From positions 1-49,440 of the forward strand of contig RRZV01000091.1 in the NCBI GenBank assembly GCA_003931895.1: a stretch of 49,440 nt of DNA, written 5' to 3'. Positions 1-49,440 of this stretch are shown here, in pieces. The notes under the pieces were generated by a model. That model was given only the letters and a program-made list of their open reading frames with translations. It was not told the origin of the DNA and made no database searches. Positions within the stretch are counted from its first letter, which is position 1, and each line of letters starts with the position of its first letter. The position numbers were made by a program, and so were the translations under genes. The stretch comes from Mesohalobacter salilacus (GTDB lineage: Bacteria; Bacteroidota; Bacteroidia; Flavobacteriales; Flavobacteriaceae).

Positions 1-85
1 TCAATACAAAGATATTAAATTTTAACATATTTGAGTTGGAATTAAACACAGTATCTCAAGGGGATATTTTCAACTAAAGTAGCAT

Positions 86-118
86 CCCTTGCCTGTGCCG
101 AATTTAGTTCGGTAAGGG
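86..118. other. Bulged hairpin in otherwise empty 5' edge
   Basis: Bases 1-264 hold no supportable gene. The only structure is a hairpin: CCCT at 86-89 can pair with AGGG at 115-118, and TGCCGAA at 96-102 pairs with TTCGGTA at 108-114 across a 5-base loop, leaving a 6-base bulge on the left arm. It is followed by purine-rich sequence. It could be a terminator for a gene outside the window or a remnant of a structured RNA; it has no T-run, so I do not call it a terminator. Confidence 0.3.
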
Positions 119-207
119 AGGACTAAGGAGGGTGTATATTGATTTTCAATATTATATCATAATTTTTTAAATCGAACTCAGGTTAAAACGAAAATCTCGA
201 CCATAAA

Positions 208-239
208 AAAGCGCATTCAACTGTTGTAAAATGCGCTTT
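208..239 (-). terminator. Rho-independent terminator of the M42 peptidase gene
   Basis: AAAGCGCATT at 208-217 and its complement AATGCGCTTT at 230-239 form a 10-bp stem with a 12-base loop. Read on the minus strand the stem ends in a run of six T. It lies 25 bases past the stop codon of the M42 peptidase gene. Confidence 0.8.
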
Positions 240-264
240 ATAGTAATCAATTCAATGGTATTAT

Positions 265-1338
265 TTAATCCTTAAAATAACTAAAATCATCTCCCTCTTT
301 AATGTTAAGTAAAGATTGGTAGATGAGTTCGATTACAGCTTCTACATCTTTTTGATGCACCATTTCTACCGTAGTGTGCATATATCTTAAAGGTAAAGAG
401 ATTAAAGCTGAAGCTACACCGCCGTTACTATAAGCAAAAGCATCAGTATCTGTGCCTGTCATACGGCTTGCTGCCATACGTTGAAAGGGAATATTGTTTT
501 TTTCAGCCGTTTCAATCAACAATTCTCTCAAATTATTTTGAACCGCAGGCGCATAGCTAATCACTGGCCCATCCCCTATTTTGGTCAAGCCTTCTTTCTT
601 TTTATCAATCATTGGTGTTGTGGTATCGTGACACACATCGGTTACAATAGCCACATTAGGTTTAATGGTTTGTGTAATCATTTCTGCACCACGAAGGCCT
701 ATTTCTTCTTGAACTGAGTTAGTGATGTATAAGCCAAATGGCAGTTTAATATTGTTTTCTTTCAATTTTTTAGCCACTTCAGCTATCATAAATCCGCCCA
801 TACGGTTATCTAAACCTCTACAAACAAATTTATCGTTATTAAGTATAAAAAATTCATCTGGATAGGTGATGACACAACCGACGTGAACGCCAAGTTTTTC
901 GACTTCTTCTTTATTAGTACAGCCTACATCTATACAAATGTTGTCTAATTGTGGGGCTTTTTCGTTTGATTTATCTCGAGTATGTATGGCTGGCCAACCA
1001 AAAACACCTTGAACTATACCGTTTTTAGTGTGGATATTTACCTTTTTTGAAGTCGCTATTTGGTGATCACTACCACCATTTCTGATGACGTAAATTAAAC
1101 CTTCGTCAGTGATGTAATTAACATACCAAGAAATTTCGTCAGCATGACCTTCTATAACAACTTTATATTTAGCGTCAGGGTTAATTACGCCGACAGCTGT
1201 CCCGTAAATATCTGTGATAAAATCATCCACATAAGGCTTTAAGTAATTCATCCAAAGTTTCTGACCTTTAGACTCATAGCCTGTGGGAGAAGCATTATTT
1301 AAATAGTGTTCTAAAAATTCAAGTGATGTCTTATTCAT
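265..1338 (-). CDS. M42 family metallopeptidase (glutamyl aminopeptidase type)
   Basis: A cytosolic di-metal aminopeptidase of the M42 family, which trims N-terminal residues from peptides and usually assembles into large TET-like shells. The metal ligands are visible in order: His in GHADE (about residue 65), Asp in RGLDNR (about 177), the Glu pair in VQEEIG (about 212), Asp in TDVCHD (about 236) and His in MHTTVEMVH (about 320). At 357 residues it is the usual family length, starts at an ATG, and is followed by its own terminator. It is divergent from the DUF4294 gene with 95 bases between them. Substrate preference cannot be read from the sequence; older names for this family (endoglucanase M) are misleading. 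Confidence 0.9.
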   Translation of the reverse strand: MNKTSLEFLEHYLNNASPTGYESKGQKLWMNYLKPYVDDFITDIYGTAVGVINPDAKYKVVIEGHADEISWYVNYITDEGLIYVIRNGGSDHQIATSKKVNIHTKNGIVQGVFGWPAIHTRDKSNEKAPQLDNICIDVGCTNKEEVEKLGVHVGCVITYPDEFFILNNDKFVCRGLDNRMGGFMIAEVAKKLKENNIKLPFGLYITNSVQEEIGLRGAEMITQTIKPNVAIVTDVCHDTTTPMIDKKKEGLTKIGDGPVISYAPAVQNNLRELLIETAEKNNIPFQRMAASRMTGTDTDAFAYSNGGVASALISLPLRYMHTTVEMVHQKDVEAVIELIYQSLLNIKEGDDFSYFKD

Positions 1339-1433
1339 AAAAGTGTAAAATTTTAAGCTAAATTAATCAATTTTAAATGACTGGCTGTGGATAAAAACCT
1401 AATTTTGGAATAATTTTTGGATAGTATTAGAAT

Positions 1434-2144
1434 ATGAAATTTAACTTACTTAGCATTTTATTTTGGAGTTGCGTTTTACAAAGTCTGAACGCACAAGTAA
1501 AGCACTACACGCCTAGACCTCAAGATACATCTGCGCCTAAAAAAATGATTATTATCGAACACGATACATTAGTGGTTAGTGAAATTACTTTAGATGAAGT
1601 TATTGTGTTTCAACCCCTCAGGTTTAAATCTAAATCTGAATATAGAGAATATATTATCTTAAAACGAAAGACGCGTAAAGTATGGCCTTATGCCGTTTTA
1701 GCAGCTGACAGGCTTGAAAAGCTTAATGCCCGTCTTGAGCAATTGGACTCTAAACGACAAAAACGTCGTTACACCAAACGTATTCAAAGATATATTGAAG
1801 GAAAATTTACAGACCGATTAAAAAAACTGACTAAAACCGAGGGGCAAATCCTTGTCAAACTCATGCACCGTCAAACTGGTATTACCACTTTTGATTTGGT
1901 TAAAGAATTAAAAAGTGGATGGCGAGCCTTTTGGTATAATACCACAGCAAGTTTATTTAACATCTCACTTAAAGAAGAATACAATCCTTACAGCGTAAAA
2001 GAAGACTATTTAATTGAAGATATTTTACAACGTTCCTTTAAAGATGGGGTGTTAGATAAACATGAGCCCGCTTTTGAAGTCGATTATTTAGATCTTGTTG
2101 AATACTGGCAAAACAAAAACGCTTCCTTAGAAGAAGCGGATTGA
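1434..2144 (+). CDS. DUF4294 domain-containing secreted protein
   Basis: A 236-residue protein with an N-terminal signal peptide ending near QSLNAQ, so it is exported. After a Pro-rich linker it carries a lysine- and arginine-rich helical domain (about residues 50-220, with WPYAVLAADRLEKLN and GWRAFWYNTTA segments) that I recognise as DUF4294, a domain known only from Bacteroidota. The basic central region could contact nucleic acid or acidic polymers, but no catalytic motif is apparent. It is a single-gene unit with a possible TAATTTTG promoter box at 1400-1407. Function unknown. Confidence 0.8.
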   Translation: MKFNLLSILFWSCVLQSLNAQVKHYTPRPQDTSAPKKMIIIEHDTLVVSEITLDEVIVFQPLRFKSKSEYREYIILKRKTRKVWPYAVLAADRLEKLNARLEQLDSKRQKRRYTKRIQRYIEGKFTDRLKKLTKTEGQILVKLMHRQTGITTFDLVKELKSGWRAFWYNTTASLFNISLKEEYNPYSVKEDYLIEDILQRSFKDGVLDKHEPAFEVDYLDLVEYWQNKNASLEEAD

Positions 2145-2176
2145 TACATATTATCATAATTTGTTAGTTATTTTGA

Positions 2177-2216
2177 TAAACTCAGTACAGGGTATACTTT
2201 GTAAAGTATGAGTTTA
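2177..2216. other. Bulged inverted repeat downstream of DUF4294 gene
   Basis: TAAACTCA at 2177-2184 is complementary to TGAGTTTA at 2209-2216, and inside it TACTTT at 2195-2200 pairs with AAAGTA at 2203-2208; the left side has a 10-base bulge. It lies in the 313-base gap after the DUF4294 gene and could end that transcript, although no T-run follows. The phrase resembles common flavobacterial intergenic repeats. The gap also holds the promoter of the next small gene and nothing else I can identify. Confidence 0.35.
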
Positions 2217-2323
2217 ATACAAGTACTTCGAAAAGTTCCGAGTAAAAAAAATGAAAAAAAATTCAAATTATTGGTAAATAATTTTGAAATCTGGTGTTGA
2301 TAAGCAAATTTGTTAAGTTTTCT

Positions 2324-2353
2324 TTGTTTAATTGAAATATAGTTATAAATTTG
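2324..2353 (+). promoter_or_regulatory. Bacteroidota sigma-A type promoter for the small secreted protein
   Basis: TTG at 2324-2326, a 19-base spacer, then TAAATTTG at 2346-2353 matches the Bacteroidota consensus (TTTG, 19-21 bases, TAnnTTTG). It would start transcription near 2360 and leave a leader of almost 100 bases before the ATG at 2458, which is long for this genome. Confidence 0.6.
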
Positions 2354-2457
2354 CAGCAGACAATATAACTAATTGTTTCTAGAATATGGGGGTGTTCTTT
2401 TTAAATTTTTTTATAAGTATTATATCTTCATATTATTAACTAATATAATTTTATGAT

Positions 2458-2649
2458 ATGAAAAATACTAGCAAAACATTTAAGACTTTTGTCTTATTGA
2501 TTAGCTTTTTTATGTTTACCAGTGAGAGTTTTGCTCAAATACCTGGTTTTCCAGATGACGTAAATGATGAGCCTGCAGCGCCTATTAATTCATTAGTGAT
2601 AATGGGCTTGATAGCTGGTGCTATTTACGGTGTTAAAAAGCTGAAATAG
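2458..2649 (+). CDS. Small secreted protein with C-terminal sorting-signal-like tail
   Basis: A 63-residue protein in three parts: a signal peptide (about residues 1-26, ending SESFAQ), a short Pro/Asp-rich mature segment, and a tail of a Pro-Ile-Asn motif, a hydrophobic stretch of about 15 residues and a basic end (VKKLK). The tail has the layout of PEP-CTERM/exosortase sorting signals. I recall a flavobacterial family described as PID-CTERM with a similar short architecture; assignment to it is inference. It has its own promoter and stands alone next to the polysaccharide locus. No exosortase is visible in this window. Mature length would be only about 10-15 residues if both ends were removed. 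Confidence 0.7.
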   Translation: MKNTSKTFKTFVLLISFFMFTSESFAQIPGFPDDVNDEPAAPINSLVIMGLIAGAIYGVKKLK

Positions 2650-2820
2650 CTTTAAAACTCTAATTTAGCTTAAATTGTTTTGTCTTATTTCATAAGGCTT
2701 TATACTTGTTTTCCGATTTTAAGTTAGGCTTCTTTTATTTAGTATATATTTCATATTTTTAGATTTTCAAATCTGTTCTAATATCCTTCACTTTTCTATC
2801 TTTTTACATCTTGACACTTC

Positions 2821-2865
2821 CAGACGGTAATCTTCGGAATACCTATCTATCGGCGCGGTAGTCTG
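2821..2865. other. Compact predicted three-way junction in the 2650-3027 gap
   Basis: Within a 378-base gap that has no gene, CAGAC (2821-2825) pairs with GTCTG (2861-2865). The enclosed bases form two hairpins: GGTA/TACC (2826-2843) capped by a C-UUCG-G tetraloop, and TATC/GGTA (2848-2860, one G-T pair). The segment is clearly richer in G+C than its surroundings. Strand is undetermined. The rest of the gap shows only AT-rich sequence and a 10-bp perfect palindrome (CAGCTAGCTG, 3025-3034) at the end of the polysaccharide operon. Confidence 0.35.
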
Positions 2866-3027
2866 TATGTGAGTATGGTGTATCAACTTATCCACAAGGC
2901 TCGCTAAGTTTGCGCTAGGGGCGCTAATATTTTATGGATGCTCAACTATTTTCAAATCTCTAAAGGTTTTAATGATATAAGAAAGCTTTATTAAGATTTA
3001 ACTTGATTTGGGTTGAGGTTGAGGCAG

Positions 3028-4146
3028 CTAGCTGAATGACTTTGAAACAGCTTTATTTAGTGTGTCTTCCAAACTTTTTATATGTTTTTCTAAACTAAAT
3101 TTTTTAATATGGACTTTCCTAGCTTCCTGCCCAAGTTGTTTTGCATAATTCACATCGTCAAATATTCTAATTAAATTTTTACTCATATGGTCAACATCAT
3201 GCTCATCACATAATAAACCTGTCTTTTCATGTTCTATTACATCTGGAATGCCAGCATGATTGGTAGAAACCACAGGCAAGCCTGATAAAGCAGACTCTAA
3301 AACGGCCAAAGGTGTCCCTTCTTGATCGCCACTCTCAGCGGTTATAGAATGTTGCACAAAGCAATAACTTTGCTGCATGAGTTGGGCCACTTTATCTGGC
3401 GTAACAACACCTAATAATTTGACATTATTTTCTAAATTTAAATATTTAATTAAATTTTTGCAAGTTGGCCATAATGCACCTTGACCAGCCATGAGTAATT
3501 GAGCTTCTGGATGTTTATTCAAAACTTTTTTAAAGGCTAAAATGGTATAATAAGGTGCTTTTTTATCGACAAAACGACCGATGGCAACCGCTTGTTTTTT
3601 AGAAAACTTAGGTTCATGTTTTTTAAAAATCGGATTGGCGCCATAGACATTGTAAATTAGTTTTTCTTCAGGGCAACCCAATTTTAGTAATTTATCATTC
3701 ATCACGGTAGAAACTGAAATCACGTATGTTGCTGCTTTAAATAAAGCCTTATAATTATCATTTTTGTCCAACACTTCTTGTCTAGAGGCATCATAACCAT
3801 GAAAGTGAACAACGAAAGGAATATTTGCTTTTATTAAGGCAGGAAACAAACGCATGGCATGGGTGCCGTATTCAACTAAGGCAACATCTATTTTTAATTG
3901 TTTTAATTGTTTAGAAACTTCGTTTTCAATTGATTTTTTAAAATCTTTTCGGGTTAACTTAGCTATGGCTTTTAAAGCAAGTTTTATTTTTGGATTAATC
4001 AGTAGCCCATTATTTTCAATGGTCATGTTTTGTAAACTGCCTCCATATATATAGTATAATTTATCAGCCTTGATGTAATTTTTATGTGCTTGAATAAAAG
4101 TTTCTGAATAGGGGTTTTGGCTGGGTGAAAATATAGCGAGGTTCAT
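3028..4146 (-). CDS. Glycosyltransferase family 4 (GT-B fold)
   Basis: A retaining glycosyltransferase of family GT4, 372 residues, that would add a sugar from a nucleotide donor to the growing polysaccharide. The N-terminal acceptor domain has VVHFHGYD near residue 112; the C-terminal donor-binding half has GRFVDKKAP (about 190), LLMAGQG (about 218) and the E-x7-E type motif around EGTPLAVLE (about 276-284) followed by GLPVVST and GIPDVI. It is the last gene of the operon, overlapping the preceding glycosyltransferase gene by one base. Donor and acceptor cannot be deduced. Confidence 0.88.
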   Translation of the reverse strand: MNLAIFSPSQNPYSETFIQAHKNYIKADKLYYIYGGSLQNMTIENNGLLINPKIKLALKAIAKLTRKDFKKSIENEVSKQLKQLKIDVALVEYGTHAMRLFPALIKANIPFVVHFHGYDASRQEVLDKNDNYKALFKAATYVISVSTVMNDKLLKLGCPEEKLIYNVYGANPIFKKHEPKFSKKQAVAIGRFVDKKAPYYTILAFKKVLNKHPEAQLLMAGQGALWPTCKNLIKYLNLENNVKLLGVVTPDKVAQLMQQSYCFVQHSITAESGDQEGTPLAVLESALSGLPVVSTNHAGIPDVIEHEKTGLLCDEHDVDHMSKNLIRIFDDVNYAKQLGQEARKVHIKKFSLEKHIKSLEDTLNKAVSKSFS

Positions 4147-5066
4147 TAAAGCAGTTTTATTTTAAAATAAATAAAGTACAAATATAACCATGAAATTTGT
4201 CTCATCTTTATACTTTTGAATTCTGTTGATAGTATTTGGTAAAATTTAAAATGTTTAAACCATCTTTTTAAAAGTGCATTTTCTTTTGAACTATTTTTCA
4301 ACCGATAACGTCTATATACATCTGATCTTAACATAGCTTCTTCAAGAAGTCTTGTTTTTAACTTTTGACTTGTATCGTGTGTTCTTGTTGTTGTTTTATG
4401 ATTTCTAAAATAATTCAAATAACTGCTATTAAAATAAACTTTGGTTTGCATAGCAATATGTATCCAAAACCACCAATCACCACACATTTTTGTATTTAAT
4501 AGCTTATTTGAAAACAAATCGTCATTAACTAAGTTTTTTTTAAAAATAGTTGCACTTGCGTTTGGTATCACATTTTTAATGAGTAAGTAACCGTCAACAA
4601 ATTCATTTCCACTTATTTTAAAATCTGAGATCCAAATATTTTTTTTAAAATTACTAGTATACATTATACGATCAAATATGACTTGCCCAGAGTCATCTAC
4701 ATCATAAGATTGTGTGTATTTTAAACCAAAATCAGAAGATTTATTAACTAGTTTTTCTAAAAATATATACTCACAATAATCATCGCTTTCGGCTATCCAG
4801 ATGTATTCACCTTGGGCTAGGCTGATGCCTTTTTGCCACTGCTTAAAAGGACTGCCTGAGTTTTTTTGATTAAAAATGGCTTGCGAAACTTTTGGGTGGG
4901 TTTTATACTGATTTAAAATTTCAATAGAATGATCCGTAGAACAATCATCTAATAAAATCACCTCAAAATTTTGAAAAGTTTGATTAAATACACTCTCCAA
5001 GCGCTGCTCTAAAAACTGAGCGTGGTTGTAATTGGGGACGATTATGGATACTTTAGGGTTTGACAA
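4146..5066 (-). CDS. Glycosyltransferase family 2
   Basis: An inverting GT-A glycosyltransferase, 306 residues. Visible motifs are VSIIVPNYNH at the N-terminus, LLDDCSTD (about residue 37), and the ESDDY metal-binding DxD region (about 92). The C-terminal third is Lys/Tyr-rich without a membrane helix. The first in-frame codon is TTG at 5064-5066, 8 bases after the stop of the upstream gene; I see no better ATG before the conserved N-terminal motif. It belongs to the polysaccharide operon. Notably AT-rich even for this genome. Confidence 0.87.
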   Translation of the reverse strand: MSNPKVSIIVPNYNHAQFLEQRLESVFNQTFQNFEVILLDDCSTDHSIEILNQYKTHPKVSQAIFNQKNSGSPFKQWQKGISLAQGEYIWIAESDDYCEYIFLEKLVNKSSDFGLKYTQSYDVDDSGQVIFDRIMYTSNFKKNIWISDFKISGNEFVDGYLLIKNVIPNASATIFKKNLVNDDLFSNKLLNTKMCGDWWFWIHIAMQTKVYFNSSYLNYFRNHKTTTRTHDTSQKLKTRLLEEAMLRSDVYRRYRLKNSSKENALLKRWFKHFKFYQILSTEFKSIKMRQISWLYLYFIYFKIKLL

Positions 5067-5073
5067 ATCTCAA

Positions 5074-6042
5074 TTATAGATTAAATATTTGTTTAATGTT
5101 GAGCTTCATTTTTTTAGAAATTTTTTCAAGCATTATTTTTCTTTGGCACTGTTTATAATTTAAGTTTGATTTTATACATTTAATTATTCTTGGCGTAAGA
5201 GCTAGTCTCAAAACATCATCTTTAAATTGATAATGCAAATCATTCTTATACAAATTATTAATTATATTTTTTAGTTTATGTTTTGAAATTTCTTTATCAG
5301 AGTGTTTGTTATAAATAATAAATGAATTTATTAAGGCACTTTTCTTAAAGTTTGAAGAAGAATGCATATTATTATCATGAATCCTATACTTGCAAGATTT
5401 GTAGTCTGAGAAATAAAATTTAAAAGTTTTAGCTAACCTTAACCATAAATCATAATCTTCATAAGTTAAATTTTCATCATATCCTTCTATGTTTTTTACC
5501 GAGTCTGTTTTAATTAAAACTGACATAGCTGGTATATAATTACTTAATAATAATTCTTCGTAGATATCACCACTTGGTATCTCTAACATTTTTGGCTTGT
5601 GCCTTTGAATAAAATTTCCATAATATAATTCACTCTTATTATTCATGAGATAGGCATCACTATAAATCACAGCATAGTCATTATCTAATTTTTTAAATAA
5701 ATTGACTTGAGTTTCAATTTTTTCTTTAATAATGATATCATCACAAGCTAACCCTTGATAATACTCACCTTTTATAAAATTTAAAGCCTCATTTAAGGTT
5801 TTACATAAGCCTTGATTGTCTTGATGCGCTATAAATTGACAAGGGTAATTTGTTTCTTTGACCCACTGCTGAATAACCTCTACAGAATTATCTGTTGAAC
5901 AATCATCCATAATGATTAACTCTATATTAGCGTAAGTTTGATTTTTTACACTATCTAAGGTCTCTGTAACGAATTTTGCATGATTGTAACATACTGCAAT
6001 AACTGATACTAAAGGTAAATCGTTTTTCATTCTAAAAGGCAT
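5074..6042 (-). CDS. Glycosyltransferase family 2
   Basis: A second GT-A family 2 enzyme, 322 residues, with [18 protein letters not shown] and ACDDII (DxD-like) in the expected order and a conserved [12 protein letters not shown] segment (about 195) that is typical of this family's acceptor region. It starts at an ATG overlapping the end of the aminotransferase gene by 11 bases; a second ATG four codons on (6028-6030) would avoid the overlap and is equally plausible. It shares its N-terminal third with the next gene, suggesting divergence of paralogues. Confidence 0.87.
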
Positions 6043-7129
6043 TTAAAGCTTGTATCACTTGGTCTTGTTCTTCTTTGGTGATAATTGGGCTAATGGGCAA
6101 ACTTAGAACTTCTTTGTGAATTTGTTCAGTTTTAGGAAAAGATAAAGTATTCCAATCCGAGTAGGCTTTTTGTTGGTGTGGAGGAATGGGATAATGAATT
6201 ACAGTTTGTATGCCTTTATCCTGTAAATAGGTTTGTAAAATATCTCTTTGTTGACATCTAATGACATACAAATGAAACACATGATTATTTACTTCTATAT
6301 TCCAATTTGGTTTTTGAATTTTGGGATTGTTGATGTGTTTTTGATAATATAAAGCCGCTTCTCTTCTTTTAACAATCTCTTGGTCAATATATTTTAATTT
6401 AACGTTTAAAATAGCGGCCTGCAGTTCGTCCAACCGAGAGTTGACGCCTTGCTGAGAATTATGATATTTCTTTTCGCTACCGTAATTACCGAGTTGACTA
6501 ATTAAACCAGCCAAATCTTTATCGTTTGTGGTTACAGCACCGGCATCACCTAAAGCACCAAGATTTTTACCTGGGTAAAATGAAAATCCTGCTGCGATGC
6601 CAAAACTTCCAGTTTTTTTACCTTGAGCGTTTTCAGCCCCATGGGCTTGAGCAGCATCTTCAATTAATAATAAATTATTGTCTTTACAAAAATCACTGAC
6701 ATCCTCAACCGATTGGCCGTATAAATGCACGGCTAAGACGGCTTTGGTTTGAGATGTCATATTCGATTTAATACTTTCTATACTTAAATTAAATGACGAC
6801 ACATCGGGCTCTACCAAAATAGGTTTTAAGTTGTTTTCAGTAAGCGCTAAAATACTGGCAATATAGGTGTTAGCAGGCACAATGACTTCATCACCCTCTT
6901 TTAACTTTCCTTGAATGATAAGGGCTTTAAAGATTAAAATTAAGGCGTCTAAACCATTGGCTACACCTACACAACACTCAACATCACAATATTTGGCAAA
7001 ATTGTATTCAAAATCTTTTACCGATTGTCCTTTGATATACCAACCTGAGTCTAAAACGTTTTGCATAGCGTGGTTGAGTTCGTCTCGATACTGGTCGTTA
7101 ATGGCTTTAAGGTCTAGAAATTTAATCAT
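6032..7129 (-). CDS. fdtB: dTDP-3-oxo-6-deoxyhexose transaminase, DegT/DnrJ/EryC1/StrS family (FdtB-like)
   Basis: A PLP-dependent sugar aminotransferase, 365 residues. It would convert dTDP-3-oxo-6-deoxyhexose to the 3-amino sugar using glutamate. The PLP lysine sits in [16 protein letters not shown] (about residue 186), preceded by the [10 protein letters not shown] cofactor motif (about 157). It lies directly after a FdtA-like isomerase and a hexapeptide acyltransferase, the exact set known for dTDP-Fuc3NAc and dTDP-Qui3NAc synthesis, which is why I prefer FdtB/QdtB over other members of this broad family. RmlA and RmlB, needed to make the precursor, are not in the window. Confidence 0.82.
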
Positions 7130-7898
7130 ATTTTGGATTATTTTTTAACCATTCATCAAAACCAATTCCTTTCCATGGCATTCCTCTATCAAAGTTGTAA
7201 GGCCAAGGATAATGAATTTTACCACTTTCCCTTGACTTAATTTCAGTAACTTTTTTTATTTCTTTAGCAGGATTTCCAGCACACAATATGTAGTCTTTAA
7301 TATTCTTAACAACTAAACTATTAGCACCAATCAAAACATGCTTACCAATATTAATACCAGGTAAAACGGTAGAGTTTACTGCTATTTGGCTAAAATTACC
7401 AACATTAACACCTTTACAGATATTTGATGGAGGTGTCGGATCATTCGTTAATACCACAAAAGGATATATAAACACAAAATGACCCAATTTTGTACCCTGA
7501 CCTAAATGAACATTGCTATGTAACCAGCAATAGTCTCCCATTTCAAGATGGCCTTGTAAATCTGATAAAGTGCCTATTCTGCATTTTTTACCTATTTTAG
7601 TATTTTCTCTTATTGTTACCCTATGGCCTGTAAAAAAATCTTCTTCAATAGTACAACCAGCGTAAATTATTGTATGACTTCTTATTAACGAATTAGAACC
7701 TATAAAAGTTTGCTTATTAGAATAACAAGAGTCAGAATAATACTCACTTGTTGGTTCTCCTATAACACAATTATTTGAAATAGTAACGTCATCTCCAATT
7801 ACAACATTTTCATAAATTACAGTATTGTCTCCAACTTTAACATTTTTACCAAGTCTAGCGTTTTTACTTATGAATACATTTACATTGTTAAATTTCAT
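7122..7898 (-). CDS. Hexapeptide-repeat N-acyltransferase (FdtC/WxcM-like)
   Basis: A left-handed beta-helix acyltransferase, 258 residues. From about residue 8 to 200 it shows repeated hexapeptides such as [24 protein letters not shown] and INIGKH. It probably N-acetylates the amino sugar made by the neighbouring transaminase. A catalytic histidine cannot be placed with certainty; HSNVHLG and GHRVTI are candidates. The C-terminal 35 residues (Trp/Pro-rich, from about SGKIHYPW) extend beyond the helix. Start overlaps the fdtA end by 11 bases and its own end overlaps fdtB by 8, consistent with translational coupling. Confidence 0.78.
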
Positions 7899-8304
7899 TT
7901 TCCTTAAATTTTAAAAATTTGTTATAATCTCTTATATAATCGCTTTCGTTATATAAATCTGAAGCCAAACACAATAAAACAGCACTATGTGAAAATTTTA
8001 TGGTTCTCCAGTGCATTGGTGGTATATATAGACCTCTATCTGGTGAATCTAATAAAAACTTATATTTCACACCATCCATATTTATCAACTCAAATTCAAT
8101 TTGTCCACTCACCGCAAAAATACATTGTTTTAAAGCTTTATGAGCATGATGTCCACGTGTCACTTGGTTTGGTGTATAATACGTCCAATAAACCCGTTTG
8201 ATTTCAAATGGAATATGATGTTGTTGTTCAGCGACCGTAATATAGCCCAAACTAGAGGAGCCAATAGATTTTAATTCTATGATGTGAGGCTTATCGCTTA
8301 GCAT
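7888..8304 (-). CDS. fdtA: dTDP-4-oxo-6-deoxyglucose 3,4-oxoisomerase (FdtA/QdtA family)
   Basis: A 138-residue single-domain cupin of the WxcM/FdtA family that moves the oxo group of dTDP-4-oxo-6-deoxyglucose from C4 to C3. The family signature RGHHAHK with its catalytic histidines is at about residue 50, followed by LKQCIFAVSG, and the late YIPPMHWRTI strand is present. Whether the product is the galacto (FdtA) or gluco (QdtA) epimer depends on single residues I cannot judge, so the sugar is Fuc3N or Qui3N. It overlaps the upstream sulfotransferase gene by 14 bases. Confidence 0.85.
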   Translation of the reverse strand: MLSDKPHIIELKSIGSSSLGYITVAEQQHHIPFEIKRVYWTYYTPNQVTRGHHAHKALKQCIFAVSGQIEFELINMDGVKYKFLLDSPDRGLYIPPMHWRTIKFSHSAVLLCLASDLYNESDYIRDYNKFLKFKENEI

Positions 8305-9313
8305 CTATAAATTTTTTAAAAAAATATTCATTTTTATTATCAAGGTTATCTACAAACTTAGAATTATTTACTTCTATACTGTAATTTTTTTTAAAAAAGA
8401 GTTTAAAACTAATGTTGAATTTTCTCTCAATTTTTTTTAAAATTGGTTTAACTCTAGATGGATAAGATGGGGTTTTATCAATAACTTGATAGCTGTTTTC
8501 TCTTTTTCTAGTTCTCGTATTCTCCTTTGTTATGTCAATTTTTTTTCTAAAATCATCCTCATTAATTGAAAGAGCAAAGATCATATTTAATGTCAAATTA
8601 CCTTTTATCAGTTCATCAAATTTAAAAATATTCAGATTTAGTTTGTTTTGAGTAATTACTTCTAAAATTTTTTCTATATCATATGCATTAACTCTATCAT
8701 CTTTAAGAAATAATTCATAATTATTTTTCATTGTTAATGGAAGACCAGAATGAATTTCAGCATAATAAGATGGTAATGCTTTTTTTGTAGGGCGATAACA
8801 ATAAGCTAAATGTAAATCGAAATATTTTTTTAACTGTTTACCATATTTAGAAAACTCTACGTAATTCTTATAATTAGCTCCAATGTGATTTTCTGGATGA
8901 AAAGTTTTTTTTAATTCTTTATTAATTTCAATTTTAAACTTTAACTGTTTATAACCAAGCATTCTCAGCCAGTTGTAGTGGCTAAAAACTCTTTCTATAG
9001 GGTCTCTTGCCATTATGATTATTTTTAAATTATTATGTTCTTCATCATTAATGCGCTTTAAAGCATGTTTGGATATCAAATAAATGGTACTTGCGTCTGG
9101 TATGAATTTATAGGTTTGCGACTTATTGTATATTTTTTTAAAGTTAAAATCACCTTGATTTGTAAATCTATTTTTATACCTATCATCAAAAGCATAAGTA
9201 TGTGGTTCTTTGACTCTAGGATGAAAAATATCAGGATGTTGACATAAATAATCAAATAAGCTAGATGTACCGCTTTTAGGGAAACCTGGGATAATTAAAT
9301 TAGGGGTTGGCAT
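8291..9313 (-). CDS. PAPS-dependent sulfotransferase
   Basis: A 340-residue protein with the two PAPS-binding signatures of carbohydrate sulfotransferases: the 5'-phosphosulfate loop in IPGFPKSGTSS (about residues 7-17) and the 3'-phosphate motif MARDPIERVFSHYN (about 100-113). The C-terminal half is Lys/Asn-rich and poorly conserved, as expected for the acceptor side. No signal peptide or membrane helix is seen, so it acts in the cytosol on a lipid-linked or nucleotide-linked glycan. It overlaps the second sulfotransferase gene by one base. Base composition is strikingly AT-rich compared with wzt or wzc. Confidence 0.85.
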   Translation of the reverse strand: MPTPNLIIPGFPKSGTSSLFDYLCQHPDIFHPRVKEPHTYAFDDRYKNRFTNQGDFNFKKIYNKSQTYKFIPDASTIYLISKHALKRINDEEHNNLKIIIMARDPIERVFSHYNWLRMLGYKQLKFKIEINKELKKTFHPENHIGANYKNYVEFSKYGKQLKKYFDLHLAYCYRPTKKALPSYYAEIHSGLPLTMKNNYELFLKDDRVNAYDIEKILEVITQNKLNLNIFKFDELIKGNLTLNMIFALSINEDDFRKKIDITKENTRTRKRENSYQVIDKTPSYPSRVKPILKKIERKFNISFKLFFKKNYSIEVNNSKFVDNLDNKNEYFFKKFIDAKR

Positions 9314-10122
9314 TAGAACAAATCAATATTAAATTTATTTTTAATCTTTAGAACATCCCTTTCATAGAAAACTTTCAATTTATCTACAGTTTCTTTTTTA
9401 AGAACTTCATCATAGTTACCCACGAATACTTTTTCATTAGAAACTTGAGACCAATTATGAGACTTCACATTTAAAAAATTTTCGATTTGATTTAAAGTGA
9501 TTTCAGTTCCATTAAATAAATTTTTATTATCAACAATCAAAACATTATCAAATTCTTTCAAAAAGGTTAAAATTTTTTTGTAATAAAAACCATTTAAAAG
9601 TGTTGGACACTCAATTTCATTACTATTTTCTAGCACCTTTAATTCTTCATCTATAAAAAAGTCGAAATTCTTATAACTTTCCTTACTGCGTTTTTTTACA
9701 CTACACACGTCTTTGCCTCTAGCTTTCATCCAATCAAACCACCAATCTTCTTTTCCATCTTTAAATCTATTTTTATACATCATATAGGCGCTAAAGGCTC
9801 TTTCTATAGGGTTTCTTAACATTATAATAATATAAGCGTCTTTATTATAGTTATATATCCTAGACGCTGTTTTTTCGCCAGTTGACAAATACGATGGTGA
9901 AGCATCTATGAGTTTAATTTTCTTGACATACTTCTCATAAAGACTACATTTAAATAAAGAATGGTAATAATCTAAGCCCTTATTATACAAACCATCATAA
10001 CTAAAAAAATCGATTTCTTTTTGTTTTCCAGATTTTATTTGTGGGTGCTGGGTTAAAAACTTATGTAAAGCTGTAGTGCCACATTTTTGCTCTCCAACAA
10101 TAAATATATCAACTTTTTTCAT
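9313..10122 (-). CDS. PAPS-dependent sulfotransferase
   Basis: A second sulfotransferase, 269 residues, only distantly similar to its neighbour. The phosphosulfate loop is IVGEQKCGTTALH (about residues 7-19) and the 3'-phosphate motif is MLRNPIERAFSAYMMY (about 95-110); an Asp-Ala-Ser-Pro-Ser-Tyr segment (about 73) also fits the fold. No export signal. It overlaps the wzt end by 14 bases and is followed directly by the other sulfotransferase, so the two probably modify different positions or sugars of one glycan. Confidence 0.85.
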   Translation of the reverse strand: MKKVDIFIVGEQKCGTTALHKFLTQHPQIKSGKQKEIDFFSYDGLYNKGLDYYHSLFKCSLYEKYVKKIKLIDASPSYLSTGEKTASRIYNYNKDAYIIIMLRNPIERAFSAYMMYKNRFKDGKEDWWFDWMKARGKDVCSVKKRSKESYKNFDFFIDEELKVLENSNEIECPTLLNGFYYKKILTFLKEFDNVLIVDNKNLFNGTEITLNQIENFLNVKSHNWSQVSNEKVFVGNYDEVLKKETVDKLKVFYERDVLKIKNKFNIDLF

Positions 10123-11374
10123 AATACCAATCTAAATTAGGCTTAAGTGGGCCAACGGTCTTACCCATCCAACCACCAAGTTTAATACTTTCTTGAATTA
10201 CAGAAAAACTGATAATGTCTTCAAATCTTCTGATAAGTTTTTTATTTCCTGAAATTTGTAAATCAACAAAGAAGTTCCCTTGATTAAAAAATTCTTTTGG
10301 TATTTGTAAATACAAATTTTGTCTGGCTTCTGATTGTTTTAATTCCTCCTTAAGACCTGTAACAAAAATAAAATTACCTTGTTCATCTTTAAACCTTAAT
10401 GTGACGTTCAATTTTTTTAAATTATAATTTTCATAAACAATTTTAAAAATAATGGTATCGTTTCTTAAAATAGGCTCACCAAAATCTTTTCTTTGAGCTT
10501 TTACACCAATAGATTTTATACTAAAACCTATGCCTTCAAACTCACCTTCTTCAAAATATCGCAGGAATTCTGCCCCTTTATCATTCCCCATTTTAAGATA
10601 AAAATCGACACTTTCATCCGTTCCACCCTCAAAAGCTATTTTACCATTTTCAAGCACCATGGCTCGCGAACATAAACTCTTTACAGCCGCCATATTATGA
10701 CTTACAAATAAGACGGTGCGGCCACCAGTGCCGGAGATGTCTTTCATTTTGCCGACAGCCTTTTTTTGAAATTCGGCGTCGCCTACGGCTAAGACTTCGT
10801 CTACCACCAAAATATCAGGTTCGAGATGTGCGGCTACGGCAAAAGCGAGTCTCACACGCATACCAGAAGAATAGCGTTTTACGGGTGTATCCACATACAT
10901 AGCACAACCTGAAAAATCTATAATTTCTTCCTCTTTGGCTTTAATTTCAGCTTTGGTCATACCGAGAATGGCACCGTTAAGATAAATATTTTCTCTTCCT
11001 GTGAGTTCAGGGTGAAAGCCTGTGCCTACTTCAAGTAATGAAGCTATACGGCCTTTGGTTTTGATGCTGCCAGTTGTGGGTAGTGTAACTCTTGATAAAA
11101 TTTTTAAAAGTGTAGATTTACCAGCGCCATTTTTTCCAATAATACCGAGCACTTCACCTTCCTGAACTTCAAAATTGATATCGCGTAACGCCCAGACATA
11201 ATCGGTTTCTGCTTTTTTACTGCGATCATTCTCAGCGCCAATCTTTAAATACGGATCGTCTTTGCCTCGCACTTTATGCCACCATCGGTTTAAATCGTGA
11301 CTTAATGTGCCTGTACCCACTAATCCGAGGCGGTATTGTTTTGAGATGTTTTTGGCGGTTAGTATGGTGCTCAT
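10109..11374 (-). CDS. wzt: Polysaccharide ABC exporter ATP-binding protein (Wzt-like)
   Basis: The ATPase of an ABC-2 type polysaccharide exporter, 421 residues. The N-terminal nucleotide-binding domain (about 1-250) has Walker A GKNGAGKS (about 83), the signature YSSGMRVRLAFAVA (about 167), Walker B ILVVDEVLAVGD (about 190) and the H-loop FVSHN (about 223). The extra C-terminal domain (about 260-420) fits the beta-sandwich Wzt_C carbohydrate-binding module, which in O-antigen exporters recognises the finished chain end. It pairs with the permease upstream, but a 498-base repeat-filled gap separates the two, which is unusual. Confidence 0.9.
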   Translation of the reverse strand: MSTILTAKNISKQYRLGLVGTGTLSHDLNRWWHKVRGKDDPYLKIGAENDRSKKAETDYVWALRDINFEVQEGEVLGIIGKNGAGKSTLLKILSRVTLPTTGSIKTKGRIASLLEVGTGFHPELTGRENIYLNGAILGMTKAEIKAKEEEIIDFSGCAMYVDTPVKRYSSGMRVRLAFAVAAHLEPDILVVDEVLAVGDAEFQKKAVGKMKDISGTGGRTVLFVSHNMAAVKSLCSRAMVLENGKIAFEGGTDESVDFYLKMGNDKGAEFLRYFEEGEFEGIGFSIKSIGVKAQRKDFGEPILRNDTIIFKIVYENYNLKKLNVTLRFKDEQGNFIFVTGLKEELKQSEARQNLYLQIPKEFFNQGNFFVDLQISGNKKLIRRFEDIISFSVIQESIKLGGWMGKTVGPLKPNLDWYYEKS

Positions 11375-11426
11375 GTTTTGAGTTTAGGCCTCTCCAAAGG
11401 AAAGGGAACGGGTTAATGGTTATTAG

Positions 11427-11876
11427 TTTCTAGTTTTAAGTTTCTCGTTTTTTGTTTTTGGTTTCAGGTTTCTTGTTTATTTAATTTTTACTTTAATTCT
11501 ACTTCTCACTGCTCACTGCTCACTGCTCACTGCCAACTGCTTACTGTTCACTGCCAACTGCTCACTGTTCACTGTCAACTGCTCACTGGTTTCTCGTTTC
11601 TCGTTTCAGGTTTCTTGTTTATTTAATTTTTACTTTAATTCTACTTCTCACTGCTCACTGCCAACTGATTACTGTTCACAGCCAACTGCTCACTGTTCAC
11701 AGCCAACTGCTCACTGGTTTCTCGTTTCAAGTTTCAAGTTTTTATCCTACTTACTACCAACTACCCACTACTAACTACATGCTACTCACTACTCACTACC
11801 AACTACTCACTACTCACTAACAACTATCAACTACCAACTACCCTCTACCAACTACCCACTACCAACTAACAACTAA
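11427..11876. repeat. Heptanucleotide repeat array A between wzm and wzt
   Basis: The 498-base gap between wzt and wzm is built mostly of 7-bp units in several blocks. Plus-strand order: TTTNNNG units (11427-11475), 12 TCACTGC/CAACTGC-type units (11506-11589), TTTNNNG units (11590-11617), 10 ACTG-type units (11648-11717), 3 TTTNNNG units (11718-11738), then 18 ACTAC-type units (11751-11876). The last unit contains the wzm stop codon (11873-11875). AT-rich linkers separate the blocks. No gene is supportable here. Confidence 0.9.
11461..11660. repeat. Exact 58-bp direct repeat inside array A
   Basis: Bases 11461-11518 and 11603-11660 are identical over 58 positions, offset by 142 bp. Each copy includes TTTNNNG heptads, an AT-rich linker and the first ACTG-type heptads, so a whole composite module has been duplicated, which points to recent recombination or replication slippage. 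Confidence 0.9.
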
Positions 11877-12748
11877 ACCGTATCGATAAAACTTTTTTCT
11901 GTTCTGTTAAAAATCACTAATCCAATCAAAAATACTAAAATAGAAAACCCTAAGGCATATAAAAAACTAAACATTGAAAATATTCCCGTATCTAAAGTCA
12001 TAAACCTGAAGCCTTCTATAATATGTGCTAAGGGATTGTACTTAAATACCCAGTAGTATTCTGGCATTTTCCCTTGAACCATACTCATGGGAAATGGCAC
12101 GGCAGAAAGGTACATCAAGAGTTGAACGGCAAAGGTCAACAATTGAGTCAGATCTCTATATTTAGTGGTGAAAGACGACACAACCATACCTAAACCCAGT
12201 CCAGATAAAGCCATCATCATGACGTAAACTGGAAATAAGATAAGGTTTTGGTTAGGGCTGACAGAAGCTCCCGAGCTAACGTAATATATATAAAAACCAA
12301 TAAAGATACTGAGTTGTATTCCAAATTTTACAAGATTAGAAATTGTAACGGACATAGGCATGATGACCCGAGGAAAATATACTTTGCCAAAAATGTTGGC
12401 ATTTTTAGTAAACGTTGATGATGAGCCATTAAGGCATTCTTTAAAATAGCCCCATGCAGTAATGCCAGCGAGGTTAAACAAAAAATTTGGCACTGTTCCT
12501 GTACTGACATTAGCAACATTATTGAAAATTAATGTAAAAATCACAGACGTAAACAAAGGCTGTATTAAAAACCAAAGCGGTCCTAAGATGGTTTGCTTAT
12601 ATACAGTAACGATATCTCGCTTTACAAAGAGAAACAATAAATCTTTATAGCGCCAAATTTCTTTAAAATTAAAATCTAAAAGTTTTTTTTCGGCTTTAAT
12701 TTCATATAGCCAATCAGCGTGTTCTAGGGAAGTATTGGGTTTGTTCAT
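11873..12748 (-). CDS. wzm: Polysaccharide ABC exporter permease (Wzm-like)
   Basis: A 291-residue ABC-2 type permease with about six hydrophobic membrane spans and the family's amphipathic N-terminus (DFNFKEIWRYKDLLFLFVKRDI, about 25-47, in part). The QTILGPLWFLIQPL segment (about 52-66) is the conserved re-entrant region of O-antigen and teichoic-acid exporters. With Wzt it would flip the lipid-linked glycan across the inner membrane. Both sides are flanked by heptanucleotide arrays, and its stop codon lies inside the first unit of array A. Confidence 0.9.
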   Translation of the reverse strand: MNKPNTSLEHADWLYEIKAEKKLLDFNFKEIWRYKDLLFLFVKRDIVTVYKQTILGPLWFLIQPLFTSVIFTLIFNNVANVSTGTVPNFLFNLAGITAWGYFKECLNGSSSTFTKNANIFGKVYFPRVIMPMSVTISNLVKFGIQLSIFIGFYIYYVSSGASVSPNQNLILFPVYVMMMALSGLGLGMVVSSFTTKYRDLTQLLTFAVQLLMYLSAVPFPMSMVQGKMPEYYWVFKYNPLAHIIEGFRFMTLDTGIFSMFSFLYALGFSILVFLIGLVIFNRTEKSFIDTV

Positions 12749-12805
12749 TTTAGTTTCGGGATATTTCTATTGGTCTCTTTTTGGTAAATCTGTTCCTGCA
12801 TTTTC

Positions 12806-13059
12806 TCGTTGTTCGTTACTCGTTGTTCGTTGTTCGTTTTTGGTTTCTTGTTTTCTATTCTACCAACTGCTCACTGTCAACTGTCCACTGTCAACTGTCA
12901 ACTGTCAACTACCAACTACCAACTACCAACTGCTCACTGTCAACTGTCCACTGTCAACTGTCAACTGTCCACTGTCCACTGTCAACTGCTCACTACCAAC
13001 TACCCACTACTAACTACTAACTACCAACTACCAACTACTAACTACCAACTACCAACTAC
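12806..13059. repeat. Heptanucleotide repeat array B between wzc and wzm
   Basis: Five TCGTTRY heptads (12806-12840) are followed by a short TTTNNNG-like stretch and then 28 uninterrupted heptads in perfect register (12864-13059), every one fitting YMACTRY. Units 12864-12989 are mostly of ACTGT/ACTGC type; the last ten (12990-13059) are all ACTAC type. A block of six units (42 bp) at 12864-12905 recurs exactly at 12927-12968. The array stops three bases before the wzc stop codon (13063-13065). The gap of 314 bases holds nothing else. Confidence 0.92.
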
Positions 13060-13062
13060 TCA

Positions 13063-15516
13063 TTAACTAAACCAATTTTTCACTTTCTGTTTAAAACTGT
13101 GTTTTTCCTGAGGTAAATAGCTTTTGCCATAAGCGCCATAGCCGTAGCCATAACCATAGCCGTAGTTATAACCGTAGCCGTATTTAGCTTTAGCTTTAAA
13201 GTAATTGAGCACCAAATTAACATTTTTGACTTCGCCTTTTTGTATTTTTTGATCAATTAAGCTCAACATGCCTTTTTTGGTATAGTTTTGTCGAACTACA
13301 TATAAAGTAGTATCGGCGTATTTCATTAGGTTCAGCGCATCAGAGACTAAGCCAATAGGTGGCGAATCTAACACAATGATATCGTAGTGGTTTTTGAGTT
13401 GGTTCATCAATTCATCCATTCTGTCGTCAATCAGTAGTTCTGAGGGGTTTGGTGGCACGACACCAGAGGTTAGAATATCTAAATTCTCGTGTCCAGAGGC
13501 CTGTATAACATCTTCATAAGAGGCTTGATTAGAAATATAGTTAGATACACCCATACTATGGTTGACTTCAAAATCGTGATGAATTTTGGGTTTACGTAAA
13601 TCTAAACCGACTAAAATGGTTTTTTTGCCACTTAAGGCCATGACCGATGACAAGTTCATCGCGGTAAAAGTTTTGCCTTCACCACTTACGGATGATGTAA
13701 TCAGAACGGTTTTAGAGCCTGTAATGGCTTTATTTTTAAACACAAATTGCAAACTAGTTCGAATGCCTCTAAAGCTTTCTGATATTACAGAGTTACTTTT
13801 AGCTAAAACCACTTTGTTGGTGTTGAGTTTTGACTTACCAATGACGCCAATTAATGGGAGATCACTAAGCTTTTCAATATCTTTAGGCGTGTTAATTTTA
13901 TTGTCGAGCAATACCAATATAAAAATAATCATCAAAGGAACACCAGAACCAAAAAATAAAGCCATCACATAATTGAGTTGGTTGTTTGGCCCAATTTGAT
14001 GACCTCCAACATCCTTAGCACGATCGATGATATGAATATCACTTACATTAGAAGCTTTAATGAGTTTGGCTTCGTTGAGTTTAGACAAAAATAGGTTGTA
14101 TGTTTCCTGACTCAGGTCGTAGCGGCGTTCTATTTTGAGTAAACCTTGTTGTTCTGCAGGGAGTTGAGCCACATCGCGTTCTAAGCTTTTTAAATCTTGA
14201 TTGATGTCTTCTATTTGTTTAAACATGTTCTCTTTAGACGATTTGATGTTTTCGAGAAGAATGTTTTTAGCGGCATCAATCTGTCGGTCTATATCTTTAA
14301 ATTTAGGTAAATTGGGTTTAGCGGCGTATTGGTATTTGCTTCGTTGTCGTGATAATTCTACAATCTGCCCGACACCTTCTACTATACTGCCTTCTTCTAT
14401 GCCAACAATACTCGGTGCTGGCGGATCTTCATAAGTAGAGCGGTTAATGAGGTAACTCTTAAGCGTATTGAGGTATTCAATTTGGTTATTGAGTTCTTTT
14501 TTTTGAGCATCAAAAGTGATGAGTTTATCTTTTAGCTGTTTAGTTTCTGAAGTAAGATCTAAAATGTTATTATCGCGTTTGTAGGCGTTAAGTTCATTTT
14601 CAAAAGCTTCAAGTTCTGTGGCTTTTTCGTTTAGGGTACTATCTATAAAACTAATCGTTTTAGTGGCAAAAAGGTTTTTTTGATCTAATTGGGTTTTACT
14701 GAGAATTTCAGTGGTTGAATTCAGATAATCTACCAGCTTTTGCTTATTATTTCCTGTGAGTTCTAAAGTAATTACTGAACCACCATTTTCTTCTGTAAGA
14801 ACGTCAATTTTTTTGTAAGTTTTGACTACACCATAAAAATCTAAAAACTGAATGTAAAATGCTTTTGTTTTATCACCTTTAAAATCTTCAACCAAGTTTA
14901 ATTTCCCTGTAAAAAACTGAGTTGCTACGGGTTTACCTACCTCTAAGGTATCAGAATAAAGACCAGGGTTATACTCCTGTTGTTGGACTTCTTCAGTTTT
15001 ATAGTTATAATAGGTCAAGGTTTGTGGCTCATCTTCTATAGAAAAAGAAACCACATAATGCTGATCACCTAGGAGTTGGATTTTCATTTGTTGCCCTTTC
15101 AGTTGAAAGGCATCGTCTTGAACGTCAATTTTAAAAGGAGTTTGGCCATAGGCATCTTCAAGTTGGTACTGACCTTGTTTAAGGTATTGTAAATAATATT
15201 CTAGGTAGCGCACTACCCTTTCGTTATGAGATCGGGTCTGCAGTGTCATGACTGTGGAGCTCATCTTATTAGATTGTCCACCCCAATTGAAGGTTAAACT
15301 GGTATTTGAATTTGTAAATAACGGGTTTTGGTCGTCTTTAATGGTTATGAGCGAACTCATTTTATAGACGGGCAATTTTCTAACGCTAATGTAATAGGCA
15401 ATTCCCAATCCGATACCTACTGAAATAACAAACCAATACCACTTGCTTAAGATTTTAAAAATAAATGATTTAAAATCGAAATACGAATTGGCGTTTGAAA
15501 AATCTAATTCTTGCAT
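13063..15516 (-). CDS. wzc: Polysaccharide co-polymerase / BY-type tyrosine autokinase (Wzc-like)
   Basis: An inner-membrane protein of 817 residues. It has an N-terminal Wzz-type domain with a first membrane helix near residues 25-45, a long coiled-coil periplasmic region (about 290-470), a second helix near 510-535, and a C-terminal BY-kinase. The kinase shows Walker A SGEGKT (about 611-616), a Walker A'-like ILVGLDLRKP and Walker B IIVLDSPP (about 714). Its tail (about 779-800) has ten tyrosines in a Gly-Tyr alternation, the autophosphorylation cluster. It controls chain length and export with Wza. Start codon overlaps the wza stop (TAATG). Confidence 0.92.
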   Translation of the reverse strand: MQELDFSNANSYFDFKSFIFKILSKWYWFVISVGIGLGIAYYISVRKLPVYKMSSLITIKDDQNPLFTNSNTSLTFNWGGQSNKMSSTVMTLQTRSHNERVVRYLEYYLQYLKQGQYQLEDAYGQTPFKIDVQDDAFQLKGQQMKIQLLGDQHYVVSFSIEDEPQTLTYYNYKTEEVQQQEYNPGLYSDTLEVGKPVATQFFTGKLNLVEDFKGDKTKAFYIQFLDFYGVVKTYKKIDVLTEENGGSVITLELTGNNKQKLVDYLNSTTEILSKTQLDQKNLFATKTISFIDSTLNEKATELEAFENELNAYKRDNNILDLTSETKQLKDKLITFDAQKKELNNQIEYLNTLKSYLINRSTYEDPPAPSIVGIEEGSIVEGVGQIVELSRQRSKYQYAAKPNLPKFKDIDRQIDAAKNILLENIKSSKENMFKQIEDINQDLKSLERDVAQLPAEQQGLLKIERRYDLSQETYNLFLSKLNEAKLIKASNVSDIHIIDRAKDVGGHQIGPNNQLNYVMALFFGSGVPLMIIFILVLLDNKINTPKDIEKLSDLPLIGVIGKSKLNTNKVVLAKSNSVISESFRGIRTSLQFVFKNKAITGSKTVLITSSVSGEGKTFTAMNLSSVMALSGKKTILVGLDLRKPKIHHDFEVNHSMGVSNYISNQASYEDVIQASGHENLDILTSGVVPPNPSELLIDDRMDELMNQLKNHYDIIVLDSPPIGLVSDALNLMKYADTTLYVVRQNYTKKGMLSLIDQKIQKGEVKNVNLVLNYFKAKAKYGYGYNYGYGYGYGYGAYGKSYLPQEKHSFKQKVKNWFS

Positions 15517-16304
15517 TATAGTCTAATTGCTATGATGGTTAATGTTACTCCTAAAGATAACAGTGATGTAATGGTACTAAACGCATTGGTTCCCAAGCCG
15601 AGAGATTTCTGAGGTAAAGGGTTTACGATAATTAAATCGTTGGGCTTGACATAATAATACGGTGAATTGATGGCATCAATATCTGTAATGTCAATAGTGT
15701 GGCGTTTAACTCCTGAGGGATATTGTCTAAAAATAACAACATTGGTGCGGTCTCCTGTTAAGGTAATGTCACCAGAGTTAGCAATAGCTTCCATCAAGGT
15801 AATACGTTCTTTATAAATGACTTGACTACCTGTGCTTCCAAACTCTCCAATGGTGGTATAAGGAATACCAGGGAGCTTCACAGTTACAAAAATATTGGAG
15901 GTCTCTTTAAAATAATCTTCTAGTAATTGAGCTTCTATTTTTTGTTTGATCTCCTCTAAGGTTAAGCCAATAACTTTGACTTTTCCGAGTATTGGAATTC
16001 TAATTTCACCTTGTCTATCGACGGTAAATCCATCAAAATAGACTCTTTGTTCAGTCGTGGCATCAAGACTGCTTTGCGAAATTGGATTAAAAGTTTCAAC
16101 AAGTTCAGGGTCTAAAGCTTTAACCCGAATACTTAACATGTCGTTTATTTGGACGCGATAGGGTTCTTGCGTCATTTGGATTCGTGCAATACTATCGACT
16201 TGTTGGGCTTCTTTTTGCTGAAGATAAGTCAATTTTTTAGTACTAATACAAGATTGAAGCGCCATAAAACCACATAGGATACACAAAAATCTGAGGATTG
16301 GCAT
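15516..16304 (-). CDS. wza: Outer-membrane polysaccharide export protein (Wza-like lipoprotein)
   Basis: A 262-residue lipoprotein: the signal peptide ends at the lipobox LQSC (Cys about residue 19). It contains the poly-export domain (about 50-150, with YRVQINDMLSIRV and GFTVDRQGEIRIPILG), an SLBB-type domain (about 155-240) and a C-terminal hydrophobic helix, as in Wza. It would form the outer-membrane exit channel. It is the first gene of the polysaccharide operon, 436 bases from the divergent lpxH-like gene, and has a promoter box just upstream. Confidence 0.9.
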   Translation of the reverse strand: MPILRFLCILCGFMALQSCISTKKLTYLQQKEAQQVDSIARIQMTQEPYRVQINDMLSIRVKALDPELVETFNPISQSSLDATTEQRVYFDGFTVDRQGEIRIPILGKVKVIGLTLEEIKQKIEAQLLEDYFKETSNIFVTVKLPGIPYTTIGEFGSTGSQVIYKERITLMEAIANSGDITLTGDRTNVVIFRQYPSGVKRHTIDITDIDAINSPYYYVKPNDLIIVNPLPQKSLGLGTNAFSTITSLLSLGVTLTIIAIRL

Positions 16305-16322
16305 AGTTAAATTTTAAAAAAG

Positions 16323-16330
16323 CAAATATA
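16323..16330 (-). promoter_or_regulatory. Candidate -7 box for the wza-wzc polysaccharide operon
   Basis: On the minus strand this reads TATATTTG, a full match to TAnnTTTG, placed 18 bases before the wza ATG. I find no clean TTG at the -33 position, so the call rests on the -7 box and location. Confidence 0.5.
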
Positions 16331-16448
16331 AACTTTAGGTATGAATATGAAAAATTAAAGTCTTGTTTTAATAAGGATTGATTTCATAAAGAGGAAAAGG
16401 TTCTCCGTTTGTTGAAGGCTTCTGTTCTCGAAACCACATCTCGATAAA

Positions 16449-16482
16449 TTTTATAATTTTTCCTATGGTCAAAATTATAAAA
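16449..16482. repeat. Perfect 12-bp inverted repeat next to dispersed element copy 1
   Basis: TTTTATAATTTT (16449-16460) and AAAATTATAAAA (16471-16482) are exact complements around a 10-base loop. Together with the preceding CTCGATA it resembles an inverted, altered half of the dispersed element that starts three bases later, so it is probably part of the same mobile unit. The rest of the 16305-16740 gap holds no gene. Confidence 0.7.
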
Positions 16483-16484
16483 CA

Positions 16485-16607
16485 CCTGCCTCGCCGGCAA
16501 GGCAGGCTCGATATGACGTTGAGTAAGTATGATGAAAACTATAAAAACAACGTCAGTTCGAGTAATTTTTATGAGCTGACAAGGCCATAATAATTGTATC
16601 GAGAACT
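16485..16607. repeat. Dispersed palindromic element, copy 1
   Basis: Starts with a CCTGCCT/AGGCAGG hairpin (16485-16506), then CTCGATATGACGTT, a spacer, and its near-complement AACGTCAGTTCGAG (16549-16562), then a TTTTTATG...CATAATAA hairpin ending in CGAGAACT. The same order of parts is found at 17678-17790 and 41972-42084. It lies between the divergent wza and lpxH-like genes. Confidence 0.85.
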
Positions 16608-16740
16608 CGATGTAATGGTGATGTGTTACAATTATCCTAAAGTTAATAATCCTCTAACCTTCACACTGGTTTTTTAACATAGGGTCTACATAAGCGTAAT
16701 AATAGCTTGACTTTACCTTCTCGAAAATGTTGTTATTTTG

Positions 16741-17598
16741 ATGAAACCAACATACATTTTGACACAAAAACGACACATTGATATTGCAGTTATTTCAGAT
16801 GTTCACTTAGGCACCTTTGGATGTCATTCTAAAGAGCTCCTTCTCTACTTAAATAGTATAGCTCCAAAAACATTAATCCTAAATGGAGATATTATTGATA
16901 TTTGGCAATTTAGAAAAAATTATTTCCCAAAATCTCATCTAAAGGTTATCCAAAAAATCATTAGCCTATCAGCATCTGGAACCGAAGTTATATACCTAAC
17001 TGGCAACCATGACGAAATGCTTAGAAAGTTTAGCGATATTAAAATCGGAAATTTATCTGTTGTTGATAAAAAAGTAATGGACTTAGACGGTAAAAAAGCT
17101 TGGTTTTTTCACGGTGATGTTTTTGATGTCTCTATTCAAAAAGCCAAGTGGTTAGCTAAACTTGGTGGTTGGGGTTACGACTTATTGATTTTATTGAATC
17201 AATTTATCAATTTTTGGCTCATTAAATTTAAACGTGAAAAATTTTCTTTGTCTAAAAAAATTAAAAACTCCGTTAAAAAAGCGGTGAAGTATATACAGGA
17301 TTTTGAAAATGTCGCCGCTGATTTAGCTATTGAAAATGGATATAAATATGTGATTTGTGGACACATACATCAGCCACAAATGATACGAAAAGTCAATAAA
17401 GATGGCACGTGTTTATATCTTAATTCTGGAGATTGGGTAGAAAACCTCACCGCTTTAGAATACGAAAATAAAAAGTGGAACCTTATAAAATTTGATGACC
17501 TTGATTTGACTCATAAAAAGGACGAAAATGACGATAAACCATCAGATTCAAATGATCTTCTTACCGCAATAACTATAATCTCTAAACTTAAAGGGTGA
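16741..17598 (+). CDS. UDP-2,3-diacylglucosamine diphosphatase (LpxH-like metallophosphoesterase)
   Basis: A calcineurin-like phosphoesterase of about 285 residues. The metal ligands appear in order: SDVHLG (about 20), NGDIID (about 50), GNHDE (about 92), FHGDVFD (about 124) and CGHIHQP (about 210). The length and the HGD motif fit the LpxH-type enzymes of Bacteroidota, which hydrolyse UDP-2,3-diacylglucosamine in lipid A synthesis at the inner membrane face. I take the ATG at 16741 rather than the TTG just before it. It stands alone between two repeat-filled gaps, divergent from the polysaccharide operon. Confidence 0.82.
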   Translation: MKPTYILTQKRHIDIAVISDVHLGTFGCHSKELLLYLNSIAPKTLILNGDIIDIWQFRKNYFPKSHLKVIQKIISLSASGTEVIYLTGNHDEMLRKFSDIKIGNLSVVDKKVMDLDGKKAWFFHGDVFDVSIQKAKWLAKLGGWGYDLLILLNQFINFWLIKFKREKFSLSKKIKNSVKKAVKYIQDFENVAADLAIENGYKYVICGHIHQPQMIRKVNKDGTCLYLNSGDWVENLTALEYENKKWNLIKFDDLDLTHKKDENDDKPSDSNDLLTAITIISKLKG

Positions 17599-17677
17599 AG
17601 ATCTCTTGATGTTGAAACACCTCGACTTAGCCTGTCTTGAACTTAACGAAAGGCATGTCTTGAGTGTAGTCGAAAGG

Positions 17678-17790
17678 CCTGCCTCGCCGGTCAGGCAGGC
17701 TCGATGTGACGTTGAGTTGATATGATAAAAGTTACGTCAGTTCGAGTGATTTTAGGAGCTGAAAAGCTCATAAAATTGTATCGAGAACTG
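17678..17790. repeat. Dispersed palindromic element, copy 2
   Basis: Same parts as copy 1: CCTGCCT/AGGCAGG hairpin (17678-17699), CTCGATGTGACGTT (17700-17713), spacer, ACGTCAGTTCGAG, then a TTTTAGGAGCT-GAAA-AGCTCATAAAA hairpin and CGAGAACTG at the end. It fills much of the 390-base gap between the convergent lpxH-like and PiT-like genes. The short reading frame across this region is repeat-derived and not a gene. Confidence 0.85.
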
Positions 17791-17872
17791 AATGTGTTGA
17801 AAGAACGCAACTTAAATATTTCACTAGATTACTTCGTCGTGCCTCCTCGCAATGACGTTTATAACCTTCCAT

Positions 17873-17928
17873 CGTCAGTTCGAGTGATTTTAGGAGCTGA
17901 AAAGTTCATAAAATTGTATCGAGAACTG
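17873..17928. repeat. Dispersed palindromic element, 3' half copy
   Basis: These 56 bases repeat 17735-17790 with a single change (C to T in the right stem arm, which leaves a G-T wobble in the hairpin). Only the downstream half of the element is present. Upstream of it, CCTCGCAATGACG is another phrase that recurs, altered, near 48560. Confidence 0.85.
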
Positions 17929-17988
17929 CCTGTACTTAACGCAATCGAAGTATAACAGTCAATTGATTATAATTTTAGAGAGATTTTA

Positions 17989-19110
17989 TTAAAACAATCC
18001 AGAAAAGAAATTATAAATTTCATCTCTAATACCTTGATTAGCTCCAGCTGCAAGGGCTACAGATACAACCAGACCTATCATTGCAGATCCAAAATCTCTT
18101 AAGGTTATGCCTAAAGCTTTTAGTTTGTGTTTTTTACCTTTTTTCTTTCTAGCCAAGCTTATAGCAATTTCACGACCGCCAATGATACCGAGGAAAATCC
18201 AAGTGGTACTCATTGGTACAGTAGAAATAAAGAGCTTGTAAATCAATAAAATAACATATGAGAAATCGACTAAAGTCGCTGCACGAACATCTGATATTCT
18301 TGCTTTTTCACTAACAATTTGCTGAATTTTATCACCTCTAAAGTAAAATAAAAGACCTAAGCCAATAAATATAGTGGCTGCAAAAATTATAAATTGATAC
18401 AAGTCAAGTTGTCGCGGTAAGAATACTGAAATGTTTGCGGCATCTTGCATAATCCAAACTGACCATAAAGAACCACTGACAATCCATTGAACCACTGTCC
18501 AGGCATTGTTGAATTTTCGGGATTTAAAATTTTTCCTGATATAATTATAACCTAAATTCCAAATCAAAAAAGACAATACAAACGCCATGATATAACCCGT
18601 CCAACTTTTTAAAACTACCGAAGTTATACCTGAAGATGAGGCACTAAACACACTCAGCAGAAGAAATGTTGTTGAAACAGGCATTTTAAGTCTGGTCAGT
18701 ATAAGTAAGACTAAAGGCGCTGCAATTTGAAAAAACGAAAATTCTTTAGGATGTGGATACGGTGAACTACCATCGGGTTTTAATAAACGTTGATAAGTCA
18801 CATCACCATCAAAAGCAATCCAACTATAAGTTACAGTAACTAAAAATATAGTCCCTATAAACAACCACAACCACCACCACTTCTTATCTGAATTACTTTC
18901 TATAAACGTTCCGATGGTTTGAATACTATCGTTAGCAACGGCAGCATAGGCTGCAAATATAAAGCCAACCCACATAGCAATTTGCCAGTTGTAAGCTGTA
19001 GAAGCACCAGCTAAAATAAAACCAAAAATAATAAGAATCAAAAAGTTCTTCTCCTCTATAAAAAAGTCAAAAAGCTTGAGATTAGGTCTGGTATTATTTT
19101 TCTTTCCCAT
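17989..19110 (-). CDS. Multi-spanning membrane protein resembling PiT phosphate transporters
   Basis: About 373 residues with roughly ten hydrophobic spans. Two segments recall the inverted repeats of the PiT/Pho4 family: YAAVANDSIQTIG near residue 55 (compare the GANDVANS motif) and MPVSTTFLLLS near 150 (compare PVSTTHA), and a further STTWIFLGIIGGRE near 315. It probably transports an anion such as phosphate or sulfate, but family assignment is by eye and only moderate. The ATG at 19108-19110 is preferred to an upstream TTG, because a TAGATTTG promoter box (19129-19136, minus strand) covers that TTG. It follows the outer-membrane barrel gene by 68 bases. Confidence 0.6.
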   Translation of the reverse strand: MGKKNNTRPNLKLFDFFIEEKNFLILIIFGFILAGASTAYNWQIAMWVGFIFAAYAAVANDSIQTIGTFIESNSDKKWWWLWLFIGTIFLVTVTYSWIAFDGDVTYQRLLKPDGSSPYPHPKEFSFFQIAAPLVLLILTRLKMPVSTTFLLLSVFSASSSGITSVVLKSWTGYIMAFVLSFLIWNLGYNYIRKNFKSRKFNNAWTVVQWIVSGSLWSVWIMQDAANISVFLPRQLDLYQFIIFAATIFIGLGLLFYFRGDKIQQIVSEKARISDVRAATLVDFSYVILLIYKLFISTVPMSTTWIFLGIIGGREIAISLARKKKGKKHKLKALGITLRDFGSAMIGLVVSVALAAGANQGIRDEIYNFFSGLF

Positions 19111-19128
19111 ATTAAAAAAATATCGACA

Positions 19129-19136
19129 CAAATCTA
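19129..19136 (-). promoter_or_regulatory. Candidate -7 box for the PiT-like gene
   Basis: The minus strand reads TAGATTTG, a TAnnTTTG match 18 bases before the chosen ATG. It overlaps an upstream TTG, which argues against that codon as the start. Confidence 0.45.
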
Positions 19137-19178
19137 AGTTGACAGAATGTATCTAATGTTTCTAAAACGTTAAGAAAT

Positions 19179-20939
19179 TTACCAATCAAACTGATAGGAA
19201 AGACCACCGAGAATTTGTAAGCCTTGTACTTGATAATTGCGCCATTGTTCATAGTTATCATCAAGCAAATTTTTAGCTGAAACAAAAAGGCCCAGACGTT
19301 CATTAAGTTGATAATCTACACCAAAATTTAGATCTATAAAACTATCCACGGTTTCAGAAGCTAGTCCGATACCATCTGCAGGTAAATTCACAAACTGAAG
19401 GCTCTCCCGTTCGCCTACAAAAAACAATGTAGAGTGTAAATACCACTTCTCGCCTATTTGATAATTGGCATTAAGGTCAAGTTTAAATTCTGGTAAATAA
19501 GAGGCTTCTGGAAAATTGTCAACTGAATAATTAAAATAATGCGCCGAAACTCCAATATTAAAATCGTCAAAGGCAGCGTAATTGACTTCAGCATTTAAGC
19601 CAACTGTTGACAAGTCATCATAAACTAACCCAAATGAATTAGAAAATTCAAAATTGTTGGTTGGTGTAAATGGCATAAAACCTGAAACATCAAAGTTTTC
19701 TATAAAAAAGGCATAGTCGTTTTCTTGTTTATAAAAGGCTTTAAAGTTATAACTCAAGCTGCCTGTTTTTCCATTTAAACCTGCAAAACCCGTAAAGGCG
19801 TTATCTGTGGGTTGCAAAAATAAGGTAGGTGATACAAAAGGATTTTGATTCACAATGCTTCTATAAGAATTTTGGTTTAAATCACCATCGGCACCAGCGT
19901 AAAACATGAGTTCTTCTGTAAATTTGTATGAGGCTTTAATTTTAGGATAGACAAAAAACTCAGTATCACTGAGTTCTGTGTCATTTAAAACTGTGGCTTT
20001 TAAGCCTAAATCTAAGTTGATACCACCAAACTCAAACTGCATTGAAGGTTGAGCAGAGGCTGTAAAAAACCCATAATCAATGTCTTGTTGGGGCTGATTA
20101 AAAGCTTGGTCAAAACTACCTGATAGGTAATCTAGCTCAACGCCAAAATCTAATGTTTTTTCAGTTAAATAAAACTCAAAGTCGCTTGATAAATTTAGTT
20201 GATTTTCTGAAGAGTCATAATCATCTGAAAAATTGTGCAATTCTATTTTTACGTTTTTTATGAAACGGTCTTCGAATTCTAACTGTCCATAAGCTTTAAG
20301 TCCCAAATAAGTTTGTAAAGGGTCAATGGCTGAAATATCAGTATTAAAAATTTGATTATTGTTTTGAAAGGTATTGATGTTTTCTTCGTCAAGGCCATAC
20401 CAATTGTAGCGTTTGTAGTTTACGCCTATACCAGCATTCCACGTAAAATAGCGTTCAGCTGATTCTAAATTTAAATCCAAATTAGAATCTAAAAAATCAT
20501 CGTCTAAACGCACACCTTCAATCCCGCCAGATGACGAAAAGTGATCAAATTCGATGTTTAACTTTTTATAACGGTTCAACATTAAACTGCCGTAAAACTG
20601 TCCTAAAATATTAGTAAAGTTACCCGCACCTAATCGCGCGTAATTTTGATAATTGTAAGGTCGAGCTTGAGGCTTTACTGTGCCTGCACGACCTTTAGAC
20701 GGTGTAAAGGTTGAGGCTACCGGCACAGAAAAAATACTGTAGTTGACATCTTTTTGTGAACGTTTGATAGAATCTGATATTTCCGGCTTAGATTTTACTT
20801 TAAAAGCATCATTTAAAGTCGGTGAATACTGTTTTATAATAATCAATTTTTCTGTTTTAATAGTATCGTTGTCTCTTTGAGCAAAGAGGTTAAAAGACAT
20901 GACTACAAAAAGAAAAAAACTAAAATGCTTTAATTTCAT
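19179..20939 (-). CDS. TonB-dependent-receptor-like outer-membrane beta-barrel protein
   Basis: A 586-residue outer-membrane protein. A signal peptide ends near SFNLFAQ; a short periplasmic segment follows (IIKQYSPTLNDAFKVKSKP, about 30-50); from about residue 100 onward alternating aromatic and polar strands run to the C-terminus, which ends in Tyr-Gln-Phe-Asp-Trp with a terminal aromatic residue. The barrel resembles the C-terminal half of TonB-dependent receptors (LFVSAKNLLDDNYEQW is typical), but I see no complete plug domain or TonB box. It may be a porin-like relative. The PiT-like gene follows on the same strand. Confidence 0.72.
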   Translation of the reverse strand: MKLKHFSFFLFVVMSFNLFAQRDNDTIKTEKLIIIKQYSPTLNDAFKVKSKPEISDSIKRSQKDVNYSIFSVPVASTFTPSKGRAGTVKPQARPYNYQNYARLGAGNFTNILGQFYGSLMLNRYKKLNIEFDHFSSSGGIEGVRLDDDFLDSNLDLNLESAERYFTWNAGIGVNYKRYNWYGLDEENINTFQNNNQIFNTDISAIDPLQTYLGLKAYGQLEFEDRFIKNVKIELHNFSDDYDSSENQLNLSSDFEFYLTEKTLDFGVELDYLSGSFDQAFNQPQQDIDYGFFTASAQPSMQFEFGGINLDLGLKATVLNDTELSDTEFFVYPKIKASYKFTEELMFYAGADGDLNQNSYRSIVNQNPFVSPTLFLQPTDNAFTGFAGLNGKTGSLSYNFKAFYKQENDYAFFIENFDVSGFMPFTPTNNFEFSNSFGLVYDDLSTVGLNAEVNYAAFDDFNIGVSAHYFNYSVDNFPEASYLPEFKLDLNANYQIGEKWYLHSTLFFVGERESLQFVNLPADGIGLASETVDSFIDLNFGVDYQLNERLGLFVSAKNLLDDNYEQWRNYQVQGLQILGGLSYQFDW

Positions 20940-21041
20940 AAGTTAAAAGATTGACTGTACAAATAACGGATTTTGATTTATGATATAACTCCTAAAGGCT
21001 GTAAATATTTTAAATGTTGCCATAAAATAGGGCTATTTTAC

Positions 21042-21431
21042 TTATGAGTTCAAAATACGTTTAATATCAGGTTTAAAATAATTCGGTCCTTTAAGCACTT
21101 TGCCATCTTCGCGGTAAATCGGTTTACCGTCTTCTCCAAGTTTACTCATATTACTATGCTGAATTTCGTCAAACACTTCTTCTATTTTGTCTTGCATACC
21201 ATGTTCGATTATAGTTCCACAAAGTATGTAAAGCATATCGCCCAAGGCATCAGCAACTTCAATCAAGTCATTGTTTTGTGCAGCTTCAAGATACTCTTCG
21301 TTTTCTTCTTTCATCAGGTTAAAGCGAAGTTTGTTTTTTTCTGTTCCTAATGAAGCTGTTGGTGTTGACTTATGGCCTAATTTAAAGGCTTTATGAAATT
21401 CTTCTACGGCTTTAATGGGCTTTTTTATCAT
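21042..21431 (-). CDS. MazG-like nucleoside triphosphate pyrophosphohydrolase
   Basis: A compact all-alpha NTP pyrophosphohydrolase, 129 residues. The metal-binding motif is present: Glu-rich LMKEENEEYLEA (about 40-50) and EVADALGDMLYIL (about 58-70), giving the ExxE...ExxD pattern of the MazG/PRA-PH superfamily. Such enzymes clean up non-canonical or excess nucleotides. The C-terminal GEDGKPIYREDGKVLKGPNY segment, given here in part, fits single-domain members with phage and bacterial homologues. It is separated by 102 bases from the barrel gene and probably forms its own unit. Confidence 0.8.
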   Translation of the reverse strand: MIKKPIKAVEEFHKAFKLGHKSTPTASLGTEKNKLRFNLMKEENEEYLEAAQNNDLIEVADALGDMLYILCGTIIEHGMQDKIEEVFDEIQHSNMSKLGEDGKPIYREDGKVLKGPNYFKPDIKRILNS

Positions 21432-21638
21432 GTTAATTAGTTATTTTTAATGGATGTATTCTATAGATTTATGATTAAGCAAAACTAAGGTTTTTAGGTT
21501 ATACTGTGAATTATAAGAATAAAGAAATTAACTATATGAGTCAAGAATCTCCATTTGACAATTCTTATTTTAATAAAAGTTTTAACTTTAAGTGTCAATG
21601 TATTAACGCCAAAAACTTTAATTTTATAAAAAAATCTT

Positions 21639-22172
21639 ATGAAAGCTTATCTCTTCTTTTTATGTAGTTTTATATCACTGAGTGCTTTTTCTCAGGAATA
21701 CTTATTGCTAGATGAAAACCCGTCAGATAAAACATTGGTTAAAAAATTTATTCAACAGTCTGTTGATGGTGAATTTTTAAAACCAAACCCCGTTGTCATC
21801 ATCGACAATAAAGTTATAAACGGTTCTGAAAACTTAAATCAACTTGATTTTTTTAAATCAGATATAATGGAGTTGAGTTTCAAACCAAAAAATCAATCTG
21901 AATTGATTAAAAAATACGGTAGCCAAGCTATAAATGGGGTGATAGAAATATCAACTCGTCCGTTTTATGCTAAACCCGTTAATAAAGTAAAAAGTTACGC
22001 AGCTGACAATATTTTATTTATGGTTGATGGTAAGGTCGTGTCTGAAGATGAGTTTCAAGACTTAAAGCCCGATGATATCAAATCTATAAATGTTGTGAAA
22101 GATCATATATTAATTTCAAAATATACAACAGAAGATTATGATGGTATCATTCAAATAACTTTGAAAAAATAA
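21639..22172 (+). CDS. Secreted protein with two plug-like repeats, no barrel
   Basis: A 177-residue secreted protein: signal peptide to about SLSAFSQ (residue 18). The mature part has two halves that both look like the end of a TonB plug domain. The first has VVIIDNKVING (about 52) and then YGSQAINGVIEISTR (about 89-103); the second has ILFMVDGKVVSEDEF (about 125) and then EDYDGIIQITLKK at the C-terminus. The motif IDG/VDGK followed by GxxAxNGVIxIxT is the hallmark of SusC-type plugs, yet no barrel follows. It ends 4 bases from the convergent folK-dNK gene. Function unknown; possibly a signalling or scaffold module. Confidence 0.7.
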   Translation: MKAYLFFLCSFISLSAFSQEYLLLDENPSDKTLVKKFIQQSVDGEFLKPNPVVIIDNKVINGSENLNQLDFFKSDIMELSFKPKNQSELIKKYGSQAINGVIEISTRPFYAKPVNKVKSYAADNILFMVDGKVVSEDEFQDLKPDDIKSINVVKDHILISKYTTEDYDGIIQITLKK

Positions 22173-22176
22173 GATT

Positions 22177-23298
22177 TTAAGATTCAAAAATTTGGTCTAT
22201 CAGTTTTAAATAATCATTTCTATTATTCACAAAATCTAAATTAGAAAGGTCTATAATTTTAGTTTTAAAACGGTTTTCGTTTTTAATAAAATTTAAATAG
22301 CCTTGATTGATTTTATCTAAATATTGAGCGTTAATGTTTTGTTCATAATCGCGGCCTCTCTTTTTGATATTTTGGAGTAACTGATTGGTATTTTGATAAA
22401 AATACACATACAAGTCTGGCTTAGGCATATCGCGATACATAATTTTAAACACCTTTTTATAGAGTTCAAATTCTGTTTCCTGCAGGGTGACGCGAGCAAA
22501 AATTAAACTTTTATATAAATCGTAATCAGCTACACTAAAATCTGCAAACAAATCAAGTTGTGAAATATCGTCAACCAACTGTTGATGTCTGTCGGCCAAA
22601 AATGCCATTTCAGTTGGAAAGGCATAGCGCTTTGGGTCTTTGTAGAATTGAGGTAAAAACGGATTGTCTTTAAAACGCTCTAAAATAAGTTTTGCATGAT
22701 AGTCTTCTGCTAACATTTCAGCAAAGGTGGTTTTGCCAGCGCCAATATTCCCTTCAATGCACAGGTAATTCATCTTAGATTTTGGATAAGTTTTGGAGTT
22801 CAATTTTATTTCAGTTTTTGAAATATCTGTTTTGCTGTTTAATTTTTCTTTTAAGTCTAAAATGGTTTCGCCTAACACTGGGTGCATGTTTTGAGAGGCT
22901 ATATCGGCTAAAGGATACAGCACAAAATCACGTTTACTCAATTCAGGATGTGGTATTTTTAAATTGACTTCATCAACTTTATGGTTTTCGTAAAACAAAA
23001 TATCTAAATCAATACTCCTGTTTTGATAACCCTTTTGGTTTTGTATTCTGCCTAATTTCTTTTCAATTGATTGCAAATTTTCTAAAACTTTATTAGAAGT
23101 CAATCTTGTTTTAACCAGGATGCAAGCGTTTAAAAACTTACCGCCATTAAATCCCCATGCAGGTGTTTCGTAAACATCAGACAACTTTTCTACCTGTCCA
23201 ATTGTATAGAATATTTCATCTATGGCTTCTTGTAAAAATTGTTGACGTTGTCCCTGGTTACTGCCTAAAGCAATGTAAACGCTTTTGAGTGTATTCAA
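22177..23298 (-). CDS. folK: HPPK-deoxynucleoside kinase fusion
   Basis: A two-domain enzyme, 373 residues. Residues about 5-135 are 6-hydroxymethyl-7,8-dihydropterin pyrophosphokinase (folate synthesis), with YIALGSNQG and the signature NRSIDLDILFYE. After a 40-residue linker, residues about 174-373 are a deoxynucleoside kinase: P-loop IEGNIGAGKTT (about 180), the substrate-loop FSVADYDLYKSLIFARVTL, and a LID-like KKRGRDYE. The start is a TTG (no ATG before the conserved N-terminus, and an in-frame stop lies upstream). An internal ATG at the domain boundary could give a free kinase. I recall such fusions from other flavobacteria. Confidence 0.88.
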   Translation of the reverse strand: MNTLKSVYIALGSNQGQRQQFLQEAIDEIFYTIGQVEKLSDVYETPAWGFNGGKFLNACILVKTRLTSNKVLENLQSIEKKLGRIQNQKGYQNRSIDLDILFYENHKVDEVNLKIPHPELSKRDFVLYPLADIASQNMHPVLGETILDLKEKLNSKTDISKTEIKLNSKTYPKSKMNYLCIEGNIGAGKTTFAEMLAEDYHAKLILERFKDNPFLPQFYKDPKRYAFPTEMAFLADRHQQLVDDISQLDLFADFSVADYDLYKSLIFARVTLQETEFELYKKVFKIMYRDMPKPDLYVYFYQNTNQLLQNIKKRGRDYEQNINAQYLDKINQGYLNFIKNENRFKTKIIDLSNLDFVNNRNDYLKLIDQIFES

Positions 23299-23372
23299 TG
23301 TATTAAGAAAATTTTACCTAATGATGAGCTATAATTTTTAACAAAAACTCACTATGCAAAGCTACAACCCTT

Positions 23373-23380
23373 TATTTTTG
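23373..23380 (+). promoter_or_regulatory. Candidate -7 box for the queuosine precursor transporter gene
   Basis: TATTTTTG matches TAnnTTTG and lies 26 bases before the proposed TTG start at 23407. No clear -33 TTG is seen. Confidence 0.4.
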
Positions 23381-23406
23381 CCTGCAAGAAAAACTGATAA
23401 GCCATT

Positions 23407-24099
23407 TTGAATTCGTCACAACACCAAAAACAAGCGCTATTCATTTATATGATTTTTGCAGCTTTGTTTATAGCCTCTTTAGTAGCCTCGAACCTCATTT
23501 TTAAAAAGTTCTTTTTATGGGATTTTTTTGGGTTGTACACCTTTGAAATTTCAGTAGGTATTCTGCCCTATCCGCTTACTTTTTTGATTACAGATAGTAT
23601 CAGTGAAATTTACGGCAAGAAAAAAGCCAATCAAGTGGTTACGATTGGGATTTTTGCTTCATTGTTTTCCTTACTCATTATTTTAGTATCAAATCAAGTT
23701 AATGCCAGCAGCACTTCACCTGTGCAAGACGATATGTTTAATCAGGTATTTGGATCGACAGGAATTGCAGTTTCGGCTTCGATGATTGCTTATCTTTTGG
23801 CTCAGTATATTGATATTTCAATTTACCACTTTTGGAAAAAACTAACCAAAGGGAAATACCTCTGGTTGAGAAATAACTTTTCTACTTTCAGCTCTCAGTT
23901 TATGGATACGATTGTGGTTGTAGGATTGCTGTGTAGTTTTGGGCAAATTCCTTGGGATAAATTTGGTGCTCTACTATTGTCAGGATTTTTGTTTAAAGTG
24001 ATTGTTGCTTTGTTGGATACTCCACTACTCTATCTTATTGTGTATGGATTTAGACAACGGTTTAACCTTAAAATAAATGAAGAAATTAAGTTAGATTAA
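23407..24099 (+). CDS. Queuosine precursor transporter (YhhQ/VUT_1 family)
   Basis: An integral membrane protein, 230 residues, with six or so spans. The family's features are visible: SLVASNLIFKKFF in the first span, ILPYPLTFLITDSISEIYGKKKANQVV (part of the conserved core, about 57-80) and the central FSTFSSQFMDTIVVV segment. It imports queuosine bases for tRNA modification. The proposed start is a TTG at 23407; the first ATG (23449) would leave no cytosolic N-terminus before the first helix. A queE gene for de novo queuosine synthesis lies at the right end of the window. Confidence 0.85.
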   Translation: MNSSQHQKQALFIYMIFAALFIASLVASNLIFKKFFLWDFFGLYTFEISVGILPYPLTFLITDSISEIYGKKKANQVVTIGIFASLFSLLIILVSNQVNASSTSPVQDDMFNQVFGSTGIAVSASMIAYLLAQYIDISIYHFWKKLTKGKYLWLRNNFSTFSSQFMDTIVVVGLLCSFGQIPWDKFGALLLSGFLFKVIVALLDTPLLYLIVYGFRQRFNLKINEEIKLD

Positions 24100-24148
24100 G
24101 CCTTTTAAAAAGAGATTTAAAAACATAAATTAGCTCAAACTGAAAGCT

Positions 24149-24156
24149 TATATTTG
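24149..24156 (+). promoter_or_regulatory. Candidate -7 box for ubiE-porT
   Basis: TATATTTG, a TAnnTTTG match, ends 13 bases before the ubiE ATG. A transcript from here would have a leader of only a few bases and would also serve porT, which starts 3 bases after the ubiE stop. Confidence 0.45.
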
Positions 24157-24169
24157 CCAAAATTTTAGA

Positions 24170-24898
24170 ATGCATAAATCGGTAACGCCATATAAAGACT
24201 CTAAAGACCAAAAGAAAAAGCAGGTAGAAAGCATGTTTGATAAAATTTCTACCAACTACGATGGACTAAACCGCGTGATTTCTTTTGGGATTGACCAATC
24301 TTGGCGAAAAAAAGTCATAAAAATGGTTATTCAATCTGGAGCTGAAAACGCTCTAGATATCGCCACAGGAACAGGAGATTTGGCTATTGCACTTGCTAAA
24401 AATAAAGTAGAAAAAGTTGTGGGTTTAGATATTTCTAAAGGCATGCTTGACATTGGGCGACAAAAAATTAAAGACCAAAATCTGTCAGATAAAATTGATA
24501 TGGTTCAAGCCGACTCTGAAAATCTTCCCTACGATGACAACTCTTTTGATGTCATAACGGTTGCCTTTGGTGTAAGAAATTTTGAAAATTTAGATAAAGG
24601 ATTATCTGAAATTTATAGGGTTTTAAAACCTAAAGGAATTTTTGTTGTTCTAGAAACTTCTAACCCTACAAAATTCCCATTTAAACAAGGCTATTATGTT
24701 TACACTAAATTTATCTTGCCTGTCATTGGTAAATTATTTTCAAAAGATAAAAGCGCGTATGCTTATCTATCAGAAAGCGCGTCTGTTTTTCCATTTGGTG
24801 AAGCTTTCAACAATATTTTGAGAAAAAATGGGTTTATAGGTGTGAACAATTATCCACAAACCTTTGGTGTGTCAACAATTTACAAAGCTTCAAAATAA
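24170..24898 (+). CDS. ubiE: Demethylmenaquinone methyltransferase (UbiE/MenG)
   Basis: A class I SAM-dependent methyltransferase of 242 residues that makes menaquinone from demethylmenaquinone, the last step of the respiratory quinone pathway. Motifs: YDGLNRVISFGIDQSWRK (UbiE signature, about 30-47), SAM-binding ALDIATGTGDLAIAL (about 61-75), the acidic VVGLDISKGML, and VAFGVRNFENLDKGLSEIYRVLKP (second UbiE signature, about 128-150). Written here in part. It precedes porT by 3 bases, a gene order I know from other flavobacteria. Confidence 0.93.
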   Translation: MHKSVTPYKDSKDQKKKQVESMFDKISTNYDGLNRVISFGIDQSWRKKVIKMVIQSGAENALDIATGTGDLAIALAKNKVEKVVGLDISKGMLDIGRQKIKDQNLSDKIDMVQADSENLPYDDNSFDVITVAFGVRNFENLDKGLSEIYRVLKPKGIFVVLETSNPTKFPFKQGYYVYTKFILPVIGKLFSKDKSAYAYLSESASVFPFGEAFNNILRKNGFIGVNNYPQTFGVSTIYKASK

Positions 24899-24901
24899 TT
24901 T

Positions 24902-25609
24902 ATGAAAAATACGTATTGCCTTTTTTTTCTGGTCATTTTGATTTCATCATCAGCTTATAGTCAAGGTTTTTTTAATAAAGAACAAGTTCAAAATAACCGT
25001 AACTATTTAGAACAACGCCGATGGTCATGGGGCTATTATCTCGGCTTTAATAACTTAGATTTTAAGATAGACCGCATTGAAGAAAGTGATGAAATAGCTG
25101 TGACAAAAAATGTGGGCTTTAACGTGGGTTTAATAGGTAATTTTAAGCTCAACAATTATATAGATTTAAGGCTGGAGCCCGGTGTCATATTTTCAACACG
25201 CGATTTAGATTTTACCAAATTTGGAGATGATCAAGTCGCAGCATTCAGAGAAACAAACGCAGCTTATGTTTATGTTCCTTTTGTTGTAAAATTTTCAACA
25301 AAACGACTTAATAACTTTAAACCTTTTGTCACTACAGGAATAGGAATTGCTCATAATTTAAGCAGTAATGAAGACAATCCTGATGACAATTCAGCTGGAC
25401 AATTTAGAATGAAAACTACCAATTTTATGTATGAAGTTGGTTTTGGTATTGACTTTTACTTAGAATATTTCAAATTTACCCCGTCAATAAAAGGGGTATT
25501 TGGCCTCAACGACGAGTTGATTGAAGATAAAGACCCTAACAGCCCGTGGACTGGCAATCTTGATAAAATAGCAACTAGAGGGATTTTTATCAATTTTACA
25601 TTTCAATAG
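24902..25609 (+). CDS. porT: PorT family outer-membrane protein (type IX secretion)
   Basis: A 235-residue outer-membrane beta-barrel with a signal peptide ending near SSSAYSQ. The N-terminal RRWSWGYYLGFNNLDFKI and the eight-strand barrel pattern fit PorT/SprT, an assembly factor of the type IX secretion and gliding apparatus of Bacteroidota. The adjacent ubiE supports the call. It overlaps the convergent methyltransferase gene by 14 bases at its 3' end. No other type IX gene is in the window. Confidence 0.85.
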   Translation: MKNTYCLFFLVILISSSAYSQGFFNKEQVQNNRNYLEQRRWSWGYYLGFNNLDFKIDRIEESDEIAVTKNVGFNVGLIGNFKLNNYIDLRLEPGVIFSTRDLDFTKFGDDQVAAFRETNAAYVYVPFVVKFSTKRLNNFKPFVTTGIGIAHNLSSNEDNPDDNSAGQFRMKTTNFMYEVGFGIDFYLEYFKFTPSIKGVFGLNDELIEDKDPNSPWTGNLDKIATRGIFINFTFQ

Positions 25610-26336
25610 ATTGTCGCTTGATTTCGCTAAGCATTATAGACGTTGCCATAGCTACATTCAAGCTCTCTGTATCTTGATGTTTTCCAAATTGAGGAATACT
25701 TAAGGTTTTATCTACTAACTTCTGTAGTTCATTAGAAATGCCGTGAGATTCACTTCCCATCAATAAAATTGCTTTCTGCTCTATTTTTGATGTATAAATA
25801 GATTGCCCATTCATATCCGCTGCATAAATTGGCAAGTGCGCTTGTTCTAATACTTCTTTTAAACTGTCATAGTAAACTTTTACCCGTGTTAATGACCCCA
25901 TAGAAGCTTGCACAACTTTTGGATTGTAACAATCTACAGTATCTTCAGAGCAAATAATTTTTTTGATACCAAACCAATCGCACATTCTTATAATGGTGCC
26001 TAAATTTCCAGGATCTCTAACGCCATCTAAAGCCAGTGTTAATGTCTTTATTTTTAATGGTTTGTAGTTTTTAATTTTAAATACAGCTAAAGCGACTTGT
26101 GGAGAATTTAAAAAGCTTACCTTCTTCAAATTATCAGGGTTGATAATGTTGATACTTTTATTTTTTATAGAGAAAATATCAGCAATACTGTAAAGTTGTT
26201 CCAATTCATACGAACTATTTAAAAATTCTTTGATCACCTTTATACCTTCAACCACAAAAAGCCCGTTCTTATGTCTGTATTTTTTATATTTTAGGCTATT
26301 AATTAATTTTTGTTGACTTTTGCTGATTGAATGCAT
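25596..26336 (-). CDS. TrmH/SpoU family RNA methyltransferase
   Basis: A SPOUT-fold RNA 2'-O-methyltransferase, 246 residues. The N-terminal substrate-binding part has KYRHKNGLFVVEGIKVIKEFL (about 20-40, in part), and the three SpoU motifs are seen: LDGVRDPGNLGTIIR (about 103), LLMGSESHGISNEL (about 189) and SLNVAMATSIMLSE (about 223). The target (23S rRNA or tRNA) is not evident. Its ATG is 29 bases from the divergent tamA-like gene, and its end overlaps porT. Confidence 0.88.
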   Translation of the reverse strand: MHSISKSQQKLINSLKYKKYRHKNGLFVVEGIKVIKEFLNSSYELEQLYSIADIFSIKNKSINIINPDNLKKVSFLNSPQVALAVFKIKNYKPLKIKTLTLALDGVRDPGNLGTIIRMCDWFGIKKIICSEDTVDCYNPKVVQASMGSLTRVKVYYDSLKEVLEQAHLPIYAADMNGQSIYTSKIEQKAILLMGSESHGISNELQKLVDKTLSIPQFGKHQDTESLNVAMATSIMLSEIKRQSIEM

Positions 26337-26365
26337 AGCTTTATTTTAAACACTGAATTTAGAAG

Positions 26366-28918
26366 TTGAAACACTTATTGACAAAAATATCATTTCTTTT
26401 TGGCATTACCCTATTTTTTGTTGCCTGTAATTCTACAAAACGTGTTGCAGATGATGAATTTTTATTGACAGAAAACACTATAGAAACTGGTGTAGATAGT
26501 ATAAATGCCAATACGTTAAAGCCTTTTTTAAATCTGAGACCAAATTCTAAATTTATATTTGGAATGCCTCTAAAACTTTACGTTTACAATTGGGGTAAAC
26601 CAAATTCTGACTCGCTGTTTGTCGATTGGTTAACTAAAAAGCCAAAACGTCAAAAACGATGGACAAACTTCTTGTCTGAACGTCAGCTTAAAAACTTAGG
26701 ACAATTTTATGTCAGTATTCACGAAGGAAGACGAGAAAGTGGAGAACCGCCAAGTATTATTTCTGATAAAAAACTTGAACAATCTAAAGACAGACTCAAA
26801 TCTTGGTATTGGAACAGGGGTTGGTTTGATGCAGAAGTCAAATACAAAGTAGAAAAAGATTCAACCAATAAAAAAGCTAAAGTTCACTATACGGTAACAC
26901 CAAACAAACCCGCTGTTATTGACAGTTTGAGTTATGAAATTGCTTCAGCAGATGCGGACTCGATTTATAATATTATTAAAGGCAAAGCTTTTATTAAAGA
27001 GGGGCAACAATTTAAGTCTGAAAATTTTGAAAATGAAAGATTGCGTATAGAACAATACTTTAGAAATAATGGTTTATATCATTTTGACAGAGATTATATC
27101 AGTTTTATAGCGGACAGTTTAAATGAAAACCCACGACTTTTAGACATTGAGTTAAACATAAAAAACAGAGAAGAAAAGGTGTTAGATACGGCTTATCAAA
27201 TTCCTTTTAAAGTCCACCGAATTAGTGAAGTTAATGTTTTTACAGATTATAAAAACAATACCAATTATAAAGCTAAGGACTCTGTTCACTTTAACGACAA
27301 AGTGTTTTATGCTAGTGATGAAATTAAAGTGAGTCCAAAAATTTTATCAGATGCTATTTTTATTGAGAAAGGTCAAGTGTTTAGTGATAAAAACAGAAAA
27401 GATACCTATAACAGATTTTCAAACATTCGTGTTTTTGACTATCCTAACATCAAATATCAAAAAGACCCTAGAACACCAAATGAAGATAATTTGATTGCCA
27501 ATGTATTTCTTACTCCAAAGAAACGCTTTGGGTTTACCCCTAATTTTGAAGTTTCTCAAAGTAACATTCAAGATTTTGGAATTGGAGTCAATACATCTTT
27601 TTTAGCTAGAAATGCCTTTCACCTTGCTGATATTTTAGAATTGTCTTTTAGAGCTAACTTGGGTTCGTCTAAGGATGCCGCTAGTAGTCGTGATCAGTTT
27701 TTTAATATCACAGAGTTAGGTGGAAGCCTGAGTTTAAGTGTTCCTAAAGTCTTGTTTCCTTTTACTCAAACCATTATTAAGAAGAATATGCAGCCTTTTA
27801 CGCGGGCAACTTACGGGTTTAATACCCAGCAAAATATTGGATTAGATAGACAAAACCACACCTTAAAATTTGAATACAATTGGAAACCTACCAGAAAAGT
27901 TTCTAATAGATTATCACTACTTGACTTTCAATTTGTTAATAATCTTAATATAGACAATTACTTTAATATATTTACTAACTCATATGGAGATTTAAACGGT
28001 ATTGCTCAAGCTAATTTATCAGAAGTTGACAACGATTTTATAGATCCTAATTCAGGTAATTTAGCAATTCCGAATGGTACTGATGGTTTTATTGCTCAAG
28101 TGCAAAATAATGAGCTCAATTTAGAAAGTGATAATCAGCAATTATTTAATTCAATTGTAGAACGAAAAGACCGTTTAACAGAAAACAACCTCATTATAGC
28201 CAGTAATTTTAGTTTTGATTATACCACCCGTGAAAATATTGATGACGAAGATTATTTTCAATTTCGTTCTCGTTTTGAACTGGCAGGTAATGTTTTACAA
28301 GGTTTAGGTACTGCATTGGGCTTAAATAAAAACAACAATGGCGATTTTACATTGTTTGATGTACCGTTTTCACAGTATGCAAAATTAGAACTTAACTATA
28401 TTAAGCATTGGGATTTAGGCAATAAAAATATTATTGCCACTCGTGCTTATGGTGGTATAGCACTACCCTACGGTAATTCGCGCTCCATACCTTTTGCAAG
28501 AAGTTTTTTTGGAGGCGGTCCCAACGACAACAGAGGCTGGCAACCTTATGACCTTGGTCCTGGTAAAACCAATGGTGTAAATGATTTTAATGAAGCCAAT
28601 TTAAAACTCTCGTTTAATTTTGAATACCGCTTTAATGTTTTTGGAAGTTTAAACTCCGCTTTATTTGTTGATGCAGGCAACATCTGGAATGTTGCTGATA
28701 ATGTGACCGATAAAGACGCTACTTTTGATGGTTTACAAGACCTTGAAGATTTATCTATCGCCACGGGATTTGGCTTCAGATACGATATCAGTTTTTTTGT
28801 TATCCGTTTAGATTTTGGGTTTAAAACCTATAATCCTGGTGATCCAGAACAAAAATGGCTGAATGATTTTAATTTTAGAAGTATGGTCTTTAATTTTGGT
28901 ATCAATTATCCGTTTTAA
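26366..28918 (+). CDS. BamA/TamA family outer-membrane lipoprotein
   Basis: A large Omp85-superfamily protein, 850 residues, for insertion or translocation at the outer membrane. The N-terminus is a lipoprotein signal (lipobox FVAC, Cys about 20), followed by POTRA-like domains (about 60-390, with IEQYFRNNGLYHF and VSPKILSDAIFIEKGQ) and a C-terminal barrel ending FNFGINYPF. The RxFFGGGPNDNRGW segment (about 711) is the loop-6 type motif of the family. The start is a TTG at 26366-26368; no ATG precedes the signal peptide. Its 3' end overlaps the convergent PAP2 gene by 17 bases. In Bacteroidota such lipidated TamA homologues are common, with unclear clients. Confidence 0.85.
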   Translation: MKHLLTKISFLFGITLFFVACNSTKRVADDEFLLTENTIETGVDSINANTLKPFLNLRPNSKFIFGMPLKLYVYNWGKPNSDSLFVDWLTKKPKRQKRWTNFLSERQLKNLGQFYVSIHEGRRESGEPPSIISDKKLEQSKDRLKSWYWNRGWFDAEVKYKVEKDSTNKKAKVHYTVTPNKPAVIDSLSYEIASADADSIYNIIKGKAFIKEGQQFKSENFENERLRIEQYFRNNGLYHFDRDYISFIADSLNENPRLLDIELNIKNREEKVLDTAYQIPFKVHRISEVNVFTDYKNNTNYKAKDSVHFNDKVFYASDEIKVSPKILSDAIFIEKGQVFSDKNRKDTYNRFSNIRVFDYPNIKYQKDPRTPNEDNLIANVFLTPKKRFGFTPNFEVSQSNIQDFGIGVNTSFLARNAFHLADILELSFRANLGSSKDAASSRDQFFNITELGGSLSLSVPKVLFPFTQTIIKKNMQPFTRATYGFNTQQNIGLDRQNHTLKFEYNWKPTRKVSNRLSLLDFQFVNNLNIDNYFNIFTNSYGDLNGIAQANLSEVDNDFIDPNSGNLAIPNGTDGFIAQVQNNELNLESDNQQLFNSIVERKDRLTENNLIIASNFSFDYTTRENIDDEDYFQFRSRFELAGNVLQGLGTALGLNKNNNGDFTLFDVPFSQYAKLELNYIKHWDLGNKNIIATRAYGGIALPYGNSRSIPFARSFFGGGPNDNRGWQPYDLGPGKTNGVNDFNEANLKLSFNFEYRFNVFGSLNSALFVDAGNIWNVADNVTDKDATFDGLQDLEDLSIATGFGFRYDISFFVIRLDFGFKTYNPGDPEQKWLNDFNFRSMVFNFGINYPF

Positions 28919-29477
28919 CCGACTTGAATTTTTGCCAAGCAAATTTATTTAAATAATAACAGCCTACTCCTACAACACTTCCTACTAGCATTCCTGTCAA
29001 GACATCACCGGGATAATGCACGCCGACATAAATTCGGCTGTAAGAAACAAACAACGCCCAAACAATTAAAGCAGCAAAAATATACTTGTAATGTTCCCTA
29101 AAAATTAGACCTAAAAACATTGCCAGTGCAAATGAACTGGTGGCGTGCCCAGAAAAATATCCATAAGAACCGCACTCCGCTACAAAACGACCCAAGCCTT
29201 CTAAACTAGGTTCGCCACAGGGTCTTAACCTCATAACACTATGCTTTACAGCATATGACAATTGATCTGTAATTGTTATCATCAATGCAACAACCAAAAG
29301 CGTAATCACTGTTTGTTTGACACCAAAATTTTTAAACAATAAATAAATAAATAAAACATATAAAGGAATAGAAGCAAATTTGTTGGTAATGACTAACCAT
29401 AAAGTATCAAAACTGTCTGATCCTAATTTGTTTAGGTATAAAAAAAGTGATTGGTCTAATTCTACTAAAGTTTCCAT
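28902..29477 (-). CDS. PAP2 family membrane phosphatase
   Basis: A 191-residue membrane phosphatase with five or six spans and the three PAP2 motifs: KHSVMRLRPC (about 78), YFSGHATSSF (about 107) and SYSRIYVGVHYPGDV (about 145), which include the catalytic His residues. Likely substrates are undecaprenyl pyrophosphate or phosphatidate-type lipids. The start codon overlaps the stop of the upstream small acidic gene (TAATG), so the two are probably co-translated. Confidence 0.88.
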   Translation of the reverse strand: METLVELDQSLFLYLNKLGSDSFDTLWLVITNKFASIPLYVLFIYLLFKNFGVKQTVITLLVVALMITITDQLSYAVKHSVMRLRPCGEPSLEGLGRFVAECGSYGYFSGHATSSFALAMFLGLIFREHYKYIFAALIVWALFVSYSRIYVGVHYPGDVLTGMLVGSVVGVGCYYLNKFAWQKFKSVKTDN

Positions 29478-29692
29478 TAACTGTCGTATTGCTCAATTTC
29501 AGCGTCGTAGAAATCAAATGCTTCTTTGACTAAAGTATCGTATTCGCCTTTGGCCTCTTCTTCATCAAAGCTTTCCCAGAACTCAAGTTCATCTGTATTA
29601 ATATTGAGTATGAATCTTGGAAATTCTGTATGAATCACATAAAAGATATCATTTTCGGCGTTATCAGCGAGTAAAAATCTTGGATACTTCAT
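29477..29692 (-). CDS. Small acidic conserved-looking hypothetical protein
   Basis: A 71-residue soluble protein, very acidic in its second half (Asp/Glu-rich FDEEEAKGEYD and YDAEIEQYD). The first half, KYPRFLLADNAENDIFYVIHT, has a beta-strand look. No known motif. It is coupled to the PAP2 gene by a one-base overlap and lies 21 bases after the MATE gene on the same strand, so a three-gene unit is likely. I do not recognise its function. Confidence 0.7.
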   Translation of the reverse strand: MKYPRFLLADNAENDIFYVIHTEFPRFILNINTDELEFWESFDEEEAKGEYDTLVKEAFDFYDAEIEQYDS

Positions 29693-29713
29693 AAATTTTG
29701 ATTTTGTGCAAAC

Positions 29714-31054
29714 TTAATATTTTTTTATATAGTCTTTTGAAACTTTATAAAAGCGAATATAAAGCATAACAGCAGAAGCTGACAAACCTACCAATAAACC
29801 TAGCCAAATCCCATCACTGCCCAATTGATCTTCTTTTCCGAAATAATAAGACACAGGAAAACCGATAAGCCAATAAGCAATAAAACAGATTAATGTAGGA
29901 ACTTTCACATCCTGAAGTCCGCGTAAAGCGCCTAAAATTCCAACCTGAAGACCATCGCTGATTTGAAATAAAGCAGCAATAACGAGTAAACTTGCTGCTA
30001 ATCGAATAACCTCTATGTCTTTAATATAAAATTCAGGCAAAATATCTTTAAAAAGAATAAAAAACAAAGCAAACACAATTTCAATCAATAAAATCTGTAG
30101 AAAAATAGAATGTGCAATACGTTTCATATCTAGAAACTGCTTTTTCCCTTTTTGATTAGCAACACGAATAGTTGCCGTAACCCCTAAGCCAACAGCCACC
30201 ATAAAAGTCATAGAAGCTAAGTTTAAAGCTATTTGATTAGCAGCTTGAGCTTTTGCGCCTAAAGTACCAGCTAGAATAACAGAAGCAGTAAAAATACCTC
30301 CTTCAAACAACATCTGTAAAGCTGTAGGAAAGCCTAAACTTAATAGTCTTTTAAATATTTTTGTGTTGATTTTTTGAATTAATTTAGAAAAATAGGGTTT
30401 TAGTCGTGGTCTAGATTTTAATATAAAAATGATTAAAATGAGCATCACAACCCTTGAAATTAAGGTGGCTATTGCTGCGCCTTCCACTTCAAGTCTTGGA
30501 AAAACCCATTTCCCATAAATTAAAAAGTAGTTGAGTATAATATTTAAAGCATTGGCAATAAGTGTTGCATACATTGCATATTTAGTCAATGATAAACCAT
30601 CTGCAAATTGTTTAAAGCCTTGAAAAATCATCAAGGGAATTAATGAAAAAGCAACAATGTTAAGGTAAGGAAAAGCTAATTCTACTACTTCTGCGGGTTG
30701 ATCGAGATGAAACAAAACAGGTTTAATAAAGTAAATAAGTGCAAACAATAAAACACCATTGATGGTGCACATTATGACTCCATTTTGAAACACTTGTCGA
30801 CCTCGTTTAAAGTTTTGCTCACCATCAGCTTCGGCAACTAATGGAGTGATGGCAAAGCTAAACCCAATACCAATAAACAGCGCAAAAAAGACCAAGGTGT
30901 TGCCCAAAGATACGGCAGCAAGTGGCGCAGCACCGAGACGACCTATCATAATATTATCTACCAAACCCACTAAAACGTGACCAAGCTGACCCAACATTAT
31001 AGGCACTGCAAGATTAAAATTTTTAGGAAATTCCCTAGTATAGGCTTTAAGCAT
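29714..31054 (-). CDS. MATE family efflux transporter
   Basis: A multidrug and toxin extrusion (NorM-like) antiporter, 446 residues, twelve predicted spans in two similar halves: each half begins with a motif of the type LGHVLVGLVDNIMIGRLG (about 24-41) and LQMLFEGGIFTASVILAGTLG (about 240, in part). It would pump organic cations in exchange for protons or sodium. First gene of the unit with the small acidic and PAP2 genes. Confidence 0.9.
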   Translation of the reverse strand: MLKAYTREFPKNFNLAVPIMLGQLGHVLVGLVDNIMIGRLGAAPLAAVSLGNTLVFFALFIGIGFSFAITPLVAEADGEQNFKRGRQVFQNGVIMCTINGVLLFALIYFIKPVLFHLDQPAEVVELAFPYLNIVAFSLIPLMIFQGFKQFADGLSLTKYAMYATLIANALNIILNYFLIYGKWVFPRLEVEGAAIATLISRVVMLILIIFILKSRPRLKPYFSKLIQKINTKIFKRLLSLGFPTALQMLFEGGIFTASVILAGTLGAKAQAANQIALNLASMTFMVAVGLGVTATIRVANQKGKKQFLDMKRIAHSIFLQILLIEIVFALFFILFKDILPEFYIKDIEVIRLAASLLVIAALFQISDGLQVGILGALRGLQDVKVPTLICFIAYWLIGFPVSYYFGKEDQLGSDGIWLGLLVGLSASAVMLYIRFYKVSKDYIKKY

Positions 31055-31071
31055 TTAGAAAATTTTGAATG

Positions 31072-31079
31072 CAAAAGTA
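31072..31079 (-). promoter_or_regulatory. Candidate -7 box for the MATE operon
   Basis: The minus strand reads TACTTTTG, matching TAnnTTTG, 17 bases before the MATE ATG. Confidence 0.45.
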
Positions 31080-31114
31080 ATTTATTTTAAGGCCTAAATA
31101 GCTAAAGAGAAATC

Positions 31115-31498
31115 TTAATTTTGATTGTTTTTTGATTTTAAATTTTTCCAAACCACATAACCTTCAGTCATATCGTAAATGGTTTTGAAATCACTCTTTT
31201 TTAATGTTTCTATTGCACGATGACTCCGGTATCCGGAGTGGCAATAAATCAATAAAGGTTTAGAGGTGTCTAAAGCAGAAAGCTGATCTGCAAAGCCCTT
31301 ATCATAAAAATTAATATTAACCGCGTTATCGAGATGTCCAGCTTCAAACTCCTTAGGTGTTCGCACATCTAATATTAACAGGTCTTCATTTTTTTCAATT
31401 AAGTATTCAGCCTGATGCACAGATATTTCTTGAATTTTATTTTGAGCGTCAGCCCCAGTTACTAAAGTTAATAAGAAAAAGAAATGAAAAAGTCTCAT
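31115..31498 (-). CDS. Secreted single-domain rhodanese-like protein
   Basis: About 127 residues from the ATG at 31496-31498, which gives a clean signal peptide (MRLFHFFFLLTLVTGADAQ); an upstream in-frame start would add seven residues before it. The rhodanese domain has LLILDVRTPKEFEAGHL (about 42, in part) and the active-site loop YCHSGYRSHRA (about 87) with the catalytic Cys. Periplasmic sulfur transfer or redox is the likely role. It is divergent from the porin-like gene. Confidence 0.85.
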   Translation of the reverse strand: MRLFHFFFLLTLVTGADAQNKIQEISVHQAEYLIEKNEDLLILDVRTPKEFEAGHLDNAVNINFYDKGFADQLSALDTSKPLLIYCHSGYRSHRAIETLKKSDFKTIYDMTEGYVVWKNLKSKNNQN

Positions 31499-31612
31499 AT
31501 AAATTTTGTCGATAAACAAAAGTATTAGTTACAAATATCTTCAAATTATAACCATAAATATTTGGTATTCTTTAACATTTTTACAATTTTTGGAAAAACT
31601 TCAATCTTTTTC

Positions 31613-32749
31613 ATGAAAAAACTATTATGCTTTTTAGCATTTGCTTCCTCATTTAGTTATGCTCAAGATAAGCCTATTGTTGATTTAGGTGGAGCTTTGC
31701 GTTATAATTATAACCTTTCTTCATGGAAAGGTGACCAAAAAGACCGTGGTGGAGATTTTGGCTACGATGTTTTTAGAATTAATACCGATGTGGAATATAA
31801 AGGGATTCGTTTACAAGCGGAATACAGATTTTACTCTGAAGGTTTTGGAGGTGATTTTATGAAAAGTGGATGGTTAGGCTATGATTTTAATGAAAAAGAA
31901 AACCTGCAATTAGGTTTAACTCAAGTGCCATTTGGGATAACACAATATAATTCGCATAATTGGTTTTTTAATATCACCTATTATACGGGGCTTGAAGACG
32001 ATCACGATATGGGTGTCAAGTACTCTAACGTTCAAGATAAGTTTGAATACTATTTGGCGTTTTTCAAAGGCGCTGAAGAAACTCTTTTTGGAGGCTCAAC
32101 GGAATCTGTCCCTAACAGATACTCTTATGATGTTATTGGAAGAAATAAAGAAGTTAATCAGTTTAATGGAAAATTTATTTATAAACTGGGGGATTCTTTT
32201 AAACATCGTTTTGGCATTTCTGGACAATATGGAGGATTGTATAATCTTGATACTGAAGAAACTGGAGATCATTATGGTTTAGCTTTACATTATGAATTAG
32301 ATTTTAAAACTTGGAACATCAAGTCTGAATTTGCATACATAGATAACAATCCAATTAATGCTCCAGGCGAGTCTAGAGATGTCATTCAAATGGGAGCGTA
32401 TGGTTTTCCATACGAAGTAGCTGCAGATTATGAAATGTACACATTAGCCGTTTCAAAATCAGTAAAAGTAGATTGGGGACCAGTCTCTAACCTTCAGTTT
32501 TATAATGATTTTGGATATATGCACAAAAGAGTGAATGACTTTAATGATTCATTTATGAATGTGACCGGTGTTTTAGTTACTGCTGGAAACCTTTACACTT
32601 ATATTGATTATGCGGCAGGTTATAACCATTCTTGGCTAGGCGGTAATTTTATAGATGATTTTAGTATAGGAAACCCAAACGCTAAATGGGAAGCGCGATT
32701 CAATATCAATTTTGGATATTATTTTTTAACGGATAACAAATCAAGATAA
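31613..32749 (+). CDS. Porin-like outer-membrane protein, phosphate-selective porin type
   Basis: About 378 residues from the ATG at 31613 (signal peptide MKKLLCFLAFASSFSYAQ); an earlier ATG would put 17 residues in front of the signal. The rest is beta-barrel in pattern, beginning LGGALRYNYNLSSWKG and ending INFGYYFLTDNKSR, with repeated aromatic/polar alternation and GLTQVPFGITQ resembling OprO/P-like porins. It is 10 bases upstream of the BCCT gene, so it may provide outer-membrane passage for the same solute. Confidence 0.75.
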   Translation: MKKLLCFLAFASSFSYAQDKPIVDLGGALRYNYNLSSWKGDQKDRGGDFGYDVFRINTDVEYKGIRLQAEYRFYSEGFGGDFMKSGWLGYDFNEKENLQLGLTQVPFGITQYNSHNWFFNITYYTGLEDDHDMGVKYSNVQDKFEYYLAFFKGAEETLFGGSTESVPNRYSYDVIGRNKEVNQFNGKFIYKLGDSFKHRFGISGQYGGLYNLDTEETGDHYGLALHYELDFKTWNIKSEFAYIDNNPINAPGESRDVIQMGAYGFPYEVAADYEMYTLAVSKSVKVDWGPVSNLQFYNDFGYMHKRVNDFNDSFMNVTGVLVTAGNLYTYIDYAAGYNHSWLGGNFIDDFSIGNPNAKWEARFNINFGYYFLTDNKSR

Positions 32750-32759
32750 ATATATATTT

Positions 32760-34373
32760 ATGTCTAAAAAAGTAGTAAGAAGCGATGAAAAGAAGTCGAT
32801 ATTTGGATTAGAAGTCAATGGTCCTGTGTTTTTTACCTCATCAATACTCATTATAATTGGTATTGCATTAACCCTAATCTTTAAAGAAAGTGCAGAAACT
32901 TATTTTGACCAAATTCAAAAAACTGTTGCAGATTACGGCGGTTGGTTTTTTGTATTATGTGTCAATGTGTTTTTGTTTTTTGTGCTCTTTTTGGCCTTTA
33001 GCAAATTTGGTAAGATTAGACTAGGCGGAAAAGATGCTGAGCCAGAATTTAAAACCTTATCTTGGTTTGCGATGCTGTTTAGTGCTGGAATGGGAATTGG
33101 CCTATTATTTTGGAGTATAGCCGAACCTATTAATCATTTTGGAAATCCGCCTACGGCCGAAGGACAAACGCTTGAAGCAGCTAAAGAAGCTATGAACTAC
33201 ACTTTTCTCCACTGGGGCTTACATGCTTGGGGAATATATGCTTTAGTTGGTTTAGCCTTAGCGTATTTCACCTATTCAAGAGGTTTGCCGCTTACTATTC
33301 GATCGGTGTTTTATCCATTTCTCGGAGATAAAATTTATGGCTTAATAGGTGATATTATAGATATTTTTGCAGTATTAGCGACATTATTTGGCTTAGCCAC
33401 TTCTTTAGGTTTTGGAGTGCAGCAAGTGGCTGCTGGCCTATCGCATGTCTTTGGCATTAGCGGAGGTATTACTACGCAAGTTTTATTGATTGCAGGAATA
33501 ACAGCTGTTGCGACATTGTCAGTTGTTTTGGGAGTTGATAAAGGTGTTAGAGTATTGAGTGAATGGAATATGCGCATTGCAGTTATACTTTTAGTTTTGG
33601 TAGTAATTTTAGGATCAACACTTTTTATTTTTGAAAGTTATCTTGAAAATCTTGGAAATTACGCCAGTAGTTTATTTGAAATTTCACTGTGGAATGAAAG
33701 TTATACCAACACAACTTGGCAAAACAGCTGGACCGTATTTTATTGGGGTTGGTGGATTGCTTGGTCACCTTTTGTTGGGATGTTCATTGCACGAGTGTCT
33801 AAAGGTCGGACCATAAAGGAATTTGTGTTAGGCGTATTAATTGTACCAACGCTTGTGACTTTTTTCTGGATTACAGCTTTTGGAAGTTCTGCTTTACACG
33901 ACGTTTTAGGCGGTGAAACTGCTGTTGTAAACGCTGTAGGAGAAGACGTAGCCACTGCCCTATTTGTGTTTTTGGAAGGCTTTCCGTTTTCTTCAGTTTT
34001 AAGTATAGTGGGTATTATTTTAATTATTGGTTTCTTTGTCACATCATCAGACTCGGGTTCACTGGTTATTGACAGCTTAACTTCTGGTGGAAAAATTGAT
34101 GCACCTGTTGGTCAACGCATATTTTGGGCACTTGCAGAAGGTGGTGTTGCAGCTGTATTACTTATTGGTGGCGGACTTGGCGCTTTACAAACAGCGTCTG
34201 TTGCTACTGGACTACCGTTTGCACTAATACTGCTGATCATGTGCTATTCTTTATACAAAGGACTCGAAGAAGAAGTTGCTAAAGAAAAACGCAAAATGAA
34301 AAAGCAAGAAGAAAAAGAATACGAAGACGTTGTAAGAAATATCATTCAAAAACGAAACCCTAAAAAAGAATAA
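32760..34373 (+). CDS. BCCT family transporter (betaine/carnitine/choline type)
   Basis: A 537-residue secondary transporter with twelve predicted spans. The glycine stretch SAGMGIGLLFWSIAEP (about 113-128) matches the sodium-coupled betaine carriers rather than the carnitine antiporter, and the Trp-rich substrate helix VFYWGWWIAWSPFVGMF (about 324-340) is intact. The C-terminus is long and highly charged (Lys/Glu-rich, last 35 residues), as in osmosensing members. It would import compatible solutes at the inner membrane. Flanked at 10 and 2 bases by the porin-like and universal-stress genes. Confidence 0.93.
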   Translation: MSKKVVRSDEKKSIFGLEVNGPVFFTSSILIIIGIALTLIFKESAETYFDQIQKTVADYGGWFFVLCVNVFLFFVLFLAFSKFGKIRLGGKDAEPEFKTLSWFAMLFSAGMGIGLLFWSIAEPINHFGNPPTAEGQTLEAAKEAMNYTFLHWGLHAWGIYALVGLALAYFTYSRGLPLTIRSVFYPFLGDKIYGLIGDIIDIFAVLATLFGLATSLGFGVQQVAAGLSHVFGISGGITTQVLLIAGITAVATLSVVLGVDKGVRVLSEWNMRIAVILLVLVVILGSTLFIFESYLENLGNYASSLFEISLWNESYTNTTWQNSWTVFYWGWWIAWSPFVGMFIARVSKGRTIKEFVLGVLIVPTLVTFFWITAFGSSALHDVLGGETAVVNAVGEDVATALFVFLEGFPFSSVLSIVGIILIIGFFVTSSDSGSLVIDSLTSGGKIDAPVGQRIFWALAEGGVAAVLLIGGGLGALQTASVATGLPFALILLIMCYSLYKGLEEEVAKEKRKMKKQEEKEYEDVVRNIIQKRNPKKE

Positions 34374-34375
34374 CT

Positions 34376-35242
34376 ATGGATACTTTTAAACATATATTAG
34401 TCGCTTTAGATCTTACCGATCTTGATAATACTTTAATTAGATACGCGAATTATTTAGCTGAAAACTTTGATGTCGATAAAGTCTACTTTGTACATAACAT
34501 CAAAAAATACGAAATTTCTGAAATTATTGAGCAAGAAATCAAAGACGTCGATTTGGAAGAAGCAATAAACGATGAGCTCCAAGAACAAATTTCTAACGTA
34601 ATGAATGAAAATTCTAATTGGGAGCTCTTGATTTCAGACGATCCTTATACAGAGTCTTTAATTAGCTACATCACAAATAAATATCATATTAATACTGTTC
34701 TATTAGGAAACAAAAATGGTGAGAAAGGCTCAGGGCTTGTCGGTTTTAAATTACTTCGCATTTTAAAAAGTAATGTGCTTTGGATACCAAAACTTGACAG
34801 TATTGATATTAACAAAGTTTGGGTGAGTACAGATTTTTCTAATTCTTCAAAAAAAGCATTTCATATCAGTAGTTTAATTCAAGATAAAATAAATGCCAAA
34901 ACTGAAGCTGTACATGTTTTTAATATGCCATTACACTTCTCACCTTATATCAATAGCTCTAAGATAGAAACTAAAGTTGAAAATCACGTTCAGAATAAGT
35001 TTGAAACTTTTATTAAAAAACTCAATTATTCTCATAAGTTAGAAACTGTTTTAATTGCAGGACGCGAAGCTAATGCAGCCTCTAAAATACGCTTAGAAGC
35101 TAAAAAGCATAAGATTTCTTTTTTAATTGTTGCTGATAAAGGTGCAAATACATTTTCAAACCTCATGGTTGGAAGTGTAACAGAAGAACTTTTTAACCGT
35201 GACCTTCACGTTCCTCTTTTTATTACCAAAACTCAACATTAA
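34376..35242 (+). CDS. Universal stress protein, two UspA domains
   Basis: A 288-residue protein made of two tandem UspA folds (about 1-140 and 145-288). The first begins FKHILVALDLTDLDN and the second INKVWVSTDFSNSSKKAF; the second ends with an ATP-loop-like motif, LMVGSVTEELFNRDLHVPLFI, in which G-2x-G-9x-G is only partly kept. The gene starts 2 bases after the BCCT stop, indicating a common transcript and a role linked to osmotic or salt stress. A terminator follows. Confidence 0.88.
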   Translation: MDTFKHILVALDLTDLDNTLIRYANYLAENFDVDKVYFVHNIKKYEISEIIEQEIKDVDLEEAINDELQEQISNVMNENSNWELLISDDPYTESLISYITNKYHINTVLLGNKNGEKGSGLVGFKLLRILKSNVLWIPKLDSIDINKVWVSTDFSNSSKKAFHISSLIQDKINAKTEAVHVFNMPLHFSPYINSSKIETKVENHVQNKFETFIKKLNYSHKLETVLIAGREANAASKIRLEAKKHKISFLIVADKGANTFSNLMVGSVTEELFNRDLHVPLFITKTQH

Positions 35243-35251
35243 ATCTACAAC

Positions 35252-35286
35252 ACATTGCTTTTGAAGCTAAATGTTTTTTGTTTTTT
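35252..35286 (+). terminator. Rho-independent terminator after the porin-BCCT-Usp operon
   Basis: ACATT-GCTT (35252-35260) pairs with AAGC (35264-35267) and AATGT (35270-35274), a nine-pair stem with a two-base bulge, followed by T6-G-T6. It lies 9 bases after the universal stress protein stop. Confidence 0.7.
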
Positions 35287-35323
35287 AAATTTAAATTGTA
35301 GAGTTTAAGTATATTAAGTGGGC

Positions 35324-35355
35324 TTGACACTTAGCTTTATGTATTGTTATATTTC
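35324..35355 (+). promoter_or_regulatory. Candidate promoter of the DUF481 gene
   Basis: TTG at 35324-35326, 21 bases, then TATATTTC at 35348-35355, one base off TAnnTTTG. Start codon 34 bases downstream. Confidence 0.35.
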
Positions 35356-35388
35356 GATTTTTTAAAATCATAAGTTATATTCACATAC

Positions 35389-36153
35389 ATGAAAAAAGTT
35401 TTAATTTTTCTGTGGTTTATACCCATTGGGCTTTGGGCTCAAATTAATGAAAGTGACACCTTAAACTTTAAAGCCAATTTATCGCTTACGGGGTTTTACC
35501 AAGGTGGTAATGTGGAGACTTTTATTTTTAGGGCTAAGTCCGATTTGAGTTTTAAACCTTTTAAAAAGTGGGTTTATAAAACCACTAACTCTTATGTATT
35601 TCAAGAATTTGGCAAGGAAAAAGCCGACGAAGATATTTTGAGTCTTAATTTTTTGTATTTTAATCCTAAGCGTAAATTTTACCCTTTAATCTTAGGCTTT
35701 ATCAGCACAAATTTTAGACGGGAAATTGACTTGCGTTACCTTGTTGGTGGCGGAGTAACCTATAAAATTCTCGACAAAAAAGACGATTGGCTTAAAGTCG
35801 CTTTATCTACTGAATACGAAAAAACCCAATTTGGAAAGTCAGACTTTATTTTGTCAGAATACGATGGTAAGGATGTGATTGAAACCCAGCGTGCAACAAT
35901 TTGGTTAAGTGGCAAGTATAAGTTGCTTAAAGATAAACTTATTCTCTCTCACGAGTCTTATTATCAACCCTCGCTTGAAGATAGTGATAACTACCGTTGG
36001 CAAGCTGATTTGGGAGTTGAGTTTCCGTTGTGGAAATATTTGAATTTTAAAATTAATTATATGCACACTTTTGAAAGCATTGTCATTGCTGACCAAAAAC
36101 GTAGAGACAACATTTTAACCTTTGGATTTAAAATCAAGAGTTACCAAGAATGA
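35389..36153 (+). CDS. DUF481 (YdiY-like) outer-membrane protein
   Basis: A 254-residue outer-membrane barrel with a signal peptide ending GLWAQ. The barrel begins KANLSLTGFYQGGNVETF, the typical DUF481 opening, and strands continue to a C-terminus at YQE. Homologues are described as salt-induced outer-membrane proteins; its location beside the betaine-type operon is in keeping with that, but it lies beyond that operon's terminator and has its own promoter. Confidence 0.8.
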   Translation: MKKVLIFLWFIPIGLWAQINESDTLNFKANLSLTGFYQGGNVETFIFRAKSDLSFKPFKKWVYKTTNSYVFQEFGKEKADEDILSLNFLYFNPKRKFYPLILGFISTNFRREIDLRYLVGGGVTYKILDKKDDWLKVALSTEYEKTQFGKSDFILSEYDGKDVIETQRATIWLSGKYKLLKDKLILSHESYYQPSLEDSDNYRWQADLGVEFPLWKYLNFKINYMHTFESIVIADQKRRDNILTFGFKIKSYQE

Positions 36154-36186
36154 TACTTGATTTTTGAACAAGTTTTGCCAATCGTA

Positions 36187-36393
36187 TCACTTAGATTTAA
36201 TCCAATAAATTACAAAAGGTGAAATTAGTATAACACCAATAATTACAGGAATTATATAGTTATAAATATCGGTTTGACTAAAAAATCGATAACGACTCAT
36301 TTGAGCAGACATGATAATAACAATACCGCCAACTATAGCCAAGACAATCTTTGTGTTTAAGTTTAGTTTTGATGGAGTGTTTTTGTTTGGCAT
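36187..36393 (-). CDS. Small membrane protein, two helices
   Basis: A 68-residue protein with two hydrophobic helices (about 16-32 and 41-64), a basic N-terminus and a Lys-rich end. No recognised family. It is convergent with the DUF481 gene (33 bases apart). The reading frame has an ATG start and plausible codon use, but it could be spurious. Confidence 0.55.
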   Translation of the reverse strand: MPNKNTPSKLNLNTKIVLAIVGGIVIIMSAQMSRYRFFSQTDIYNYIIPVIIGVILISPFVIYWIKSK

Positions 36394-36484
36394 GTCTTAA
36401 ATTTAAGATTGCATAAAACAGAATTATTGAATTTATATAAGATGGATAATTTTGAAAAAATCATGTTTTGCTTATGGCTTTTTT

Positions 36485-37915
36485 TTAAAGGCAACTGCAT
36501 CCAAACAAATCAAGCTCTTCATACCAAAGATAAATAATTTCATTGTCTTGGTTAACAAAAATCAAAGCTCTTAACGGGGTGTCTAATTGGTTATTGATAG
36601 GAAAAGTATCTGCGTAAACAAAATACAAGTTGTCAGTGCCTTGAATTTTTGCAAATGTCTTTTGATATGCTTTGCTATGCGGACAATCATGACACTCATT
36701 TAAAGGATTGTTTTTTAATATAGCGTCTATTTTCTCATTATTTTCATAAACTAAATCAATTTTATAAGGACTACTGAAAAGCACTTTATCATTATTTGAA
36801 ATTTGTGTGGTATCAAATGCGTATTCATAGTACTCTAAACATTCACCAAGATACGCTCCTAAATCTTCAATTTTGGTAGAGCCATGCCTCTTGGTGGTGT
36901 AATAATTTATTTGTGGTTTAGGTTTATTTCTAAATATGGAATCCAAAATTTCAGGGTAAAACTCAAGCTTAGGATTAAAATTAACAGACATATTATCAAT
37001 AGAATCAACTTTATTAATCAACTTAAATTCCTTAGAATCCCTAACAAATGCATTATCAACCATCTTGTATTTTGGAAAAGCAAATACGCCGATTTCTGTA
37101 TTTGAACGTCTAAAAACTGGTGAAAGCGCGTTATTAAAAGCGAGTTCATGTGCCTTTTTATTTTTTAAAGCATTCAAGAATTTTAAATTGTTATGACTGA
37201 GTTGGTTTTTAGACATTACATCAACAATATAACTGACTTTGAGGGAATCTTTTGGAAATGATGATTGCCATATTTTACTACATTCATCTTTTTTTTGTGA
37301 GGGTTTGGTTTCTTTTGACTTTTTTTCGGTTACTATTTTTTCTTTTATTCCATCTTCAGTATCTTTTTCTGCTTTAATATTTTCTACTTTAATATTTTTA
37401 AGAGTTCCTACAAAGCAATCACCATTACTAAAATTACAGCTTGTTATGACATAATCTTTTTTTGGAAAATCTGTATTAAGTTTTAATTCATCTTTAAATA
37501 GCAGTTTGTCATCAACTCTCACGCTTACTTTTCCTTCAAGATGAGTTATCATGACTTTATACCACTGATTTAATTGGTATTCAAAATCAAGGTTAAAAGA
37601 TTCCCTTTGATTATTAATAGTTAGGTAGGAGTTTCCGTTTCGGGCAAGCTTAACTCCAATAACCCTATTTAATTTACTTAATATAATTGGCCATTGGTCT
37701 CTATACTCTGTGGTTTTAAATTCATATTCAATCCTAAAGGCATTGACGTCGAGTGGTAGAGTTCCACTCATATAAAAATGTGCTGGTTTTTGTTTATCCT
37801 TTGAATAATAAACACCGTCACATTCATATTCAGAACTGTAATCTAATATGAGAGTTGATGATTTGCAGGATATTAAAACAATTAAAACAACTAAATAACG
37901 GTAAACACTTTTCAT
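36485..37915 (-). CDS. Lipoprotein with LamG-like N-terminal domain, unknown C-terminal domain
   Basis: A 476-residue lipoprotein: lipobox LISC (Cys about 17). Residues about 40-175 look like a concanavalin/LamG-type sandwich (FRIEYEFKTTEYRDQWPI, then YQLNQWYKVMITHLEGKVSVRVD). A Lys/Glu-rich linker follows (about 180-210). The rest, about 250 residues, matches nothing I know; it holds a Cys-His cluster ECHDCPH (about 415) and ends with Gly-Cys-Ser-Cys-Leu. Single-gene unit between the small membrane protein and rocD. Could bind a sugar or peptide at the cell surface. Confidence 0.7.
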   Translation of the reverse strand: MKSVYRYLVVLIVLISCKSSTLILDYSSEYECDGVYYSKDKQKPAHFYMSGTLPLDVNAFRIEYEFKTTEYRDQWPIILSKLNRVIGVKLARNGNSYLTINNQRESFNLDFEYQLNQWYKVMITHLEGKVSVRVDDKLLFKDELKLNTDFPKKDYVITSCNFSNGDCFVGTLKNIKVENIKAEKDTEDGIKEKIVTEKKSKETKPSQKKDECSKIWQSSFPKDSLKVSYIVDVMSKNQLSHNNLKFLNALKNKKAHELAFNNALSPVFRRSNTEIGVFAFPKYKMVDNAFVRDSKEFKLINKVDSIDNMSVNFNPKLEFYPEILDSIFRNKPKPQINYYTTKRHGSTKIEDLGAYLGECLEYYEYAFDTTQISNNDKVLFSSPYKIDLVYENNEKIDAILKNNPLNECHDCPHSKAYQKTFAKIQGTDNLYFVYADTFPINNQLDTPLRALIFVNQDNEIIYLWYEELDLFGCSCL

Positions 37916-37971
37916 CTCAAAATTTCACTAATTACGTAACTAATTTAATGAAAATAAAGGAGAACAAGTAT

Positions 37972-39252
37972 TTATTTCTCAAAACCCTTTAAAGTCTCAG
38001 TAATAATACTAACACAATCCAACAATTGTTCCTCGTTAATCACCAAAGGTGGTGCAAAACGAATAATGTTACCGTGTGTCGGTTTCGCCAGGAGTCCATT
38101 TTCTTTTAAAGCTACACAAATATCCCATGCTGTGGAAGAGTCTTCACTGTCGTTAATGACAATAGCATTGAGCAAACCCCGACCTCTAACTAAATTAACA
38201 ATTTTAGAATTTTGAATATACTCGTTCAACTTATCTCTAAACAATTGGCCAAGATGTCTTGCATTTTGAGCAAGATGCTCGTCTTTTACCACTTCGAGTG
38301 CGGCCATACCAACCGCAGCGGCCACAGGATTACCACCAAAGGTAGAACCGTGTTGACCAGGTTGAATGACATTCATTACCTCGTTGTCTGCTAAAACGGC
38401 GGAAACGGGATAAGCACCGCCAGAAAGGGCTTTGCCGAGAATTAAAATATCTGGTCGGGAATATGTCGCTTGGCGTTCGCAGTGGCCTTGACAGTTACAT
38501 TTACCACAAACGGCGAGAAGTGCACCTGTTCGCGCAATACCCGTTTGAATTTCATCAGCCATAAATAACACTTCGTGTTTGTTACAAAGGGCTTTGACTT
38601 CGGGTATAAATTCATCGCTTGGCGTAAAAACACCAGCTTCACCTTGAATAGGTTCTATGAGTACACCAGCAACATTTTTCTCAGATTTTAAAACCTCTTC
38701 TAAAGCTCTTGTATCGTTATAATTAACTTTGATAAATCCTGGCGTGTAAGGGCCAAAGTTTTTTCGGGCGCCTTCATCGTTACTAAACGAAATAATGGTT
38801 GTGGTTCTGCCGTGAAAATTGTTTTCAAACACCACGATTTTAGCTTCTTGTTCGGCTATACCTTTCTTTTCGTATGCCCATTTACGACAAATTTTAATGG
38901 CCGTTTCTACAGCTTCAGCGCCGGTATTCATCGGTAAGAGTTTGTCAAAATTGAAATATTCAGTGGCGTATTGTTCAAAAACACCCAAGACATTATTATG
39001 AAAAGCCCTTGACGTCAAGGTAATGCGATTGGCTTGATTGGTCATGGCGTTGACAATCTTCGGGTGACAATGCCCTTGATTAACCGCAGAATATGCCGAT
39101 AAAAAATCGTAATATTTTTTGCCTTCTACATCCCAAACAAAAACACCTTTGCCTTCTTTTAAAACAGCTGGCAAAGGATGATAATTATGTGCACCGTGCT
39201 GGTCTTCTAAATCGATGGCTTGTTGTGATGATTGGATATCTTGAACTGTCAT
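37972..39252 (-). CDS. rocD: Ornithine--oxo-acid aminotransferase
   Basis: A class III PLP aminotransferase, 426 residues, converting ornithine and 2-oxoglutarate to glutamate semialdehyde and glutamate (arginine breakdown, proline supply). Motifs: MNTGAEAVETAIKICRKW (about 108-125), the PLP-binding FMADEIQTGIARTG (about 230-243) and the Schiff-base lysine at about 274 in ILGKALSGG. Between them is an extra Cys-rich segment, Cys 249, 252, 254 and 258, that most ornithine aminotransferases lack. Monocistronic by position. Confidence 0.93.
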   Translation of the reverse strand: MTVQDIQSSQQAIDLEDQHGAHNYHPLPAVLKEGKGVFVWDVEGKKYYDFLSAYSAVNQGHCHPKIVNAMTNQANRITLTSRAFHNNVLGVFEQYATEYFNFDKLLPMNTGAEAVETAIKICRKWAYEKKGIAEQEAKIVVFENNFHGRTTTIISFSNDEGARKNFGPYTPGFIKVNYNDTRALEEVLKSEKNVAGVLIEPIQGEAGVFTPSDEFIPEVKALCNKHEVLFMADEIQTGIARTGALLAVCGKCNCQGHCERQATYSRPDILILGKALSGGAYPVSAVLADNEVMNVIQPGQHGSTFGGNPVAAAVGMAALEVVKDEHLAQNARHLGQLFRDKLNEYIQNSKIVNLVRGRGLLNAIVINDSEDSSTAWDICVALKENGLLAKPTHGNIIRFAPPLVINEEQLLDCVSIITETLKGFEK

Positions 39253-39534
39253 AAATGTAATATTTAAATTTTTACAAAAATATCAATATATCTTATCTTT
39301 ATTAAACCACCTAGAGTTTTAGTCTCTAATTTAATATGAGTTTAAACAAGTTGTTTAAGAAAGCCTTATCTGTTTCGCATAGATTATTGATTTATTGTGA
39401 GTTATGACTAAATTAGATTGTTTTTTTATGATTCTTACTCTTGAGGAAATCAAAAAAAAATCAAATTTAATTTTAAGACTGAGTTATATTCTTAAAGAAT
39501 TTAATTTACTTTTAAGCTTAATAAAAAGTCCTAA

Positions 39535-40866
39535 ATGAATAAAAAAATACTTGCCTGGTCTATCACAGCTGCTCTTGCCGGCTTCTTGTTTGGTTTTGAT
39601 ACAGTAGTTATTTCTGGTGCTGAAAAAAAATTACAGTTATTGTGGAGCACTTCAGACATGTTTCACGGTGTTGTCGTGATTGGTATGGCACTTTGGGGAA
39701 CAGTCATAGGTGCAATTTTTGGAAGTATACCAACCAATAAATTAGGAAGAAAGAAAACACTTGTTTTAATAGGTCTGCTTTATACAGTTTCTGCTATAGG
39801 CTCTGGGTTAGCCAATGACCCCATAACATTTGCCATTTTTAGATTTATTGGTGGTTTAGGCGTTGGTGCTTCTACAGTAGCTGCTCCAGCATATATTTCA
39901 GAAATTGCCCCGCCTAAAAACAGAGGGAAACTAGTAGGCTTGTATCAATTTAATATTGTTTTTGGAATTTTGATTGCATTTTTTTCAAACTATTTATTGA
40001 ATGATATTGGCGAAAATGCCTGGCGATGGATGGTTGGAGTTGAAGCCATTCCTGCAATTATATATACACTTTTTGCATTAAGAATTCCTATGAGCCCGAG
40101 ATGGTTACTCACTAAATTTCGAAATGTTGAAGCTAAAAGAATACTTCAAATTATAAGTCCAAATTCAGATCCAAAACAATTGATGGCGAAGATTAAATCT
40201 GAAATGGATAATACCATACCCAATGAAAACATATTCCTAAAAAAGTATAGATTTCCATTAATTCTGGCATTTTTAATTGCCTTTTTTAATCAATTATCTG
40301 GTATTAATGCATTTTTATATTACGCGCCAAGAATTTTAGAAGAAGCAGGATTGGCAGAAAGTTCTGCGCTATTGAGCAGTATTGGCGTTGGCGTAACGAA
40401 TATGCTTTTTACGCTTCTCGGAATATTTTTAATTGATAAATTAGGAAGAAAACAACTGATGTACATCTGTTCTGTAGGTTATATTATTTCTTTATCATTG
40501 GTTTCAGCTGCATTTTCGTTTAACTGGGAAGGCGATGTAATGCCTGTTTTCTTATTTATGTTTATTGCCGCGCACGCCATTGGTCAAGGCACAGTAATTT
40601 GGGTATTTATTTCAGAAATATTTCCTAACCACTTAAGAGGTTCAGGTCAATCATTTGGGAGTTCTATCCACTGGATTCTAGCTGCCATTGTACCATCTTT
40701 AGTCCCAGTATTATTTTCATCAATTGGCGCTGGTGTGGTGTTTTTGTTTTTTGCTATTATGATGGTATTCCAACTCCTTTTTGTTGCGTTTATGATGCCT
40801 GAAACTAAGGGTATTTCACTTGAAGATTTGAGTGAAAAACTAAATCTTAGAAAACATGAAAAATAA
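39535..40866 (+). CDS. Sugar porter (MFS) transporter
   Basis: A twelve-span major facilitator, 443 residues, of the sugar porter family: GFLFGFDTVVISGAE at the N-terminus, NKLGRKKTL after span 2, the PMSPRWLL variant of PESPRWL (about 181), QLSGINAFLYYAPRI (about 256) and the closing PETKGISLEDL (about 424). A symporter for a hexose or disaccharide. The fructokinase-type gene downstream on the same strand suggests fructose or sucrose as substrate. The 282-base gap before it contains only AT-rich sequence. Confidence 0.9.
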   Translation: MNKKILAWSITAALAGFLFGFDTVVISGAEKKLQLLWSTSDMFHGVVVIGMALWGTVIGAIFGSIPTNKLGRKKTLVLIGLLYTVSAIGSGLANDPITFAIFRFIGGLGVGASTVAAPAYISEIAPPKNRGKLVGLYQFNIVFGILIAFFSNYLLNDIGENAWRWMVGVEAIPAIIYTLFALRIPMSPRWLLTKFRNVEAKRILQIISPNSDPKQLMAKIKSEMDNTIPNENIFLKKYRFPLILAFLIAFFNQLSGINAFLYYAPRILEEAGLAESSALLSSIGVGVTNMLFTLLGIFLIDKLGRKQLMYICSVGYIISLSLVSAAFSFNWEGDVMPVFLFMFIAAHAIGQGTVIWVFISEIFPNHLRGSGQSFGSSIHWILAAIVPSLVPVLFSSIGAGVVFLFFAIMMVFQLLFVAFMMPETKGISLEDLSEKLNLRKHEK

Positions 40867-40990
40867 GTTATGAACCTGATCGATTTTTAAAATACCTTTC
40901 AAAATAGGTCTCGACTTTGCTCAACCTGACTATAAAACTATATATAAATCAAAATTATCAAACTGAAAAATAATAAATCGAACTTAGATT

Positions 40991-41875
40991 ATGAATAACA
41001 TTGTTTGCTATGGAGAAGTTTTATGGGATGTTTTCCCTACTCATAAAAAAATTGGTGGCGCTCCACTTAATGTGGCCTATCGATTAAGGTCATTTGATAA
41101 TCAAGTCAGTATGATTAGCGCCGTTGGAAATGATGATTATGGTAAAACATTGATTTCCTACTTAGAAGATAATAACATAAATACAGACTGTATCCAAGTA
41201 TTAGAGGACTACAGTACGGGGAAAGTAAAAGTTAAATTAGATCAAAAAGGTTCTGCTACATATACTATTGAACACCCAAGTGCTTGGGATAAAATAAGCC
41301 TTGAAGAAACAGCCATATCCGTTGTAAAAAATGCGAATGCTTTTATTTTCGGGAGTTTAGTAGCTAGAGATAATGTCTCTAGGGAAACTCTTTTTGAACT
41401 GATTGATTTTGCAAAATACAGAGTTTTTGATGTGAATTTAAGACCGCCACATTACGATTTGAAAGTATTAGAAAAATTAATGAACAATGCAGATTTTATT
41501 AAATTTAATGACGATGAATTATATGAAATTTGTCAATCTTTAGGTTCAAGATTCAATGGTTTAGAGCAAAACTTAAAATTTATAGCAGAAAAGACAAATA
41601 CAAAACACATTTGTGTGACTAAAGGTCAGCACGGCGCAGTTTTACTATATAATAAAAACTTATATTACAATAGTGGCTACATAATTAAGGTAGTTGATAC
41701 CGTTGGTGCCGGCGATTCGTTTTTAGGTTCGCTAATTAGTCAATTATTATCTCAAGTAGAACCCCAAAAAGCCATTGATTTTGCCTGTGCTGTTGGTGCT
41801 CTTGTGGCTCAAAATGAAGGAGCAAATCCTAATATCTCAGATGCTGAAATTAAATCGTTTATGAATTTGGATTAA
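40991..41875 (+). CDS. PfkB family carbohydrate kinase, probably fructokinase
   Basis: A ribokinase-fold sugar kinase of 294 residues. The substrate-side motif GGAPLNVAYRL (about 22-33) and the catalytic DTVGAGDSFLGSL (about 238-250) are intact, and the N-terminal YGEVLWDVFP is typical of bacterial fructokinases. It would phosphorylate fructose imported by the sugar porter 124 bases upstream. No glycosidase is adjacent. Confidence 0.85.
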   Translation: MNNIVCYGEVLWDVFPTHKKIGGAPLNVAYRLRSFDNQVSMISAVGNDDYGKTLISYLEDNNINTDCIQVLEDYSTGKVKVKLDQKGSATYTIEHPSAWDKISLEETAISVVKNANAFIFGSLVARDNVSRETLFELIDFAKYRVFDVNLRPPHYDLKVLEKLMNNADFIKFNDDELYEICQSLGSRFNGLEQNLKFIAEKTNTKHICVTKGQHGAVLLYNKNLYYNSGYIIKVVDTVGAGDSFLGSLISQLLSQVEPQKAIDFACAVGALVAQNEGANPNISDAEIKSFMNLD

Positions 41876-41971
41876 CATCACTTAAATAATTGCGTAGAAA
41901 AAGGATTGTATCAAAAACGGTTTGGGTGGTCATCTCGATACAAATTTTCCTCATTGCATTCGACAAATCCA

Positions 41972-42084
41972 CCTGCCTAGCCGGCAAGGCAGGCTCGATG
42001 TGACGTTGATTTGATGACAACAATGACCGTCAGTTCGAGTGATTTTTATGGGCTGACAAGACCATAAAAATTGTATCGAGAACA
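41972..42084. repeat. Dispersed palindromic element, copy 3
   Basis: CCTGCCT/AGGCAGG hairpin (41972-41993), CTCGATGTGACGTT, spacer, CCGTCAGTTCGAG, then a perfect TTTTTATGG/CCATAAAAA hairpin and CGAGAACAG. Same orientation and 113-base length as copy 2. It lies in the 441-base gap between the kinase gene and dnaK; the remaining part of that gap has an inverted CTCGATACAA fragment (about 41936) and the dnaK promoter. Confidence 0.85.
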
Positions 42085-42221
42085 GCTTGGAAACCTAAAT
42101 GGTATCTCATTAAATCTCAATATTTTTTTTTATCGTAAAAAATCATAAAAATTCTCGATGTAACGACTCATTACAAATACTTCTTAATGCATTCAAAGAG
42201 AATAGCCTGCCTGCCGCCCAA

Positions 42222-42275
42222 ATGACAAAGAATGTGACATCCTGTCATAACTCTTGTGATGGCACAATGATTGAA
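42222..42275 (+). promoter_or_regulatory. Sigma-54-like dnaK promoter with upstream TGACA/TGTCA dyads
   Basis: TGGCAC (42260-42265) and TTGAA (42271-42275) sit at the exact -24/-12 spacing of sigma-54 promoters (GG, 10 bases, then GA in place of GC). Upstream, ATGACA (42222-42227) and TGTCAT (42243-42248) flank a tighter dyad TGACA-TCC-TGTCA (42235-42247), a possible activator site. The start point would be about 42285, giving a leader near 30 bases. I see no CIRCE element. Confidence 0.5.
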
Positions 42276-42316
42276 AACTAATAAGTGAATTAAAAGTAGA
42301 ATTTAAAATAAATATT

Positions 42317-44239
42317 ATGAGTAAAATAATTGGAATAGATTTGGGAACAACCAACTCTTGCGTTTCTGTGATGGAAGGTAACGAGCCAACGGTAATACCT
42401 AATTCTGAAGGAAAACGCACAACACCATCGGTTATTGCTTTTGTAGAAGGTGGTGAAATTAAAGTTGGTGACCCTGCTAAACGACAAGCTGTAACCAATC
42501 CAGAAAAAACAATCGCTTCGATTAAACGATTTATGGGAAATAAATTCTCTGAATCTTCTAGAGAAATCAAGCGTGTTGCCTATAAAGTTACAAAAGGTGA
42601 AAATGATACCGCTCGTGTCGATATCGACGGGAGACTGTATTCGCCACAAGAATTATCGGCTATGATTCTTCAAAAAATGAAGAAAACAGCTGAAGAATAC
42701 CTCGGACAGGATGTTACAGAAGCCGTCATTACTGTTCCTGCTTACTTTAACGACTCTCAACGTCAAGCCACAAAAGAAGCTGGCGAAATTGCAGGTCTTA
42801 AAGTGAGACGTATCATTAACGAACCTACTGCGGCGTCTTTGGCATACGGACTTGATAAGAAAAGTACTGACCAAAAAATTGTCGTTTTTGACTTTGGTGG
42901 TGGAACACATGATGTGTCTATCCTTGAATTAGGTGACGGCGTATTTGAAGTTTTATCAACCGACGGTGATACACACCTCGGAGGTGACGATGTTGATGAA
43001 ACCATCATAGATTGGTTAGCAGATGAATTTAAAAAAGACGAAGACATCGATTTAAGAGATGACGCTATGGCGCTTCAACGTTTAAAAGAAGCTGCTGAAA
43101 AAGCAAAAATTGAGTTGTCATCTTCTACGTCAACTGAAATCAACTTGCCTTATGTTACCGCAACGCAAAGTGGTCCAAAACACTTGGTAAGAACATTATC
43201 GCGTTCTAAATTTGAGCAATTGATAGGGGATTTAGTAAAACGCACTATTGCGCCTTGCGAAAAAGCCTTGAAATCTGCTGGATTAAGCAAAGGTGATATA
43301 GACGAAATTATTCTTGTAGGTGGTTCAACACGTATTCCTGCTGTGCAAGAAGCGGTTGAAAAATTCTTTGGTAAAAAACCAAGTAAAGGCGTAAATCCAG
43401 ATGAAGTTGTTGCTATTGGAGCAGGAATTCAAGGTGGTGTTTTAACGGGTGATGTAAAAGATGTATTGCTTCTTGATGTGACGCCATTGTCTCTCGGTAT
43501 TGAAACTATGGGCGGTGTCAACACAAAATTAATTGAAGCCAATACAACCATACCGACTAAAAAATCGCAAACATTCTCTACAGCACAAGACAATCAGCCT
43601 AGTGTAGAAATTCACGTTTTACAAGGTGAGCGTCCAATGGCGAAAGACAATAAAACAATTGGTCGTTTTCACTTAGATGGTATTCCGCCAGCTAAACGTG
43701 GCACACCGCAAATTGAAGTAACCTTTGATATTGATGCTAATGGAATTATTCAAGTTAGTGCTGAAGATAAGGCTACAGGTAAGAAACAGGATATCAGAAT
43801 TGAAGCCTCTTCTGGATTGACTGAAGAAGAAATCGAAAAAATGAAAAAAGAAGCTGAAGCTAACGCTGAAGCAGATAAACAAGCTAAAGAAAAAGTTGAT
43901 AAGCTCAACGAAGCTGACGCAATGATTTTCCAAACTGAAAGTCAGATGAAAGAGTTTGGCGATAAACTTCCTGATGATAAGAAAAAGCCTATTCAGGATG
44001 CGCTTGATGAATTAAAAGAAGCACACAAAACTGGTGATGTTGAAAAAATTACACCAGCGCTTGATAAGCTTAATGAAGAATGGAAAAAAGTCTCTGAAGA
44101 GATGTATAAAGCACAAGCCGAAGCTCAAGGTGGCGGTGCTGCTGGTGCTGACGCTGGCGCCCAACAAGACACAGATGGTTCTAGCGACTCAGACTCCAAA
44201 GATGATGTCGAAGACGTCGATTTCGAAGAAGTCAAGTAA
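42317..44239 (+). CDS. dnaK: Molecular chaperone DnaK (Hsp70)
   Basis: A full-length Hsp70 of 640 residues: ATP-binding [12 protein letters not shown] at the N-terminus, [14 protein letters not shown] (about 193, His in the place of the common Thr/Phe), [13 protein letters not shown] (about 334), the substrate-binding domain from about 390 with [17 protein letters not shown], and an acidic tail ending [11 protein letters not shown]. It refolds proteins in the cytosol with DnaJ and GrpE, neither of which is nearby. Monocistronic, with its own terminator and an apparently sigma-54-type promoter. Confidence 0.97.
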
Positions 44240-44262
44240 TTTGAATTACTTTATATTAGTCA

Positions 44263-44290
44263 AAAATCCGCTGAGTGTTCAGCGGATTTT
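44263..44290. terminator. Bidirectional terminator between dnaK and the LysM gene
   Basis: AAAATCCGCTGA (44263-44274) and TCAGCGGATTTT (44279-44290) form a perfect 12-bp stem with a GTGT loop. A T-run follows on the plus strand (for dnaK) and five T follow on the minus strand (for the LysM gene). Confidence 0.9.
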
Positions 44291-44325
44291 TTTGTTTAAA
44301 AAACTTAAGATGAAATAGAATAACA

Positions 44326-46269
44326 TTAGTCTTCTGATTTATCTGTATTCAAAATTTTAATTTCAAAATCTGGTAAATATTGAATGATGTACAAAGCAGT
44401 ATTATTGTAAACATCGCTCATAAAAGACTTTGAATAAGCAAAGCGGTTTTCACTGTATTCAGTATAAGGATTTAAACCCTTTTCGTTCTTTAAACTACCT
44501 TCATAGGCCAATCTTAATAAAATATCATAGGTAAGATCAAATGCTCTTAAAACATAACGACTGGGTGTATAGCCGTACTTGGTTTTATAGGTTTCAATGA
44601 TATTATTAGTTTCTAAAATATCATATTTAGATGCACTGATATAGGTAAATTTAAGTTTGCATAACGCCTCATTGTTTAAAACTTCTTTGTAGGCTTGGTT
44701 GCGGTCAGATGTAAAAAGTTTAATGTCGAATTCATTTTCATTTCCAGTTTCTTCTTCGATAAAGCTTTTATTATACATATAAGCCGAATTGACAACACTT
44801 TCTGTAACGCCTTTATGTTTTGTTTCTAAAACAATCCAGTTTTGCTGCTCTGGTTTTAGTAGGTTTTTAAGTTCTTCAGATTCAATATAAGTCTTTTCCA
44901 GTTGAAAAAAAGTAGCTTTTGGAAACGAGTATTTATATTTTTCAAAAGTACTTTGAGATGTACTATCAGTAATAAAAATTAGATTTTGATTTTGTTTAGT
45001 GCTATCAATTAAGGTGATTAAGGTTTCAGTTTTTAAGCTCTGATCAGGTAATGTATTAATAATTGTGGTTTGAGTATTTTCTGATTTTGTAAAAGGTAAG
45101 AAAATAGGAATGTTTTTAGAATTTAAAGAACGGCTTAGTTGATTTACGTTTTTATTGAGTATAGGACCAATAATGGCGTCTCTATCTTCTAAATTATTTT
45201 TAGATAAAATTGAATCTATCACTTGTGGGTCACGTTTTGTATCAAATACGCTTAAGTCAGTATAAATTCCTTTTGATTTAGCTTTATCTATGGCCATTTC
45301 AACACCTTGATACATATCTAGAGAAATGTTTAAAAGTTCATCTCTCAAGAGCACATTTTTTTTACTAACACTATCGTTATCAAATCGATTTAAGGAAAAT
45401 GGTAAAAACAATGCGAGTTTTTTTTCATTAAAATTTTGAATATAATTTTCTAAATTAACAATTTGTGTTTGTTTATTTAAGACCTCAAGTTTTTGAGGCA
45501 GTTTTATAATCATGCCAGCTTTTAGACCTTCCCTTCTTACAATAGGGTTTAGTTTAAAAATAATGTTTTCGCTAATCTTAAATTCTTTGCTTAAGCTGTA
45601 TAAAGTCTGTCGATTAGGCACTTCGTAATACTGTAGATTCATATCTAAAATGCCTAAATCAGAAGATTGTTTATCTGTATTCTGATATCGGGGAATAACC
45701 TTAACCAATTGCCCGCTTTGAACATCAATCATATTCTGGTTGAGACTGTCAAAAGCTCGTAGGCTCATCCCATATTTTGAGGCGATATCGGCTTTATTTT
45801 CTCCAGGTAAAACAATGTGTTTAAAGGCTGAAAAGTTTGAGTTTTTAATACTTTGGTTAAAGTCAACATTTTGGTATTTCTTTGGTAACTTATAAGCTGG
45901 TAATTTTAAAATCTCACCTGCTTTTAACTCTCTATCATAAAGTTTGGGGTTAAAAGCTTTGATGTCAGCAATACTTAAATTAAAGCTTTTTGAAATGCTG
46001 TATAAAGTTTCAAGATTTTTAACACGATAGCGCAAAAATCCAAAATTTTTAGACTCAGTTTTAGGGATAACTATTTTTTGTTGGCTCAGAGCCTGCGTAT
46101 TTTTTAAATCAGGATTATACCGATACAGTTGATCTAAAGACACATCATTGGCTTGAGCTATACTTTGTGGTGTATCATTTGGTTTGACATCATAGATGAT
46201 ATAATTTTGAGCTAAAACAGTGTTTAGACCAAATAAAATAAATAAAACCAAACAAAATTTAAATTTCAT
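44326..46269 (-). CDS. LysM repeat plus periplasmic-binding-protein-like envelope protein
   Basis: About 647 residues from the ATG at 46267-46269 (signal peptide to VLAQ); the earlier in-frame start overlaps guaA. Four LysM modules follow (about 20-70, 75-125, 145-190 and 210-260; for example YDVKPNDTPQSIAQ, YRVKNLETLYSIS, IVLPGENKADIAS, YEVPNRQTLYSLS). The second half (about 285-647) looks like a type I periplasmic-binding fold (LALFLPFSLNRFDND, AIIGPILNKNVNQLS, IPIFLPFTKSENT). It would bind peptidoglycan and sense or regulate its synthesis. Starts 2 bases after the guaA stop. Confidence 0.82.
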   Translation of the reverse strand: MKFKFCLVLFILFGLNTVLAQNYIIYDVKPNDTPQSIAQANDVSLDQLYRYNPDLKNTQALSQQKIVIPKTESKNFGFLRYRVKNLETLYSISKSFNLSIADIKAFNPKLYDRELKAGEILKLPAYKLPKKYQNVDFNQSIKNSNFSAFKHIVLPGENKADIASKYGMSLRAFDSLNQNMIDVQSGQLVKVIPRYQNTDKQSSDLGILDMNLQYYEVPNRQTLYSLSKEFKISENIIFKLNPIVRREGLKAGMIIKLPQKLEVLNKQTQIVNLENYIQNFNEKKLALFLPFSLNRFDNDSVSKKNVLLRDELLNISLDMYQGVEMAIDKAKSKGIYTDLSVFDTKRDPQVIDSILSKNNLEDRDAIIGPILNKNVNQLSRSLNSKNIPIFLPFTKSENTQTTIINTLPDQSLKTETLITLIDSTKQNQNLIFITDSTSQSTFEKYKYSFPKATFFQLEKTYIESEELKNLLKPEQQNWIVLETKHKGVTESVVNSAYMYNKSFIEEETGNENEFDIKLFTSDRNQAYKEVLNNEALCKLKFTYISASKYDILETNNIIETYKTKYGYTPSRYVLRAFDLTYDILLRLAYEGSLKNEKGLNPYTEYSENRFAYSKSFMSDVYNNTALYIIQYLPDFEIKILNTDKSED

Positions 46270-46271
46270 AA

Positions 46272-47801
46272 TTATTCCCATTCTATAGTTGATGGTGGTT
46301 TTGAACTGATATCATAAACCACACGATTCACCCCTTTGACTTGATTGATAATTTTATTGGACACATTCTGTAAAAATTTATAAGGTAAATCTACCCAATC
46401 TGCTGTCATCCCATCTGTTGATTCTACAGCACGTAAAGCTACAACTTTTTCGTAAGTACGCTCGTCTCCCATTACACCTACAGAATGAACTGGTAAAAGC
46501 ATAGCGCCAGCTTGCCAAACCTCGTCGTACAATTCCCAGTCACGAAGGGCTTTGATAAAAATATGATCGACGTCTTGTAGTATACTTACTTTTTGTGGGG
46601 TGACATCATCTAAAATTCTTATGGCTAAGCCAGGCCCTGGAAAAGGATGACGACCTAAAAGTTTTGGCGAAATGCCTAACTCCTTCCCCACTCGGCGCAC
46701 TTCATCTTTAAACAACATTTTTAAAGGTTCTACAACTTTTAGTTTCATGTATTCTGGCAAACCGCCAACATTGTGGTGAGATTTAATGGTCACCGAAGGC
46801 CCATTAACCGAAACCGATTCAATCACATCAGGATAAATTGTACCCTGTGCTAAAAAGGTCACGTCTTTAATTTGGTGTGCTTCATCGTCAAATACTTCTA
46901 TAAAGGCATTGCCAATACGTTTGCGTTTCAATTCAGGGTCACTCACTCCAGCTAAAGCAGCGTAAAATTTTTCAGACGCGTCAACACCTTTAACGTTAAG
47001 CCCCATATTTTTGTATTGATCTAAAACTTCGTCAAATTCATTTTTTCTTAGCAGCCCATTGTTTACAAATATGCAATACAAATTATCACCTATAGCTTGG
47101 TTGAGTAAAACGGCAGCAACACTAGAGTCAACTCCACCGCTTAAGCCTAGAACTACTTTTTGATCGCCAATGGTTTCTTTTAACTCTTCAACACTTAAAT
47201 CTACAAATTTAGCAGGTGTCCACTCTTGAGGAACTTTAGCAATTTTGACTAAAAAGTTTTTAAGTAACTTCAATCCATCAGTGGTATGATACACTTCTGG
47301 ATGAAATTGAATACCATAGGTATCTTCATCATCAAATTGAAAAGCCGCAAACTTGACATCTTCTGTAGAGGCAATACGATGCGCATCAGGTGGTAAAGCC
47401 ATGATGGTATCGCTATGTGACATCCAGACTTGAGAGCCTTCTTCAATGCCTTCAAACAATGGATTATCTCGCTTGATGGCTTCTAAGTGTGCGCGCCCAA
47501 ATTCTCGTGTGTTTGAAGCTTCAACACTTCCGCCATGTTGTTGCACTAAATGTTGGGCACCATAACAGACAGCTAAAATAGGTAATTGCCCTTTTATATT
47601 TTTTAAATCAGGTATCGGCGCATTGTCATGTCTAACTGAAAATGGGCTTCCTGAAAGAATGACCGCTTTAAAACTCGATAAATTTTCAGGAACTTTGTTA
47701 AAAGGCTTGATTTCGCAGTAAATGTTAAGTTCTCTTACACGTCTAGCAATCAATTGTGTGTACTGCGAACCAAAATCTAAAATGAGGATATTTTTTTGCA
47801 T
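46272..47801 (-). CDS. guaA: GMP synthase (glutamine-hydrolysing)
   Basis: About 509 residues from the ATG at 47799-47801. N-terminal class I glutamine amidotransferase: [15 protein letters not shown], nucleophile Cys in [10 protein letters not shown] (about 80) and FHPEVYHT (about 168). ATP pyrophosphatase: [16 protein letters not shown] (about 219). C-terminal dimer domain: [16 protein letters not shown] and [16 protein letters not shown]. Makes GMP from XMP. An upstream TTG in the same frame lies inside a promoter box and is rejected as start. Probably transcribed with the LysM gene. Confidence 0.97.
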
Positions 47802-47804
47802 GAA

Positions 47805-47812
47805 CAAAAGTA
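47805..47812 (-). promoter_or_regulatory. Candidate -7 box immediately before guaA
   Basis: The minus strand reads TACTTTTG, ending 3 bases before the guaA ATG. If used, the transcript would begin at or within the start codon region, which is either leaderless or a sign that the true promoter lies further upstream. Confidence 0.35.
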
Positions 47813-47877
47813 AAAATTTGAATTTTAATTCAGTGCTTTTTTTTGTAGTTTATATGGCTTATTTTTAAAGAAAAAAA

Positions 47878-48414
47878 ATGTTAGACTCAATTTTTAAATC
47901 CACTCTTCAGGAAATCAAATTCGGATATTTAAAACGTAAACATCCTTTTAAATATTGTAGTCTTAGCAGCATTTCTGAAGATAGACCTATAATTAGAACG
48001 GTTGTTCTTCGCGAGATGACCAATCAACACGAATTAGTTTTCTTTACTGACCAACGGTCACCAAAAATTGAACAATACAAAAAGAACCCCCACGCAGAAG
48101 TCTTATTTTATCATCCGAAAAAATTATGGCAAATTAAAGTTAGTGGTAAGGTTCAATTGATTAAAGATGAAAAACGACTGCATTATTATCGACAGAGTGT
48201 TCAAGGTGCATCAACCAATGATTATAAAACTAAACAAACTCCGTCGAGTGTTATAAAAAATCCAGATCAAATTGAATATGGTGAAGATTTGCATTTTGCT
48301 GTATTAGGTTTACAGCCTGATAGTATTGAAAGCTTGCAACTGAAAAGACCTAACCATATCCGCTGTAGATTTAAACGAGCTAATGACTGGCAAGGGGAGT
48401 TTTTGGTGCCTTAG
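47878..48414 (+). CDS. Pyridoxamine 5'-phosphate oxidase family flavoprotein
   Basis: A 178-residue FMN-binding split-barrel protein. The core shows RTVVLREMTNQHELVFFTDQRSPKIEQ (about 40-65, in part) and HAEVLFYHPKKLWQIKVSGKV, the layout of PNPOx-like proteins; the C-terminus WQGEFLVP is shorter than that of true PdxH, and the PdxH signature near the end is not seen. Probably a general flavin-dependent reductase rather than the vitamin B6 enzyme. Divergent from guaA by 76 bases. Confidence 0.78.
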   Translation: MLDSIFKSTLQEIKFGYLKRKHPFKYCSLSSISEDRPIIRTVVLREMTNQHELVFFTDQRSPKIEQYKKNPHAEVLFYHPKKLWQIKVSGKVQLIKDEKRLHYYRQSVQGASTNDYKTKQTPSSVIKNPDQIEYGEDLHFAVLGLQPDSIESLQLKRPNHIRCRFKRANDWQGEFLVP

Positions 48415-48442
48415 AGTTGTTTTTAATGTAGCAATGTGTTAA

Positions 48443-48466
48443 TTTGAAAATTTGAAAATTTGAAAA
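48443..48466. repeat. Period-8 microrepeat in the 48415-48691 gap
   Basis: Three exact TTTGAAAA units in tandem. Around them are variants of GTAGCAATGTGTTAA and, at about 48545-48575, a phrase (CTTCGCAGTGACG) related to CCTCGCAATGACG near 17845. The gap has no gene and looks like accumulated intergenic repeat debris. Confidence 0.7.
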
Positions 48467-48691
48467 TGTGGTGATTTCAAATTTAGCAATCTCTGTTAAT
48501 ATAAGTAGAAGTGACAATTCAAGTTAAATTACTCAAGACTGCCACAGTCGTTGCTCTCCTTCGCAGTGACGTTGATGGTAAGCGAATGTAGTAATGTGCT
48601 AATACGAAAATGTAATAATGTAGCAATTCAACAATAGTAACAATAACAACCATAGAAACAATAGCAACTAAGTATCTATAACATCACCACA

Positions 48692-49324
48692 CTAAGGAAT
48701 TCTTAAGTACTTATGGGTTTGTAGTGAGATTTTCCATTTAGGGTGTTTCATGACGTAATCTACAATTTGAGGCATCATTTTTTCGCGAACACTCCACTCT
48801 GGCTGAAGGTAAAGTAAAGCTTCGGTTTCAAGTTTTTCGGCTTGTTGTTCTGCAAATTTAAAATCGTGTTTATTGAAAATAATGACCTTTAGTTCGTCTG
48901 CTCGTTTATAAATCTCGGGTTGTGGTAATTTGATTTTTTTAGGTGACAGGCAAATCCAATCCCAAACGCCAGTGATAGGGTAAGCTCCTGAGGTTTCGAT
49001 ATGAATATTCATACCCTTGGCTTTTAAACCTTGGGTGAGCTTAGTCATATCCCAAGTTAAGGGTTCGCCACCGGTGATAACAATGGTATCTGAATATTGT
49101 GTGGCATCGTTAATTATTTTTTTTATATCGGTTGGTGGATGAATTTCTGGATTCCAACTTTCTTTAACATCGCACCAATGGCAACCGACATCGCAACCCC
49201 CTATTCTGATAAAATAAGCTGCTGTGCCTGTGTGATGCCCTTCGCCTTGAATGGTATAAAACGCTTCCATAAGTGGCAAATATTCGCCTTTATGGACTAA
49301 TGTTTGGAGTTGGTCTGTTTTCAT
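48692..49324 (-). CDS. queE: 7-carboxy-7-deazaguanine synthase (radical SAM)
   Basis: About 210 residues from the ATG at 49322-49324. The radical SAM cluster site is CDVGCHWCD (about 46-54) in the CxxxCxxC form, preceded by FYTIQGEGHHTGTAAYFIRIGG, which is the QueE N-terminal signature. VITGGEPL (about 85) and HIETSGAYP (about 110) complete the SAM-binding motifs. It makes the deazaguanine core of queuosine from 6-carboxy-tetrahydropterin. The upstream in-frame TTG lies within a promoter box and is not used as start. Confidence 0.93.
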   Translation of the reverse strand: MKTDQLQTLVHKGEYLPLMEAFYTIQGEGHHTGTAAYFIRIGGCDVGCHWCDVKESWNPEIHPPTDIKKIINDATQYSDTIVITGGEPLTWDMTKLTQGLKAKGMNIHIETSGAYPITGVWDWICLSPKKIKLPQPEIYKRADELKVIIFNKHDFKFAEQQAEKLETEALLYLQPEWSVREKMMPQIVDYVMKHPKWKISLQTHKYLRIP

Positions 49325-49330
49325 AATTTG

Positions 49331-49338
49331 CAAATATA
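49331..49338 (-). promoter_or_regulatory. Candidate -7 box before queE
   Basis: The minus strand reads TATATTTG, six bases before the queE ATG. A transcript from it would be leaderless or nearly so. Confidence 0.4.
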
Positions 49339-49440
49339 AAAAGAAATTAGAGGGCTTTGTCTTATATTAGTTTTATGTACAACTCTGTCCTAAATAATTT
49401 AGTATGTTCTTTTTTGCATTGCCAATCCCGAAGTGTCGGG

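Follow-up and report, generated by a model that had tools for sequence, protein, structure and literature searches.

The STRR sequences of cyanobacteria are heptad repeats, and proteins of the S23 family (PF05635) are four-helix bundles. The single PDB match for S23, 2gsc, is described as a pentamer. In intervening sequences (IVS) of 23S rRNA genes, e.g. that of Coxiella, an S23 ORF lies between complementary, stem-forming ends; the available portion of that report calls the element selfish and has mobility among its hypotheses (PMC4990558). Avd of the diversity-generating retroelements is described as homologous to PF05635 in the accessible text of PMC10053308. On the side of the repeats, MacGregor 2015 (PMC4679880, accessible text) found TAACTGA heptamer repeats in Beggiatoaceae, Cyanobacteria and five Bacteroidetes, and stem P6b of the cyanobacterial trnL intron is heptad-built, with the units TDNGATT and NNTGAGT (PMC4476775, accessible text). 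Among the literature matches listed none linked heptad repeats to S23 genes, in a search that subscription papers were mostly outside of.

Two heptad arrays beside wzm

The window, i.e. the whole stretch of 49,440 nt that was analysed, is contig C45 of the draft genome of Mesohalobacter salilacus (2.84 Mb, 106 contigs). It carries wzc-, wzm- and wzt-like genes with a repeat array on either side of wzm (arrays B and A). The features are given in the order of transcription; block boundaries marked TRF are period-7 arrays of Tandem Repeats Finder.

13063..15516, minus strand: wzc-like chain-length/tyrosine-kinase protein (PF13807, PF13614), ahead of array B
12863..13058, minus strand: array B, G/T-rich heptads TAGTTGG, CAGTTGA, CAGTGGA and CAGTGAG, 28 in-register units from the wzc stop
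12806..12862, minus strand: array B, A/C-rich heptads, GAAACCA-like, then AACGAAC/AACGAGT, up to the wzm start region
11873..12748, minus strand: wzm-like ABC-2 permease (PF01061), between arrays B and A
11753..11875, minus strand: array A, G/T-rich block 1, TAGTTGG/TAGTGAG (TRF)
11717..11752, minus strand: array A, A/C-rich block 1, GAAACTT, GAAACGA and GAAACCA
11643..11716, minus strand: array A, G/T-rich block 2, CAGTTGG/CAGTGAG (TRF)
11589..11620, minus strand: array A, A/C-rich block 2, GAAACGA (TRF)
11501..11588, minus strand: array A, G/T-rich block 3 (TRF)
11424..11478, minus strand: array A, A/C-rich block 3, ahead of the wzt start (TRF)
11447..11716, minus strand: duplication inside array A, 142 bp, 1.9 copies (Tandem Repeats Finder)
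10109..11374, minus strand: wzt-like ABC ATPase (PF00005), after array A

Both gaps beside wzm are made of 7-bp units, as the original prediction had stated, and lie far above chance: identity at lag 7 was 0.79 in the array B region (12803-13062) and 0.67 in the array A region (11375-11875), against maxima of 0.39 and 0.35 in 2000 base-composition shuffles of each, which rules out simple chance as their source. The prediction of 28 units in register in array B was equally correct; in transcript sense 28 successive units match YAGTKRR (12863-13058), and the longest such run of array A has six. Tandem Repeats Finder placed period-7 arrays of array B at 12806-12838, 12864-12988 and 12992-13059. 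Judged by eye, array B runs TAGT, CAGT, TAGT, CAGT and then GAAAC/AACGA, and array A runs TAGT, GAAAC, CAGT, AT-rich spacer, GAAAC, CAGT, AT-rich spacer and GAAAC. The same block order had been claimed for the two arrays. This holds for the common plan, with a G/T-rich block first and an A/C-rich block last, but array A repeats its blocks, the two kinds alternating three times with the help of the 142-bp duplication. Each array does begin at a stop codon, since the wzm stop TAG (11875-11873) lies inside array A as its first TAG and the wzc stop TAA stands just ahead of array B. That the arrays are not random slippage, as had been concluded, does not follow from block order alone.

Folding of the window arrays was no better than that of shuffled sequences (z -0.23 and +0.29). 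Only the halves of array A pair with each other, at z -3.5 (base-composition shuffles); no pairing was found between the arms of array B (z -0.47) or between array B and array A. Taken together these values give no support to a strict RNA hairpin in the window. The window encodes no S23 ORF, neither array contains an S23 remnant at E 0.01, and 4227 Rfam models gave no match to 11300-13120 up to E 1. TAACTGA is not a repeated word of the window arrays, whose words are YAGTKRR, GAAACNN and AACGAAC; TAACTGA-like units are present elsewhere in the same genome, at the ends of contig C35. A 92-aa ORF on the plus strand (12735-13013) crosses array B and is probably a by-product of its repeats, because the repeat complement is poor in stops.

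S23 genes are linked to heptad arrays

For comparisons between genomes an array was counted where 35 nt showed an identity of 0.68 or more at a lag of 7 or 8. Genes were taken as the longest non-overlapping ORFs, mostly of at least 100 aa, without a trained gene finder, and gaps of <20 or >900 nt as well as low-complexity stretches were dropped. The genus contains 14 wzm orthologues including our own (at least 68% identity over most of the protein; one 45% match and three 25-27% matches were left out). Directly 3' of wzm, at the position of array A, nine of these 14 have an S23 gene (PF05635), and in a tenth, G015 (L316), it follows about 1.8 kb downstream, past a transposase-like ORF (PF01527). 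Pfam searches of ten ORFs following wzm assigned nine to PF05635, and the S23 ORFs in the relatives' cassettes score above cut-off for both PF05635 and TIGR02436. Arrays after wzm reach the threshold in nine of the 14, are weaker in G003 and G005, and are missing in G009, G023 and G026. The wzm stop codon is TAG wherever repeats follow it (11 orthologues) and TAA in the remaining three; because the S23 cassette is probably old at this site, we count this split as one event.

Upstream of wzm, at the site of array B, 11 of the 14 orthologues have arrays and none, our own included, has an S23 gene. Compared site by site with the 13 relatives, array A thus matches an S23 site in nine directly, and in G015 past the insert, while array B does so in 0 of 13. 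Array A is most likely an S23-less or decayed cassette at an S23 site. Array B is of the same make, yet has an S23 partner in no relative seen.

The wzm site holds three S23 types, each with its own set of repeat words (by eye). This would suit a reading in which the arrays are recombination joints, i.e. homologous patches for the swapping of surface-polysaccharide gene cassettes, as would the polysaccharide genes that neighbour several S23 genes. However, there are also cassettes next to efp and next to phenylacetate, acyl-CoA and thiolase genes, none of them places with evident swapping, and we regard such joints as the least probable of the explanations considered here.

Presence and absence can be followed at a single site between lpxA and efp, where some genomes have an empty site and others an intact cassette, a decayed one or an array alone. 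The gap measures 4-12 nt in 20 genomes and 24 nt in G011. In G026 an intact S23 gene lies in a gap of 595 nt; in G010 the 250 nt contain an array together with a remnant of S23 (tblastn E 1e-5); in G023 the 145 nt show a signal at period 7 and lack S23; and our own genome, G000, has 121 nt with a lone array (G017 was left out of this comparison). At another site an array of CACAAAT units stands ahead of a FabI-like gene of our genome (by eye; L056:19441-19538, G000:C99), and arrays are also present there in G011, G010 and, with other words, in G026. None of the 25 genomes matched at this junction has an S23 gene, nor does any relative at the site of our array beside a rluE-like gene. A lone array therefore does not always mark a site that is occupied by S23 in relatives; this holds at lpxA-efp and for array A, and it fails at the fabI and rluE-like sites and for array B.

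Within the genus, 26 of 27 genomes have matches to PF05635 (25 of them above cut-off), which add up to 171 when broken copies are counted and of which eight are in our own genome; 14 control genomes gave none. Period-7/8 arrays were present at 60 of 116 S23 junctions of the genus, or 56 of 108 distinct junctions after removal of repeats, compared with 0 of 198 control junctions. The latter came from 20 other 20-kb stretches, picked at round coordinates in six genomes, none with S23. When the 65 distinct S23 genes sampled from the 171 matches are counted instead of junctions, 37 are flanked by an array, 17 of them on both sides. These proportions vary with the sampling: 19 of 29 at loci chosen by S23 score only, four of seven in our own genome, and nine of nine at the wzm loci, all of them array-bearing and picked because of the window. 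In further S23-rich stretches of the genus five of 20 S23 genes reach the array threshold, and so do seven of 44 of the other junctions there. Across the class, represented by its best-scoring matches only, arrays occur at 17 of 54 S23 junctions (nine of 31 by gene). Among 296 genomes of the class, the share with AGT-type arrays, the only ones counted here, was 5/67 without S23, then 21/72, 39/69 and 37/53 with rising copy number and 26/35 with nine or more copies, uncorrected for phylogeny and genome size. Close S23 relatives also share a vocabulary at different sites: the fraction of 7-mers in common was 0.124 in 17 pairs of at least 60% identity and about 0.04 below that, and for pairs of at least 55% identity only two of 1000 permutations were as high.

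The surroundings of the S23 genes are diverse. Three loci (L400, L405 and L407; G003:C20, G013:C23 and G015:C1) have three or four S23 genes within 15-18 kb. At L400 and L405 Pfam identifies PaaB, a thioesterase and 3-hydroxyacyl-CoA dehydrogenase among the neighbours. Neighbours of polysaccharide type, namely nucleotidyl transferase, sugar transferase, cytidylyltransferase and UDP-glucose dehydrogenase (Pfam), were seen at L334, L335, L357 and L401. In some S23 subfamilies the arms have period 8 (GGTCAACT, CGAATACA; L333, L336, L344, L355 and L399), with words common to different sites. One S23 gene of our own genome (L054, G000:C35:97-472) has a heptad array on either side and, judged by eye, an Ffh-like gene next to it. 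Arrays stand at both ends of contig C35, and arrays may therefore break the assembly.

Polarity of the arrays and complementarity around S23

Five repeats of AGTKRRY were found in 14 of 60 genomes and six of AGTNNNN in 128 of 296 class genomes, our own among both. Since arrays commonly consist of other words, a backward control pattern likewise finds matches in many genomes; the AGTNNNN scan counts AGT-type arrays only, and repeat words differ from genome to genome. A scan of contigs returned at least 119 array stretches, which by their record titles belong to Bacteroidota, Cyanobacteria, Planctomycetota, Chloroflexi, Acidobacteria, Spirochaetes, Clostridia, Proteobacteria and others, with one archaeal bin among the matches.

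Position was analysed for the 119 matches listed, with 130 arrays, of which 21 inside called ORFs were left out. Among these loci an upstream stop codon is found no more than 30 nt from the 5' end of the AGT array 43 times out of 53 (median distance 3 nt), compared with six times out of 47 for a facing stop and the 3' end. The G/T excess falls from the first to the second half of the gap at 35 of the 43 junctions with arrays in the genus (34 of them beside S23), compared with 47 of 89 controls. The original prediction of modular, polar arrays tied to gene ends is borne out by these counts; because of the closeness to upstream stops and the genus-wide order with G/T first, a scatter of arrays regardless of gene ends or orientation, named there as the contrary outcome, did not occur. 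The closeness to stops may in part be selection, since the sense strand of the arrays carries stop codons itself.

The same prediction took the arrays for a designed device that could tune the exporter, and this part finds no support: arrays adjoin many unrelated operons and accompany S23 genes, and for both reasons they resemble parts of an inserted element. In its general form the idea is that the units are sites for RNA-binding proteins that adjust how the flanking genes are translated or how stable their products are at the RNA level, and S1, Csp or Csr have been proposed for TAACTGA (MacGregor, PMC4679880, accessible text). Strict polarity and nearness to stops would agree with it, and so would degenerate arrays that keep AGT every 7 nt, a feature that our search pattern required. 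Close relatives differ, however, in the presence of arrays at the same genes, and the neighbouring genes seen have no evident common feature, so that we consider binding sites of this kind very unlikely. An RRM protein reading YAG motifs was dropped as a candidate, since the accessible text of the RbpB paper (PMC11697453) gave no matching motif.

A different explanation is that replication slippage close to gene ends produces 7-bp duplications, which are harmless there, and that S23 elements merely settle in repeat-rich gaps; polymerase slippage was proposed for 7-nt units by Mrazek 2007 (as related in the accessible text of PMC4679880). Polarity would then arise because G/T-rich units (TAGTGAA, AGTTGAC) carry TAG or TGA on the sense strand and thus always supply a stop. 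Several observations speak for it. In 938 kb of class stretches from ten array-rich genomes period 7 dominates, with 34 arrays and 24 at period 14 compared with at most six at each of the other periods from 4 to 15. Related genomes show pure expansions of different units, and outside the genus most arrays are without S23 nearby, since only two of the 119 loci among the matches listed have an S23 gene within 2.7-8 kb; S23 beside every array is thereby ruled out. Harmless growth does not predict, however, the absence of arrays from all 198 ordinary junctions of the genus, the common words of close S23 relatives at different sites, or complementarity that in array-rich DNA is confined to S23 flanks (14/15 compared with 4/70, see below). 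We consider it unlikely on balance.

Complementarity was analysed for the 73 of 102 S23 genes of the genus that qualified by codirectional neighbours and flanks of at least 25 nt; nine are wzm loci, four come from later-added loci, and many occupy the same site by descent. In 40 of these 73 cassettes, but in only one of 38 ordinary genes, a flank pairs better with its own partner than with 95% or more of the partners swapped in, and pairing at z < -3 was reached by 46 of 73 compared with one of 38. The z values for pairing refer to base-composition shuffles throughout, except in the analysis with one cassette per site, where dinucleotide shuffles were used; there 16 of 29 cassettes passed the 95% mark (p 7e-6) and 13 of 29 had z < -3. 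Flanks also paired at 16 of 22 class loci outside the genus and at 13 of 25 genus loci not chosen for arrays. Stem-forming complementary ends round the S23 ORF are thus a trend, not a property of every cassette. The G/T excess is greater before than after the S23 gene in 42 of 48 genus cassettes and 16 of 22 class cassettes.

Arrays without regard to S23 behaved differently from one sample to the other. At the named AGT loci, among the 119 matches listed, 32 of 119 array gaps pair well compared with one of 46 other gaps. In unbiased class stretches gaps with arrays pair no better than others (5/29 compared with 5/77), and the signal at genus junctions is weak (p 0.055), so that a hairpin in every array gap was rejected. 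In cyanobacteria S23 was found in 18 of 20 genomes, which had been picked for AGT arrays, with 75 matches in total; 16 of the 75 were sampled, high scores first and at most two per genome, and 15 had both flanks. A threshold array stands on a flank in 13 of the 15, and pairing reaches z <= -2.8, a cut set after the values were seen, in 14 of the 15 (best -188 kcal/mol). Ordinary genes at array loci of the same genomes reach -2.8 in four of 70 although 29 of the 70 have arrays on a flank, and this ties complementarity to S23 and not to arrays as such. The earlier pointer to the cyanobacterial STRR proved useful, since the S23 genes of cyanobacteria have arms of the same kind.

Because of the linkage to S23 and the complementary S23 flanks we read heptad arrays as the stem of a cassette, and with a probability of about two in three they are arms of intervening-sequence-like cassettes between genes of protein operons. 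Such a cassette would consist of the stop of the first gene, a G/T-rich heptad arm, the S23 gene, a complementary A/C-rich arm and the start of the second gene. By analogy with known IVS, the arms would pair in the mRNA, and RNase III would cut the stem and free the S23 message. The cassette may be mobile, its heptads might lengthen by slippage within the paired arms, and the S23 protein could bind these arms. Arrays without S23 would then mean either that arrays outlive the S23 genes and decay, or that heptad growth is a wider process used by S23 cassettes. Much more tentatively, and with doubt prevailing, the heptad repeats of Cyanobacteria and Bacteroidota might largely be arms or arm relics of one mobile, S23-built family of mRNA intervening sequences, whose arms co-evolve with an arm-binding S23 protein and which spreads between operon genes and leaves both intact. 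Were this true, the rRNA intervening sequences would be a special case of a wider family in protein operons. Two old puzzles, the function of the S23 protein and the 7-bp repeats that fill gaps between genes in some genomes, become one question.

Comparison with described elements

The closest parallel is the 23S rRNA IVS, in which, as far as the accessible descriptions go, a PF05635/TIGR02436 ORF lies in the loop of a stem of complementary ends, as in the cassettes of the relatives. Unlike the IVS, the cassettes lie between genes of protein operons, their arms are tandem repeats of 7 or 8 bp per unit, the 5' arm being rich in G/T, and the window copies are without S23. We call them IVS-like and not IVS because at the loci examined their neighbours are protein ORFs and not a 23S rRNA gene. 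The resemblance of S23 to Avd lies in the described homology of Avd to PF05635 (PMC10053308). The TAACTGA repeats are likewise intergenic, orientated 7-nt units, mixed with other heptamers in Bacteroidetes and not shared by close relatives at the corresponding genes, but that study followed one word, and its accessible text mentions neither S23 genes nor paired arms (PMC4679880). Stem P6b is also a stem of degenerate 7-nt repeats, and the window unit AGTGAGT fits its NNTGAGT; it differs in lying within a self-splicing intron, for which the accessible text describes no S23 gene (PMC4476775).
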